Notes under the pieces: model-generated | What the model saw: the letters and a program-made list of their open reading frames with translations, nothing else | The model's database searches: none | What the model was told of the DNA's origin: nothing | Position numbers and translations under genes: made by a program | Assembly: GCF_950295315.1 (NCBI RefSeq) | Contig: NC_080170.1 | Location: forward strand, 98,517,971 to 98,581,970 | Direction: 5' to 3' | Source: Erinaceus europaeus | Lineage: Eukaryota; Chordata; Mammalia; Eulipotyphla; Erinaceidae | Length of the DNA: 64,000 nt | Shown: positions 1 to 64,000 of the stretch, one piece after another | Position numbering within the stretch: position 1 is the first letter of the stretch | Layout: each line of letters opens with the position of its first letter

Positions 1-600
1 AATGGATAAAGAAAGGAACATCGTTGGCTTCACTATTTCTGAACTCATCATTCCCCTCCACCACAGAAAGGATGGCCAATTGCTCCTAGCAGACTTGCTG
101 TGGAGTTATTTTCTTTACCAGGATTCCTGGCACAGCAGGGGTGTCATTCCAAAACTTTTTTCTGCTTCTTTTCCCTCTCTCTCCCCATTTCTCTCTCTCT
201 CTCTCTCTCTGTCTTTTTTTTGTTTGTTTGTTTGTTGGGGGGGTGACTGGAGTTCTATTTGAGTGAAAAAATACCTGACCAATTAGAGCCTCAGGCCTAC
301 TGTGAAAGACTACCTGAGGGTTTTTATTTTTGATACTTCTTATAATAGGCTGTATTTGCTCAGGCTACCTGCAGCCAATCTGGAGTGATCCAAGCTGCAG
401 ACTGACTGTTGGGGTTTTTTTCTCTATCTTATTTTATTATAACTATTATTATATACACATGTCCTTTTCTCTCTTCTTCAGGTTGATAAAATTAACTGCT
501 GTTGCCTGTTACATTGATAGGGGACTAGGTGTCCTAACCATTGTGAGAGGTTCTTTTTTCTCTCTTCCAGTTCCCTCTTTTTCTTCTCCTGGACAAGTGA
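1..600. other. Non-genic flank with CT-rich and T-rich tracts
   Basis: No exon or recognisable gene is visible. A pyrimidine-rich stretch at about 166-212 contains an uninterrupted CT run, followed by a T run and GTTT repeats to about 235. It may be the degenerate tail of an old SINE, but I cannot assign a head. The remainder is unassigned single-copy-looking sequence up to the start of the L1 at about 601. Confidence 0.5.
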
Positions 601-2775
601 ATACAGCAGTATATCAAAAAGATTGTACATCACAACCAAGTGGGATTTATTCCAGGAATGCAAGGCTGGTTCAACATAGGTAAGTCAATCAATGTCATTC
701 ACCACATCAATAAAAGCAAAACAAAAAACCACTTGATTATCTCAATAGATGCAAAGATGCAGAGAAAGCCTTTGACAAAATACAACACCCATTAATGCTC
801 AAAACACTGCAAATAATGGGACTAGATGGAAATTCCTCAAGAGAGAGGTGTCCAAATATAGCAAACCTACAGCCAACATCATACTCAATGGAGAGAAACT
901 GAAAGCATTCCCCCTCAGATCGAGACTAGACAGGGCTGTCCATTATCACCATTACTCTTCAACATAGTATTGGAAATTCTTGCCATAGCAATCAGGCAAG
1001 AATAAGAAATCAAAGGAATACAGATTGGAAGGGAAGAAGTCAAGATATCACTATTTGCAGATGATATAATAGTATACATTGAAAAACCTAAAGAATACAG
1101 CAGAAAACTACTGGAAGTTATTAGGCAATATAGCAAGGTGTCAGGCTACAAAATCAACGTACAAAAATCAGTGGCATTCCTTTATGCAAACACTAAATCT
1201 GAAGAAGAGGATATCCAGAAATAACTCCCATTCACTGTTATAGCAAAATCAATAAAATACCTAGGAATAAACTGACCAAATTAATGAAAGACTTCTATAT
1301 TGAAAACTATGAGTCACTATTCAAGGAAATAGAAAAATGATAACAATAAATGGAAAGACAACCAATGCTCATGGATTGGAAGAACTAATATCATCAAAAT
1401 GAATGTTCTTCCCAGAGCCATATACAAATTTAATGTGGTACCCATCAAAGTTCCACCAAGCTTCTTTAAGAGAATAGAACAAAAACAACAATCATTTATC
1501 TGGAACCATAAAACACATAGAATCACCAAAACAGTCTTGAGGAAAAGAAATAGAAATGGAGGCATCACAAACCCAGATTTTAAACTATATTATAAGGCAA
1601 TCATCAGTCTAGTTCTGGAACAAAAATAGGTGCACAGACCAGTGGAAATGAATTGAAATTCCAGAACTAAACCCCCATACCTATGGACATCTAATCTTTG
1701 ATAAGGGTACCCAAAGTATTAAATGGAGGAAAGAGGCTCACTTCAATAAATGATGCTGGGTAAATTGGGTTGAAACATGTAGAAGAATGAAACTGAACCA
1801 CTTTATCGCACCAGAAACAAAAGTCAACTCCAAATGGATCAAAGACCCGGTTGTTAGGCCAGAAACTATCAAATACTTACAGGAAAACATTGGTGGAACA
1901 CTTTCCCACCTAAAATTCAAGGGTATCTTTGAGGATACAAACCAAATAGCAAGGAAAACTAAATTAAAAACAAATCAATGGGACTACATTAAATTGAAAA
2001 TTTTCTGCACAGCCAAAGAAACCATCACACAAAGAGACTCCTCACAGAATGGGAGATCTTCATATGCCATACATCAATCAAGAGACTAATAACAAAAATA
2101 TACAAAGAGATCAGCAAAATTAGCAACATAAAAATAAATAACCCCACACAGAAATGGGCAGAGGATATGAACAGAACATTCACTACAGAAGAGAACCAAA
2201 AGGCCAACAAGCACACAAAAAATTGCTCCAGGTCACTGATTGTCAGAGAAAAAAAATGAAATAAGTACAACACTGAGATACCACCTCACCTCTGTGAGAA
2301 TGTCATACATCAAAAATGACAGCAGCACCAATTCTGGAGAGTCTGTGGGGGAAAAGGAACCCTTCTGCACTCCTGGTGGGAATGTAAATTGATCCAACCT
2401 CCATGAAGAGCATTCTAGAAAACTCTTACAAGGCTAGACATAGACCTTCCATATGACGCAGTAATTCCTCTCCTAGGGATATACCCCAAAGACTCCATAA
2501 CACACAACTAAAAAGGTATGTGTGCACTTATGTTCATAGCACAATTTGTAATAGCTAAAACCTGGAAGCAACTCAGGTGCCCAACAACAGATGAGTGGCT
2601 GAGAAAATTATGGTATATATACACAATGGAATACTACACAGCTATGAAGAACAATGACCCCACCTTCTCTGACAGATCTTGGATGGAGCTAGAAGGAATT
2701 ATGTTAAGTAAGATAAATCATAAAAACAAAGCTGAGTATGGGATGATCCCACTTGTAAATAGAAGTTCAAAATAA
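601..2775 (+). pseudogene. L1 ORF2 remnant (reverse transcriptase to C-terminal region)
   Basis: In life ORF2p is the L1 endonuclease and reverse transcriptase that carries out target-primed reverse transcription. Here only the region from the middle of the RT domain onward is present. Visible marks are [14 protein letters not shown] near 630, SIDA near 745, and the catalytic FADD box at 1054-1065. After it come frame-shifted blocks at 1399-1629 (starting MNVLPRAIYKFN), 1787-2089 (KWIKDPVVRPETIKYLQEN) and 2518-2775 (ending near EYGMIPLVNRSSK). Many stops and frame changes separate them, so no functional protein is encoded. Confidence 0.9.
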
Positions 2776-4835
2776 TGACAGAAAGATAAACTCAAAGCCG
2801 GTTTTCACTGAATTTGGAATAGGGCACCAAAGTAAAAATCTCTGAGTTGTGGATGAAGGTGGAAGTTCTGCTTCAGTGCAGGGGGGTAGCAGTGGGATGG
2901 GACACAGTCTTTTGGTGGTGGGAATGATGTTTATGTACACTCATATTAATCTGTAGTAATATAAATCACTATTTAATTAATATGTGAGGAGAAAATTGAT
3001 GGAATGTCTCAAACTTTTTAATGCACAGTCCACAGGCTGATTCTTTGATATGCTGGCTCTCTTAAAAGCTTAGACCAAGGAGAACTTGATACAGCAAATC
3101 CTAACAAAGGGATTTATCAAAGTTAAACCAACTGCCAAATAATTTGATTACAGCAGTAACAATATATTGCCTTCTTAAACCCTAAGATAGCAGGAGTCTC
3201 CCACTTCCTCTATAGAGCCTATATTTCCCCCAGTCCTGGGAACTCTAGGATGGGGCTCACTTTCCAACATGCTTCTCTAAATTCATACCAAGTTATATTG
3301 CATCTGCTGATCCCAACATAATCAACACAACGAGTACCATTTCAGCATACTTCACTTCAGACTGTGTCCAGAGATGTCAGTCATGGAATGTCATCCCTCT
3401 TCCCTCATTACTCAGGTGACACCTTTCCTTTCATAGTATTCTCTAATTCCATTCCAGGTGCTTCACTTCCTAACAATGTCCCAAAACCTAGATATAGACC
3501 AGGTCTCATGAGATAGGGCATATGTTAACATGTATCCACGAATTAGGGCAAAATGTATACCTGAAAGCAGAAGAACAATAGTCTGCAATAAGTCAGTATA
3601 AAGCTCATAATGAAATAGTGTCTACTTAGACTTAGATACCCTTCTCACCTACTTCCTATTACAGTTCTCTCACTCATTCCAAAGCTTAATTTATCAAAGC
3701 AAGGATTGCAAAACCTGAATAAAGGCAAGAGACAGGCATACTTTAACGATGACTCTTCAGTCATTGTCAGGCCACTTCATCAGCTGGGACCCTAATCGGG
3801 GAGTCCTGAGATTCCCCAGCAGACATGATGGGCCTAGACCTCAAATAGATCCCTTTCTCCGTATTTACTGTTCATCTCTATTAGGAACAACACAATAGAC
3901 CCCTTTGTGGGCCCTCATAGGTCCTTTCCCTCAACTTGGATCAACAGTGATAGAGATTGTTCCATCCTCCAAAGGGAGGCTGGACAACATACTCTAGGCT
4001 ACACCTGAGGAAGGTGGGTCTTGATACTGGGGCAGCTTGACCACAGAATTTGAGCTCAGATTTACAGGTATGCAGAGGTCATATAGGCTCCTAAGCTGAA
4101 TATGGGCCCCAGATCAGATAAAATAAATGGGGTTTACAGTCAACAATGTTTATATACCTTTCCCATATTTGGGAGCTACTGTCTTCCCTGATCCAAATTT
4201 ATGGTCCTTTATCCAGCCATGACATCATCTCCCCAGAGAATAACTTGGATCCATCTGCATATCAGATTTCAGGCTCAGGGGAAAAACAAACAACAACAGC
4301 AACAACAACAAAAACTAGTATAGTCACAGCTCCTTTGGAATATAACTAAAATAGGCCTATTAGCTATCTATAAAATGGAGACCCCCCCCAAGTCTTCATC
4401 TACACTATTCCATCCTTTAGGTTCATGATTAGTCAAGAACTTGTTTGGCTTTATATGTTAACTCTCTTTTCAGCCACCAGGATCCAGAGGCTACCATGAT
4501 GCCAGTCAGACTTCCCTGGACAGATAACCCCACCAATGTGTCCTGGAGCCCAGCAACTCCAGAGCCCTGCTCTACGAGGGAACAAGAGAAATAGTCTGGA
4601 AGTATGGATCGACCTGTTGGTGCCCATGTTTAGAGGGGAAGCAATTACAGAAGCCAGATCTTCCACCTTCTACAGCTGATAATGACCCTGGGTCCATACT
4701 CCCAGAGGGATAAAGTATAGGAAACCTATCCAGGAGGGGATGAGATGTGGAGTTCTGATGGTAGGAATTGTGTGGAGTTGTAACCCTCTTATCCTATGGA
4801 TTTTTCAACATTTCCTTTTTATAAAAACAAAACAA
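2776..4835 (+). other. L1 3' UTR, long form (~2.06 kb)
   Basis: This stretch follows the ORF2 stop and is co-linear with the minus-strand L1 3' UTR at 61335-59250. It includes the block beginning GGGCACCAAAGTAAAAAT near 2821, a middle part, an internal A/CAA-rich tract near 4283-4314, and the terminal block with CCCAGAGGGATAAAG near 4701 that recurs through the window. It contains a possible intron with donor near 3416 and acceptor near 4473. No open frame in it looks selected. Confidence 0.85.
3416..4473 (+). other. Predicted intron inside the long L1 3' UTR
   Basis: By alignment with the spliced copy at 10776-11490, the intron would start at CAG|GTGAC (3416) and end at CTCTTTTCAG (4473), giving 1058 bp. 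The acceptor has a pyrimidine tract and AG; the donor here is one base off the stronger GTGAGA of other copies. The copy itself is unspliced. The role is inferred from alignment only. Confidence 0.55.
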
Positions 4836-6117
4836 AAAAACATATCACCAAATCTTCCTCCAATGTGTGAGGGTGAGGCAGTATGCTAGGGCATGTGTAT
4901 GAAAAGCAGAGTAACTATTCATGATAATTGTACTATCAGATCAATAGATGTGATTTTAATTTACATATTCTTCTTTTATATTTTTCTCCTTTTTTATAGA
5001 GAAAATCAAATTAAATATGTATCTACAGTAGTAATCTATACAAACTCACATCATGATCAATCCATATAACATTCTAACTGGGCCTCGTTTTCTTGGGCTT
5101 TGCTGAGATTTCTTTTTTGGGGTTTGACTAGTTCGCTCTATTTTCACTGAGTTACCTCCTGGCACCCTTCAGTTAGGTGGGTTCTGATTTAAATATCCTT
5201 GAAGACCTCATTCACATCTTATACTCAATTTCATCTACTACTTCCCTTCTTGCTTAACCTCTGTGATTCAGCAACAAGGTTTTCTTTCAAATTCTTTAAC
5301 ACCCCAATTTAACGCATTTGCCTAGGCAATTTCTTATCCTGTGAAATTCTTTTATTTTGAATTTCACATAGCTGACTCTTTCATGTTACTAGATCAGAAC
5401 TAAAGGTCATCTCATATATCTTTCCATAAAATTGCAGCAATTAATCTCTATGAAGCACTTTTATTCCATTTTTGTGTAACTTAAACAGCTTTCTATTGAT
5501 TTTAAATGGGTTTACAATAATATAACAGTTTAGAAGTATAATTTCACAACTATATGTGTGTATGAGTCTCTGTACCAACCACCAAAGTTACAGTGCATAC
5601 ACTGTTCCCCTTTTTGCTCTAGTAACCACCAGATTTTTTAGAGTTTAAGTTAGCTTTATTATTATTATTTTGCAAATTCTTTGTTCTAGTTACTTATATT
5701 TAGTATGTGAATGAAACCATCATAAAAATTGTCTTTTATTTTCTTACTTATGTTCATCTAACATGATCAAGTTTCATCTCTTATGTCCTCAGGGACACAT
5801 ATGTCTTTGTTTAATGATTAGGTAGTATTGCATTGAGTATATATCCTATTTTTGTTATTCATATATCTCTTAGTGGCAATACTTGCAAGACTCTTAAAAA
5901 GTACTTTGTTTATGTATAAATATTTATGCATTGCCTACAACCCACATTAGAATATAAATTTATGAAATCGCAAACCTTGAGTGACATTCATTCTATCAAT
6001 ACTTGACTCATGTTCTTTAAACTAGTGAGTTAATAAATGCGTAAGTATGAAACAAGTACAAAACATACCTATCATAGCTCAATAGATTAGTTCCTTTTAA
6101 AAAAAAATAGAGAATTA
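4836..6117. other. Non-genic stretch with an ancient L1 relic at about 5470-5890 (minus)
   Basis: No gene is visible. From about 5470 to 5890 the sequence resembles the antisense of an old mammalian L1 3' end: ATGTTCATCTAACATGATCA near 5750 and the later GGTAGTATTGCATTGAGTAT near 5821 match the general pattern of ORF2 C-terminus and 3' UTR read on the minus strand. Divergence is high. The rest is unassigned. Confidence 0.45.
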
Positions 6118-7725
6118 CTATTTCACAAGATTATATGATAAGAGGGGTACAATTCCACACAGTTCCCATCACCAGAGTTCTAAAGCCTAGACCAAGTAGA
6201 TCAGAAGCAACCAATAGCACAGCTATATACAAGATACTGGGTACTGTAACAAAAAGACTTTTCAAAGTTAACCCAATTACCAAATAATGTGATGATAACA
6301 TTAACTATCGATTGTCTTTTGGAACCCTAAGACAGCAGGAACCTCACATCTCCACTATAGAGCCTCTACTTCCTGCAGTCCTGGAACCCTTAGATAGGGC
6401 CCACTTTCCCGTATGCCTTTCCCAATCCATACCAAATACTATTGCATCTGCTGATCACAGAGTTCTATATCTCATCCCCTCCTTTGAAAGTTTCCCTATT
6501 CTCTATCCCTCTGTGAGTATAGACCGCAAGTCTTTATGGGATGCAGGTGGTGGAAGGTCTGGCTTCTGTAATAGCTTCTCTGCTGGACATGGGCATCAGT
6601 ATGACAGTCCATACCCACATTCTGCTTCTGCTGTTCCCTGATGGGCTAGGAGTCCGGGAAGGTGGTGTTCCAGGACACATTGATGAGGTTGTCTGCCTAG
6701 GGTTGGCATCATGGTAGCATCTGCAAATTGGAGGCAGAATAACGGTAATATATAAAAAAGAACAAATTATTTAATAATCAGGAACTTAAAAGTCAGGATA
6801 CAGCAGATGGAACTAATAGTCTTCATATGAGAAGAAGCTAAGAAGTCTATTTTGAGTATATTCCAAGGTGTCCATGATTTTACTAATTTTTTACTGAGCC
6901 TGATAGTGTTCAGGTGGGCTAACAGTATATATAGTCTGGGAAGATAGTGTCAGAGTTGAGAATAGTACAGGAAAGCTGGATCAGAACAGAGAGTAACTAC
7001 CAAACATGGACAGAGTTTATAAATAACATTAACCATAGACTTTCTGATCTCATCTGGGACCCATGTCTATTCATATTTTTGACAGAAGCCTGTGTAACCT
7101 CTGCATCACTGTCATTTGCACTGAACTCTTAGTCCATGGCCACAACTAGGAACATTAAAGGCTGCTGTCATTTCAGGTCCATCTTTCTTGAATGGCAGAG
7201 TATGTTGACCCACCTTCCCTTTGTATAGTGGGGCAGTTTCTATCATTGTTGTTCTATATTGAGGGCAAGATCCTGCAGAGGCCCACTAAAGGTTTTATGA
7301 TATTGTTCCTTTTGGAGACGACCAGTGATGGTGGAGAGAGAGGTCTGTTAGAGGTCTAGGGCCATAATATCTCTGTGAGAATCCAAGGATTACTTTAATG
7401 TATATATTTCCCCTAAGTTATGGATACATGTGCCCTTTATTTCAGGGCCTGGTCTATAACTAGGTTCTGTAATTTGTTAGGAAGTGTGTGAAATGGAACT
7501 AAGGAGTCCTATGAGCTAGGAAAGGTCTCACCAGACTATTAGAGCTAATGGGTTGACATCCCAGGCCTGCCATCTCTGGACATAGTCCATTGTGAAATAT
7601 GTCAAGGTAGCATTGATAGGGATTGTTTCTTTCTGCAAATAATTCTTCAACTGAGCTTTGAGGACAAATGAATAGGTTATCAGTACAGAAGAAAATGGAT
7701 ATTTCTGTAATAAAGGTCCATGTTG
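6118..7725 (-). mobile_element. Older L1 3' UTR fragment (minus), interrupted at 6182-6457
   Basis: Read on the minus strand this is the 3' UTR of the same L1 lineage, in an older, more diverged form. Hallmarks on the plus strand are AAGAGGGGTACAATTCCACA near 6140, CTCTATCCCTCTGTGAGTAT near 6500 and CCAGGACACATTGATGAGG near 6670. It continues through the middle of the UTR to about 7725. A 276-bp piece in the opposite orientation lies inside it. The A-tail end is weak. Confidence 0.8.
6182..6457 (+). mobile_element. Tailless L1 3' UTR fragment nested in the older 3' UTR
   Basis: The piece begins AAAGCCTAGACCAAGTAGAT and ends CATCTGCTGATCA; it matches about 62615-62895 of the younger plus-strand L1. 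It is flanked by CAGAGTTCT at 6173-6181 and 6458-6466, a 9-bp direct repeat that looks like a TSD. There is no A-tail, and the right edge lies within the UTR far from the L1 3' end. It could be a 3'-truncated retro-insertion or a repair patch. Confidence 0.65.
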
Positions 7726-7727
7726 AT

Positions 7728-7880
7728 GGGGCCAGGTGGTGGTGCATCCAGCTGAGTGCACATGACCATGTGCAAGGTTCAAGTTCCTGGTCTCCACCAG
7801 CAGGTGTGCTGCCAGTATCCCTCTTTAACTCTCCGTCTACCCCTCCTTTTATAATATCGTTCTGTTCTACTTAATCAAAT
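7728..7880 (+). mobile_element. SINE type B (plus), degraded
   Basis: A tRNA-like head (CCAGGTGGTGGTGCATCCAG) is followed by a B-box-like GGTTCAAGTTCC near 7777 and a pyrimidine-rich body with ATC/CT sequences. The tail is short. It directly follows the end of the L1 3' UTR fragment. Confidence 0.7.
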
Positions 7881-8059
7881 ACATTAATTATGCACCAACC
7901 TGGGCCCTTTAAAATAATTGGTAGGGATTTATAAAAAAAAATAAAAGAGAGAGAAATTTATTTTTGGAAAAGGTTCATATTGAAGGAAACCAGTACATGA
8001 TACAGATGACATTGAACTTTTTTCTTCATTGTGAAAGGGCAGTTAGAAAACTCTATGAA

Positions 8060-8067
8060 TACTATAT

Positions 8068-8117
<50 letters not shown>

Positions 8118-8121
8118 ATAA
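8060..8121. repeat. (TA)n/(TATG)n microsatellite
   Basis: About 60 bp of alternating TA with a few G and C interruptions (TATGTATATG, ATACATATAC). It can form self-paired structures. Confidence 0.9.
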
Positions 8122-8993
8122 TTTTGCAGTTATAAAATAGAAGTAATTTACCTCATGAAGTTGTTTCACTTAAGTAAATTTATAAAGATAAACTTAAAGC
8201 AACTCAGTACATAGTAATTTTTATTTTTCTATATTCCCCTACATGAAAGAACTAACACCACTTTAACATACTAAAATAACTTAAGTAATTATCAAAGTTT
8301 AACTTTCAGTAATAATCTGGTCATCATGGCTTGACTAGATCTTCTGCCAAGTTAGAATCAAGACGTTGGCAAGACTTCATTTATCACCTGGAAATGAACC
8401 TAATCCTGAGCTCACTTAGAATTCATTTTCATGTTGCTATACTCATTTGCTAGAAATCATCTACAATCTTTCTAACTGAAACTCTGCACAGGCCCTCTCA
8501 CTACAGGGTCTTTTCAAAGATGCAAAAAGAGTAAGTGTTCCAAGATGAAATTTTATAATATCAGCATTTGCATCTTGCCTCCATTGCCAAGTTTTGTTGA
8601 TTAGCTATAGCTCAAAGAAACCATCTACATTGAAAGGGGAAGGATATATATGGTCAGAATGAGAGGACTGTGGCTGTCTGATTAAAATTTATCTCCATCA
8701 AAACATGGCAAAAGCAATCCAAGATGGCCCTAAAGTTATTTTGAGTTACTCTCACCTTCCATGTTTCTTCTGTCTTGGGAAAATGTAAACCAGTAAATTT
8801 CCTCAATTTTTAAAAACAGTGAGCTTCTGCCAAAGATATTGCTTCCTGGGTTATTCTGAGGAAACTCTGGCACTAAACCTTTAACGAGAAATTACAACCC
8901 ATTAGACCATATACTCCTTATTCTCATTGTTTTCTTTCTTCAACTTAGAGCATTATGATTTACTGTAGTTTTATTTTTTAAGTGAAATCTCTA
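8122..8993. other. Unassigned single-copy-looking stretch
   Basis: No reading frame, tRNA-like head or L1 motif is recognisable here. It is one of the longer repeat-poor stretches and might include ancient repeats too diverged to see. Confidence 0.4.
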
Positions 8994-9007
8994 TTCCCCC
9001 GTATTTG

Positions 9008-9168
9008 GATTTATTAAAAAAATTTTATTTGTTTGTTAATGAAAAAGATAGGAGGAGAGAGAGAAAGAACCAGACATCACTCTGTTACATATTCTGCCAG
9101 GGATCGAACTCTGGACCTCATGTTTGAGAGTCCAATGCTTTATCCACTGTGCCACCTCCTGGCCTATG
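9008..9168 (-). mobile_element. tRNA-derived SINE (minus) with TSD
   Basis: On the minus strand it reads GGCCAGGAGGTGGCACAGTG at its 5' end, GTGGATAAAGCATTGGACTC in the tRNA-like head, a B-box GAGTTCGATCCC, then a CT-rich body and A-rich tail. It is flanked by TTCCCCC[G/A]TATTTG at 8994-9007 and 9169-9182, a 14-bp TSD with one mismatch. It differs in the head from types A, B and C. Confidence 0.85.
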
Positions 9169-9182
9169 TTCCCCCATATTTG

Positions 9183-9904
9183 TATGTTTTATTTATTGTA
9201 TATTTAACCTTAAACTTCCATCATTTCATATTTTTCATAATAATACAATCTTCTAAACAATACAATCTTCTAGGTCAATATTGTACTTTTAAATGTTTTT
9301 CTTTTCCTTTAATAGACATGTATCACAATGCCATGCTATTATTATCAAGTTTGAATCTTCTTTTACCCTATTATGTACAAAATGCAGTCAGCAGGTTTAG
9401 TCATTGTGTTGGAGTGACAAGCTTTTTTTTCATATAGTGCCTTATGACCAGCCACAAATGAGTATCAACATTTCTACCTCATTTAATGAACTTCACTCTA
9501 TCAAGCCCCACTTTCAAACAATATTACTCAAAAGAAAATATACTGTCTTCTCACAAAGAATCTCTTGTTGTATATGAAGGGTTGCTTCAACTATTTTCTT
9601 CTCTTTTTTGTATACTTATAGGGGCCATTAGTTTGAGTTATGTAAACTCAGCTAGTCACTTAGTCAGAGAAAAGGAAACTAGGAGGCTTTAGAGTTTGCA
9701 GTTCGGTTGTTATGTGGGTAAAGTTTCTTGTCTGGCTATGATATTTGTCTTCAAAACACTCTCACCTCCAACTTAAGTCCATTCCAACCATCATACACTG
9801 AAACCCCAATGCCCTCTTCACTCCCTCCCTATGTCTCCTTCCCCAGAGTCCTACAATATACCATATACAGTTCAAGTAACACTTGCAATAAGTTTTTCTA
9901 GAAA
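9183..9904. other. Unassigned stretch
   Basis: No gene or clear repeat is visible. A direct repeat of AATACAATCTTCTA occurs twice near 9242-9273. The open frames here do not resemble known proteins. Confidence 0.4.
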
Positions 9905-10775
9905 ATGGATCCTAACAGCCTAAACAAACATGTGATTGTTAAAATCATAAAATGCATCTTCTCAGATCATGATAGTATAATGCTAGAAATCAACCACAAA
10001 GAGAAAAAAAAACTGTCCCAAAATCTGGGACTAAATAGTATGCTTCTGAATAACATATGGGTCCATAAAGAAATCAAAAAATAAATTAATAATTACTTTT
10101 ATATAAACAAAAATTAACAAAATAGCTATCAAACCTTATGGGATATAACAAAAGCAGTCTTAAGAGGGAAGTTCATAGTAACACAGGCCCACATTAAATA
10201 AGAGGAGAAATCACTAGTAAACCATCTAATAACCAACTGGACCAACTAGAAATGAAACAAGAAAGAGATCCAGCAGTCAACAGGAGACAGGAAACACTTA
10301 AAATCAGAGCAGAATTCAATTAAATAGAAAACAAAAAGACCATTAGGAAGAGTAATATAACCAAGAGATGTTTTTTTTTCTTTGAAAGGATAAGTAAAAC
10401 AGATAAATCACTACCTATACTCACTGAGAAAAAAGAGAGAAATGTATGATAAAATAACTCAGAAATGAGAGAGGCGTTATTACAATAGATGAAGCACAGA
10501 TGCAAAGGATCATGCAAGACTATTATAGATATGGAAACAAAATTTGAAGATTTAGAAGGAAGGGACACATTCTTAGAATCAACTACAACCTTGACACAGA
10601 GGAAATAGATAAACTTAACAGGCCAAACACTAGTGCAGAAATTGAAACTGTAATCAGAAGCCTCCTCAAGAACAAAAGCTGGCATCCTGATGGCTATACT
10701 AATACATTTTATAAGATATTCAAATAACAACTAACACTCATCCTCCTCAAACACTTCCAAAAAAACAGAAAAAAA
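9905..10775 (+). pseudogene. Old L1 ORF2 fragment, left part (post-endonuclease region)
   Basis: The conceptual plus-strand translation gives L1 blocks such as CIFSDHDSIMLEINHKEKKK near 9957, LLNNIWVHKEIK near 10040 and LLKHFQKNRK near 10745. These match the region between endonuclease and RT in L1 ORF2. Frame shifts and stops are frequent. The fragment continues at 11497, after a 0.7-kb insertion. Confidence 0.8.
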
Positions 10776-11490
10776 GCTCCCAATCCATATCAAATAATAT
10801 TGCATCTGCCGATCGCAACCTAATCAACACAACGATTAGGGATGCATTAGATCGACCTTCTCGTGGTGCATCCCGTGAGTACCCATTTATTGGGGAAACT
10901 AACGATCCTTCCTAGCCGACTGAAACCACATGGATCCCAGTCACTTTCAAAGCCAGCAACAAGCAGACATCAGGCCCAACTTGATGCTGTTGACTGGCTA
11001 CGGAAGAAGGGCAAATGCTAGAAGAAGAAGAACACAACGATTGCCACCTCAACATGCTTCAGCGCAGACTGTGTCCAGAGACTTCATGTGTGGAATGACA
11101 ACCCTTCAGCTTCATTACTCGGCCACCAGGTTCCAGATGCCATCGGGATGCCGGCCAGGCTTCCCTGGACTGAAGACCCCACCAATGTGTCCTGGAGCTC
11201 CACTTCCCCAGAGACCCACCCTACTAGGGAAAGAGAGAGGCAGACTGGGAGTATGCACCAACCAGTCAAGGTCTATGTTCAGCAGGGAAGCAATTACAGA
11301 AGCCAGACCTTCCACCTTCTGCAACCCACAATGACCCTGGGTCCATGCTCCCAGAGGGATAGAGAATGGGAAAGCTATCAGGGGAGGGGATGGGATATGG
11401 AGATTGGGTGGTGGGAATTGTGTGGAGCTGTACCCCTCCTACCCTATGGTTTTGTTAATTTATCCTTTCTTAAATAAAAAATAAATTTAA
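10776..11490 (+). mobile_element. Processed, apparently spliced retrocopy of the L1 3' UTR
   Basis: This insertion splits the old L1 ORF2. It starts GCTCCCAATCCATATCAAAT and ends in AATAAAAAATAAATTT plus an A tract. It carries the same terminal blocks as the L1 3' UTRs at 17.1 and 63 kb, but the 271-272-bp segment bounded by GTGAGA and TTTTCAG is missing. The flanks join at 11122/11123 as CATTACTCGG|CCACCAGG. Direct repeats ACAGAAAAAA at 10765-10774 and 11497-11506 look like a TSD. It also contains a GAA-tailed SINE at 10838-11030. A chance deletion at exactly the splice sites is the alternative. Confidence 0.8.
10838..11030 (+). mobile_element. GAA-tailed SINE-like element (193 bp)
   Basis: The insert is flanked by the perfect 12-bp direct repeat AACACAACGATT at 10826-10837 and 11031-11042. 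It begins AGGGATGCATTAGATCGACC and ends in GAA repeats. Its 3' half (GACTGGCTACGGAAGAAGGG) recurs at 55.96-56.07 kb. No tRNA A/B boxes, 7SL or 5S sequence is obvious to me. The GAA tail points to mobilisation by something other than the A-tail L1 mode, or to a LINE-derived 3' end. Family unknown. Confidence 0.8.
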
Positions 11491-11496
11491 AAAAAG

Positions 11497-11820
11497 ACAG
11501 AAAAAAGGGGGTGGGGGAGGAATACCCCCAAACATATTCTGTGAGGCTAACAACACTCTGATCCCCAAAACAGGAAAAGACTTCACCAAAAAAAGAAAAC
11601 TACAGATCTGATGAACATTGATGCAAAGAGCCTCAACAAAATTTTGACTAATTGAATCCAACAACATATTAAGAGAATAATCAATCAAAACCAAATGGAA
11701 TTCATCCCTGGGAAACAGGGATGGTTCAACAGCCACAAGTTAATCAGTGTAATCCACCATATCAACAAACAGAATGATAAAAATCAAATAATTTTATCAA
11801 TTGATATAGAAAAAGCATTC
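11497..11820 (+). pseudogene. Old L1 ORF2 fragment, right part (RT start)
   Basis: Continues the L1 ORF2 at 9905-10775. Conceptual translation shows the motifs [14 protein letters not shown] near 11690, [20 protein letters not shown] near 11756 and the start of the RT core. It ends abruptly near 11820 without a 3' end. Confidence 0.8.
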
Positions 11821-12241
11821 CTTGTGCTGGAGAGATCTGTGTGCCATCTGTTAACAGCTAGTAAATGGCTAGAATTTTAAAAACAACTTGTGTAAGAACC
11901 AGAGATTTCATGGAGCTACCTATACTGGATGGAAAATGAACATTTACTATTCAGAATTTTTATTTCTGGCAAGTCATTTTCTGTAATGTCCTTAGATAAC
12001 ACTGTGCAGTTTATCAGAAAGAGAAATCACTGTATCATTTGGAGACACTGAAATGGATGAACAGGAAATTTTTTAAAATTTAAGAACACTCCATGTCTTT
12101 TTTTGTAAGAGTTTGAATATTCAAATTTTCTCTTCCTGCATTTACTATATGTATCCACTAAGAGACTGAAAGTTATTAGTGTTTGCACTTTTGTTGGGAG
12201 ATGCGATTATATTTTCTCTTGAGACACCATATTGGAAACCT
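11821..12241. other. Unassigned stretch
   Basis: No gene or clear repeat recognised between the L1 fragment and the next SINE. Confidence 0.4.
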
Positions 12242-12590
12242 TTTTTTTTTGCCTCTAGGTTTATTGGTGGGACTCCGTGCCTGTATCACAAATCCACTGC
12301 TCCTGGAGGCTTCCCTCCTCCTGTTTTGTTGCCCTTGTTGTTTTATCATTGTTGTGGTTAATATTGTTGTTGGTGGTGGTGTCGTTGTTATTGGATAGGA
12401 CAGAGAGAAATGGACAGAGGAGGGGAGACAAAAAGGGGGAGAGAAAGAGACCTGAAGACCTGTTCACCACTTTTGAAGTGACACCCCCCCACCCAGGTGG
12501 GCAGCCAGGGGCTCCAACCAGGATCCCTAGGCAGTCCTTGGGCTTTGCCATGTGTGTTTGACCTGCTGCACTACCGCCTGACTCCTATAC
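12242..12590 (-). mobile_element. SINE type A, long form (minus)
   Basis: On the plus strand the order is the long-form 3' module (GGTGGGACTCCGTGCCTGTA, ATCCACTGCTCCTGGAGGC), a GTT-rich tail, GGATAGGACAGAGAGAAATG, then GAAGTGACACC and the tRNA-like head ending near CTGACTCC. The type A head carries a B-box near 12515. The 3' module is absent from short-form copies. Confidence 0.85.
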
Positions 12591-12599
12591 TTGAAACTT

Positions 12600-12815
12600 T
12601 TAATTTTTTAAAATTTATTTATAATTGAATAAAGACAGAAATTAAGAGGGGAGAGGGGATAAAGGGAAAGAGACAGAGAGATACATTCAGCTCTGCTTCA
12701 CCACTCATGAAGCTTTCCTCCTCCAGGTAGGGACCAGAGGCTAGAGCAGAGGTATTGTGCACTGTAATGTGTGAGCTTAACCGGGCGTGGCACCACCTGC
12801 CCTCCCCACCCCTTT
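12600..12815 (-). mobile_element. SINE type B (minus)
   Basis: Plus-strand marks are AATTTATTTATAATTGAATA, a purine-rich body, GCTTCACCACTCATGAAGCT and the inverted head ending CTTAACCGGGCGTGGCACCA. It sits directly after the type A copy, which is typical of SINE clustering. Confidence 0.8.
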
Positions 12816-13014
12816 TGAAATAGTTGGACTTTATTTTCAGAAGTTGAACTTTGATGTGTATACCCTATGATCCAACAACTTCACTAGTACTCAATAAAAG
12901 CCCTTGCACATGCAAAACAGGAATGTACAAGAAAACCTAGAGAAAAAAAACTGGTTCAAGACCTGAAAATAAATCCCTATTTGCAAGAGAGTGAGCAAGG
13001 TATAATAAATTCAC

Positions 13015-13180
13015 AGAAAAGTGGAGTCCAAGGCCCTGGTCCCCACATGCAGAAGGAAAGCTTCACAAGTTGTGAAATAAAGATGCAGGTGTCTCTTTCT
13101 CTCACTCTCAATTTTTCTGTCCCTATTCTACTTTATATTATAAATAAATAACCAAACATAAATAAATAAATAATAAAAAG
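13015..13180 (+). mobile_element. SINE type B (plus), 5'-truncated
   Basis: Only the body from CCCTGGTCCCCACATGCAG on is present, followed by GCAGGTGTCTCTTTCTCTCA, a CT-rich part and an AATAAATA tail. The tRNA head is missing. Confidence 0.75.
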
Positions 13181-13304
13181 CACTTTTAGCATTCCCTTCC
13201 TCCATTTATTATAGCCAAAAATGTCTCTGTTTTGTTTCCAGACCAAAATATTTGTTCTCAGTTGAGGGAAATTTTATCCTACAGAGAACATCTTAAGAAT
13301 AGTG

Positions 13305-13378
13305 CAAAAAGTGCATGTACAAACTACTGCATTTACTGTCAACTGTAAAACATTAATCTCCCAGTAAAGAAATGAAAA
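13305..13378 (+). mobile_element. Short L1 3' end fragment of a second 3' UTR type (plus)
   Basis: GCATGTACAAACTACTGCAT through AACTGTAAAACATTAATC matches the reverse complement of the L1 3' end at 15456-15600. That type lacks the long 3' UTR described elsewhere. Confidence 0.6.
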
Positions 13379-13462
13379 TACAAGAATAGTATAAAACACC
13401 AGTATCTTTGCAGTGGAGAATATTAGTTTCTACTTCTATTTTAGTTCTTATTTAGAAGTGAG

Positions 13463-13690
13463 AGAGGGCTGGTTGGTGGCTCACCTGGTTGAGTGCACAT
13501 GTTACAGTGCACAAGGACTTGGGTTCGAGCCCCTTGCCCCCACCTGTAGGGGGAAAGTTTCGCAAGGGTGAAGAGGGGATAGAGGTGTCTTTCTGCCTTT
13601 CTCCCTGTCTATCACCCCCTTCTCTCTCGATTTCTGGCTGTCTCTATCGAAATAAATAAATAAAGATAATTTTTAAAAATTTAAAAAAAG
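13463..13690 (+). mobile_element. SINE type B (plus), nearly complete
   Basis: The head reads GGCTGGTTGGTGGCTCACCT, the B-box GGGTTCGAGCCCC lies near 13521, followed by CCCCACCTGTAGGGGGAAAG, a CT-rich body and the tail AAATAAATAAATAAAGATAA. Flanking AGAAGTGAGA and AGAAGTAAGA look like a TSD with one mismatch. It is among the best preserved type B copies. Confidence 0.9.
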
Positions 13691-14019
13691 AAGTAAGAAT
13701 ACCAGAATGATTTCTCCTGGGTAAAGTTTTTCTTCAACTACAATATAGAAGAGTTGTAGGAAGTATCACAAATTATGCTGCTCTATAGTTTTGAAATTAT
13801 GCCCTTCATCTTTCTGTCTATCTAGGTTTATCATATTCCACTTTGTCATTTGATATCTTTCATCAAATCCTGTGCTTCTAGTCTCAAGCATTTTGGATTT
13901 ATGGTTAAGTTCATATATGGACACTTATTCAGTTTAATTTTTCTTACAATTATCAACACTATGCTTGCAGTATGTCCTCTCATTTCATATTGCTTCAAAC
14001 CATATTTAATCTTATATTT

Positions 14020-14315
14020 ATTTATTTATTTTTAATTAATTTATTTTCCCTTTTGTTGTCCATGTTTTTTTATTGTTGTTGTAGTTACCATTGTTGTTAT
14101 TGATGTGGTTATTGTTAGATAGGACAGAGAGATATGAAAAGAGGAGGGGAAGACAGAGGGGGAGAGAGAAAGCTAGACACCTGCAGACCTGCTTCACTGC
14201 CTGTGAAGCACCTTCCCTGAAAATGGGGAGCTGGGGACTGAAATCAGGATCCTTATCCTGGCCCTTGTGCTTCATGCCATGTGCGCTTAACCCACTGTAC
14301 TACAGACTGACTCCC
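14020..14315 (-). mobile_element. SINE type A, short form (minus)
   Basis: Plus-strand marks: TTATTTTCCCTTTTGTTGTC, GTTGTTATTGATGTGG, GATAGGACAGAGAGATATGA, CCTGCAGACCTGCTTCACTG, and the head end CGCTTAACCCACTGTACTAC. The long-form module is absent. Confidence 0.85.
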
Positions 14316-15335
14316 TCTTTTATTTTTTTGTTCTTATAATGTGAGGACATAATTTGCATTATGACTTTTCTAAAACTGCCAAGAAAACTGGAATAGGACA
14401 GGATCATTCCTATAGGCCTCAGCTCCTAGTATATCCACTACTTCTATGAGTAAATATATACAGTAACCCTCTATGGAAGGGTATCAGTCTAAAAAAAAAA
14501 ACTTAAAATTATATTTAATGAGTTTTTCCAGAAAATTCAAATATTAAAATGTTTGAGTATAATAATTGGTCTCCCAATGAAACTTGGAATATCTGAAATA
14601 CGGAATAGCAAAGCATTGCAAAATTTTAGTGAGATACGTAATGATCCACAAAGCACATTTTTCACCCAAAGTAGACAGTGACTGTGTCTGTATGAAAAGA
14701 TAGAGCAGTTGCCTGGGCCACTGCAACCTTTGCAATTATCAACCCTCTCACAGACCTGGAGACCCTTGGTGTGTGTGCTGATTTTGATTTACATTCAACA
14801 ATCCCCTTCTGTTCAGCATTCCAGTAACAAAACTGACTCTGAGAGTCTGTAAGCCTGGTATAGGACTATTTTTCATCAGTTTGAACTCCATCTGCCTTTC
14901 CTGTTCACACAGCAAGCAATGGATCTTAGAAATGAACCAAAAATCTTCTCCATTACATCCCGGAAGAGCAGCTATCTTCCCAACACCCGCCTGTTGGCTT
15001 AGTGCTTGTGCTGTGATCTGCAGTTGTTGCTGCCTTCTAAGAATTTATGGGCCATGAAGTCATCACAGGCTCCTTAGCCAACTCTCAACTTGTGACTTTG
15101 CATCAAATAATACTTCTGATCCTGCCAAGGGAAGAGAATATATTCTTTCCCCTGAGAATTCACCACTTTCTCTCTTACTTGCTTTAAAAAAAAAAAGAAA
15201 AGAAAAAGGTCCTATCCTGTCCAGAGAACCACTGCCAATTCTCATATTTATCCAGCCTTGCCTTAAAAAATTTACCTCTATTGCTTTTCAACATGTCAAT
15301 TACTTTTGTTGACAAACTCACATGTTAAGCTATAG
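14316..15335. other. Repeat-poor island of about 1 kb
   Basis: I see no SINE head, L1 motif or microsatellite beyond an A tract at 15186-15197. The 63-aa and 60-aa open frames on the minus strand resemble nothing known. It is one of the few such intervals in the window. Confidence 0.4.
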
Positions 15336-15830
15336 CAACCATTTTTTTGTGTGTATGAGTGTTTCTGTTTGTTTAACCATAATACTGATCAGCTTTGGCT
15401 CTGGGTGGTGTTAGGAATTGAACCTTGGACCTTGGAACCTCAGGCATGAATATCTTTTTTTTTTAATTTATTTTTGGGGGGATTAATGTTTTACAGTTGA
15501 CAGTAAATACAATAGTTTGTACATGCATAACATTTCTCAGTTTTTCACATAACAATATAACCCCACTAGGTCCTCTGTCATCCTTTTTCAGGACCTGTAC
15601 TTTCCATACCACCTACCTGAGTCTTTTACTTTGGAGCAATACACCAACTCCTGTTCAGGTTCTACTTGTGTTTTCTCTTCTGGTCTTGTTTTTCAACTTC
15701 TGCCTAAGCAGTCTGGAGAACTTTCAGAAAGCTAGAAATGTACCTACCCTAGGATCCTGCAATTCCTCTCCTGGGGATATATCCTAAAGAACCCAGGCGT
15801 GAATATCTATGCTGCCCCTGCCCCGCTTTC
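15336..15830 (-). mobile_element. SINE type C (minus), split by an L1 at 15456-15793
   Basis: Left part 15336-15455 and right part 15794-15830 together give a type C SINE on the minus strand (head near GGCAGCATAGATATTCACGC, B-box side GTCCAAGGTTCAATTCC). The interruption is the L1 in the next entry. Confidence 0.7.
15456..15793 (-). mobile_element. Short L1 insertion with 5' inversion (twin-priming signature)
   Basis: From 15456 to about 15715 the sequence is an L1 3' end on the minus strand, beginning with a T run (the A-tail). From about 15716 to 15793 it switches to plus-strand L1 ORF2 (CCTCTCCTGGGGATATATCC), an inverted 5' segment. The direct repeats CAGGC[A/G]TGAATATCT at 15441-15455 and 15794-15808 form a 15-bp TSD with one mismatch. 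This layout is what twin priming produces. Confidence 0.85.
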
Positions 15831-15884
15831 CCAATCTTTTGTAGCTGAGGATTTTCTCTAGTATTACTTTTGTCCCTTCTTTTC

Positions 15885-16058
15885 TTTATCTTTTAATAAT
15901 TTATTTATTCGATAGAGAGGGACTGAGCAGAAGGAGGAAATAGAGAGAGAGAGAGAGAGAGAGAGACAATTGCAGGTCTGAAACTTCTTCCCTACAGAGA
16001 GATGGAGTTCAGATCCTTTTGCATGTGCCTTTAACCAGGTGCACCACAACCCAGCCCC
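15885..16058 (-). mobile_element. SINE type B (minus) with GA microsatellite
   Basis: Marks: TTAATAATTTATTTATTCGA, a GA run at about 15942-15966, TTGCAGGTCTGAAACTTC, and head end TTTAACCAGGTGCACCACAA. The GA run has expanded within the CT-rich SINE body. Confidence 0.8.
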
Positions 16059-16589
16059 TGTCCCTTATTTTCTTGTCCCTCACAGTTTATTACTTACTCA
16101 TTCATTGGTAATTGAGTTCCTCAGCTATCTGACCACTTAGCATTTTACAGTTGGATCTCCCATCATGTTTTGTGGTATCAGGTACAATTTTTTGTCATTG
16201 CCTTGACATCTCTTCCAAATATGCTTATAATACATGCTAATTCTATACATGTGCATATCAATAGGAACCGATTACTAAAACAACTGAAAGTAATGCATTT
16301 TTAGATAGAAAAGTATAGCACTATAATGATAGACATTATTCAGATTTATCAAAAGTTGAAAATACAAGTTCTTTAATAAAGTTTGACTATAGCAATGCAC
16401 GTAGGCATTAACACAAAAATGGCTTATTTTAAAAATTCAGAGTTGCACACTCACTAAATATATTCAACAATACAAATACTCTCAGAGAGAAACATCTTAA
16501 AAGGCATAAGGGATTAATCTATAGCAGTTTATAAGGGTCACTGAACTGAAAGAATTCATCTTTAATTTCTTTTTTGAAAAAGATAATCT
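16059..16589. other. Unassigned stretch
   Basis: AT-rich, no recognisable gene or repeat. Confidence 0.4.
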
Positions 16590-16800
16590 CTAGGAATAGT
16601 GTACCTGCTTTGTTATGCACATAAGACAGGTTTGAGCCCAGTCCTACTGTACTAGAGGAAGCCTCATTTCTGTGGTATCTTTGTCTTTCCTCATCTACTC
16701 CTTTGTCTATATTTCCATCTGAAAAGTAAAAATGGCCTACAGCAGTAAAGTCCCAGTGGTGACAGAAAAAAGAAAGAAAGAAAGAAGAAAGAGAAAGAAA
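16590..16800 (+). mobile_element. Degraded tRNA-type SINE (type D, plus) with GAAA tail
   Basis: A B-box-like GGTTTGAGCCCAGTCC lies near 16630, followed by a CT-rich body and CCCAGTGGTGACAG, then a GAAA microsatellite near 16770-16800. It is more diverged than the A, B and C types. Confidence 0.6.
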
Positions 16801-17104
16801 CACTGTGAAAATGTTGCCTGAGAGATATGATCTTACACTTCCTCAAAATACATATTAGCACATCTGGCCTACCAGAAAATTACTCTCTGTCCATTGTAGA
16901 ACACCAGGTCTCTCTTTCCATCTCTAATAATTTCAGATCTATTGACATCAGCCAAGGATTTACTTATGCATTCCTCTGTCCAAAGAACCTATCTCTAAGA
17001 AAAAGATGGACAATTGGAAAGAATTGCTAACATAGCAAATTTCAGCAATCAAACAGGCTTGGATAGTGTGTGACTTTCAAAAATAACATTGCCTTCTCTA
17101 GTTC
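16801..17104. other. Unassigned stretch
   Basis: No gene or repeat recognised. A 67-aa plus-strand frame here has no features I recognise. Confidence 0.4.
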
Positions 17105-17119
17105 AAAGCACAACTACTT

Positions 17120-17841
17120 TTTTTTTTTAATTTATTTTTTATTTAAGAAAGGATAAATTAACAAAACCATAGGGTAGGAGGGGTACAGCTCCACACAATT
17201 CCCACCACCCAATCTCCATATCCCATCCCCTCCCCTGATAGCTTTCCCATTCTCTATCCCTCTGGGAGCATGGACCCAGGGTCATTGTGGGTTGCAGAAG
17301 GTGGAAGGTCTGGCTTCTGTAATTGCTTCCCCGCTGAACATGGACGTTAAGTGGTCGGTCCATACTCCCAGTCTGCCTCTCTCTTTCCCTAGTAGGGTGG
17401 GTCTCTGGGGAAGCGGAGCTCCAGGACACATTGGTGGGGTCTTCAGTCCAGGGAAGCCTGGCCGGCATCCTGATGGCATCTGGAACCTGGTGGCTGAAAA
17501 GAGAGTTAACATACAAAGCCAAACAAATTGTTGAGCAATCATGGACCCAAAGCTTGGAATAGTGGAGAGGAAGTGTTAGGGGGGTACTCACTGCAAACTC
17601 TAGTGTACTTCTGCTTTCAGGTATATATTTTGCAGTAGTTTACGGATACGTGTGAACATATGTTCTCTCTCACAGAACCTGGTCTATATCTAGGTTTTGG
17701 GACTTTGTTAGAAAGTGATCCACCTGGGATGGAATTAGAGAATGCTATGAAAGGAAAGGTCTCACCCAAGTAATGAAGCTGAAGAGCTGTCATTCCACAC
17801 CTGAAGTCTCTGGACACAGTCTGAGCTGAAGCATGTTGAGG
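17120..17841 (-). mobile_element. L1 3' UTR retrocopy (minus), unspliced, 15-bp TSD
   Basis: A 5'-truncated insertion consisting only of the last ~720 bp of the short-form L1 3' UTR, with its A-tail (T run at 17120-17128). The perfect 15-bp TSD AAAGCACAACTACTT occurs at 17105-17119 and 17842-17856. It retains the predicted intron on the minus strand, 17765 to 17494. It is the direct unspliced counterpart of 10776-11490. Confidence 0.9.
17494..17765 (-). other. Predicted intron in the short-form L1 3' UTR (272 bp)
   Basis: Read on the minus strand the exon ends CATTACTTGG, the donor is GTGAGACC, and the acceptor is CTCTTTTCAG followed by CCACCAGGTTCC. The bounded segment is precisely what the copy at 10776-11490 lacks. 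Confidence 0.65.
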
Positions 17842-18070
17842 AAAGCACAACTACTTATGTAGGTATTTTGGTTTGTCAACAAGTAAATTTCCATTATCTT
17901 GACTTATTTTTTAATTCTGTTAGAAAAAAAATAACAAGTATTATTTATTGAATAACATTTCCCAAATACCTACTGATATTGTAGTTCAAAATTACTAGAT
18001 GCATAATTCAATTGTTTTCTCACTTTAACCTTATTTTCTCTATATAATCAAAAGTATTAACAATCAGAAA

Positions 18071-18323
18071 ATTGGGAGTTGGGCAGTAGTACAAAAGGTT
18101 AAGCGCACATGGCACAGTTCCAGCCCCTGGCTCCCCACCTGCAGGGGAGTCACTTCACAGGCGGTAAAGCAGGTCTGCAGGTGTCTCTCTTTCTGTTCCC
18201 CTCTCTATCCTCCCTTCCTCTCTCCATTTCTCTCTGTCCTATCCAACAAAGACAGCAACAATAACAAGAAAACAGCAAGGAAAAAAAAAAGAATAAATAA
18301 ATAAATAAATAAGTAATTGAAAA
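18071..18323 (+). mobile_element. SINE type A, short form (plus), 12-bp TSD
   Basis: Head TTGGGAGTTGGGCAGTAGTA, body CTGCAGGGGAGTCACTTCAC and GCAGGTCTGCAGGTGTCTC, tail with AAC/AAT and AAATAAAT. The perfect direct repeat AACAATCAGAAA lies at 18059-18070 and 18324-18335. Confidence 0.9.
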
Positions 18324-18462
18324 AACAATCAGAAAGTTTCACAAATATTGGTATTTTTTCTGTTCAAAGTATATAAAATATTCCAAAATATCTATATGAT
18401 TTAAACGCATGATACTGCCCCCCCCCCAGTGCTAGAGCTCACCAAAACAATGTAACAGGTTA

Positions 18463-18665
18463 GAGAGTCAGGTGTTTGTACACATGGATGAGTGAACAAA
18501 ATACAGTGTGCAAGGAATCGGGTTCAAGTTCTTGGTCCCCACTGGCAGGAAGAAAGCTTCATGAGCCCTGAAACTGTTGCAGATATCTCTTTTTCTCTCT
18601 TCCCGTCCCTATGAATGTCTCTCTAAGTCTATCCAAAATAAATAAATACATAAACAAATATAAAA
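18463..18665 (+). mobile_element. SINE type B (plus)
   Basis: B-box CGGGTTCAAGTTC near 18518, then CCCCACTGGCAGGAAGAAAG and a CT-rich body. The tail is AAATAAATAAATACATAAAC. A C run lies just upstream at 18418-18427. Confidence 0.8.
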
Positions 18666-18944
18666 AGGAAGTTAAATATTTTGAAAAACTGTAACAGGTA
18701 ATAGATTTTTACACAACTGAAATAGTCTTGATCAGTTTTCTAGATCAACTGATTTTATGTACAGCAACTTAAATTGGAAGTCCAATGCAATACCTATAAC
18801 CCTGTGAGCACTGATATGAAGTTGTCATAGCAACCATTTAGCAGGTTAAAGAACATAAAGCATGATTTAGATAGTGTGTAAATGAGACATGTGTGTTTGT
18901 CAGATCCCTTTTTCTTGTCAAGACTTCACTGATTCAGGCAAACC

Positions 18945-19088
18945 TTTCCAGATAAAGAGAGACAGAGGGAAAGGGGGAAATATACTAAAGCACCAAAGCT
19001 TTCCACACTGTAATGGTGACTGGGCTTGAACCTGAGAATTCCACATGACAAGGCAGGCATTCTCCATGGTGGGCTATCTTACAAGCCC
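18945..19088 (-). mobile_element. Degraded tRNA-type SINE (minus)
   Basis: Plus strand shows a purine-rich body (AGAGAGACAGAGGGAAAGGG), GCACCAAAGCTTTCCACACT, an inverted B-box GGGCTTGAACCTGAG near 19022, and the head end GGGCTATCTTACAAGCCCC. Confidence 0.65.
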
Positions 19089-19889
19089 CCTCCAGTTTCT
19101 TATTACAAGTTATTTAACCAATTATTCTTTTTGTCTGAACCAGAGTTCTGCAAGCAATGAAGCTGTGAGTTCTTAAGCGACAGTAGTATTATTGTCCCAA
19201 CTGATGGATGGATTGATTCCCTCAAAAATTACAGAACAATGACAAATCACTTATACGCTCATTTTAAGAGAATTCAGAGTTAATAAAATGTGAGATATCA
19301 TTTCAGCACTGACACATCTCCCAATAAACTTACAAACCATTCAACTCTTAGGCATTGCTGTAGCTAAAGTGAGCTAAACTGTTTCCGAATCTCATACTTA
19401 GCTGCCAAAGACCATAGCACAAATTCAATAGCATCTAAAGAAAGGGGCAAAGAGGGAACATCTGGATTTTAGGTTTGCCAATGTTCCTGTCATTTATGCC
19501 AGGTGCCTAGAGCCCATGGTCTGTGAATATTGACTGGATTAGGAAAAGGCCCACATAAAGAGTTAATTGTGCTATTATGTTTAGTACATCAAGAGTGAAA
19601 TTACATTATGATAATTTTCTCTCTGAGAACATCATGTAAGAATATTGCTACCTTTTGGCAAAGTTTAAACAATTTTCAATGGTGACAGATTCAATCACCA
19701 GGTCTTATTTGACAAGCTTTTCTTTCCCATCCAGTATAATCACACTCTTAATTCACAGATCCACTTGGAGTCCTGAATTTTTGGCAGGACAATACTACAT
19801 GGACTTCATCTCTGTTAGTAGCACAGCATTCACTATCTCTTATGAACAGGCCTTGTTATCCTATGCCATAATGGCAGCTTAAGCCTATA
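19089..19889. other. Unassigned stretch
   Basis: No gene or repeat recognised. A 75-aa plus-strand frame at 19655-19882 shows no known motif. Confidence 0.4.
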
Positions 19890-20895
19890 AATTGCCTAGT
19901 CCTAGGCTAGTTTCTCCCAACTCCATATTGCTTCAGTTGGAAATTTATCCACAATAGACATCAAGATCATCATCATAAGCCCTCTTGTAGGCCTCTCCAC
20001 GATCTTGACCTCACGATAAAACTGCAATGATAGGGACTGCCCCTCTCTCTGAAGGGAAGTTGTGTCAGCCTGTTCTACCACTTGAGGAAGACTAGTTTTG
20101 AAATGAGTGCAGCTTACAATGTTCCTAACTGTGACCATGAATTACGAGCTCATACTGATAGGGACTGGGAAGTCACACAGGCTCCTGTATGTTAAATGTT
20201 AATATATTTGAAGCCTAGCTCAGATCTATGGGGTAAACAGTCAATGGTATTAATAGTTTTTCCTCATGTTTGGGAGCTGCAGCTCTATCCAAATCCATCT
20301 TTCTAGCCCTATTCTCAACTCTGACACCACCATCCCCAATATTTTTAGTTCATCTGCATGTTAGCTATCAAGCTCAAGCAAAAACTACTAAAATCGTGGG
20401 CCCCTTGGAACATACCTAAAATAGACTTCCTAGCTTCTCCCCACATAAAGACTTCTTAATCTGCTGTATTCCTACTTTTGACTTCCTGTTTATTAAACAG
20501 TTTGTCCTGTTTTATCTTACTGCCTATCATCCACCAAGTTGTACATGCAATTTTGATGTCATTCTGTCTTCCCTGGGCATATGACCTCACTAAAGTGCCC
20601 TAAAGTTTCACCTCTCCAGAGCTCGACCCCATTAGGAAAAGATAGAAACAGTCTGGGGTTATGGCTTGAACTGCCAATGTCCATGCCCAGTGGAGAAGTA
20701 ATTACAGAAGCCAGACTTTCAACCTTCTATAGCCCAGAAATAATTTTGGTCCATATTCCCAGAGGGATAAAGAATAAGGAAGTTTCCTTCCAATGGAGGG
20801 GATAGGACATGGAACTCTGGTGGTGGGAACTGTATGAAATTGTACCCTTGTTATCTTATAATCTTGTTAATTATTATTAAATACCTGATAAGATG
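19890..20895 (+). mobile_element. Old L1 3' UTR fragment (plus)
   Basis: Co-linear with the middle and end of the long 3' UTR: ACTTGAGGAAGACTAGTT near 20082, GGGACTGGGAAGTCACACAG near 20161, the AAACAGTCAATGGTATTAAT region near 20236, and the terminal block CCCAGAGGGATAAAGAATA near 20758. Higher divergence than the 1-5 kb copy marks an older subfamily. It ends near 20895 in an AT-rich tail. Confidence 0.8.
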
Positions 20896-21022
20896 TTAAA
20901 AAGTAAATTTATCCACAAAACCTAAGTCTAAATTAGTATTTATATATCTGTACAATGCTTATAATTGTAATGCCTTCAAGTATAACACAGAATTTTAATA
21001 GAATCTATTTTAGATATTTTTT

Positions 21023-21281
21023 AAATATGTATTTTATTTATTTATTCCCTTTTGTTGCCCTTGTTTTATTGTTGTAGTTATTATTGTTGTTGTCGTTGTT
21101 GGATAGGACAGAGAGAAATGGAGAGAGGAGGGGAAGACAGAGAGGGGGAGAGAAAGATAGACACCTGCAGACCTGCTTCACCGCCTGTGAAGCGACTCCC
21201 CTGCATCGAACCGGGATCCTTATGCCTGTCCTTGTGCTTTGCGTCACCTGCGCTTAACCCGCTGCACTACAGCCCGACTCC
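21023..21281 (-). mobile_element. SINE type A, short form (minus), 18-bp TSD
   Basis: Well-preserved copy: CCCTTTTGTTGCCCTTG, GTTGGATAGGACAGAGAG, CCTGCAGACCTGCTTCACCG and head end CCGCTGCACTACAGCCCGAC. The direct repeat CTATTTTAGATATTTTTT lies at 21005-21022 and 21282-21299. Confidence 0.9.
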
Positions 21282-21342
21282 CTATTTTAGATATTTTTTT
21301 AGTTATTTAACATTGGGTTTGCATTATTATAAGGTTTAAGTG

Positions 21343-21440
21343 TTCTCAGTCCTCTTTCTTCCTTCCTTTTTTCCTTCCTTCCTTCCTCCCTTCCTTCCTT
21401 CCTTCCTTCCTTCCTTCCTTCCCTTTCTTTCTTTCTCTCA
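21343..21440. repeat. (CCTT)n microsatellite
   Basis: A polypyrimidine tract of about 100 bp, mostly CCTT units with TTTC at its right end. Confidence 0.9.
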
Positions 21441-21504
21441 TCCTTTCTCTCCTACCAGTACTGTCACTAGGGCTCAGGACCCACTTCTCCCAGTAGTTAG
21501 TTTT

Positions 21505-21675
21505 TTCTTTTCATTTTTTTATTATACTAGCGACAAGTTGAAAGAGGATGAAAGGTGGAAAGAAAAGAAACACTTATGACACTGCTTCACCACTTACAAA
21601 GCTTTCCCCTGCAGGTGGGGACCCAGGGCTTTAACCCAGGCCCTTGTGCATGGTAATGTTTGCACCCAACAGAAC
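21505..21675 (-). mobile_element. SINE type B (minus)
   Basis: Plus strand: AGCGACAAGTTGAAAGAGGA, ACTGCTTCACCACTTACAAA, GCAGGTGGGGACCCAGGGC with an inverted B-box, and head end GGTAATGTTTGCACCCAAC. Confidence 0.7.
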
Positions 21676-21677
21676 CT

Positions 21678-21838
21678 TTTTTAAAAATGTATTTGATTTG
21701 ATAAGGGCAGAAATAAATTGGGAAGGGAAGGGGAGATAGATAGGAAGAAAAAGAGACACGTGAAACACTGCCTCACAAGACATTGAGCTTTCCAAGTGGG
21801 AGTCAGGAGCTTATGTTACTGATGGTAATGTGTGAACT
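21678..21838 (-). mobile_element. SINE type B (minus), second adjacent copy
   Basis: TTTTTAAAAATGTATTTGAT followed by a purine-rich body, CACTGCCTCACAAGACATTG and GGTAATGTGTGAACTTGC. It abuts the previous copy in the same orientation. Confidence 0.65.
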
Positions 21839-22239
21839 TGCTTTTTTATTAATTTTTTTGCAGTTTATTTTTCTGAAGGAGGTATTTTACTATAGTGAAA
21901 TATGTCCCCTTATACTTTTATTTCTCTTTTGAATGACTTAGTAGAAATTATATTTGTAAACCTTTATTGTTTGACTATGCCTATTCACTGTAAAATTAAT
22001 AAAATATTTTTTAGAGGAAATAAAAATCAAATTTTAGTTTGCTTTTATTTCCCAATATTTTGATGATTTTTTTTAGATTTTGAATTGTGAGTATACCAAT
22101 CATCAGAACTGCTTTATAGCCAAAAATAGTCTCTAACCAATGACCTTTAGACATATCAAAATCACATGCTTTAAAAATAATTGTGCTTGTTTTTATTGTG
22201 TACGTACATTAAATGAGTCCATTCAGAAGATTCTCTCTT
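21839..22239. other. Unassigned stretch
   Basis: AT-rich, no recognised element. Confidence 0.4.
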
Positions 22240-22255
22240 AATAAATGAAATTCAG

Positions 22256-22516
22256 GGGAGTCTGGCGGTAGCACAGCAGGTGGCACAAAGCCGACATAAA
22301 TATCGTGGTTCAAGCCCCTGGATCCCCAGCTGCAAGGGAGTCGCTTCACAAGAGGTGAAGCAGGTCTGCAGGTGTCTATCTTTCTCTCCCCCTCTCCTCA
22401 CTATTTCTCTCTGTTCTATCCAACAATGATGACATCAATAACAACAACAATAATAACTACAACAATAAAAGTGCAACAAAAAGGAATAAGTATTTTTAAA
22501 AAATGCTTTTTTAAAA
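22256..22516 (+). mobile_element. SINE type A (plus), 16-bp TSD
   Basis: Head GGGAGTCTGGCGGTAGCACA, B-box-like GTGGTTCAAGCCCC near 22304, core GGTCTGCAGGTGTCTATC, tail of ACAACAACAATAATAAC. The perfect direct repeat AATAAATGAAATTCAG is at 22240-22255 and 22517-22532. Confidence 0.92.
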
Positions 22517-22837
22517 AATAAATGAAATTCAGTACAGTCTCCATCATCATGGGTTACTATGGGTTAATAATATTTTTTATGCTTGTGTTCTTTTAGAGCT
22601 CTAAGAGAAAGAAAGTAAACCATGTCACCCTCAAATATTTCCTTTTCATATAAATTTCTTTTCAGCTGAAGGCAATTAATGCAGTAAATGCAGGAAAAGC
22701 ATTTTATAGCTCGAGGAATAGCCTTGTGTTTTCTGCTGTAAGGCAGGATATAAATTCTTATACTACAGATGCAATCTTATGTGTTCAGAAATGGACCAGA
22801 GGAATCTGCAAACAAGCTACTGCATTAGTTCCCTCAA

Positions 22838-22862
22838 ATATATATATATATATATATATATA
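22838..22862. repeat. (TA)n microsatellite
   Basis: About 25 bp of uninterrupted AT alternation. Confidence 0.9.
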
Positions 22863-24017
22863 TCCCCTCCTATATATTTTCCTATATATTTTTCCTATAA
22901 TTTGAAGCTCTTGGAAATCTAGACTGCTTTCTTCTTGTCATTTCTCTATAAGCCTAATAGTTTTTGTTGAAGATGATATCTAACTTGGAATTCTATCATA
23001 CCATTTTAAGTTACTTTTGACTTTAGTTTTTCCTGAATAACGCATATGGAATGTTACTATAAAACACATTATGGTTAAAGATAAGTATTTGCTTCTGCTA
23101 CAAATTTCATATAGTTCTGAGCTCTATTTCCTCAACACTGTCAGAAAATAGAATTCCAGAAGGACTGATAGTGTGTCACCATGCAATTTACCTCATAATT
23201 ATTTAAATAGTTTACTCTAACTTCCCGATCATTATAAGATATTATACTTGAAGCTATCCAAATTTTATATAAAACTTGTGTAACTGTTTGCTCAGGTTTT
23301 GAATTCTCTGTCTGTAAATATAGGAACAAAAAACTCAATAGTTTCCGGAGCCCAAGGTTCTCTGAGAGTGCCGTTTCAGCTTACTCTCTGAGACCTTATT
23401 CTTGTCTTTTGTTTGATTTTGTTGGAACCTAGCCATTGTTACTAACTTAGTAAGGATTAAAGTGTCTTTTTATAAAACTAGAGACTTTTGTCTTTTCATG
23501 TCAGATACTCTGCTTTTTAAGATTTTTATCTCTTTCTTTTTATTCGCTCTGTTTATCATTTCTTTTTCTTCTGTATTAATTGGTGTATTTCCTTGATTAT
23601 CTGTGTGTGTGTTTTCACTGCTCCTGTATTGATTATCAGAAGCACCTTTTTTTAAATTTGTTTGATTTATGTCTAATTTCCTGTGTATGTCCAATCTTCA
23701 TAGATAATCTATAAGTCACTTAAATTTATACCTGTGAAGCTTCAGCACAGATTTCAATTAACCAAATTCCTCATAGCCTACAAGTCCAAGTTGATGGGCT
23801 AAGGCATGAAAGATGGAACAAAATACAAGATGAATCATGGTTGATGTGAATGCTATTGAGGTCCACTCTTAGTAGCAAGGGTTGGAAACCTAGGGTTTTT
23901 AGTGATTGTGAATTTGCTATCTTCCTTAGCTTATGATACTTTTTCTTTATAAAAATGTATATTTATTAATAAAAGATGCTACTTTTCTCAACAAAAATTC
24001 ATAACTTGTATCTCAAA
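22863..24017. other. Unassigned stretch with a Lys/Asn-rich minus-strand frame
   Basis: No recognised element. A 74-aa minus-strand frame at 23470-23694 is rich in Lys, Asn and Ser (e.g. EKEMINRANKKKEIKILKS). I cannot place it; it could be a relic of an L1 coiled-coil region or simply AT-rich chance. Confidence 0.35.
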
Positions 24018-24222
24018 AAGTGCATACTGTGGCAAAGTGGTCTCTCATGATAGCATACACAAGAATGAACCCATGTTCAAGCCCCTAGTCCCCGCCTGCA
24101 CAGGGTAGAGGGAGCTTCACAAGCAGTGAAGCAATGCTACATGTGTCTTTCCTTCTCTGTCTTTCTCCCTCTCTGTCTCCCTATTTCTCTCAGTCTCTTT
24201 ATAAAAAGGATAAAGATAAAAA
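24018..24222 (+). mobile_element. SINE type B (plus)
   Basis: Diverged head, B-box-like GTTCAAGCCCCTAGTC near 24074, GCTTCACAAGCAGTGAAGC and a CT-rich body; the tail is AAAAGGATAAAGAT. Confidence 0.75.
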
Positions 24223-24789
24223 TGATCACTAGGTAACTGTGGTGAAGACATTAAGGCACTGAACCCTAATGATAACCCTAGTAGCTGAAAAAGAAAATTG
24301 CAGAGAAATAAAGGGTAAAAATGACAGCTGTAAAATTGGAGGCAGGTAGGTATGAAAATAGTGGCAACCTTGGTGACAAAGAAAAAAGAAGAAATCTAAT
24401 ATCACATTCATTGATTTTATAAAGTATAAATGCAAAGGAAACTAGAAGAAATTGATAGATTGATAATTCCAAATGTCATTTTTTCAAAGAAAACTCAAAG
24501 GCAATTTAGTTATCATCACCTATATGGCTAAAAGTCTTGATCTCACATGGAACTTCCCTAAGGTGCTATAGCATTAGCAGAAATCAGATGCCTTGCTCAC
24601 TGCCAAGCAATATTTGTGGGTCTCTTTATCAAAGGGTAAATATTTTAAAAGCCTGCTGCAGCCTCATTTGCAAAGCAGGTAAAAGATAAAATTTCTGTGT
24701 ACCAATATCTCCCTTTAGCAAACTGCAATCATTAATAGGCAGCCTCAAAATCCTGCTTTGTTAAATGTTATATTGTCTTATGTTTGGGG

Positions 24790-24905
24790 AAAGTGAAAGA
24801 GACCATAGCACCAAAACTTCCTTTCGCACTGTCAGAGTTGAGCTTGCACCTGGGTATTGCAAATGGCAAAGTGGTACACTATCCATGTGAACTATTTTAC
24901 CTACC
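24790..24905 (-). mobile_element. Degraded tRNA-type SINE (minus)
   Basis: AGAGACCATAGCACCAAAAC, then TTCCTTTCGCACTGTCAGAG and the head end CCATGTGAACTATTTTACCT. Similar in layout to the copies at 18.95 and 29.74 kb. Confidence 0.55.
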
Positions 24906-25099
24906 CTTTTAGCCTTCTTCTCCTCCTCTTTCTTCTTTTCCTTCTTTTATTCCAGCCTCCTCTTTTTTAGTCCCTGTACCATTCCTAAAACTTTTGAGAT
25001 CCATAGCTTTTTAAAGTAACTTTCTCTTATTGAGAACTAAAGGACGTTTTTAAATTGGGGATTTCCTATTAACATTTATTTTTATTATTATTTTTCTGA
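24906..25099. other. CT-rich then AT-rich spacer
   Basis: A pyrimidine-rich stretch near 24905-24965 and unassigned sequence. Confidence 0.4.
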
Positions 25100-25485
25100 A
25101 TAAGATATTTTGAGACAACAACAAAAAAGATAACTATAGACTGATATCTCTAATAAACATAGATATGGGCAGGGGTAGATAACATAATGGTTATGTAAAC
25201 AGACTCTCATGCCTGAAGCTCCAAATTCCCAGGTTCAATCCTCTGTATCACCGTAAGCCAAACCTGAGCAGTGCTCTGGTAAAAAAAAAAAAAAAAAAAA
25301 AAAACTAGCATAAAGGTTATACAAACATGAAGCTAAAATATTGAACAAAAATTTAGCCAATTGGATATAGCAGTATATTTTTTAAAATTGCTCACTATGA
25401 CAAGCTGGGTTTATCCCAGGGATTCAAGATTGGTTTAATATATGTAAATCAATCAATGTGATCCACCACAACAAATAAATTTAAT
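25100..25485 (+). pseudogene. Old L1 ORF2 fragment (plus), split by a SINE at 25166-25304
   Basis: CTATAGACTGATATCTCTAA before the SINE and CAATTGGATATAGCAGTATA after it belong to the ORF2 stretch leading into the RT core. TGGGTTTATCCCAGGGATTC near 25407 corresponds to the GFIPG motif. It stops near 25485. Confidence 0.75.
25166..25304 (+). mobile_element. SINE type C (plus) with A24 tail
   Basis: Head GGCAGGGGTAGATAACATAA, then ATGGTTATGTAAACAGACTC, B-box CCCAGGTTCAATCC, and GAGCAGTGCTCTGGT, followed by about 24 consecutive A. The tail is pure A, unlike types A and B. Confidence 0.9.
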
Positions 25486-26054
25486 TATTTTATGGAAAAT
25501 TATAACATGTCTGCCATGCACAGCCTACTTCTGCAAAACTTATGAAATAGAGAAACAAAAGAGAATTTTAAGTTCACAGGCCATCTGACACGCAAGAGGG
25601 GTATAGATAGGTATTAAGATGCTTGTATCTAGCTTTTCCTCTCAAATTCATTAATCAATCATAACAGTTTATGCCTTTCAGCTGAGGTAGAATAAAATAT
25701 AGAAATAGGGGGAAAAGATTACAAGGGTATTTTTCCTTGTGGAAAATAGAAGTAGAGAATGACAATGGATAGCAAAATATAGAAGAATTACAAATAAATA
25801 AATAATACAAAATATTTAATATCACTTTCTAATAATACGCATATTTTTTTGAATGTTAGGGCAGTTTTATATTACCATCAGTTGAAGGAAAATACTTTTT
25901 CTCCTTGTCATTACTTTTGGTATTAGTAATCACTAAACAATGTTTCTAGAAAAATATTAATATTATTTGTCACTCCAAATATAATAATTATTTGCAAAGG
26001 TTGATAAATCTTAAGGTATTTATGATCTTATATAATAAAATAGTATACCAAAAA
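25486..26054. other. Unassigned stretch
   Basis: AT-rich; nothing recognised. Confidence 0.4.
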
Positions 26055-26697
26055 AAGTGAAAATAAAGACAGAATGCATTCAGCTGTCAAATGGTTTCCG
26101 ATATCCAGGACTTTTGTTGCTGGGAAGATTCTTAATAACTGTTTCAATTTCTTTGTTTGTGATTGGTGCATTTAGGTTTTGTAGTTCTTCTTGGTTCATT
26201 TTTGGAAGGGAATATGTTTCAAGGAATTCTTCCATTTCTTCCAGAGTCTCTAGTGTGGTGGTGTATAGTTCTTCATAGAAGTTTCGCATGACTTTCTGGA
26301 TTTCTGTGGTGTCAGTTGTGTTATATCCTTTATCATTCAATAGATTTGAGTTTTCTCCCTTTTTTTTAGTGAGTCTGGATAGGGGTTTGTCAATCTTGTT
26401 TAATTTTTCAAAGAGCCAACATTTGGCTTCATTGATCTTTGTATGGTTTTCTTATTTTCGATGTTGTTTATTTCTGCTTTAATTTTAGTGATTTCTGTCC
26501 TTCTAGTTGCTTTAGGGTTCCTTTGTTCCTCTTCATCTAAGTCCTTAAGGTGTGCAGTAAGGTCATTTATTTGGGCTTTTTCTTGTTTTTTAATATGTGA
26601 CTATATGGCTATGAGTTTCCCTCTCAGTACTGCTTTAGCTGTGTCCCAAATATTTTGATAGCTTGTGTATTCATTTTCATTTGTTTCTAGGAACATT
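26055..26697 (-). pseudogene. L1 ORF2 fragment (minus)
   Basis: The minus-strand translation at 26340-26080 gives ETLEEMEEFLETYSLPKMNQ and KEIETVIKNLPSNKSPG, the region just before the RT core. Upstream in the element is a block equal to the one at 39.0-39.45 kb (antisense of [10 protein letters not shown] and similar). Frames are broken. Confidence 0.85.
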
Positions 26698-26863
26698 TGA
26701 ATAAATAAATGGGGTTTACAGTCAACAATATTTATACCCTTTTCCCATATTAGGGAGCTACTCTCTTCTTTGATCCAGCTATCTGGTCCTTGTCCAGCCT
26801 TGACATCATCTCCCCAGACAATAACTTGGATCCACCTGCATATCAGATTTCAAGGAAAAAAAA
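26698..26863 (+). mobile_element. L1 3' UTR middle fragment (plus)
   Basis: AAATGGGGTTTACAGTCAAC through ATCAGATTTCAAGGAAAAA matches 4127-4285 of the first L1. It ends in an A tract at the place where the full 3' UTR has an internal A-rich tract, which might mean that internal tract served as a 3' end. Confidence 0.75.
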
Positions 26864-27115
26864 ATGGAAAGCCACAGGCATTGGTGTTGTCTGGTCAATC
26901 CATACGCCTGTCTTTTTCTATCTTTACCTAATGAGGTAGGGCTATGGAGAGTTGAAGTTTCAGGACACATTGGTGAGTTCATCTACCTAAGGAGGTCAAG
27001 GTGGAATCATAGTAGCATCTGCAACTTAATGGCTGAAAGATGGTGAGATATAAAGCAGGACAAAATGTTTCATAATCAGGAATCATAATGTAGGATTAGA
27101 GCAGATGAGAATAGA
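26864..27115 (-). mobile_element. L1 3' UTR fragment (minus)
   Basis: GGTCAATCCATACGCCTGTC, TTTCAGGACACATTGGTGAG and CTGCAACTTAATGGCTGAAA are the antisense of the terminal and intron-side parts of the old 3' UTR. It adjoins the plus fragment in reverse orientation. Confidence 0.75.
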
Positions 27116-27530
27116 GATGTTAGGATGGAAAGAAGGTAGTAAGTCTATTTTTTTCTACTTATGAGAGTAGGAATAATAGAACTTTCTTAAAAATGGAAGT
27201 AATAGTTTTCAAGATTCATTTCTTAAGAATTTATTTAATAAATAAAACTTTGTAATCAAAGTTTCTGGATCTCTTATTTGTAAAGTCAGTACTTTTTCAA
27301 TGCATAATGGTTCACTAATGTACAGTTATAATTTAAAAGTCTTCTATCTTCTACAGAATTAAAACAATATCTCATTTATTTTTCTTACTAAAAAAATTAG
27401 CTAAATCATACATGGTAATTATCACTGACCACAACTCAGTCTCCACTTGTCTACCAGGAAAAACCATCATGAAAAGAGGAACGTGAGTGTGTGCTAAAGT
27501 AGAATATAAGGAATGATTTTAAAGAGGTCT
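27116..27530. other. Unassigned stretch
   Basis: No recognised element. Confidence 0.4.
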
Positions 27531-27780
27531 ATGGAACATATCATAAAAATTTGGATCAAACTGTCAATGCCCATGTCCAGCAGAGAAACCATTATAGAAG
27601 TCAGACCTCCCATCTTCTTCACCCCATAAAGATCGTGGGTCCATACTCTCAAAGGGATAAAGAATAGGAAAGCTTCTAATGGATGGAATGGGACATAGAA
27701 CTCTGGTGGTGGCAACTGTATAGATTTGGACCCCTCTTACCAGACAAACTTGTCAATAATTACTGAATCATTAATAAAAA
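27531..27780 (+). mobile_element. L1 3' UTR terminal fragment (plus), old
   Basis: ACTGTCAATGCCCATGTCCA, TCCATACTCTCAAAGGGATA and GGACATAGAACTCTGGTGGT match the last ~250 bp of the old 3' UTR; the tail is ATTAATAAAAA near 27770. Confidence 0.8.
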
Positions 27781-27784
27781 ATTT

Positions 27785-27940
27785 CCACAAGCATCCTGGT
27801 CCTAGCTCGTGCCTCCCCATCTGCAGGAGAGTCACTTCACAAGAGGTGAAGCAGGCCTGCGGGTGTCTATCTTTCTCTCCTCCTCTCTGTCTTATCCTCT
27901 AATTTCAATTTCTCTGTCCTATCCAATAAAACATAAAAAA
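27785..27940 (+). mobile_element. SINE type A (plus), 5'-truncated
   Basis: Begins at TCCTGGTCCTAGCTCGTGC, then CTGCAGGAGAGTCACTTCAC, GGCCTGCGGGTGTCTATC, a CT-rich body and CCTATCCAATAAAACA. It follows directly on the L1 tail. Confidence 0.75.
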
Positions 27941-28719
27941 ATTCAGTAAAATATATAAAAATATGTACAAAATGGAATGCTCTTTCAAAACTTTTTATTG
28001 TACACCATGGAAAATAATAGGATATTTTTTCAACCAATATATATTTACTTATGGTAGTTTAGACAGTGAATGTTTGTAAATTCTATAAATATGAACTTAC
28101 ACATCATAAAAAAAAACATTGCTTTATTCCTTTGTATAAAATCCTCTATAGGGCCTTATATTGTCATATAATTCAAAGTAATAAAAAAGAAGTCTTTCTT
28201 CTTGGAAAACTTTGTTGCAGTCATATATATTAAATAGTTCACTTACTTCTCATAGAATTCTTTTCCTTATTTTATTTGTATTCTCTTTTGCCTAAAGCTC
28301 TATGCAGACTGTTTTGCTCTTTATTTCATTACACAAGTCAAGGTCTTATTTTACTAGTGTTAACTCACATCTGCACTCCTGGTTACCCAGTTAATAAACA
28401 TGAGATTACATTGCAGACACAAATATTACGGTTACAAATCTGAGGACATGTTCAACTTTTATAAACATCTCCATTGTCTCTTCATTACAATGGGGTTAAG
28501 TTCAAATGTTATTAAATGGTCTACTTGAACTGGTCTCCAGTAACCTTAATAGCTGTAATTCATTCCTCTTTCCCCTTCCTTCATACACTCAGGTCACTTT
28601 TGTGTTTATTCAGTACAACTTGATCTCTGATTTTATATTAGCAGGTATTTTTCCTTCTGGCTAAACTTTTTCCTCTGCTAAGTTTTGCCCTAACATCTGT
28701 TCAAAGTTTAGCTATCAAT
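27941..28719. other. Unassigned stretch
   Basis: No recognised gene or repeat. Confidence 0.4.
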
Positions 28720-28729
28720 TTAGGCATTT

Positions 28730-28950
28730 ATTTTTTAATTTTTTTATTATCTTAATTTATTTATTGGATAGAGACAGCCAGAGATTGAGAGGAGGAGGGG
28801 AGATAGAGAGGAAGAGAGACAGAGAGATAGCTGCAGACCTGCTTCACCACTCACAAAGCTTTCCCTCCTGCAGTTTGGACTGGGGGCTTGAACCTGGGTC
28901 CTTGTGAAATGTAACATGTGCACTCAACCAGGTACACCACCACATGGCCC
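28730..28950 (-). mobile_element. SINE type B (minus), 10-bp TSD
   Basis: AATTTATTTATTGGATAGAG, a GA-rich body, CTGCTTCACCACTCACAAAG, an inverted B-box GGGCTTGAACCTGGG and head end CAGGTACACCACCACATGG. Direct repeat TTAGGCATTT at 28720-28729 and 28951-28960. Confidence 0.9.
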
Positions 28951-29070
28951 TTAGGCATTTCTGTATTGAGGATAAAAGTCTTTATCCACAAATTCTCAGT
29001 TGAAGTGATTAATAAGTGCTCTTCTACAGCATAAATGTTTATATTACAGACATGTAACATAGACACTTTT

Positions 29071-29366
29071 TTTTAAATTTTCCTTTTTTATTTTATTTAT
29101 TTTTATTTATTCCTTTTGTTGCCCTTGTTGTTTTGTTGTTGTAGTTATTATTGATGTCTTTGTTGTTGGATAGGACAGAGAGAAATGGAGAGAGGAGGGG
29201 AAGACAGAGAGGGGGAGAGAAAGACAGACACCTGCAGACCTGCTTCACCGCCTGTGAAGTGACTCCCCTGCAGGTGGGGAGCCGAGGGCTCGAACCGGGA
29301 TCCTTCCGCTGGTCCTTGTGCTTAGCGCCACCTGCGCTTAACCTGCTGCGCTACCTCCCGACTCCC
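29071..29366 (-). mobile_element. SINE type A, short form (minus), 13-bp TSD
   Basis: Young-looking copy: CCTTTTGTTGCCCTTGTTG, GGATAGGACAGAGAGAAATG, CCTGCAGACCTGCTTCACCG, GGGCTCGAACCGGGATCC as the inverted B-box, and CTGCGCTACCTCCCGACTCC at the head. Direct repeat CATAGACACTTTT at 29058-29070 and 29367-29379. Confidence 0.93.
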
Positions 29367-29379
29367 CATAGACACTTTT

Positions 29380-29734
29380 ATATGTTGAAGTCCTCCCTAA
29401 TATATGAACATCTTGGAGGCAGGCCTTAATCTTTCTTTGTTCTACTACCCCTACCACTCAGTTCCTTGAGACTAGAAGTTCACTGAATAGTTGTGCATCA
29501 GTGAGTTTTGAAAGTCTTTAAGTGGTTAAGTTACAATCATATTTACATTATTATAATGAAGCACATACTAGAGTTAGTAGTTAGTGGTAGAGGTTTGTAA
29601 AATATACAGGCATTTAGGTTACATTTGCTTCAATTTGTACATAGTACATTGAAAATATAATATAGAAATATTATTTTGTATTATTTTTTATTAATATGGT
29701 ACATACAAATAAAACAGGGCAAAATTTATTGTAT
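29380..29734. other. Unassigned stretch
   Basis: No recognised element. Confidence 0.4.
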
Positions 29735-29890
29735 ATATTTAGATAGAGCTGTGGAGAGGGAGAAGCACCAAAGCACCAAGTTCACTATGTTGTTCCCATG
29801 GTAGTACCATCAATTTCTCATGTGTTGCCATACTTAAAACTAATATATAATATACTTAACTAGCTGAGCAATCTCCCAAGCCCACGTGTT
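29735..29890 (-). mobile_element. Degraded tRNA-type SINE (minus)
   Basis: ATAGAGCTGTGGAGAGGGAG, GCACCAAAGCACCAAGTTC and head end CTGAGCAATCTCCCAAGCCC. Diverged; belongs with the copies at 18.95 and 24.79 kb. Confidence 0.55.
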
Positions 29891-30097
29891 TGTATGTTTA
29901 TTTCTACATGTTCATCTTTGCCTCAAAAATTCAAAATTAATTTTGTCTATAAAGTCATAATATGGCAGTGTAAATAGAGACAATTAATATTTTACATGAT
30001 TATATTTAAAAACCTCCAGTGAAAACTTCATACATAGCAAGGAAAGAAAAGAAAACAGAAATTAATAATTTTTCACTTAAAAAAAACTTATAATGTA

Positions 30098-30173
30098 TGG
30101 AGCCTGGCAGACAGTGCATTTTCAATGTGCTTGTATGTAGGAGGTTCCAAGTTTGATGCCTGACAACATTAGT

Positions 30174-30210
<37 letters not shown>

Positions 30211-30225
30211 AGGAGAGGAAGGGAG
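30098..30225 (+). mobile_element. tRNA-type SINE (plus) with GA microsatellite
   Basis: GGAGCCTGGCAGACAGTGCA and GGTTCCAAGTTTGATGCC (B-box region) are followed by a GA run at about 30176-30206 that replaces most of the body. Confidence 0.6.
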
Positions 30226-30919
30226 AAAAAAATCCAACATCTTAGTGAAAAGAGAAAAATTAAAAGCCTATTAATTGAGTTTAGAAAGCATAAATCAGCT
30301 TGTTATTTAGATGAAAGGTAGGTGTAAACAGAACATATTTAACTAATCTAGTTCATATGACATCCACATTCTAGTAACACAAAATTAAGTAGCTTGATGA
30401 ATTCCTTGCTGTTTTGTTGAAATATTGATGTTAATCTAGGCTAACAATATATTCTATAATGTCTACAATATGAGACTCAAAATTAGTGTGTAGAAAGTAG
30501 TTAATGTCACTTGTAAAATGGTGTTCTGTAGTAAAATTTATATTTTAGTAATATTTTCAAGCTAGAGAATAATATTTTATATCTCTTATCCCATAGGACA
30601 TATAAGTGTGTGAATATTTAGAAAATTCAATTAAACATTGCCCACACACAGCAAAATAAGTCCTTGCAGTAAATTAAATTGTAAAGTTGTATTTCAGTGA
30701 CCATTTCATGATCAAATATTTAAAGAAAAAGGTGGGATTAGTTTTATTTTGTTTTCACCTTCATTTAGTTTGATAAACTACACCTTAGATATTGACTATG
30801 TGTAATTTATGCACTCTTTTGTAAAGGTTGTTATATAACTTGAAATAGAGGACACATATATTAACCCAGAATATTAAAATTTTACATCTCAAAATCACTT
30901 CCTATATATCTGTTTAAAT
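30226..30919. other. Unassigned stretch
   Basis: AT-rich; no recognised gene or repeat. Confidence 0.4.
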
Positions 30920-31834
30920 TTCTGACCAGAAAAAATTGTTTGTTTTTGCTGTGCAGATCTTTTCAATTTTATGTAGTCCTATTGGTATATTTTTGTTTTT
31001 GTCTTCCATAGATTTATTTCTTCCACAGAGTTATTACTAGATATTTTATTGTATTTACTGCTATAGTGAATGGGACTGTTGAATTTCTTCTTTTGATTTA
31101 GTGTTTGCATAGAAGAATGCTGCCAACTTTCGTGTGTTAATTTTGTAGCTGACACCTTACTATATTGTCTGATAATTTCCAGGAGCTTCCTGCTGAATTC
31201 ATTAGTTTTTTTTTTTCTTTTTAATTTATTATATCATCTGCAAACAGTAATAGTTTGGCTTCTTCTCTTTCGATCTATATTCCTTTAATTCTTTTCTCTT
31301 GCCTGACTGATATGGCTAAACTTTCTGTACTATGTTGAATCATAATGGTGATAGTGGACAGCCATATCTAGTACCTGATCTAAGCAGGAATGCTTTCAAA
31401 ATTTTTTTCTGTATTTCACCATTGAGTATTTTGTTGGCTGTAGGTTTGCTGTACATGAACTCCACTAGGATAAGGAATTTTCCATCTATTTTTTTTTTTT
31501 AGTGCTTTGATCAGGAAGGGTTGTTGTATTTTGACAAAGACTTTCTCTATATCTATCAAGATAATCATTATTTGGTTTTTGGTTTTTATTTTCTTAATGT
31601 ATTGGATCACAATGATTGATTAATATATACTGAAACAGCTTTGCACCCCTGGGATAAATCCCACTTGCTTGTAATGTACAAACTTTTTAATATACTGCTA
31701 TATCCAGTTGGCTGAAATTGTATTCAGTATTTTAGCATCTATATTCATCAGTAATATTGGTGTGTAGTTTTCTTCTTGTTGTTGTTGTTGTGTCCCTGTC
31801 TGCTTTTGGTATCAGAGTGATGATGGTTTTAGAC
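30920..31834 (-). pseudogene. Old L1 ORF2 fragment (minus), RT region
   Basis: On the plus strand this is the antisense of ORF2: TTATATCATCTGCAAACAGT near 31228 is the reverse complement of the FADD region, and CCCCTGGGATAAATCCCACT near 31647 of the GFIPG region. A short minus-strand frame at 31610-31416 retains IMIILIDIEKVF. The outer end near 30925 is the ORF2 stretch encoding F-C-T-A-K. Multiple frame breaks. Confidence 0.85.
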
Positions 31835-32740
31835 TGACAGGGACTTGGAAGTCATACAATCTCCTATGCTAAATGTGAAAATATATGGGCTCTGGGTCAG
31901 ATCAATGGGATAAACACTTAATTGTATTTATATACTTTCTTCAAGTTTGGAAGCTACTCTGCTCTAATCCAGATTTCTAGGCTTTTTCTTATCCTTCCTC
32001 TTCTTCTTCTTCTTTTTTTTTGCTTCTAGGGTTGTCATTAGGACTTGGTGTTGGCACTATGACACTATGATTCTACTTCTCCTGGTGCTGGTGGCCATTT
32101 TATTTTATTATTTTATTGGATAGACCATAGCGAAGTTGAGAGAAGAGGGGGAGATAGAGACACAGAGAGAAATATAGATACCTGCAGACCTTCTTCACCA
32201 CTGAGAAGCTTCCCAGCTGCAGGTGGAGAGCAGGGGCTTGAACCCAGATCCTTGCATGGGTCCTTACTGGGTGTGCCATTACCCAACTCCCTCTAAGCCT
32301 TTTCTCAGTTTTGAAAACATCTTCCCTGACAATATTTTACTCCACCTGTATACTAGCTATCAAACTCAAGCAAAAATTATTGAAGTCAGGGGCCCCTTGG
32401 ATTATACCTAAAATAGACTTCCTAGCTTCTTTCCATCATAAGGTCCTTATTCTCATCTGCTCTATTCCTACTTTTTGGTTCCGTTTATTAAATATTTTGT
32501 CCTGCTTTATATAGTATTGCCTATCATCTGACAAGTTACAGATGCTACCATGATGCCAGCCTGACTTCCCTGGGAAGGCAACCTCACCATTGTGTCCTAG
32601 AACCTCACCTCTCCAGATCCCTACCTCACTGGGGACAGATAGAACCAGGCTGGGAGTATGGATTCAACTGTCAATGCCCATGTCTAGCAGAGAAAAAATT
32701 ATAGAAGTCAGAACTCCCATCTTCTTCACCTAGTATTAGC
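31835..32740 (+). mobile_element. Old L1 3' UTR (plus), split by a SINE at 31990-32290
   Basis: GACAGGGACTTGGAAGTCAT near 31837, GGATAAACACTTAATTGTAT near 31908 and, after the SINE, TGAAGTCAGGGGCCCCTTGG and CCATGTCTAGCAGAGAAA are the old 3' UTR in sense. It stops near 32740, before the usual last 150 bp. Confidence 0.75.
31990..32290 (-). mobile_element. SINE type A, long form (minus), in the old L1 3' UTR
   Basis: GCTTCTAGGGTTGTCATTAG and GGTGTTGGCACTATGACACT are the long-form module; then TTATTGGATAGACCATAGCG, CCTGCAGACCTTCTTCACCA and head end GGTGTGCCATTACCCAACTC. Flanks TCTAGGCTTTTT and TCTAAGCCTTTT act as an imperfect TSD. Confidence 0.8.
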
Positions 32741-33382
32741 TCTTTTTCCTCTTGTATACCATATGAATATAGATTATCCTAATCAGTATAGTTGTCAAAC
32801 TGGACAGCATGCAATATTGTAGATAGTCCTTTCCCTTTTGCAGACAATTTCGTTCTATGACACTTCATACTTTTTTTGCAAGTTCCTTTTTATCTTTTAT
32901 TAAATTTCACATAGTTCCTTTGACTCAAATTTCTTCTGCAATAGCACTACTTATATAACCTGCCAACTGGTTCACATGTAATTTGGTGGTGACAAAATCC
33001 ATCCTTCTATATTCTTATGTTATATGATTTATGCTGTGCTTTGTGACACTCTTCATATTGAGCTGTTAACTATTTTGAATCTCTTTAAAATAAACTAATA
33101 TCTTTTTTAAAGATTTGTTTATTAACAAGAGAAAGATAATGAGAGAAATTCAGTCAGAACATCTCTGGCATATACAACCTGGGATAGAAGGCTAATACAT
33201 TTTATAACTTTATGACTAACGTCAGTATATAGCACACCATTCATAGTGACTATGCACGTGTACATTTTAAGGTATTTAACATTGCATAGTTGCTTTATCC
33301 ATATTTGCATATTTGCTTTATACAAATATTTCTCTTCCCTCTCTGCCCTTATTTCTGCCTCTAATATATATATACATGGCCA
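32741..33382. other. Unassigned stretch
   Basis: No recognised gene or repeat. A 67-aa minus-strand frame at 33325-33122 has no recognisable motif. Confidence 0.35.
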
Positions 33383-33485
33383 CAGGAAGTGGTGGAGTCA
33401 TCATGCAGGAATCCAGCCCCAGCAATAAATCTGACGGGAAGACAATAATAATAATAGAAACAACAACAACAATAATAATACATTT
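33383..33485 (+). mobile_element. SINE long-form 3' module (plus) with AAC/AAT tail
   Basis: GTGGAGTCATCATGCAGGAA and CCAGCCCCAGCAATAAAT correspond to the 3' module of long-form type A copies, followed by AATAATAATAG and ACAACAACAAC. The head is missing. Confidence 0.55.
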
Positions 33486-34412
33486 CCAATAGTTAAAAGA
33501 GAGAAAATATACACTTTGAAGGTTTCCTTTCTCCCCTTAAAGTCCTGTCTGTGTTTATTTTCACTTTCTTCCTGCGTCTACCTAGAGAGAGAGAGAGAAA
33601 GCTTACAAAAAAGCTTACAAAATTCACATTTTTCTTATAAATTTGTACGTTCTTGACAAAAATATAAAGCTGAGTAAAATATCAACCTAGTCTAGTTATT
33701 GACCATTTTAACTACTGGTGGGAAAATGCTTTTTTCACCATATTTGACTAACTCCAATAAGTTTCTTTATTAAATAAAGAAACACTATGACACCCATAAT
33801 AATCCTTTGTTCAAAATGTGTTGGAAAAAAATTCAAAGGTTTCCAGAATAACATGAAAGACAACTTTGGAATTGGTGATGAGAAAAATGTAAATGATTAA
33901 AACAAACAATTAAATAAGAATAGTAAAAATTACTGAGTCAGGGTCTTTGTAGTGTTTAAGTCTGAATAGATTATTCAGGTCACAAGACCTATTGTTTACC
34001 CTGTACTTCAGTCATGTCAATAGAAATCATTAGAATTACTAATAGATTTGCACAATCTCAGAAGCTATAATATTTTGGGTGACTTCATTGGCCTATAAAC
34101 ATCAAAAACTGAGATATAGGGATTTACAAATTATGAATGAGTTCAATTAAATTCTACATGTGGTAATTTCTTAAAAGTCAGCTTCATTATGGAATCTGGA
34201 AGTTAAAGCCGGGACACTAAAAGCAGAAGCTACTTGATATGCATAGAACGTGTCAGACTATGAATAGCTCTTTTATGCTTAGTTTTGAAGTAGCTGCTTT
34301 GAGGAAGCAGTGATGTGTAGCGAGTTATACTTTATGAGAAAAATGCAAAGAACTACATCTTCATACAAGAAACGGGATGAACTTGAGGACCACAAGACCT
34401 CTGCCCTACTTA
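33486..34412. other. Unassigned stretch
   Basis: AT-rich; a short GAGA run near 33583. Nothing assigned. Confidence 0.35.
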
Positions 34413-34446
34413 TTCTGAAAAATAAATAAATAAATAAATAAATAAA
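34413..34446. repeat. (AAAT)n microsatellite
   Basis: About eight AAAT/AATA units, typical of a SINE tail that has lost its body. Confidence 0.85.
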
Positions 34447-34556
34447 ATGCCTCCTTTTTAACAAAAAGTCTTTACACACTTTTTTCTTGAAACCCAATTC
34501 CTGTTTTTCAAGAAGTTTAACAAGATAAAAATGTTAAATTAAAATAAAAATTTTTG

Positions 34557-34719
34557 TGCGATAGAGACTTGCACAAATCTGCCTCCCTCTAAATAAAATA
34601 TTTTTAATATTTTTATTAAAATATTTTTAAATATTTTTTTAAATATAAAATATTTATTTAAATAAATATTACCTGAAGCAAAGAGATAGGGAGGCAGATT
34701 TGTGCAAGTCTCTATTGCA
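34557..34719. repeat. Foldback: 32-bp inverted repeat around a ~98-bp AT-rich spacer
   Basis: The left arm (34557-34588, TGCGATAGAGACTTGCACAA...) and right arm (34688-34719, ...TTGTGCAAGTCTCTATTGCA) are reverse complements with a single mismatch. The spacer is almost pure A/T. No TSD or known transposon end was recognised. The RNA would form a long hairpin. Confidence 0.9.
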
Positions 34720-35104
34720 CTCTAGACTACAACAAAATATTTTTCTCTTTAAAAATCTGATGTGAAAATATTTGTCATTATGTAGCATTGGTCAATGGAC
34801 CCATGTTTGGCTTCCAAAGATGTAATTTAACTTTAGTCTTCTAATAGCTTTTACTTTGAAGGTATATATTACTCATACTATGTGCAAAAACATGGACAGT
34901 GCTATTAGAAAACATTGATTCACTGGACTATGTAATTCTGATATTTTTACATTTTACTAAAAAAAAACATAATAACATTGCATCTATTAATATCATCACT
35001 GGTAAGATTTTTAAAGTTTGCTAAATTAGGAAGCTGATAAAGTCACACTAACAGGCATTTTATATTTAAATGTAAATACTGTAAATCTTGAAAAAATGAT
35101 ATGG
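34720..35104. other. Unassigned stretch
   Basis: No recognised element. Confidence 0.35.
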
Positions 35105-35148
35105 CATTTTTTAAAAAAATATTTATTTATTCCCTTTTGTTGCCCTGT
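35105..35148 (-). mobile_element. SINE type A tail fragment (minus)
   Basis: TTTATTCCCTTTTGTTGCCC is the inverted 3' end of a type A SINE; the body is missing after 35148. Confidence 0.6.
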
Positions 35149-35289
35149 CAAATATCACGTTCACCGCTGTAAGACATCAGTGTTAGTGATAAGGCGGAAA
35201 AGCAGTTAGCTGTTCTTATAAAAATAATTTTGACCTTCAATATCCACAAAACAGAAGTTGTAAGAAATATATATTTTATCGGGTTTATT

Positions 35290-35645
35290 GTTTGTTTGTT
35301 TAACTCCAGGTTATTACTAGGGCTTGGTGCCTGCACTATGAATCCACTGCTTCTCCTGGAGGCCCCCCCCTTTTTGTTGCTCTTGATTATCAATATTGTT
35401 ATTGTTATTATTGTTGTTGTTACTATTGTTGTTATTGCCATCATTGTTGTTGAATAGGACAGAGAGAAATCAAGAGAAGAGGGTAAGACAAAAAACAGAA
35501 GAGAAAGATAGACATCTGCAGACCTGTTTCACCGCATGTGAACTGACTCCCCTGCAGGTAAGGGAGTGGGGGGGGCCTGAACCTTGGTCCTTGAGCTTTG
35601 TGCCATGTGCACTTAAACCTGCTGCACTATAGCGTGGCCCCCTCA
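35290..35645 (-). mobile_element. SINE type A, long form (minus)
   Basis: GGGCTTGGTGCCTGCACTAT and CCACTGCTTCTCCTGGAGG (3' module), a GTT/ATT-rich tail segment, GAATAGGACAGAGAGAAATC, CTGCAGACCTGTTTCACCGC and head end GCTGCACTATAGCGTGGCC. Confidence 0.85.
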
Positions 35646-35649
35646 TTAT

Positions 35650-35950
35650 TTATTTTTGTTGCCACCAGCATTATCTCTGGAGGAGGGTTCCAGTACTACC
35701 AACCCACCTATCCCAAGGGCCATTCTTTCCTTTTTTTTTTTTCTTCTTCTGTTTTATTAGGGCAGAGAGAAATTGAGATAGGAAGGGAAGATAGCAAGTG
35801 AGAGAGATAGAGAGACACCTGCGGATTGCTTCACCATTTGTGAATCGCCCCTCCCACCCCTGCCCTGCTGATGGAGAGCAGGCATCCAACCCAGGTCTTT
35901 GTGCATGCCAATATGTACATTTAACCAAGTGTGCCACCGCCTGATCCCCA
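35650..35950 (-). mobile_element. Second long-form SINE (minus), adjacent
   Basis: TTTTTGTTGCCACCAGCATT and CTGGAGGAGGGTTCCAGTA (3' module), then TTATTAGGGCAGAGAGAAAT, CACCTGCGGATTGCTTCACC and head end CCAAGTGTGCCACCGCCTGA. The head resembles type B while the 3' module resembles type A. Confidence 0.75.
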
Positions 35951-36854
35951 AGAAATACTTTGTTTCTGGTGCAGCCTGGAATAAAGCAAGAAACAATTTT
36001 CCTTGATATTTATCTGCACATACATAAAACATGTTTCTTATATCCATTCCATTGATATTTTGTAATTGCAATGAGGATAATTTCCTGTAATTTCTATTTT
36101 AGACAAATTAAATCAAATGTTTATTATATAGGGAATTTGAGATGAAGAACTTTAGTCTTTTTATTACTAAATATTTGGCATTTCTAGGGTACAAGAGAAC
36201 AGCCAGCCGTAAAGAAATAAAAGACAGGAAGAAACTTGAATACTATAAGTGATATCCAACAATAATGCAATTTATTGTACTCACAAAAGGCTTAACTGCT
36301 AAATCACACGTTCTTATAGCTTTGAATGATGATTTTTCAAGCATAAACACATAGTTGTACAGGAAATAAAGAGTAATGTACTTCATTATGAGAATGTGAA
36401 TATGGTTCAAATGTTTAGAACCTTGCTCCACTTCCCTCAATTGAAAGTACTTCTAGTAAAAACATATTCTTGTCATTGAAGTGATAATTATGGAACCCAT
36501 ATAAAATGTAGGTGATCCTATGAAATGGAAAGGAATAAAAGACTGAAATTTGCATGCCAGTGATCATTGCAACAGTCTATTTTTATTCCCAGAACAATAT
36601 TAGAAGGACTAATATATAGAATTTCACAGCTAGAGAAAGATCTTGAGGCCTGATTGTCTAAAATGATTGTTAATGCAACTAAGAGTTTCAAAATGCTAAT
36701 ATTAAAGTTAGTAAAATCATCTTTGGGGTCTCTTGGACTATAGAAATAGGCAAAGTAAGAAAAAAAATTGGTGACAGTGAAACTGTTTCCATTCAAAATT
36801 CTGGTAAATAAAAGATAAAAGGGAAGGAAGAATGAAGACAGAGAAAGCTAGCTC
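35951..36854. other. Unassigned stretch
   Basis: No gene or repeat recognised. Minus-strand frames of 65 and 92 aa show no known motif. Confidence 0.35.
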
Positions 36855-37008
36855 ATCCCCTAGGCCCTAGCCTATAGTTTAGTTCTGTAACTTTGTTAGA
36901 TAGTGCACCAATTTGAAATGGAAATAAGTAGTCCTATGTATTAGGTAAGGTCTCACCAGATTGTTGGATTTGTAATGTTGACATCTCCAGCTTGACATCT
37001 CTGGATAA
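36855..37008 (-). mobile_element. L1 3' UTR middle fragment (minus), old
   Basis: TTTAGTTCTGTAACTTTGTT and AAGGTCTCACCAGATTGTTG are the antisense of the region around the predicted 3' UTR intron donor; GACATCTCTGGAT at the end is the exon side. Confidence 0.7.
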
Positions 37009-37194
37009 AAAAACAAAATGAAAAGGCAGTGGCAATATAGCATGGTGTGATGGCACTGGATGCAGTGATTTAGTAGAGTTCAGAAAAGGCAGTACAACAG
37101 GGTAAGAGGTCAAGAGGAGAGGCATCAGTGTTGGTCATCATTTCTCCTTTGGCTAATTCTGCTTCTGTTTCTATCCATCACACCAGGTTCCCCT

Positions 37195-37510
37195 GCATTG
37201 TTTAACACTGTGGTCTATTTACATAATCATTGTTTTGTTTGAGACCCTCTCTGGTTTAATCCACATTGGTTTAATCCCCACTGGTTTACATTCTTTTTCC
37301 ACTCCACCCCCTTATCCTACTTAGTTCCTTTTTCCACCCTACCCCTTCCTTCCTGGAAAGTATAAATGCAGATGAGTAAAGCCAGCAGGATATATTGTGT
37401 TCCCACTCAGCCAAGAGAGTTCCTGGTTCCCCTCCTGCGTTGCTGTGTAGGCAGCAGCCTAGACTGGCTCCAGTAAAGTTCTCTCCAACCCAGAGAGCAC
37501 ATGCCTGGGA
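37195..37510 (+). mobile_element. Possible solo LTR (endogenous retrovirus-like)
   Basis: Tandem-like TGGTTTAATCC elements near 37252-37284, a TATA-like TATAAAT at 37361-37367, a GC-richer stretch after it and AGTAAAG near 37473 are spaced like U3-R-U5 of a solo LTR. I could not fix TG...CA ends or a TSD and see no retroviral coding sequence nearby. It might instead be an unrelated promoter-like segment. Confidence 0.4.
37361..37367 (+). promoter_or_regulatory. TATA-like box in the LTR-like segment
   Basis: TATAAAT preceded by CCTGGAAAG and followed by GCAGATGAG. It is a candidate only, its interest depending on whether the LTR reading is right. Confidence 0.35.
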
Positions 37511-37604
37511 AGAAACACCCTCAGGCTAGCCTGGCAATCAAGAAATACAAGCAAAGTCAGAGGTTCCAAGAGAGAGAAATACAGATATTTAAAGAGAATG
37601 AGGG

Positions 37605-37786
37605 TTTGGGAAGATTGCATTAATAGTTATGCAAAAGACTTTCAGGCCTGATGCTCTGAGATCTCAGATTCAATCCCTATCACCACTATAAACCAGAGCT
37701 GAGCAGTGTTCTGGTCTCTCTCTCTCTGTCTCTCTCTGTCTCTCTACCTCTCTCTGTCTCTGTCTCTCTCATTAAAAAATAAAATA
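37605..37786 (+). mobile_element. SINE type C (plus) with CT microsatellite
   Basis: GCATTAATAGTTATGCAAAA, CTTTCAGGCCTGATGCTCTG, a B-box-like CAGATTCAATCCC near 37669 and GAGCTGAGCAGTGTTCTGGT, then a TCTC/TGTC run at about 37718-37770. Confidence 0.8.
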
Positions 37787-38135
37787 GGGGATTGGGCGGT
37801 AGTGCAGTGAATTAAGCCTACATGGTGCGAAGTACAAGGACCAGCATAAGGATCCCAGTTGGGGCCCTGGCTCCCCACCTGCTGGAGAGTTGATTCACAA
37901 GTGGGGAAGCAGGTCTGCAGGAGTATACCTTTCTCTCCCTGTCCCTGTCTTACCCTCCTCACTGCATTTCTCTCTGTCCTATACAGCAACAACAATATCA
38001 ATAACAACAACAATGATAACACAAAAAGGGGAGGAAAAAAGCCTCCAAGAGCAGTTGATTCATGGAGCAGGCACCGAGCCCCAACAGTAATCCTGGAGGC
38101 AAAAAAAAAGAATAAAATAAAATAATAAAATTAAG
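37787..38135 (+). mobile_element. SINE type A, long form (plus)
   Basis: Head GGGGATTGGGCGGTAGTGCA, core CTGCAGGAGTATACC, CCTATACAGCAACAACAATA, then the 3' module CAGTTGATTCATGGAGCAGG and ATCCTGGAGGCAAAAA. Placed tail-to-head with the type C copy. Confidence 0.88.
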
Positions 38136-38280
38136 TTAATTTAAATTAAAAATAGAAAGAATGGGGAAGGTTTCTTGCAGGCTTAGAGTTTAAGAAAGCA
38201 ATACATAATTATTATTATTTTTATATTTTTTGTTTTTATTTATTCTTATTTGTTTTAATTTTTATTATTATTTATGTATA
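38136..38280. other. AT-rich spacer
   Basis: ATT/TTTA-rich; nothing assigned. Confidence 0.4.
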
Positions 38281-38605
38281 AAAAGAAGACATTGACCAAA
38301 CCATAGTATAAGGGGGGTACAACTCCACACAATTCCCAACACCAGCTCTCCGTATTCCATCCCCCCTTCCACCATAACTTTCCTATTCTTTATCCCTCTG
38401 GGAGTATGGACCCAAGGTCATTGTGGGATGCAGAAGGTGGAAAGGTCTGGCTTCTGTAATTGCTTCCCAGCTCAACCTGGACATTGACTGGTTGATCCAT
38501 ACTCCCAGCCTGCCTCTCTCTTTCCCTAGTAGGGTGGGGCTCTGAGGAAGGGGAGCTCCAGGACACATTGATAGGGTCGTCTGTCCAGGGAAGTCTGGTC
38601 AGCAT
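38281..38605 (-). mobile_element. L1 3' UTR terminal fragment (minus)
   Basis: AAGGGGGGTACAACTCCACA, TATCCCTCTGGGAGTATGGA, and CCAGGACACATTGATAGGG are the antisense of the last ~320 bp of the 3' UTR. It has a private extra base (AAGACC instead of AGACC-type spacing near 38440). Bases 38424-38578 are copied exactly, inverted, at 39709-39863. Confidence 0.85.
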
Positions 38606-38944
38606 CATGCTATTATTATCATTATAACTAAGTTACTTGGAAGCTTGATTTACTCTAAAAATCACATGGTTAGGATTTACTGTACCATACTTGAGCTCAC
38701 CATGATTTATGTCATTTAATGCTATCTATTAATAACTATATCTTACATACTAACAGGACAGGATGAGATGGTTCTGGTCTGTTTGGTCTAAGGTTGTAAC
38801 TTAGTAATTGAAGGGGGGGGGAGTTAGTTTTAGAAATGCTTTAACAATTTAAGCCCAGTGTCAGAATTCAATCAAATCTGAAATACTAAGTGTTTAGACT
38901 AGAGGTGTACTTTATAAAACATAATTATAGAAAAGCTATTATAC
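38606..38944. other. Unassigned stretch
   Basis: No recognised element; a G9 run near 38813. Confidence 0.4.
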
Positions 38945-38958
38945 AGTCCTTTGAATTT

Positions 38959-40432
38959 CTAGGAATTGTTCCATTTCTTCCAGATTCTCTGGCTTGGTGG
39001 CGTATAGTTCTTTATAGAAGTTTCGCAGGATTCTCTAGATTTCTGTGGTGTCAGTTGTGATATCTCCTCCATCGTTTATAATTCTATTAATTTGAGTCTT
39101 TTCTCTTTTTTGTTTGGTGAGTCTGGCAAGGGGTTTGTCAATTTTGTTTAATCTTTCAAAGAACCAACATTTGGCTTCATTGATCTTTTGTATGGTTCTT
39201 TTATTTTCGATGTTGTTTATTTCTGCTCTAGCTTTAGTGATTTCTGTCCTTCTGGTTGGTTTAGGGTTCCTTTGTTCCTCTTCCTCTAAGTCCTTGAGGT
39301 GTGCAGTAAGGTCATTCATTTGAGCTTCTTCTTGGTGTTTGATATGTGATTGAATGGCTATAAGTTTCCCTCTCAGTACTGATTTAGCTCTGTCCCAAAT
39401 ATTTTGATAAGTTGTGTCTTCATTTTCATTTGTTTCCAGGAACATTTGAATTTCCTGTTGAGTGAATCTCTGACCCAGTGGTTCTTAAGGAGTATGTTGT
39501 TTAGTTTCCAAATTCTGTGACTTTTAATAATTGTCTGTTTGTTGCTAAATGTTAGTTTTACTCCACTGTGGTCTGAGAAGATACTTGGGATTATTTCAAT
39601 GCTCTTGAATTTATTGATGCTGTCTTTGTGGCCTAACATGTGGTCTATCCTTGAGTATGTGTTATGTGGATTTGAAAAGAAGGTGATTTAGTAGAGTTGG
39701 TCTCTTTTGACCCTATCAATGTGTCCTGGAGCTCCCCTTCCTCAGAGCCCCACCCTACTAGGGAAAGAGAGAGGCAGGCTGGGAGTATGGATCAACCAGT
39801 CAATGTCCAGGTTGAGCTGGGAAGCAATTACAGAAGCCAGACCTTTCCACCTTCTGCATCCCATATTCCAGTTTCTTGGGGTGAAGGTCTCTGAAAATGT
39901 CCAAGAGGTCTAGTCTGTCAGTCTCTTCATTCAATTCTCTTGTATCTTTGTTGGTTCTCTGCTTTGTTGATCTGTCTAAGTGTGAGAGTGGGGTACTGGA
40001 GTCTCCCACTATTATTGTATTACTATTGATGTATTTTTGAAATTCTTTCAGTAAGTGCTTGACGTATTTAGATGGTCCCTCATTGGGTGCACAGATGTTA
40101 ATGATTGTTAAGTCTTCTTGTCTGATTGATCCTCTAATCATTATGTAATGTCCTTGCCTATCTTTTATTACTTTATTTAATTTAAAATCTATCATGTCTG
40201 AGATGAGAATGGCTGTTCCTGCCCTTTTTTGTGGTCCGTTAGCCTGTATGATAGTTTTCCATCCTTTCACTTTAAGTCTGTGTTTATCTTGTTGTGACAG
40301 ATGGGATTCTTGCAAGCAGCATATGGTTGGATTATGTTTTCTGATCCATCCCCCAACTCTGTGCCTTTTGATGGGTGAATTGAAGCCATTGACATTTACT
40401 GATATTATGAATTTAATGTACTGTAGTGCCAT
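38959..40432 (-). pseudogene. L1 ORF2, 5' half (endonuclease domain onward), broken
   Basis: The ORF starts at 40432 and shows the APE-type endonuclease beginning: VNVNGFNSPIKRHR near residue 13 and QESHL around residue 41, with the expected catalytic Glu. The frame is interrupted at 39863 by a 178-bp insertion, exactly after the motif LHPKKLEY. After it the endonuclease resumes with YSRIDHMLGHKDS and IFSDHSGVKLTF (catalytic SDH box). A further block at 39445-39035 leads toward the RT. The product is missing the RT and is nonfunctional. Confidence 0.88.
39686..39863 (+). other. Templated insertion: 155-bp inverted copy plus 23-bp filler
   Basis: Bases 39709-39863 are identical over all 155 positions to the reverse complement of 38424-38578, including that copy's private features. 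Bases 39686-39708 are a filler starting ATTTAGTAGAGTT. The original L1 sequence AAGGTG|TATTCC is split with no loss. The filler plus the preceding GTG matches 16 bp at 37065-37080. Confidence 0.85.
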
Positions 40433-40496
40433 TGTTCAAAAAAATTTTTTTTTTGTTTGCTCTGATATATTGCCAGTATTATAGTGATGTTCTTGT

Positions 40497-41493
40497 TTAT
40501 AAGAGGTCTTTTAGAACCTCTTTCAGGGCCGGCTTGGTGATGGTTGCCTCCTTTAACTGTTGTTTGTCTAAGAAGGTTTTGATCCCTCCATCTAGTTTGA
40601 ATGAAAGTCTAGCAGGATATATTATCCTTGGTTGAAACCCTTTTTCATTCATGGCTCGATAGATATCTTGCCATTCTCTTCTGGCTTTTAGAGTTTGAGT
40701 GGAGAAATCTGCAGATAATCTTGAAACCCTTTTTCATTCAGGGCTCGATAGATATCTTGCCATTCTCTTCTGGCTTTTAGAGTTTGAGTGGAGAAATCTG
40801 CAGATAATCTTATGGGTTTTCCCTTGTATGTGACTCTTTGTTTCTCTCTTGCAGCCTTTAGGATCCTTTCTTTATCCTTCTCATTGTGACTATGATGTGT
40901 CTTGGTGTCTTCAGGTCTGGGTTGATTCTGTTTGGTACTCTCTGGGCCTCTTGAATCTTACTTTCCTTTCTGTTATTCAGGTCTGGGAAGTTTTCTTCTA
41001 TTATTTCCTCTAGAATGTTTGCTTCCCCTTCCTCTCTTTCTTCCTCTGGCTGGCCAATTATGTGAATGTTACTTCTTTTGAGATCATCCCATACTTCTCT
41101 GTTGTTTTTTCCAGTGTCTCTCAATCTCTTTTTAAGCTCTTTCACCTCTTTCTTAGTTTTCTCTAACTTATCCTCTGTCTGACTAATTCTGTTTTCTGCT
41201 TCTGTTAATCTGCTTTCCCTTGCCTCAGCTTCTTTCTTCATTACAGCTATTTCAGCTTTCAGTTCTCTAATTGCCTCAAGATAATCAGTATTTTCCTTGG
41301 GGCTCTCAACTGTTGTTTCCCTAATACTGCCATTCCTTTCCTCCAATGTTGTTTTCATCTCTGTGATTAATAAGTTTACTATTGCTTGCATACTTTTCTT
41401 ATCTATGGTTACTTCTAGCTGATTTGTAGTTTCTTCTGGGCTCTTGTCTTCATTCATTGGAGTAGCAGTTTTATTTGTTTTTGATCTACCCAT
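40497..41493 (-). pseudogene. L1 ORF1 (RNA-binding coiled-coil protein), frameshifted
   Basis: ORF1p is a trimeric RNA-binding protein needed for L1 movement. The first 211 codons (41493-40858) begin MGRSKTNKTATPMNEDKSPE, then a heptad-rich coiled coil about residues 70-125 (EAENRISQTEDKLEKTKKEV) and the start of the RNA-binding fold (RSNIHIIGQPEEE). A frameshift near 40880 ends this frame. The C-terminal part (LKAAREKQRVTYKGKPIRLS and KPALKEVLKDLL, stop at 40497-40499) follows in another frame, split by an 89-bp tandem duplication. Confidence 0.88.
40634..40811. repeat. 89-bp tandem duplication inside L1 ORF1
   Basis: Unit 1 is 40634-40722 and unit 2 is 40723-40811; each starts GAAACCCTTTTTCATTCA and ends CAGATAATCTT. 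I see one mismatch between the units. As 89 is not a multiple of three, it shifts the ORF1 frame. Confidence 0.92.
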
Positions 41494-43112
41494 TTTTTTG
41501 ATTCATGTGTTTCTTTTTTTATGCTCTGTTTTTCCTCAGCTGTTGTGTCTTGAGCACAAGCAACACTGTACTAAATACCTTTATGACAATTGCACTCACC
41601 AACCTCAGGAATTACAGTAGCAACTGAAGCAAGTATTGAAGCAGTTTGATCACTACCAGTTAGCCAAACAATTTCTCCAGTCCGTGAAGAAATAGTAACC
41701 AAATCTCAGTGAAGAAGAAAGAGAGAAGAAAGAAGGGATAGCAAGAACAAACAGTTATGCAAATCTACTATCCACTGTATATTCTAGGGGTAACAAGAGG
41801 GGAAAGGGAACTAGAGAAGAGATACATACATAGAGAGTCTACTCTGAGTCAGATTTCTTCCCCAAAATAATTCACAAACTCAGAAAGGCAAAGAATAAGG
41901 AAGGAAGAAGTGTATGACAAGATAAAAAAAAAAGAAAAAAGAAAAAGAAAAACAGAAAAAAGAGACAAGTGAGAGAAAAGGGAAAAGATAAGAAAGAGAG
42001 CTGTAATTAAATAGCAGTGAAAGGAAAGGTTTTTTTTTATTAATTTATTTTTAATTTAACTTAATTTGATTTTTTTAATTAGCTAGGAGGAGAAGGGAGG
42101 GGAGAGTCTGTAAAGGAGGTAAGGAGACAAGTTCCTCCCACAATAGATAAGATGCCCACTACCCTAGCAATGAAAGATACCCTAAGAGTTAATTCTGATC
42201 AACCTAAAGGGGGGGAATATATATGCCTTTATATAATATTAATAATAAAATAGAGCAGGGTAAAAAAAAAAAAAAAAAAAACCCTGTCGCAGTTTACCTC
42301 AAACCTTGTGATCAGAGGCAGCTGATTGTTAAGAATGAGAAAAAAAAAATCTTCAGGACTAGACAAGGATAGCTGAAATAGACAGTTATGCACATCTACT
42401 ATCCACTGTATATTCTAGGGGTGGCTAAAGGAGGAAGGGAAGTTGAGCAGAGACACTCGCAGTGAGAGTCCACTCTGAGTCAGAATTCTTCCCCAAAATA
42501 ATTCCCAAATGTATATCAGTGAATTCAAAAAAGCACTCTGTTTGGTGATGTGGGGGCTGTGGCCTGTGGTTTTGGAAGCTGTAGGATTAAGGAAGAAAGG
42601 ATGACAAGAATGAGAAAAAGAAAAAAAAGAGAGAAAGAAAAAAGAAAAAGAACAGTCATAAAAGAGAGGTGAAACCAAAGAGTTTATTTATTTATTTATT
42701 TATTTTTAATTATTTAATTAGCTATGCAGGGTGAGGTGGGGGGGTTGGCTACTTAGAAAGAAAAAAGGCCAGAGGTTTCAGAAGGGTATAGACTTAGAAT
42801 GAATGATACTCCCTGGTGGGACAGGAATTTGGTAAAGACAGAAGCTCAGCAGGGGAGCCTGCTAGGAGCTGGTCCCCAGGGACTGGTTGGGGGGGGGGGA
42901 AGGATGGGGGTGTGCTTAATAATTTAAAGGAAAGAATTTTCCCCTTTTTTTTCTACTCTATTTCTTAACCCAAATTAAGTTATAGTCACCTCCTTGGTGT
43001 CACCGCTAGGACACCTTATTGACTGGCCTACTAAAGGCAGAAAATCCTACCGTTTCCAGAAGATGTGGTCAGAGCTCAAGCCACTAGAAGCTTCTCAGTC
43101 TGCCATCTTCCC
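41494..43112 (-). promoter_or_regulatory. L1 5' UTR (internal promoter region), minus
   Basis: The region upstream of ORF1 reaches the L1 5' end near 43112. It contains A-rich runs on the plus strand and two similar parts: ATCTACTATCCACTGTATAT occurs near 41764 and again near 42395, suggesting an internal duplication. In other L1s the 5' UTR carries the promoter; here this is inferred from position only. Confidence 0.75.
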
Positions 43113-43125
43113 AGTCCTTTGATTT

Positions 43126-43379
43126 TCAAAAATATTCTATTCATTAGTGATATTTCAATTTCTTCTAATTTGATAACTTGAAATGTATGTATTTTATTAT
43201 TTTCTGCTTGATTCCATTTTCACACCTTTAGTAAAATAGGAGTGTCTTCAATGAGGATTAATTGCTCTACCTAGGGTAAGAATGACTTGATAAACTTTAA
43301 GATAGTTTATATAAATTGCTACAAACATCATATTGAAAAGAAACTTTTGTTTTTCAATTTCAGTGTCGTTTTTTAAAGG
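43126..43379. other. Unassigned stretch
   Basis: No recognised element. Confidence 0.4.
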
Positions 43380-44370
43380 GAATATTGATTTACAAAACTG
43401 TTATCATGAAGATACATTTCCCCAAGGTATGTGTCTGTATATCTCTGCACCGAAGTGTCATTCTATTTCACCATAGAAAATTAAATCCTCACCCTCTCCT
43501 TTAGGGCTCCTCTGTGCCTTCTGCGCCAAAGATCTGTTGCATAGATCACAGTCCATTGCTGTTTCAACTTGTGTTGTTTTTTGTTTTGTTTCTTAGATCA
43601 CATTTGTGAGTGAGATAATCTGATATTTATCTTCTCTTGTTCAACATAATTGTCTCTAGTTTTACCTATGTTGCATCAAAAGAAATTTGACCATTCTTTA
43701 CGAGTGATTTAATAATGATTAACAAAATTGTAGGATTAAGAGGGATACAATTACACAGTTTCCACAACCAAAGTTTGGTATTCCATCCTCTCCATTGGAA
43801 GTTTCCCTATTCTTTATCACTCTGGGAGTATGGACCAAAAATTTTTTATGGGGTGCAGAAGGTGAGAGGTCTAGTTTCTGTAATTGCTTCTCTGCAGGAC
43901 ATGGATGTTGGCAAGTTGATCCATACTCCCAGCCTTTCTCTATCTTTCCCTAGTAGATACGGCTCTGGGGAGGTGAGATTCCAGGACATATTGGTGAAGT
44001 CATCTGCCCAGGGAAGTGAGAATGTCATCATGGTATGTAACTTGGTGGCTGTATAATCAGGAACCTAAAGTTAGTATAGAGCAGATGCATAATACTCTAC
44101 TTTGTATGTATGTATACTAAAATTTTAACTATTCATCTGTTGTGGTGCATTTAGGTTTTTTTTTATTTTCCAAATTTTGTTTAGTATGAATAATGCTGCC
44201 ATGAACATAATTGTGCCTAGATCTCTTGGAATATGTGTTTTTGTGTGTTTTGGATCAGTGCTTATTTAGGAGTAGAATTTCTGGAAGATCATACAGTAGA
44301 TACATTTTTAGTGTCTTTATAATCTTTGCATTGTTTTCCAGAAAGACTACAAAGCAATTTCTTATAGTAT
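43380..44370 (-). mobile_element. Ancient L1 3' end (minus), interrupted at 43715-44085
   Basis: AGTGAGATAATCTGATATTT and TTTACCTATGTTGCATCAAA before the interruption, and TTAACTATTCATCTGTTGTG and AATAATGCTGCCATGAACAT after it, are the antisense of an old mammalian L1 ORF2 C-terminus and 3' UTR. It is much more diverged than the other L1 copies. Confidence 0.7.
43715..44085 (-). mobile_element. L1 3' UTR fragment (minus), nested
   Basis: AGAGGGATACAATTACACAG, TCTTTATCACTCTGGGAGTA, CCAGGACATATTGGTGAAG and CTTGGTGGCTGTATAATCAG are the antisense of the terminal and adjacent 3' UTR, old form. Confidence 0.8.
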
Positions 44371-45126
44371 CACAGATTAGAAGAATAACATTGGTCTTAT
44401 TTAACTAGATCAAAAATGCCAGCAGGACTGTAGTATGACATTCCAAAAGACTAATTTGGTTCCATTAATGTCTTGCAGATTCTAGAGGAAGAAAGTGTGT
44501 TTCAGGTTGTGACATTCTTGTTCCATTTTAAAACCAGTATATGAAAATCCAACATTTCTGACATAATGATCTCTCTTTAGCTACATTCTCTTTGATTTTC
44601 TGTATTGTCATATTTCCTTATTTTTTTGTTTCCTTTGAGATTACATTGGGTCCTCCTAGATAGTGCAGGATAATTTTCCCTTTTAAAAGCTAACTGTTCT
44701 GCATTCTTAAGTGTATCTTCAACCTTAATTCTCTTTTTCCATAGAAACTAATCTATTCAGAAAGCCCGTAGATATGAACACATGGACAGCTTGAGGAATC
44801 ATTCTACTCATCATAAAAATATTTCATTTCAAACAATCCACTATTTTATTTTACTACCCTCCCCTTGCCCTCCTCATAATACACATTGCCTTTGTGCTTT
44901 AACTTACACACTTTTCAGACCAGTAACAATAATCCCATTCTCTCCCCCCTTAACTGTACCAGAACTTTTGCACAAAATTCAATATAGATTAACTGTATTA
45001 AGCAACAAAGTATGCATATAGTATGCTCTCGTTTTACTTAGCTTCTTAAATTTATTTCATCTCCTTAAAAGGATTGAATCTCCATAGAGTAGAAAGCAAA
45101 TTCTGTTACTTTGTCTCTTCTGTGCT

Positions 45127-45129
<3 letters not shown>
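44371..45129. other. Unassigned stretch
   Basis: No recognised gene or repeat; a 79-aa plus-strand frame at 44782-45021 has no motif. Confidence 0.35.

Positions 45130-45180
<51 letters not shown>
45130..45180. repeat. (GT)n microsatellite
   Basis: Uninterrupted GT alternation of about 51 bp. Confidence 0.95.
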
Positions 45181-45181
<1 letters not shown>

Positions 45182-46339
45182 TTCACAAATGTTGAGATAT
45201 TCACTACTGTCATTACATAATATAATTTTACCTCATGTTTTAATAAAATAAATCAAAGTAAGGAAGCTTAGCCATGTCACTTGTACTACAGAAATATTTT
45301 ATTCAAATTGAAACTAATGCAAGTAAATAATAAAGTGGTGGAATTTTCAATCTAATAAAATGGAGTCTAATACCACTATTCAGTTTTTCATTTTTATTTC
45401 AAAATAAATTCATATATAAAACTTCTTGAATTCATACATAAAACTGAATTTCAGTTTCTACTGAGGTTTTTGAATATCAGTTAAATATTTACTATATTTA
45501 TATCATTAGTGTCTCTATATGTCTTTTCAAATTTTTTACCTTAAAAGTCATAATCTTTTCTGATTACTTTAAGAAGAAAATACATTATAAAGTAAGAATT
45601 TTCTCTCAAGAAATGACATATATGGTATTACTAATACAACCCACTAACTTTGTGATTCTATTAATGAGAGTGATCTTAGGCATTATTTTGCTTCTTTTAA
45701 AATAATACTGACTAAAATATCCCAGGGGATACACTCTCTATTTGCTTCTACACAAAGCTGTTTTTTTTTTGTTTTTGTTGTTGCACAGTAAATAATGTAG
45801 GATTATCATAACTATTTGGCAGACTGCCACACCACAAGTACCTAACTTGTTCTTTGTCTTTTTTCTCTTTGTAATTTCCACCCTTCTATGTAACAGCAAG
45901 TTTGGGAACTCTTCAGACTAAAGCAAATATATGTTTTATGTTCAATGTCTGAGAGTTTCAAAAGTATTGAAGTTCTTCTGCTGCTCATTAGTCATTAAGT
46001 ATGGATAAGACTAAGAAGTCTGCAAACACAAGTAACTGTTTCAGTGTGTGCCAGGATAATGATACATCAGTAGTAGAAATTAGCCATAATGGACATTAGA
46101 GGTTTGTTATGAACAGAAGTAGTTACTAAAAACATATCTATGCATATTTATAATACTGGTGTGTGAGAATATAATATGCAAAAATTGTACATCTTCCATC
46201 ATATTAAGCTATGTGAAGGTGTCCCACCTGCATTTTAAACATGAAAGTAAGTCATGATCCTGCAACCACTGAAAGATTAATTGCATGTTGGAGATTTGTG
46301 TTTAATTTTTGGTAGAGGAGTAATCCAACTAGTGTTGAG
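45181..46339. other. Unassigned stretch
   Basis: AT-rich; nothing recognised. About 1.1 kb without an evident repeat. Confidence 0.35.
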
Positions 46340-46352
46340 ATATAACATCAAG

Positions 46353-46455
46353 AGACCAGAAAAAATAACTCAACTGGTAGAGTGAAGGCCTCTCATACCT
46401 GAAGGTAGTAGCTGGAGAACTGGTGCACATACACTAGCTTGGTGCCCTGGCCTCC
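46353..46455 (+). mobile_element. Type D/C-like SINE (plus), start of a compound insertion
   Basis: AGACCAGAAAAAATAACTCA, ACTGGTAGAGTGAAGGCCTC and CTGAAGGTAGTAGCTGGAGA show a tRNA-like head. The repeat ATATAACATCAAG ends immediately before it (46340-46352) and recurs at 48192-48204, beyond a TATC array and an L1. The SINE was probably inserted first and its tail later expanded and received the L1. Confidence 0.65.
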
Positions 46456-46461
46456 TCTATC

Positions 46462-46505
<44 letters not shown>

Positions 46506-46956
46506 GTCATCTATTTATCTGTCATCTACCTAACATTTATCTGCCATCTATCATCTACCTTTCATTTATCTATCATCTACCTACCATTTATCTATAATCA
46601 TCTCCCTATCATTTATCATCTATCATTTATCTATCATATATCTAACATCTCCCTACCATTTATCTATAATCTATCTATATCATCTACCTATCATTTATCT
46701 ATCATCTATCACTTATCTATCATCTATTTATCTATCATCTACCTATAATTTATCTATCATCTATTTAGCTATCATTTATCTATCATCTATCATTTATCTA
46801 TCATCTATCTTTTATCTGTCATCTATCATTCACCTATTATTTATCTATCCTCTATCATTTATTTATCTATTTATCATCTACCTATCATTTATTTTTTTCA
46901 TTTATATAACATCTACCTATCATTTGTCTATCATCTATCTATCATCTATCATGAAA
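46456..46956. repeat. Long degenerate (CTAT)n / CATTTATCTATCAT array
   Basis: About 50 bp of pure CTAT units is followed by about 450 bp of variant higher-order units (e.g. CATTTATCTATCATCTAC). It grades from clean to diverged, so the pure end is probably the active part. Confidence 0.9.
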
Positions 46957-46979
46957 TAAACAAAAGTAAGTATTTAAAA

Positions 46980-48185
46980 AATATGACAGTGCTATCGTTC
47001 TGAGCTCACATTCCATGGTCATAGCTAGGAACATTCTAAACTGCACTCATTTCAGGACCAGTCTTACTCAAGTGGCAGGGTATGTTGACCCAGCCTTCCT
47101 CTGAAAGGTGGGGCAATTTCTACATTGAAGGCAAGGTCCTGTAGAGGCCCACAAGAGCGATGATGATGTTGTTCCTGTTGGAGATGACCAGTGATGGTGT
47201 AGAAAGGGATCTGTTAGAGGTCTAGGCCTATCATATCTATTTGGGAATCTCAGGATTCCATGACTAGGGTTCTGAATGATGAGTTGGCTTGGTAGTGATC
47301 AAAAGGGTCATCATTAGAATGTGCTGGTCTATTGCCCTTATCCAGATTTTGTAGTCTATAATTTTTCTGAAAGTACTTGGTTTAGAGTGTTTGAGGGAAA
47401 CAAAATGGAAGTAAGTGAGCAGGGTATCTAGCTCTAAGTAGAGAATATTTAAGTAAATGCTTTATGGTGTTCTACACAAACTACTGTGCTAAGTATGAAC
47501 AGATACAGGCCACACAGGTCAGATGGATGGGGTTTACAGTTAATGGTATTTATATGCATTTCTCATATTTGAGAGCTACTTTCTGCCCAGCTGTCAGGTC
47601 CTATTCCCAACTCTGACCCAATCCTTAGACTGTACTTTTAGTTCACATGCATGTTAGCTGTCTGGCCCAGGCAATAAAGTCACAGGCCCATCAGAATATA
47701 GCTAAAATAGATTTCCTAATTTCTTCCAACATAAAGATCTCAAATATCATCTGCTATACTCTTGCCTTTACATTCCTAATTATTAAACAATTAGTTCTGC
47801 TTCATATCAGTGCTTTTCAGCCACCAAGTTGCAGAAGCTACCATGATGCTGAACTGACTTCCCTGGGTAGACAAGCTCACCAATGTTTCCTGGAACCTTA
47901 CGTCCCCAGAGCCTTACCCCACTAGGGAAAGATAGAAACAGACTGGGAGTATGGAATTGCCTGTCAATGCCTATGTCCAGTAGAAAAGCAATTACAGAAG
48001 CCAGACCTTCCACCTTCTGCACCCCGTAATGATTTTTGGCCCATTACTCCAGAGGGATAAAGAATAGGGAAGTTTCCAGTGTAGGGGAGGGAATACAGAA
48101 CTCCTGTGGTGGGGATTGTGTGGAATTGTACCCTTCTATCCCACAATGTCGTTGATCATTACTAAATCACTACTAAAATAAATTT
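46980..48185 (+). mobile_element. L1 3' UTR insertion with 5' inversion
   Basis: Bases 46980-47500 are the old 3' UTR on the minus strand (GAGCTCACATTCCATGGTC, CAGGGTATGTTGACCCAGCC). From about 47510 the sense strand follows (ATGGATGGGGTTTACAGTTA) to the terminal block CCAGAGGGATAAAGAATAGG and a tail near 48185. The outer end of the inverted part (near GAGCTCA) and the start of the sense part lie within about 60 bp of each other in the first L1, as twin priming predicts. The predicted intron's acceptor side (TTTTCAGCCACC) is retained. Confidence 0.82.
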
Positions 48186-48365
48186 TTAAAAATATAACAT
48201 CAAGCAAAACTAAAACAGGTGCATTCTGAAGTGTGAAGTTTCTCATTTCTTACTGCACTTTTAAGTGAATAAAATTCAAAGTTTTATTTTCCTAAAATTC
48301 TAACTGTATAAAATTATTCATTTATATTGTACATGCATGTGCAAAAGAAAAAAAAAAGAAAGACA
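48186..48365. other. Spacer
   Basis: Unassigned AT-rich sequence after the second ATATAACATCAAG repeat. Confidence 0.4.
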
Positions 48366-48495
48366 TAGGGGTGGGTGGGTAGATAGCATAATGGTTATAC
48401 AAAGAGACTCTTGTGCCTGAGGCTCCAAAGCCCCAGGTTCAGTCCCTTGCACCACCATAGCCAGAGCTGAGCAGTGCTCTGGTAACAAAAAAAAG
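48366..48495 (+). mobile_element. SINE type C (plus)
   Basis: GGGTGGGTAGATAGCATAAT, GGTTATACAAAGAGACTC, B-box-like CCCAGGTTCAGTCCC and GAGCAGTGCTCTGGT with a short A tail. Confidence 0.88.
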
Positions 48496-48712
48496 GGGAG
48501 GGGAGCACACCTGGTTGAGCACACATGTAACAGTTCACAAGGACTCAGGTTAGAGCCCCTGCAGTCCCCACCTGCAGGGGGAAACCTTCACAAGTGGTGA
48601 AGCAGGGCTGAAGGTGACTCTTTGTTTCTTTCCCTATCTCCCACTATCTTCTCAATTTCTGGCTGTATCTATCCAATAAATAAAGATGATTTTAAAATAA
48701 ACTTTAAAAAAG
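48496..48712 (+). mobile_element. SINE type B (plus)
   Basis: Starts right behind the type C tail: GGGGAGCACACCTGGTTGAG, CTCAGGTTAGAGCCCCTGC, ACCTGCAGGGGGAAACC, body, tail ATCCAATAAATAAAGATGAT. Confidence 0.85.
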
Positions 48713-48722
48713 AACGAAATCA

Positions 48723-48814
48723 GAGTATGCTTACGAATTACACAAATGCCAGTATACAAAGATGGCTTAGAGTATCTCTATATATTGGCATTTGTGTAAT
48801 TCATAAGCATACTT
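48723..48814. repeat. Foldback: 34-bp inverted repeat with 24-bp loop
   Basis: Left arm 48723-48756 (GAGTATGCTTACGAATTACA...) and right arm 48781-48814 (...TGTAATTCATAAGCATACTT) pair with about three mismatches or wobble positions. The size is that of a pre-microRNA-like hairpin. It lies 10 bp beyond a SINE tail. Confidence 0.88.
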
Positions 48815-48881
48815 CTCCACATAACAGTAGCGGTAAAATAAAAATCAGCCTACTGGTCAAAAGGACCGGTATGGTCTCCAA

Positions 48882-48883
<2 letters not shown>

Positions 48884-48951
<68 letters not shown>

Positions 48952-48953
48952 AA
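48884..48953. repeat. (GT)n followed by (GA)n microsatellite
   Basis: About 54 bp of GT then about 14 bp of GA. Confidence 0.95.
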
Positions 48954-49054
48954 GAAGAGAGACATCAGAAAAATATATAATAATATTATATTTGGTAATA
49001 TAATAAAGGGATTTTTAATAGGCTGCTTTTAATTGCCTTAAAATTGTTTTTTTA

Positions 49055-49258
49055 GGAGCTTGGTGGTGGCACATTTCTTAAGTGTACACATTACATGTGC
49101 AAGGACCCCAGTTCAAGCACCTGGTCCCCACTGGAGGGCTGAAGCTTTGTAAGTGTTGAAGTAGTATAACAGCTCACTTGCTCGCTCTCTCTCTCTCTCT
49201 CTCTCCCACTTCCTTCTCAAATTCTCTCTGTCACTGTCCAAAATAAATAAATTAGAAA
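49055..49258 (+). mobile_element. SINE type B (plus) with CT run
   Basis: GGAGCTTGGTGGTGGCACAT, GTTCAAGCACCTGGTCCCC, a CT run at about 49183-49204, and the tail CCAAAATAAATAAATTAG. Confidence 0.82.
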
Positions 49259-49399
49259 ATCTGAAAGTTGATTTTTATATGTAATGTTGATCACAAATTA
49301 AAAAAAAATAATTTAGACAACACTTTGTCATACAGATTAAAAAATAAATATACCATTATTTCTGATGACAAGTAATTTGATTTACTGTTTTAGTTGCCA

Positions 49400-49605
49400 A
49401 GGTTTCACTGTTCCAGGCCACTTTGATCAGACAGAAAGAAACAAAGGGAGAGACTTAGTAGGCCCAAAGACTTAGTAGGCCCAAAGACTTAGTAGGCCCA
49501 AAGACTTAGTAGGCCCAAAGCTTTCCCCTATGTTGTGAGAATTGTTTTGAGTCATATGTATAGAAAAGAAGACAGCCTCCTGATCAAGCTATCTTGCCAT
49601 ACTTT
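49400..49605 (-). mobile_element. tRNA-type SINE (minus) carrying a 17-bp minisatellite
   Basis: CACTGTTCCAGGCCACTTTG, AGACAGAAAGAAACAAAGGG, then the 17-bp tandem repeat, CCAAAGCTTTCCCCTATG and head end CTGATCAAGCTATCTTGCC. Confidence 0.65.
49453..49520. repeat. Four perfect copies of a 17-bp unit
   Basis: The unit is ACTTAGTAGGCCCAAAG, repeated four times without a mismatch inside a SINE body. Perfect identity implies a recent slippage or unequal exchange. Confidence 0.97.
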
Positions 49606-49744
49606 AGCTGTTTTTTTGTTTCTTTGTTGTTGTTGTTTTTAACTGATGATGACAAAATTATAAATATTTGAGCATAAGAGAACCAAATGACACAATTTAG
49701 AAAAAAATCTATATGAAAAAGTCAGGGTATTTTTTAATCAGAAA

Positions 49745-49870
49745 ATAGCTCATCTGGGAGGGTGCCTGACTTGTCAGGTTGAGCCAGGCTGCCACCACAC
49801 TGGGTGGGTGTCAGTGCTGTGGTGCCTTTCTCTCTTTACGGCTGTCTCACTCTATCTGAAAAAAGTCAGT
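49745..49870 (+). mobile_element. Degraded SINE type D (plus)
   Basis: ATAGCTCATCTGGGAGGGTG, GTCAGGTTGAGCCAGGCTGC and a CT-rich body ending ATCTGAAAAAAGTCAG, like the copy at 55.36 kb. Confidence 0.6.
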
Positions 49871-49887
49871 CCTCAAGAAAGAACAAA

Positions 49888-50160
49888 CAGGGAGTCAGGT
49901 GGTAGTGAAGCGGGTTAAGTGTAGGTGGCGCTAAGTGCAATGATGGGCTTAAGGATCCCGGTTTGAGCCCCTGCTCCCCACTTGCAGGGGGGTCTCTTCA
50001 TAGGCCACAGGTGGTGAAGCAGGTCTGCAGGTGTCTATCTTTCTCTGACCCTCTCTCTTCCCCTCCTCTCTCCATTTCTCTCTGTCCTATCCAACAATGA
50101 TGCCATCAATAAAAACAATAATTACAACAATAAAAAAGGGAAAAAAAAACAAAAAAAAGA
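49888..50160 (+). mobile_element. SINE type A, short form (plus)
   Basis: GGGAGTCAGGTGGTAGTGAA, ATCCCGGTTTGAGCCCCTG, a 12-bp duplication around AGGCCACAGGTGG, GGTCTGCAGGTGTCTATC, a CAATAATTACAACAATAA tail. Confidence 0.9.
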
Positions 50161-50615
50161 AAAAACAAAGTCACAAAATAAAAATGTAAATAAATACAGA
50201 AGAATATTCAAAACATTATGAATGCATAAGGTAAATTTAATGAGAATATATGGTAGAACTTATGAAATATGCACATTAATGTAAAGAAGTATTAAGGAAA
50301 TATGTAGAAGTAGTCAGTTGTAAATTTTTAACATTATTAGAAAATTGACATATTCATTAAATTAATAGCGCAATTCTTAAATTCAGAACAACTTTTAAAG
50401 TTTTAAACTTTTTAAAGTCAAAATTCAAAGAGATAAAACTGAATTCAAATCTAAATCAGTAGATAATGTTTAATGAAAGCAAACTATATTCTATTATCTC
50501 AAAAGAAGGCAGAAAAATAAAGAAGAAACAAACAGAAAGAAAGGGGGAAAAATCATTTTACTCGTTTTCCTTGAATAAATTTAGCACACTTTAAATTAAC
50601 TTTGACATATATAAT
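50161..50615. other. Unassigned AT-rich stretch
   Basis: No recognised element. Confidence 0.4.
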
Positions 50616-50785
50616 TGATGATTGATGGAACAGAAAAGGAAACTCAAAGCAGAATCTGACTGCCTTTGGCCTATGGCACCAAAGTAAAATCTCTGAAGGG
50701 AGGGTGAGGGTAGATGTTCAGCTTCACTGGAGGGTGAGAGGTGGTAGGAATGGTGTTAATATACACTCCAATAAAACAAAAAGAA
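50616..50785 (+). mobile_element. L1 3' end with a short 3' UTR (plus)
   Basis: GGAAACTCAAAGCAGAATCT, GGCACCAAAGTAAAATCTCT and GGTGTTAATATACACTCC match the first ~150 bp of the L1 3' UTR and then end in AATAAAACAAAAAGAAAA, an A-tail. The other ~1.9 kb of the long form is absent. Confidence 0.75.
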
Positions 50786-51275
50786 AAAATGATGTTTGTT
50801 AATGTCACTTTCATGCCTTCAAATAACAAAATAATATAACTATGAATTATCTCTTATAAGCATTTTGTGCATTGCACCTTGAGACAATGTTTTGCAAGGC
50901 AACATGGCTCAAACATTTACTGACATTGAGGGTGCCAGTGTCAGGAAATCTTTTTCATTTATGTGCAGACTACAACCAACACCTTTAATAGAAATTAAAT
51001 ATGCAAGTTCACCTGACCTGATATCTTTTTTTTTTAATTTTACTACCATCGGTCAAAATTTTTATTTAAGAAGATACAAAACACTTATTTGTTCAGATTT
51101 TAATACTCTGTGAACAATTCCAATTAAAATCAGTAACCAAAATTTTTAATTGATTACATATTTCTTCCTTGTCAGAAAAACACCTGATAATTTTGAGGGG
51201 ACAGTATATCAAGGGTACATATGCAATTACCAAAGTACCTATTATGTACATAGCATGAATATATGCTTATTTATT
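50786..51275. other. Unassigned stretch
   Basis: No recognised element; two open frames of 73 and 114 aa overlap it without recognisable motifs. Confidence 0.35.
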
Positions 51276-51486
51276 ACATTTTTTAATTATCTTTATTTAT
51301 TGGATAGACTGTCAGAAATCAAAAGGGTAGGGAAGATAGAGAGGGAGAGAGAAAGAGAGACATGTACAGCCCTGCTTCACCACTTGCAAAGCTTTCCTTC
51401 TGTAGGTGGGGACCGGGGGCTGGAACCCGGGTCCTTGTGCACTGTAACATTTGCGCTCAACCAAGTGCGCCACCACCCGGTCCCTA
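51276..51486 (-). mobile_element. SINE type B (minus)
   Basis: ATTATCTTTATTTATTGGAT, CCCTGCTTCACCACTTGCAA, GGGGCTGGAACCCGGGTCC (inverted B-box) and CGCCACCACCCGGTCCC. Flanking TATTTATTA repeats may be the TSD. Confidence 0.9.
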
Positions 51487-51516
51487 TTTATTAATTTTTA
51501 TGTATTGTAGAAACAT

Positions 51517-51870
51517 TCAAGGGTGCCCAGGCTGTAACGCAGCGGGTTACGCACACGTGGTGCAAAGTGCCAGGAATCATGCAAGAATTCCAGTTCCATC
51601 CATCTGCTCCCCACCTACAGGGGGGCTACTTCATAAGTGGTGAAGCAGGTCTGCAGGTGTCTATCTTTCTGTTCCCCTCGTTGTCTTCCTCTCCTCTCTC
51701 AATTTCTCTCTGTCTTATTCAACAACAATAGCAATAAAAAATAATAAAAACAATAACAAAGATAAACAACAAGGGCAACAAAAGGGAAAAAATAGCCTCC
51801 AGAAGCAGTGGATTTGTAGTGCAGGCACTGAGCCCCACTGATAACCCTGGAGTCAAAAAAAGATAAATTG
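51517..51870 (+). mobile_element. SINE type A, long form (plus)
   Basis: GGCTGTAACGCAGCGGGTTA, CTCCCCACCTACAGGGGGGC, CAGGTCTGCAGGTGTCTATC, tail CAACAAGGGCAACAAAAGGG and then the 3' module CAGTGGATTTGTAGTGCAGG and CTGGAGTCAAAAAAAG. Confidence 0.92.
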
Positions 51871-52022
51871 ATTAATAAAATACTGATAACTGAGGTCCTT
51901 TCACTTTAAGTTTTATGAAAAGAAAACCCTAAATTATAAATTTTGGATTTCTCATTGTACCTGATATTTTATTTTTAAGATAGAAGTTGATGTATCTACA
52001 GACATTTAAAATGTATTATAAT

Positions 52023-52293
52023 TTAGGGTTAGGCTGTGTCACAACTGGTTAATTGAACATGCTACCATGCACAAGGACCAGGGTTCAAGCCCCTGCTCTG
52101 CACGTAGAAGGAAAAAGCTTCAGGAGCAGCGAAGCAAGTACTGCAGGTTTCCCTCTGCCTCTCCTGGTCTCTTATTTCTCCCTCCCCTCTCAGTTTCCCT
52201 CTGTCCTATCAAAAAAATAAAGACAAAACAATAAAAGCCACCAGGAACTGTGAATTCATCATGAAGGCACAGAGCTCCAATGGCAATAAAAAG
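52023..52293 (+). mobile_element. SINE type B head with the long-form 3' module (plus)
   Basis: GGGTTAGGCTGTGTCACAAC, ACCAGGGTTCAAGCCCCTGC, GCTTCAGGAGCAGCGAAGC, CT-rich body, AAATAAAGACAAAACAATAA, then the module CTGTGAATTCATCATGAAGG and CACAGAGCTCC. Head and 3' module come from different types. Confidence 0.75.
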
Positions 52294-53440
52294 TATTAGA
52301 ACAACTATTAATTTGATAGCTTTCCTTTCAATTGAACAGTTTTCTGGGGCTTCCTTTATTTGTGAGTTGAATTCTATGATCCACATACTTGTGATCATGA
52401 AATAAAATGGTTTCATATTTTGAAAAATACATATATATACATATATATGATATTAGATTCATACCATATATTATATGCTCCCACATCTTGAGATCAAAAC
52501 ACAGAAAGTGTAAAAGCTGAATGCATTCCAGTAATATTTTTCAATACAAAACTCAATTTCCCTCTGAGACAAATGAAGAGCTCATAGTGGAGACTTTAAA
52601 AAAAATGCTTCCAAAGTTATATATTGGATTTATTCTTTTCACAACAATAGAAAGGCTTTCTAGTGAGAAAATGTGAAGTTAATAAACTCCAGTTTCAATA
52701 TATCCTGTGTATCTGCAGTTCTCTGTTCCTTCAGCCAACCTGCTTCTGAAAGAAGAAAATTGACTTTGCAGGAATAGAAGCAAACACACCTTAGACAGAT
52801 GGTAAACTCAGCCACAAATTGCTCTAACTAGAGTATTTATATTATTCTCTAATACATAAACACTGCATTCTATATCTTTTCAAAATCTACTTAGAAATTT
52901 TGGTCTTTTCCACTTCTTTTTTTTTGCATCAGTATCTAACCTATTCTTATATAGGCAAAGCCTATTTACCTATTTATTCTTTGCAATGGTATTCTTGGAA
53001 CTCGCAGGCATATTTTAATCTTTACCTAAAGGCATCTAAAGAATCCCACGAGGAGTACATATCAACTGTCCAGGGAATTATAGTATTTTCAAGATTACCC
53101 GTTACTATTTTTCAGCTGGAAATTGCCCACAGTGTTCAATTCGTTTTAAAATAAACTTTCCAACTTAAGTTACTTATCTTCAAGTAGCTCCATTTCTACA
53201 GCATCCCTTTTACCATCCAGGCCTTCACAATGTTTATTCTACCTACTGCTTACCACAGACATATAAGGGTAAAGCATTCTTTGCCCTTTTGTAACCTGCC
53301 CCCTCCACTTATTGAAACAACAGCTAGATACAGAGCTATACCCAATAATGCAACAAGTTTCCAATGACACAATTAACACAATTAGTTTTTATTTTATTCT
53401 ATCACTATCTAAAGTATTAAATCATTCTTTCTTTGTAAGA
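52294..53440. other. Unassigned stretch of about 1.1 kb
   Basis: Nothing recognised apart from a short TA tract near 52427-52448. An 84-aa plus-strand frame at 52900-53154 resembles nothing I know. Confidence 0.35.
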
Positions 53441-53453
53441 ACTCACCAGAGAA

Positions 53454-53656
53454 GAGGTCATTGTGGTGGTGACTTGGTTAAGCACACACATTACAGTGTG
53501 CAAGGATCAGAGTTCAAGCCCCTGGAGGAGGAAAGCTTCACAAGTGGTAAAGTAGAGCTGCAGGTGTTTCTTTGTCTTTTTCCTTCTCTCTTTCCCCCTC
53601 CTCTCTCAATTTCACTCTGTCTCTATGCAATAATAAATAAATAAAACTTTAAAAGG
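53454..53656 (+). mobile_element. SINE type B (plus), 13-bp TSD
   Basis: GTGGTGGTGACTTGGTTAAG, CAGAGTTCAAGCCCCTGGAG, GCTTCACAAGTGGTAAAG, tail ATAATAAATAAATAAAAC. Direct repeat ACTCACCAGAGAA at 53441-53453 and 53657-53669. Confidence 0.9.
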
Positions 53657-53744
53657 ACTCACCAGAGAAAGAGGAAGTATTTGCAATACTTGAAATATTA
53701 AATAAAAATTTTATTTGTTAGAATTTATTGAAATAGAATTTTGG

Positions 53745-54060
53745 ACCTCACCAATGTGTCCTGGAGCTCCACCTCCCCAGATACCTACCCCACTAGGGAA
53801 AGAGAAAGACAGGCTGGGAGTATGGATCAGCCTGTCAACGCCCATGTTCAGCGGGAAAGCAATTACAGAAGCCAGACCCCCCACCTTCTGCACCCCATAA
53901 TTATTCTGAGTCCATACTCCCAGAGGGATAAAGAATAGGAAAGCTGTCAGGGAAGTGGATTGGATACAAAGTTCTAGTGCTGGGAATTGTGTGGAATTGT
54001 ACCCCTCTTATCCTATGGTTTTGTCAATATTTCCATTTTATAAATAAAAAGTTACTTTTA
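53745..54060 (+). mobile_element. L1 3' UTR terminal fragment (plus)
   Basis: Starts CCTCACCAATGTGTCCTGGA; then GGCTGGGAGTATGGATCAGC, GCAATTACAGAAGCCAGACC, CTCCCAGAGGGATAAAGAAT and a tail TTATAAATAAAAAG. Confidence 0.88.
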
Positions 54061-54149
54061 ATGAAAAAATAATGTCTACAACATACTTACTGAATAGTTG
54101 TCTTCAACTCATCACATATTGTCAAAGAATAGGAGTAAGACATTGAAAA

Positions 54150-54478
54150 AAGTAGCAGGTGGTGGTGCACCCAGTTAAGTACACATATTACTAAGTACAA
54201 GGGCCAAGGTTCTAGTGCCTGCTCCCCACCTGCTCAGGAACAGTGAAACATGTCTGCAGGTGTCTTTCTTTCCCTCTCTTTATCTGCCCATTCTTTCTCA
54301 ATTCTCTCTGCCCTATCTAATAAAAAATAGAAAAAAGAAAGGAACGAAGGAACTAAGGAAGGAACGAAGGAAGGGAGGGAGGGAAAAAAAATGGCCGCAG
54401 GGAGCAGTAGATTTGTTGTGCGGGCACTGAACCCACAGATAACCCTGACAGCAAACAAACACACAAACAAACAAAAAA
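54150..54478 (+). mobile_element. SINE, type A/B with long-form module and GGAA tract (plus)
   Basis: AGCAGGTGGTGGTGCACCC, GCCTGCTCCCCACCTGCTC, GTCTGCAGGTGTCTTTC; then a GGAA/GAAGG-rich tract near 54333-54388, then the module CAGTAGATTTGTTGTGCGGG and ACCCTGACAGCAAACAAAC. Confidence 0.8.
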
Positions 54479-54639
54479 CAGCAGCACTTCGGGTCCTTTT
54501 ATCAATAATTGCTTATTTAATGATGACAGAAATTGTTATCCAACCAATTACATAGTCATTCTTCTGCCATATTTGTTATTCAGTTCTTTGACCTCTTATT
54601 TAACCAGCATCTACTTAATAGACATTTAGTCTTTTTAAA

Positions 54640-54832
54640 TTTTTTAAAATAATTTTTATTTATTGGATAGAGACAGAGAAAAACTGAGAGGGGAAGGGAA
54701 GATAGAGAGGCAGAGAGGCACCTGCAGCCCTGATTTGCAGAGCTTTTCTCCTGCAGGTGGGAACCAGGGGCTTAAAGCTGAATTTTTGCATATTGTAACA
54801 TATGTGCTCAACCAGGTGCCCTATCACCCAGC
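54640..54832 (-). mobile_element. SINE type B (minus)
   Basis: AATTTTTATTTATTGGATAG, a purine-rich body, CACCTGCAGCCCTGATTTGC, GGGAACCAGGGGCTTAAAGC and head end CAGGTGCCCTATCACCCAGC. Confidence 0.85.
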
Positions 54833-54931
54833 CCTAGGGACAGTAAGTTCTGTGTGTAGATGTGTTGTTTATGCTTCTCTAAGTTGAAAGCATGATCTTT
54901 CATATAACTTCATATAAAAAGTATGATATGA

Positions 54932-55132
54932 TATTGTGCACCTGGTTTAGTGCACAGGTTACAATGTGCAAGGACCTGGGTTCAAGCCCCTTGTCTCCAC
55001 CTGCAGAGGAAAGCTTCAAGATTGGTGAAGCAGGGCTGCAGGTGTCTCTCTCCCTCTCTCCCTCTCTATCACCCCTTTTTCACTCAGTTTTTGGCTCTCT
55101 CTATCCAATAAATAAAGATAATAAAAAATTAA
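54932..55132 (+). mobile_element. SINE type B (plus)
   Basis: TTGTGCACCTGGTTTAGTGC, CTGGGTTCAAGCCCCTTG, ACCTGCAGAGGAAAGC, CTATCCAATAAATAAAGATA tail. Confidence 0.88.
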
Positions 55133-55359
55133 AAGTACGTATCCATAAATATTTTAGTATCTAAGTTCATTTGTACTAATAAGCATAGATGTGTTCAAGA
55201 GAAAGTAACACATGTTCATTGCAATCATCATTTTATTGCATTTGATTAAAAAATAAAATACAAACATAAAATAAAGGAATTGTAGATTTCTAAAATGAAT
55301 ACACAAGTCTTCATATGAGCTTAATTGAAAAGGAGGAAAAAAAAAAAAAAACTAATAAC

Positions 55360-55540
55360 AGGGCCAGAAGGGTAGCTCACCTAGAGAGTATGGCTCCTTT
55401 GTTGGAGGCCATCAGCCCTCACCAAACTGTAGTAAGTTTCAGGGCTGTGGTTCTCTCTCTCTCTCTCCCTAATTTCTCTGTATCTCTTTCTATTTGAAGA
55501 AATCAGCATTGAGCCCTGGTGACAACCACAAAAAGGACAT
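55360..55540 (+). mobile_element. SINE type D (plus)
   Basis: GGGCCAGAAGGGTAGCTCAC, GAGAGTATGGCTCCTTTGTT, CT-rich body, TATTTGAAGAAATCAGC and GAGCCCTGGTGACAACC. Different from A, B and C; an A run precedes it at 55336-55349. Confidence 0.65.
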
Positions 55541-55945
55541 GAATTAGTTATTCTAGAGATAGATTTTTCAGTTCTCTATAATACTCAGAAGTTATGCTAT
55601 TGCTTTTATATTAACACTAATTTTATGCTGGAATGGTCACTAGACTATGATGCACAAAACTGGAGTCTGAGTCCCAAATGCAGTGTTTAATAACTGAGAT
55701 CATGAAAATAATTATATGAGGTCATAGCTTAATCCATTCTTAAGGTCTTAGAACTTTGCTCTGAGATTCTCTAGGAGAAAAATCTATGTCCTTATACATT
55801 CCCTTTGAACACTGACCAGTTCAGGTGGATTATTCTTTGCAGTGTTCAGAGTTCAAATATTACATTAGATATATTATTTGAAACCCATTCTTATCACATA
55901 CTATCAGATAAATGGTTATAAATAGTCATACTACTAATCACATAC
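55541..55945. other. Unassigned stretch
   Basis: No recognised element. Confidence 0.4.
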
Positions 55946-55957
55946 ATAGCAAATAAA

Positions 55958-56071
55958 ACGACTGCCACCTCTCCAGATTCAAAGGAGGTCTCGAAACTTT
56001 ACATCAGGCTCAACCTGACGCTGTCGACTGGCTATGGAAGAAGGGCAAACACTAGAAGAAGAAGAAGAAGA
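55958..56071 (+). mobile_element. GAA-tailed SINE-like element (114 bp), 12-bp TSD
   Basis: Flanked by perfect ATAGCAAATAAA at 55946-55957 and 56072-56083. The 3' half (ACTGGCTATGGAAGAAGGGC and GAA repeats) matches the element at 10838-11030, the 5' half does not. It begins ACGACTGCCACCTC, which also occurs in the L1 3' UTR. Confidence 0.82.
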
Positions 56072-56083
56072 ATAGCAAATAAA

Positions 56084-56684
56084 TGTCATTTTTTAAATGA
56101 TGAGCAGATGAGAAGTTAGAGAGCACATTTCTAATACTCCAAGATAGGATAGTTGGATGGTTTTTTAAAATGAATAAATGTGACGTTGTTAGTAGACACA
56201 TTCAATCAGGGAATGCATCATTCAAGTAATATAGAGAACTTTCTAAAAAAATTGAAATAAGTAAATGAATAAGTCCATTTAAAATGTGTAGAGTGAAAAT
56301 TTAATAGCAAACTTTTGACCTCCCAAGTCATGCTGTCAAGGAGGAAATAAGATAAAGCAGAGCTATTCTACACAGCTACATAATGGCCCCATTGTGAGAA
56401 TGTACTATCCTGGTAACTGGGTACAAATCTTTGAAGAGTGTCAGGACCTTTTAAATGTCAGAATTTTCTGCCTGTATCCCTTCTATCTGTTCTTCATGGA
56501 ACAGTGTAACTGCTTTGCATTAGAAGCATAGTTACTACTGAAACATTTCCTGAGTTTTCCCTTTGGTTATAAATAACAACAGCTGTATGAATAAAACTTG
56601 AACTGAAAAGGAGTTTGGTTGGAATTCAGAGTTTCTTTTAACTTCACAGAGGAAATTCAAGTCAATATTTGAACTTTTTCTCTC
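56084..56684. other. Unassigned stretch
   Basis: No recognised element. Confidence 0.4.
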
Positions 56685-56867
56685 TTTTTTTAAAAGTATT
56701 TTATTTGTTTTATTCTTGAGAGAGATACAGAGAGAGAAAGACACAGAGAGAAATACCAGAGCACTGCACAGCTCTGACTTTTGGTGCTGCAGGAGATTGA
56801 ATTTGGGACATCAGAGCCTCAGGCATGAGAGTCTCTTTGCATAACCATTATGTTTTCTACCCCCACC
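56685..56867 (-). mobile_element. SINE type C (minus)
   Basis: ATTTTATTTGTTTTATTCTT, AGAGAGATACAGAGAGAGAA, CCAGAGCACTGCACAGCTCT, GGAGATTGAATTTGGGAC and CTTTGCATAACCATTATG at the head. Flanking TGAACTTTTTCT and TGAACTTCTTCT act as a near-perfect TSD. Confidence 0.88.
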
Positions 56868-56929
56868 CTGAACTTCTTCTTAACGTCTTCTACAATACAA
56901 GTACTTTTAAAGACACACTACCTTGAGTT

Positions 56930-57420
56930 AAACTAAAAGGAAGACAAATGCTGGATAATCTCTCTTGCAAGTGGAATTTAATAAACAAGAAAAAGAAAGG
57001 ACAGGAGTAGACTAGCATAATGGTTATGCAAAGAGACTTTCATGCCTGAGACTCCAAAGTCCCAGGTTCAGCAGGTTCATTCTCCTGTATCACCATAAAC
57101 CAGAGCTGCTCAGTGCTGTGGAAAAAGAGAGAGAGAGAGAGAGGGAGAGAGAGAGAAAGAAAGAAAGAGTGAATGAAACAAGGAAAGACATGGAAAACAC
57201 AAAATGAAACTTATACTAAGTATGTTATATTGCACCGAAGCAAAAGACCCTGGGGGACTATGGTATGAGAAAATGTGGAGAAGGTATTGACAGTCTGGTG
57301 TACAATAAGAGATCAAGTGGTGGGAGTGGTGTATAGACACCTACCAAAGGGAGAGGAAAAGCTGTATCCCTGTGTCAACACCTACACTATAAATAATTAT
57401 CTCCCCAGTAAAATGATTTG
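56930..57420 (+). mobile_element. L1 3' end of another UTR type (plus), split by a SINE at 57001-57165
   Basis: CTTGCAAGTGGAATTTAATA before the SINE and AAACACAAAATGAAACTTAT, TTGCACCGAAGCAAAAGACC and TCAAGTGGTGGGAGTGGTGT after it form an ORF2 end and 3' UTR unlike the long one. It ends near CTCCCCAGTAAAATGATTTG. Confidence 0.65.
57001..57165 (+). mobile_element. SINE type C (plus) with GA tail
   Basis: CAGGAGTAGACTAGCATAAT, GGTTATGCAAAGAGACTTTC, then GTCCCAGGTTCAGCAGGTTC (a short duplication in the B-box region), CAGAGCTGCTCAGTGCTGTG and a GA-rich tail. Confidence 0.85.
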
Positions 57421-57507
57421 AAAAACTATTAAAATAATAATCATATTAGTAAATACACATGTACTATTTTATTTATATATTAAATGTATTTTACTGCTGA
57501 TTTAATA

Positions 57508-57860
57508 TTGATTTATAAGATTTAAAGAGTTATAGTTGTAATAGGGGTGCAAGTCCATACAATTCCTACCACCCGAGTTCTGTGTCCAGTCCCTTCCATT
57601 GGAAACTTTCCTATTGCTTATCCCTCTGGGAGTATGAATCAAATTTCTTTCTGGGGTGTAGAAGTTGGGAGTTCTGACTTCTATAATTGCTTCTCCGCTG
57701 GGTATGAGCATTGGCAGGATGATTAATACCCCCAGCCTGTATCTATCTTTCTCTAATGGGGTAGAAGTCTGGAGAGGGATTCTTGGAAACATTGGCGAGT
57801 TCATTTGCCCAGGGAAGTCAGGATGGAATCATAGGAGATCTGGAACTTAGTGGTTGAGGC
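57508..57860 (-). mobile_element. L1 3' UTR terminal fragment (minus), old
   Basis: AATAGGGGTGCAAGTCCATA, TATCCCTCTGGGAGTATGAA, GTGTAGAAGTTGGGAGTTCT, ATCTATCTTTCTCTAATGGG. Diverged form of the same block. Confidence 0.82.
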
Positions 57861-58354
57861 TACAGGGCTGAGCTGCTGTCTCAGCTGTAGTCCCTGAGGT
57901 TTGTTAAGATCCACAGTTGTAGATAACTGGCTTTTTTGGTGAGAGTCTGGACTGTCCACCCATACTTCATGACCACACCTCCTGGAAGTCTGCCACATAT
58001 ATTATCTAAAACATTTTTTATTTCATTTTCCACTGTTGAAAATGGTAATAACAAACACTTAAAATAATTCCTTAAAAACAAGTGATTGAGTTCCTGGGTG
58101 GATTTGTTTTCCTTTATCCCTCATCCTTTTGAAAACAAACTTAATGTAGAGCCATGTAGAACTTAATCAGTATACTGGACTAATAATCACATGTATACGA
58201 AATATCCATATTCTATATAAATTTGTGAATAAATTATCTTTCCTAGTGCTTCTTGAAACACGAATTTATTTTTAACATGGGAATATTATTTCTGTTCTAT
58301 ATAAATAATTTTATATAATTCAAATTTTCATGAACAAACAATAATATAAATATG
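57861..58354. other. Unassigned stretch
   Basis: No recognised element. Confidence 0.4.
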
Positions 58355-58500
58355 TATTTCTTATTGGAGAAAGGCAAAGAGAAATTGAGTGGAGAGATAG
58401 AAAATGAGAGACATTTGAAGATCTGCTTCCCCAGGTGGGGATGGGTGACTTAATCCTGGTTTCTTGTAACATATGCACTTAAACTGGTGTTCCAAAACAC
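58355..58500 (-). mobile_element. Degraded SINE type B (minus)
   Basis: TTATTGGAGAAAGGCAAAGA, AGATCTGCTTCCCCAGGTGG and TAACATATGCACTTAAACTG. Confidence 0.6.
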
Positions 58501-59246
58501 AGTCTAGAATCAATAACTTCTACAGGGAGGCCAGTCCTTTAGAATTTATTTCTGAGTCTTATGAAAGCTTAGAGTCCACAACCAAAAAAAATCATGACAA
58601 CTTTGAGAGACACTTTTACATAAAAGATTGAATACAGGAATAGTAATTAATTACTCTCCAAGTTTGGACGATGACATAGGTCACTGATATTAAACGTGAT
58701 TTTTTGAAAGCTAAAAAAATTCTCTCCATTTAGTAAAGGTGTAGATATATTTGATTCATATATATATATTCATATATATATATTTCTAGGATATATATAT
58801 TTATATATATCCTAGAAAGTGCAGAATACTCATCCTTTTACATTATGTGAAAATTATATCCCCTCATCAAAAAATACATTAGAATAATGGTATATAATCT
58901 AGATTACATTAATCTAGTTACATTAGGTAACTCTAATCCTAAAATTTTTGGTTCATGAAGAAAACCTCTGAAGACAAATTTTTATTAAGTATTTCAAATG
59001 CTGATATACAAATAAGCTTTAAATTTTAGATGGGAACTGCACTATTATTTGAGACCTACATTTTATTAGTTCAACAAATATTATATGGTAATGAGAAAAT
59101 ATATACTGTTTAATGGCAATACTAATCATGACTGCATTTTGGGCTTAGGTATAATGCTTCAGAAAGGAATCACTGAAAACATTTATAATATAAATTTTAA
59201 ATAATAGTGTAAAAATTTTTACTTCACATATAATTTACTGTATACA
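58501..59246. other. Unassigned stretch with an AT palindrome
   Basis: The 36-bp palindrome at 58783-58818 (TTTCTAGGATATATATAT and its complement) lies in a TA-rich stretch. Nothing else is recognised. Confidence 0.45.
58783..58818. repeat. 36-bp palindrome
   Basis: Arms TTTCTAGG and CCTAGAAA flank alternating TA. It can extrude as a cruciform. Confidence 0.85.
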
Positions 59247-61350
59247 TATATTTTTTTATTTATAAAAAGGAAACGTTGACAAAACCAGAGGATAAGAGGG
59301 GTACAACTTCACACAATTCCCACCAGCAAACCTCTGTATCCCATCCCCTCCTCTGATAGCTTTCCTATTCTTTATCCCTCTGGGAGTATGGACCCAAGGT
59401 CATTGTGGGATGCAGAAGGTTGAAGGTCTGACTTCTGTAATTGCTTCCCCACTGAACATGGGACTTGATAGGTCGATCCATACTCCCAACCTGTTTCTCT
59501 CTGTAGTGGGGAAGGGCTATTGGGAAGTGGAGCTCCAAGGCACATTGGTGGGGTCTGGTCGCATCCTGCTAGCATCTGGAACCTGGTGGCTGAAAAGAGA
59601 GTCAACATACAAAGCCAAACAAACTGTTGAACAATCATGGACCTAAAGGCTGGAATAATGCAGATGAAGTGTTGGGGGGTCCTCCATTTTGTTGATAACT
59701 AGTAGGCATATTTTAGTTATATTTCAAAGGGTCTGTAGCTATACTAGTGTTTTATTTTTTTGTTTTTTGTGGGTTTTTTTTTTTTTTTTTTCAGGAGCCT
59801 GAAATCTGATATATAGGTGGATCCAAGTTATTGTCTGGGGAGATGATGTCATGGCTGGTAAAAGGACCAGAAAGCTGGATCAGGGAAGAGAGTAGTTCCC
59901 TAATATGGGAAAGAGGTATAAGTATTGTTGACTATAAACCCCATCAATTTGATGTGCTCTGGGGCCCATAATTAGCTTAGGAGCCTGCATAACCTCTACA
60001 TCCCTCTAGATCTGAGCTCACATTCTGTGGTCATGAGTAGGAACATTCCATGCTGCCCCAGTATTGACTTATCTTCCTCAGGTATAGCATAGAGTATGTT
60101 GTCCAGCCTCCGTTCAGAGGATGGGACATTCTCTACCATTGTTGATTCAAGTTGAGGCCAAGGTCCTATGGGGGTCTATTTTGTTGTTCCTGATAGAAAT
60201 GACCTGTATCAATAAAGAGAGGAATTTATTCGAGTTCTAGGCCCATCACATCTGTTTGGGAATCTCAGGATTCCCCAATTAGGGCTCCAGCTGGTGGAAT
60301 GGCCTGATAGTGACTAAAGAGTCATCATTAAAGTAGGCCAGTCCCTTGCTCTTACTCAGCTTTTGCAGTCCTTGCTTTGATAATGTTAGCTTTAGAGTGA
60401 GTGAGAGAACTAAATAGGAGGTAGGTGAAGAGGGTATCTAAGCCTAAGTGGATGCTATTTCATTACGAACTTAATACTGACTCACTATAGGCTATTGTGT
60501 ATTTTTGCTTTCAGGTATAAATTTTGCCCTAATTTGTGGATACATGTGAACATATGCTCTATGTAATGGAATTTGGCCTATATCTAGGTTTTGGGACTTT
60601 ATTAGAAAGTGACCATCCTGGAATGGAATTAGAGAATACCATGAAAGAAAAGTTCTCACCTGAATGATGAGGGTAAAGGGTTGGTATTCCATGCCTGACG
60701 TCTCTGTACACAATCTGAGGTAAAGCATGCTGAGGTGGTACTCCTTGCATTGATAGGTTGGAATCTTCTGATGCACTATCATTTGTTATGACTTGAGAGA
60801 AGCATGCAAGGAAGTGAGCCTCACCCCAGAAGTTCCAGGACTGGGAGAATCATAAAACTCTATAGAGGAAGCAGGAGATTCCTGTTATCTTAGGGTTTAA
60901 GAAGAAAATAGATAGTTATTTCAATAATCATATTGTTTGGCAGCTGGGTTAACCTTGAAAAACCCCTTTGTTAGGATTTGCTGTGTCATGTACAACATAA
61001 CCATAGTTTATATCCTTTGACATTATTTGCATATAGCTATGCCACCGGTTGCTTTGTTCTTCCTGGACTAAACTTTTAAGAGAGTCAACATATCAAAGAC
61101 TCAGACTATGTATTAAAAAGACTCAGTATTTGCTTTAAAAGTTTGAGACATTCAGTTTTTCCCCTCTCATATAACTTAGTGACTTATATGACTACAAATA
61201 AATAGGAGTGTACATAAACAGCATTCCTGCCACCAAAAGACTGTATCCCATCCCTACTACCCCCACCCCCGCACTATGAAGCTGAACATCCACCCTCACC
61301 GTACCCCCAGAGTTTTTACTTTGGTGCCCTACTATAAATTTAGTCAGATC
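59247..61350 (-). mobile_element. L1 3' UTR, long form (minus), part of an L1 running off the window
   Basis: About 2.1 kb co-linear with 2776-4835 of the first L1: start block near 61330 (GGCACCAAAGTAAAAACTC on the minus strand), predicted intron, internal A-rich tract at 59771-59792 (T run), terminal block and tail near 59250. It continues at 63669-64000 beyond a nested L1. Confidence 0.9.
59590..60659 (-). other. Predicted intron in the long-form L1 3' UTR (1070 bp)
   Basis: On the minus strand the donor is CATTCAG|GTGAGAAC, a consensus-quality site, and the acceptor is CTCTTTTCAG|CCACCAGG. The positions correspond to the splice junction of the copy at 11122/11123. Confidence 0.6.
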
Positions 61351-62290
61351 CCAAAGACCTAGATGTCAGACCAGAAACAATCAAATACTTAGAGGAAAAC
61401 ATTGGTAAAACACTTTCCCACCTACACATCAAGGACATCTTTGATGAATCAAACCCAATTGCAAGGAAGACTAAAGTAGAAACAAATCAATGGGACTACA
61501 TAAAATTGAAAAGCTTCTGCACATCCAAAAAACTATTAAACAAACAAAGAGACCCCTCACATAATGGGAGAAGATCTTCACATGCCATACATCAGACAAG
61601 AAACTAATCACCAAAATATATAAAGAGCTCAGCAAACTTAGCATCAAAAAAGCAAATGACACCATCCATAAATGGGCAGAGGATATGAAAAAAACATTCA
61701 CCACAGAGGAGATCCAAAAGGCTAACAAACATATGAAAAACTGCTCCAGGTCACTGATTGTCAGAGAAATTCAAATTAAGACAACACTAAGATACCACCT
61801 CACTCCTGTAAGAATGACATACATCAAAAAGGACAGCAGCAACAAATGCTGGAGAGGTTGTGGGGACAGAGGAACCCTTTTGCATTGCTGGTGGGAATGT
61901 AAATTGGTGCAGCCTCTGTGGAGAGTAGTCTGGAAAACTCTCAGAAGGCTAGACATGGACCTTCCATATGATCCAGTAATTCCTCTCCTGGGGTTAGACC
62001 CCAAGGACTCCATAACACCCAACCAAAAAGAGGTGTGTACTCCTATGTTTATAGCAGCACAATTCATAATAGCTAAAACCTGGAAGCAACCCAGGTGCCC
62101 AACAACAGAGAAAGCTGTGGCTGAGAAAGCTGTGGTATATATACACCATGGAATACTATGCAGCTATCAAGAACAATGAACCCACCTTCTCTGACCCATC
62201 TTGCACAGAGCTAGAAGGAATTATGTTAAGTGAGCTAAGTCAGAAGATAAAGATGAGTATGGGATGATCCCACTCATCAACAGAAGTTGA
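61351..62290 (+). pseudogene. L1 ORF2 C-terminal fragment
   Basis: Translation gives the known end of ORF2p: QWDYIKLKSFCTSKK near 61490, the Cys/His motif [18 protein letters not shown] near 61848 (C-x3-C-x7-H-x4-C spacing), [16 protein letters not shown] near 61967, and a stop at 62288-62290. The open block 61685-62179 (164 codons) is intact except at its ends. The rest of ORF2 is absent. Confidence 0.9.
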
Positions 62291-62999
62291 GAAAGAAGAT
62301 CTGAAAGGGAAACTAAAAGCAGGACCAGACCAAATTGTAAGTAGGGCACCAAAGTAAAAACCCTGTGGTGAGGGGTAGACATGCAGCTTCCTGGGCCAGT
62401 AGGGGGTGGGAGTGGGTGGGAGAGATGGGTCACAGTCTTTTGGTGATGGGAATGGTGTTTATGTACACTCCTAGTAAAATGTAGTCATATAAATCACTAG
62501 TTAATTAATACGAGAGGGGGGAAATTAATTGTATGTCTCGAAGTTTTTGAAAACACAAACTGAATCTTTTCAATATATAGGTTGTGTAATTGATATTCAG
62601 ACTCTCTCAAAAGCCTAGACCAAGTAGATCAGAAGCAACCAATAGCACAGCTATATACAAGATACTGGGTACTCTACAGCAAACCATAACAAAAGGACTT
62701 TTCAAAGTTAACCCAATTACCAAATAATGTGATGATGACATTAACTATTGATTGTCTTTTTGGACCCTAAGACAGCAGGAACCTCACATCTCCACTATAG
62801 AGCCCCTACTTCCCCCAGTCCTGGAACCCTTGGATAGGGCCCACTTTCCCGTATGCCTCTCCCAATCCATATCAAATAATATTGCATCTGCCGATCACAA
62901 CCTAACCAACACAACGACTGCCATCTCAACATGCTTCACTTCAGACTGTGTCCAGATTCTTCATGTGTGGAATGACAACCCTTCAGCTTCATTACTCGG

Positions 63000-63270
63000 G
63001 TGAGACCTTTCCTTTCATAGTATACTTTAATTCTATCTCAGGTGGTTCACTTTCTAACAAAGTCCCATAACCTAGATATAGACCAGGTTCTGTGAGAGAG
63101 AGCATATGTTCACACATATCCGTAAACTACTGCAAAAAAATACCTGAAAGCAGAAGTACACTAGAGTTTGCAGTGAGCACCCCCCTAACACTTCCTCTCC
63201 ACTATTCCAAGCTTTGGGTCCATGATTGCTCAACAATTTGTTTGGCTTCGTATGTTAACTCTCTTTTCAG
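63000..63270 (+). other. Predicted intron in the short-form L1 3' UTR (271 bp)
   Basis: Exon ends ATTACTCGG at 62999; donor GTGAGACC starts at 63000; acceptor CTCTTTTCAG ends at 63270; next exon TCACCAGGTTCC. Removing it gives the junction seen at 11122/11123, apart from a T/C difference. Confidence 0.68.
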
Positions 63271-63617
63271 TCACCAGGTTCCAGATGTCATCAGGATGCC
63301 TGCCAGGCTTCCCTAGACTGAAGACCCCACCAATGTGTCCTGGAGCTCAGCTTTCCCAGAGACCCACCCTACTAGGGAAAGAGAGAGGCAGACTGGGAGT
63401 ATGGACCGACCAGTCAATGCCCATGTTCAGCAGGGAAGCAATTACAGAAGCCAGACCTTCTACCTTCTGCAAGCCACAATGACCCTGGATCCATGCTCCC
63501 AGAGGGATACAGAATGGGAAAGCTATCAGGGGAGGGGGTGGGAAATGGAGATTGGGTGGTGAGAATTGTGTGAAATTGTACCCCTCCTACCCTATGGCTT
63601 TGTTAATTAATCCTTTC

Positions 63618-63653
63618 TTAAATAAAAAAATAAATAAATAAATAAATAAATAA
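63618..63653. repeat. (AAAT)n tail of the young L1
   Basis: AAATAAAT units at the 3' end of the L1, immediately before its TSD. Confidence 0.9.
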
Positions 63654-63668
63654 AAATTTAGTCAGATC

Positions 63669-64000
63669 CTGCATTGAGTTTCCATTTCTATTATTCTTTC
63701 TCAACTTCTATTTATGACTGAGATCATCCCATACTCATTTTTATCTTTCTGACTTATCTCACTTAACATAATTTCTTCTAGATCCATCCAAGATGGGTCA
63801 GAGAAAGTGGGTTCATTGTTCTTAATAGCTGCATAGTATTCCATTGTGTATATATATCACAGTTTTTTCAGCCATTCATCTGTTGTTGGGCACCTGAGTT
63901 GCTTGCAGGTTTTAGCTATTATGAATTGTGCTTCTATGAACATAGGTGTACACATATCTTTTTGGTTGGACATTATGGAATCCTTGGGGTAAATCCCCAG
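63669..64000 (-). pseudogene. L1 ORF2 C-terminus and ORF2/3' UTR boundary (minus), continuing beyond the window
   Basis: The antisense of the ORF2 end: GATCATCCCATACTCATTTT near 63723, ATTCCATTGTGTATATATAT near 63838, CATCTGTTGTTGGGCACCTG near 63878 and CTTGGGGTAAATCCCCAG at the end. It is the host L1 into which 61351-63653 inserted; its 5' part lies outside the window. Confidence 0.9.

Follow-up and report, generated by a model that had tools for sequence, protein, structure and literature searches.

An autonomous retrotransposon replicates by way of an RNA and would, for that reason, be expected to lose any intron it carries. In the window, the 64,000-nucleotide stretch of hedgehog (Erinaceus europaeus) DNA analysed here, one L1 copy is without a segment of the 3′ untranslated region (3′ UTR) that other copies carry between a GT and an AG. 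The question raised by this locus is whether the segment was removed from an RNA by splicing before the copy was made, or was lost, or never acquired, in another way.

An exact junction in the window copy

The window copy, on the plus strand, was divided into the following parts.

10777..10837, plus strand: start of a 5′-truncated retrocopy, predicted to be spliced, on the exon 1 side of the L1 3′ UTR; its last 12 bases (10826-10837) are the first copy of AACACAACGATT
10838..11030, plus strand: nested SINE-like insertion of 193 bp with an (AAG)n tail, flanked by the 12-bp repeat AACACAACGATT
11031..11122, plus strand: end of exon 1, ...CATTACTCGG, 92.4% identical to 62908-62999
11122..11123, plus strand: exon-exon junction with the intron absent, read from the sequence and recurring genome-wide
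11123..11490, plus strand: exon 2, which is the 3′-terminal part of the L1 3′ UTR, with an A-rich tail, from alignment to the 17-kb copy

The initial annotation had proposed a precise joining of the exons at 11122/11123. This stood: CATTACTCGG/CCACCAGG are joined exactly at that point, with one base (G) of ambiguity in the placement, and the junction recurs 57 times genome-wide (see below). On the exon 1 side, 10777-10835 matches 62859-62917 at 96.6% identity. For exon 2, the identity is 97.3% to 17494-17121 over 374 bp, and 93.1% to the 62-kb copy. The SINE-like unit, which the initial annotation does not mention, is followed on its 3′ side by the second copy of AACACAACGATT (11031-11042) and is missing in L051, L058 and L059, which are close spliced relatives; this insertion is a later event, unrelated to splicing. 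A relative of the 3′ part of the unit, 89% identical, is found at 56001-56065.

The TSD-like repeats that had also been described around the element are upheld in part. By eye, the A-rich repeat ACAGAAAAAA is present on both flanks, which makes a weak TSD; the automatic scans gave 7-8 bp, with a filter that excludes repeats so rich in A, and the tight-gap scan placed the 5′ boundary of this copy wrongly at the SINE edge.

Copies that retain the segment

The following copies in the window retain the segment or its 3′ border.

62859..62999, plus strand: exon 1 end of the 62-kb intron-bearing copy (alignment)
63000..63270, plus strand: retained intron of 271 bp, GTGAGA...CTCTTTTCAG (alignment and splice-signal ranking)
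63271..63640, plus strand: exon 2 of the 62-kb copy (alignment)
17494..17765, minus strand: retained intron of 272 bp, GTGAGA...CTCTTTTCAG, in the closest relative within the window that has the intron
3416..4473, plus strand: long intron form, 1058 bp (alignment)
59590..60659, minus strand: long intron form, 1070 bp (alignment)
47761..47820, plus strand: more diverged L1 copy, still with ...GTGCTTTTCAG before exon 2 (survey of exon 2 starts)

In all four intron-bearing window copies, the segment starts with GTGA and ends with CTCTTTTCAG. The long-form copies at 3.4 and 60 kb are more diverged, and their borders are the same as those of the short form. Segments of 271-272 bp and of about 1.06 kb with the same borders, as first annotated, were confirmed in these four copies. 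The copy at 17121-17841 (minus strand) is young and intron-bearing, with a clear 15-bp TSD, aagtagttgtgcttt, read directly.

Donors were ranked by their match to the 5′ end of U1, and acceptors by a simple pyrimidine score. For the 62-kb copy, the donor is the best U1 match among 68 GTs, and the acceptor is first of 96 AGs. The donors of the 17-, 3- and 60-kb copies rank 1, 2 and 1, and their acceptors 3, 8 and 10, respectively.

The short intron is without the inner part, about 0.8 kb, of the 1.06-kb form (63164-63180 compared with 3581-4383; 17600-17584). Splicing of the long form was rejected as the origin of the 271-bp form: the lost inner part has no GT start, and its ends share GAG, as judged by eye.

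CAG directly precedes exon 2 in 13 of the 19 non-junction exon 2 starts listed from the window and the fetched loci, the other six being without it. Diverged copies are among the 13; those at 47821, L061:3100 and L018:3238 end in CTTTTCAG before exon 2. A diverged exon 1 end at 7542 (minus strand) is followed by GTGAGACC. Because CAG is found before exon 2 in diverged copies, the presence of the intron looks like the old state in this L1 family, and its loss at 11122/11123 looks derived.

Recurrence and sharpness of the junction

The genome searched was that of the window itself, 2.72 Gb in 1172 contigs. The exact 18-base junction was found at 57 places (reversed control, 0), greatly in excess of chance, and the exact 18-base donor-retaining form at 23,640. 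In viral contigs, an exact scan found no match to the junction. A gap search, with anchors in both exons and any 0-30 bases between them, returned 792 places genome-wide (control, 1); these anchors register only ends near the borders, large imprecise deletions falling outside the count.

Among the 100 matches listed of these 792, the gap was of 11 bases in 59 and of 4 bases in 36. The 11-base gap is that expected from the GT-AG splice, with CGG/YCACCAGG and variants (class I). The 4-base gap corresponds to CGG/GTTCC, with the acceptor 7 nt downstream (class II), and the exact class II 20-mer was found at 265 places genome-wide (control, 0). The remaining listed matches comprise two with 3 or 12 bases and three with 17-19. 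One of the latter, at C1:58924911 and with 17 bases, could have exon 1 joined to the last intron bases through an imprecise deletion; the other two have one shared sequence, unlike the element. As contrary evidence, the initial annotation had named scattered deletion ends, or a lone copy without the segment; what was found is 57 exact copies, with 95 of the 100 listed gap matches at one of two lengths only.

As a rough estimate, the spliced share is (57+265)/23,640, or about 1.4%, with anchors of unequal length and the CGG/T class excluded. Four identical CTCTG/CCACC spliced matches are located within 0.26 Mb, on alternating strands (C1:114791043, 114837825, 114996381 and 115044684), and probably reflect duplication within this region, not four insertions.

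Retrotransposition hallmarks of the junction copies

All 57 junction copies (56 fetched loci and the window copy) were examined. Every copy could be aligned across the junction to the remaining 56, at a best identity per copy of 82.0-96.5%. Counted from the junction, the 5′ ends of the contiguous matches lie between -1580 and -13 and take 54 distinct values; some of these (that of the window copy included) are edges of nested insertions and not true 5′ ends.

With tight gaps, TSD-like repeats of at least 13 bp were found in 11 of 46 evaluable copies, compared with 4 of 224 mismatched flank pairs; 11 of the 57 copies had been dropped, their 3′ end not being clean, and 35 of the 46 have no TSD of at least 13 bp. 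An earlier scan with 350-bp gaps, confounded by nested repeats, gave repeats of at least 13 bp in 13 of 57 copies and in 0 of 166 controls. The L1 hallmarks, namely 5′ truncation, an A-rich tail and TSDs, are present among the junction copies, the window copy being a weak case. The spliced copies are dispersed, with widely varied divergence, and the 57 look like separate insertions and not one duplicated locus.

A mutated acceptor and the second junction

Among 20 donor-retaining copies that were fetched, exon 2 was found in 16 and the short intron in 13. The acceptor of these 13 is CAA/T (before CACC) in nine and CAG in four. After the lost acceptor AG, the next AG is found exactly 7 nt downstream, in TCACCAG/GTTCC.

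A lineage tree was built on exon 2 beyond the shifted acceptor, the acceptor columns being excluded. It took 18 of the 57 junction copies, as well as 10 class II copies from the 36 listed 4-base matches; its 28 class I rows are of the C type (18), the T type (6) and the CTCTG type (4). One clade of 19 rows (SH-aLRT 94, just below the 95 mark of the tool) holds all 10 sampled class II rows and eight of the nine unspliced CAA/T rows, and none of the 28 sampled class I rows. Fisher tests of clade membership gave 2e-9 for class II versus class I, and 0.011 for unspliced CAA/T versus CAG. The exceptions are L071, an unspliced CAG copy inside the clade, and L074, a CAA/T copy outside it.

Because class II is confined to the CAA lineage in these samples, the AG to AA change in this young lineage appears to have displaced splicing to the following AG. 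Such a switch, from a mutated acceptor to the AG after it, is the signature of the spliceosome; deletion and template-switch models do not predict the shift. The earlier reading of the window copy as a retrotransposed spliced RNA gains support from the sharp junctions, and from a second length that is explained by a lineage with a mutated acceptor. Class II makes up 25 of the 41 exact CGG-type matches among those listed, and CAA/T nine of the 13 sampled short-intron copies, a rough comparison of small samples suggesting that the CAA change moved splicing without large loss. The change would represent a natural splice-site mutant, with the molecular result written in the genome.

The long-intron copies L065 and L070 also have a CAA acceptor and are found outside the young CAA clade, for which independent decay or recurrent change is suggested.

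Number of splicing events and other origins of the junction

The first tree combined 51 class I rows with 19 unspliced rows and an outgroup; because their exon 2 is short, six of the 57 junction copies were omitted. The unspliced rows were few, mostly young, and taken from the first places on one contig. A single clade for the 51 class I rows was rejected (p-AU 0.0009), in a tree where 51 of 68 inner branches are weakly supported. The spliced and unspliced labels are clustered, with 6 changes against a shuffled mean of 16.9, and just 2 changes are required by the branches with strong support, so part of the spliced copies may derive from sources that were already intronless, and some intronless copies may have bred further.

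Carried to its end, this would mean that splicing occurred only a few times and that an intronless L1 source then bred an intronless subfamily, which we consider unlikely, if still worth some weight. The clustering would be expected under such amplification, as would the grouping of L086, L089 and L093 in the lineage tree and the four identical matches at C1:114.79-115.04 Mb. However, undersampling of the unspliced rows itself makes the labels look clustered, class I is spread over most of the weakly resolved tree in which one clade was rejected, and no fewer than two separate origins are needed to account for the acceptor shift.

A DNA-level deletion, or jumping or template switching of the reverse transcriptase, with the GT-AG ends due to coincidence or to a hotspot, is very improbable as the source of the junction. 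It would fit the one-base (G) ambiguity, the single listed match that may be an imprecise deletion, and the shrinkage of the intron (about 1.06 kb in the long form, 271 bp in the short), which itself looks by eye like a jump at the shared GAG. Nevertheless, only two lengths are seen in those 95 of 100 listed matches (with anchors that register near-border ends only), the second length falls in the mutated-acceptor lineage, and a move to the following AG would be expected from neither microhomology nor jumping, so that the shift largely refutes this origin.

Some of the spliced rows diverge close to the base of the first tree, as they would if the intronless state were ancestral and the segment had been inserted into the 3′ UTR later, but such a gain is equally improbable in view of the CAG before 13 of 19 exon 2 starts, the exon 1 end at 7542 that continues into GTGAGACC, and the 4-base class, which also removes 7 bp of exon 2, a result that no insertion history yields.

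Splicing is the explanation that we hold with high confidence: a spliceosomal intron would be located in the L1 3′ UTR, the window copy would be a retrocopy of a spliced RNA, and the acceptor would have shifted in the CAA lineage. The genomic sequence itself shows the precise loss from GT to AG, its repetition at numerous loci and an acceptor shift in step with the acceptor mutation; from these we infer the spliced RNA itself, its share of the total L1 RNA and any fate such as nonsense-mediated decay (NMD). The intron would sit about 0.7 kb past the ORF2 stop. Most of the L1 RNAs that are reverse transcribed would retain it, as would most new copies, and this would account for its persistence. 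A minor part of the L1 RNAs would be spliced in the germ line, be reverse transcribed nonetheless and give rise to roughly one in every hundred copies. Target-primed reverse transcription of the spliced RNA would then leave copies without exactly the intron, and 10777-11490 would be one of these, 5′-truncated and subsequently hit by the SINE-like insertion. In the young lineage, the acceptor would have changed from CAG to CAA, with splicing then using the next AG, 7 nt downstream. NMD of the spliced RNA could lower its share among new copies.

Position of the intron relative to ORF2

In eight copies, the next in-frame stop after the ORF2 tail is found 640-762 bp before the junction, some of these stops being premature. 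The distance is 708 in L057, a spliced copy whose contiguous match runs back to -1580, into ORF2. The placement of the intron some 700 bp after the ORF2 stop, made in the initial annotation, agrees with these values. Three further rows, with distances of 814, 1050 and 1273, may contain insertions inside or belong to another element.

In a PDB sequence search, the 79-aa frame of L057 matched residues 1197-1272 of the LINE-1 ORF2 protein (8uw3, E 7.7e-23; 8sxt, E 3.9e-22), both entries being human LINE-1 ORF2 proteins. A Pfam search with the same ORF2-tail piece gave no family. Homology to the ORF2p C-terminus upstream of the 3′ UTR in L057 supports membership in L1.

With a junction more than 50-55 nt past the stop in the eight copies and the three further rows, the arrangement, and only the arrangement, is of the NMD type. 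An mRNA whose intron lies more than 50 nt beyond the stop codon is exposed by that layout to EJC-dependent decay (PMC7310861, PMC3711448). The targets with 3′ UTR introns described there share this distance with the L1 but are host genes, and the likeness of the L1 RNA to them is in arrangement alone. Spliced L1 RNA could be exposed to NMD, or could escape 3′ UTR control.

Comparison with known spliced L1 elements

Spliced integrated retrotransposed elements (SpIREs) of human L1 were described by Larson et al. 2018 (PMC5860796), where they account for 116 of 6,609 (1.8%) annotated full-length L1PA1-6. These are likewise L1 copies without a GT-AG segment and with hallmarks of target-primed reverse transcription, and in them, too, a sequence change shifted acceptor use (PMC5860796). 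Their 1.8% and the approximately 1.4% found here are of similar order, although counted differently. According to the same text, SpIRE splices fall within the 5′ UTR or run from the 5′ UTR to ORF1, and cut promoter activity or spoil ORF1p (PMC5860796). The hedgehog L1 intron is unlike these in being located in the 3′ UTR, downstream of ORF2, and in having long and short forms. As in SpIREs, the segment is lost exactly at GT...AG relative to the source; the donor and the acceptor are both 3′ of ORF2, and not in the 5′ UTR or ORF1. Judged from the copies, this is a SpIRE-like event at a new place in L1, and none of the published classes 97/622, 97/790 and 97/976.

LINE-1 chimeras formed by cis- or trans-splicing also have splice signals in L1 RNAs that mark new insertions, but they join L1 to host exons, and here both ends are inside L1 (PMC13174262). 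Searches by title and start of abstract, not all directed at this point and with most subscription journals outside them, found no paper naming an intron in the L1 3′ UTR.

A reason for keeping the intron may be sought in the HUSH complex, which silences long intronless transcripts (PMC8770142). In the human reporters of that work, an intron placed at either end of ORF2 gave protection from HUSH even when unspliced, and protection was better with a mutated 3′ splice site. Because introns beside ORF2 protect reporters, a selective reason for keeping the intron is conceivable. We regard it as doubtful that a mostly unspliced 3′ UTR intron has been kept as camouflage against HUSH, with spliced retrocopies as the cost: short introns gave little protection (PMC8770142), while the L1 intron shrank from about 1.06 to 0.27 kb.

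This L1 lineage appears to have carried an intron through the long form, the short form and the diverged copies, and the hundreds of spliced copies would be a fossil record of its splicing. Two questions are thereby opened to direct testing: by what means a retroelement can retain an intron, and whether L1 benefits or suffers from introns through NMD or HUSH. On a practical level, annotation pipelines may mistake the 3′ UTR forms for different subfamilies.
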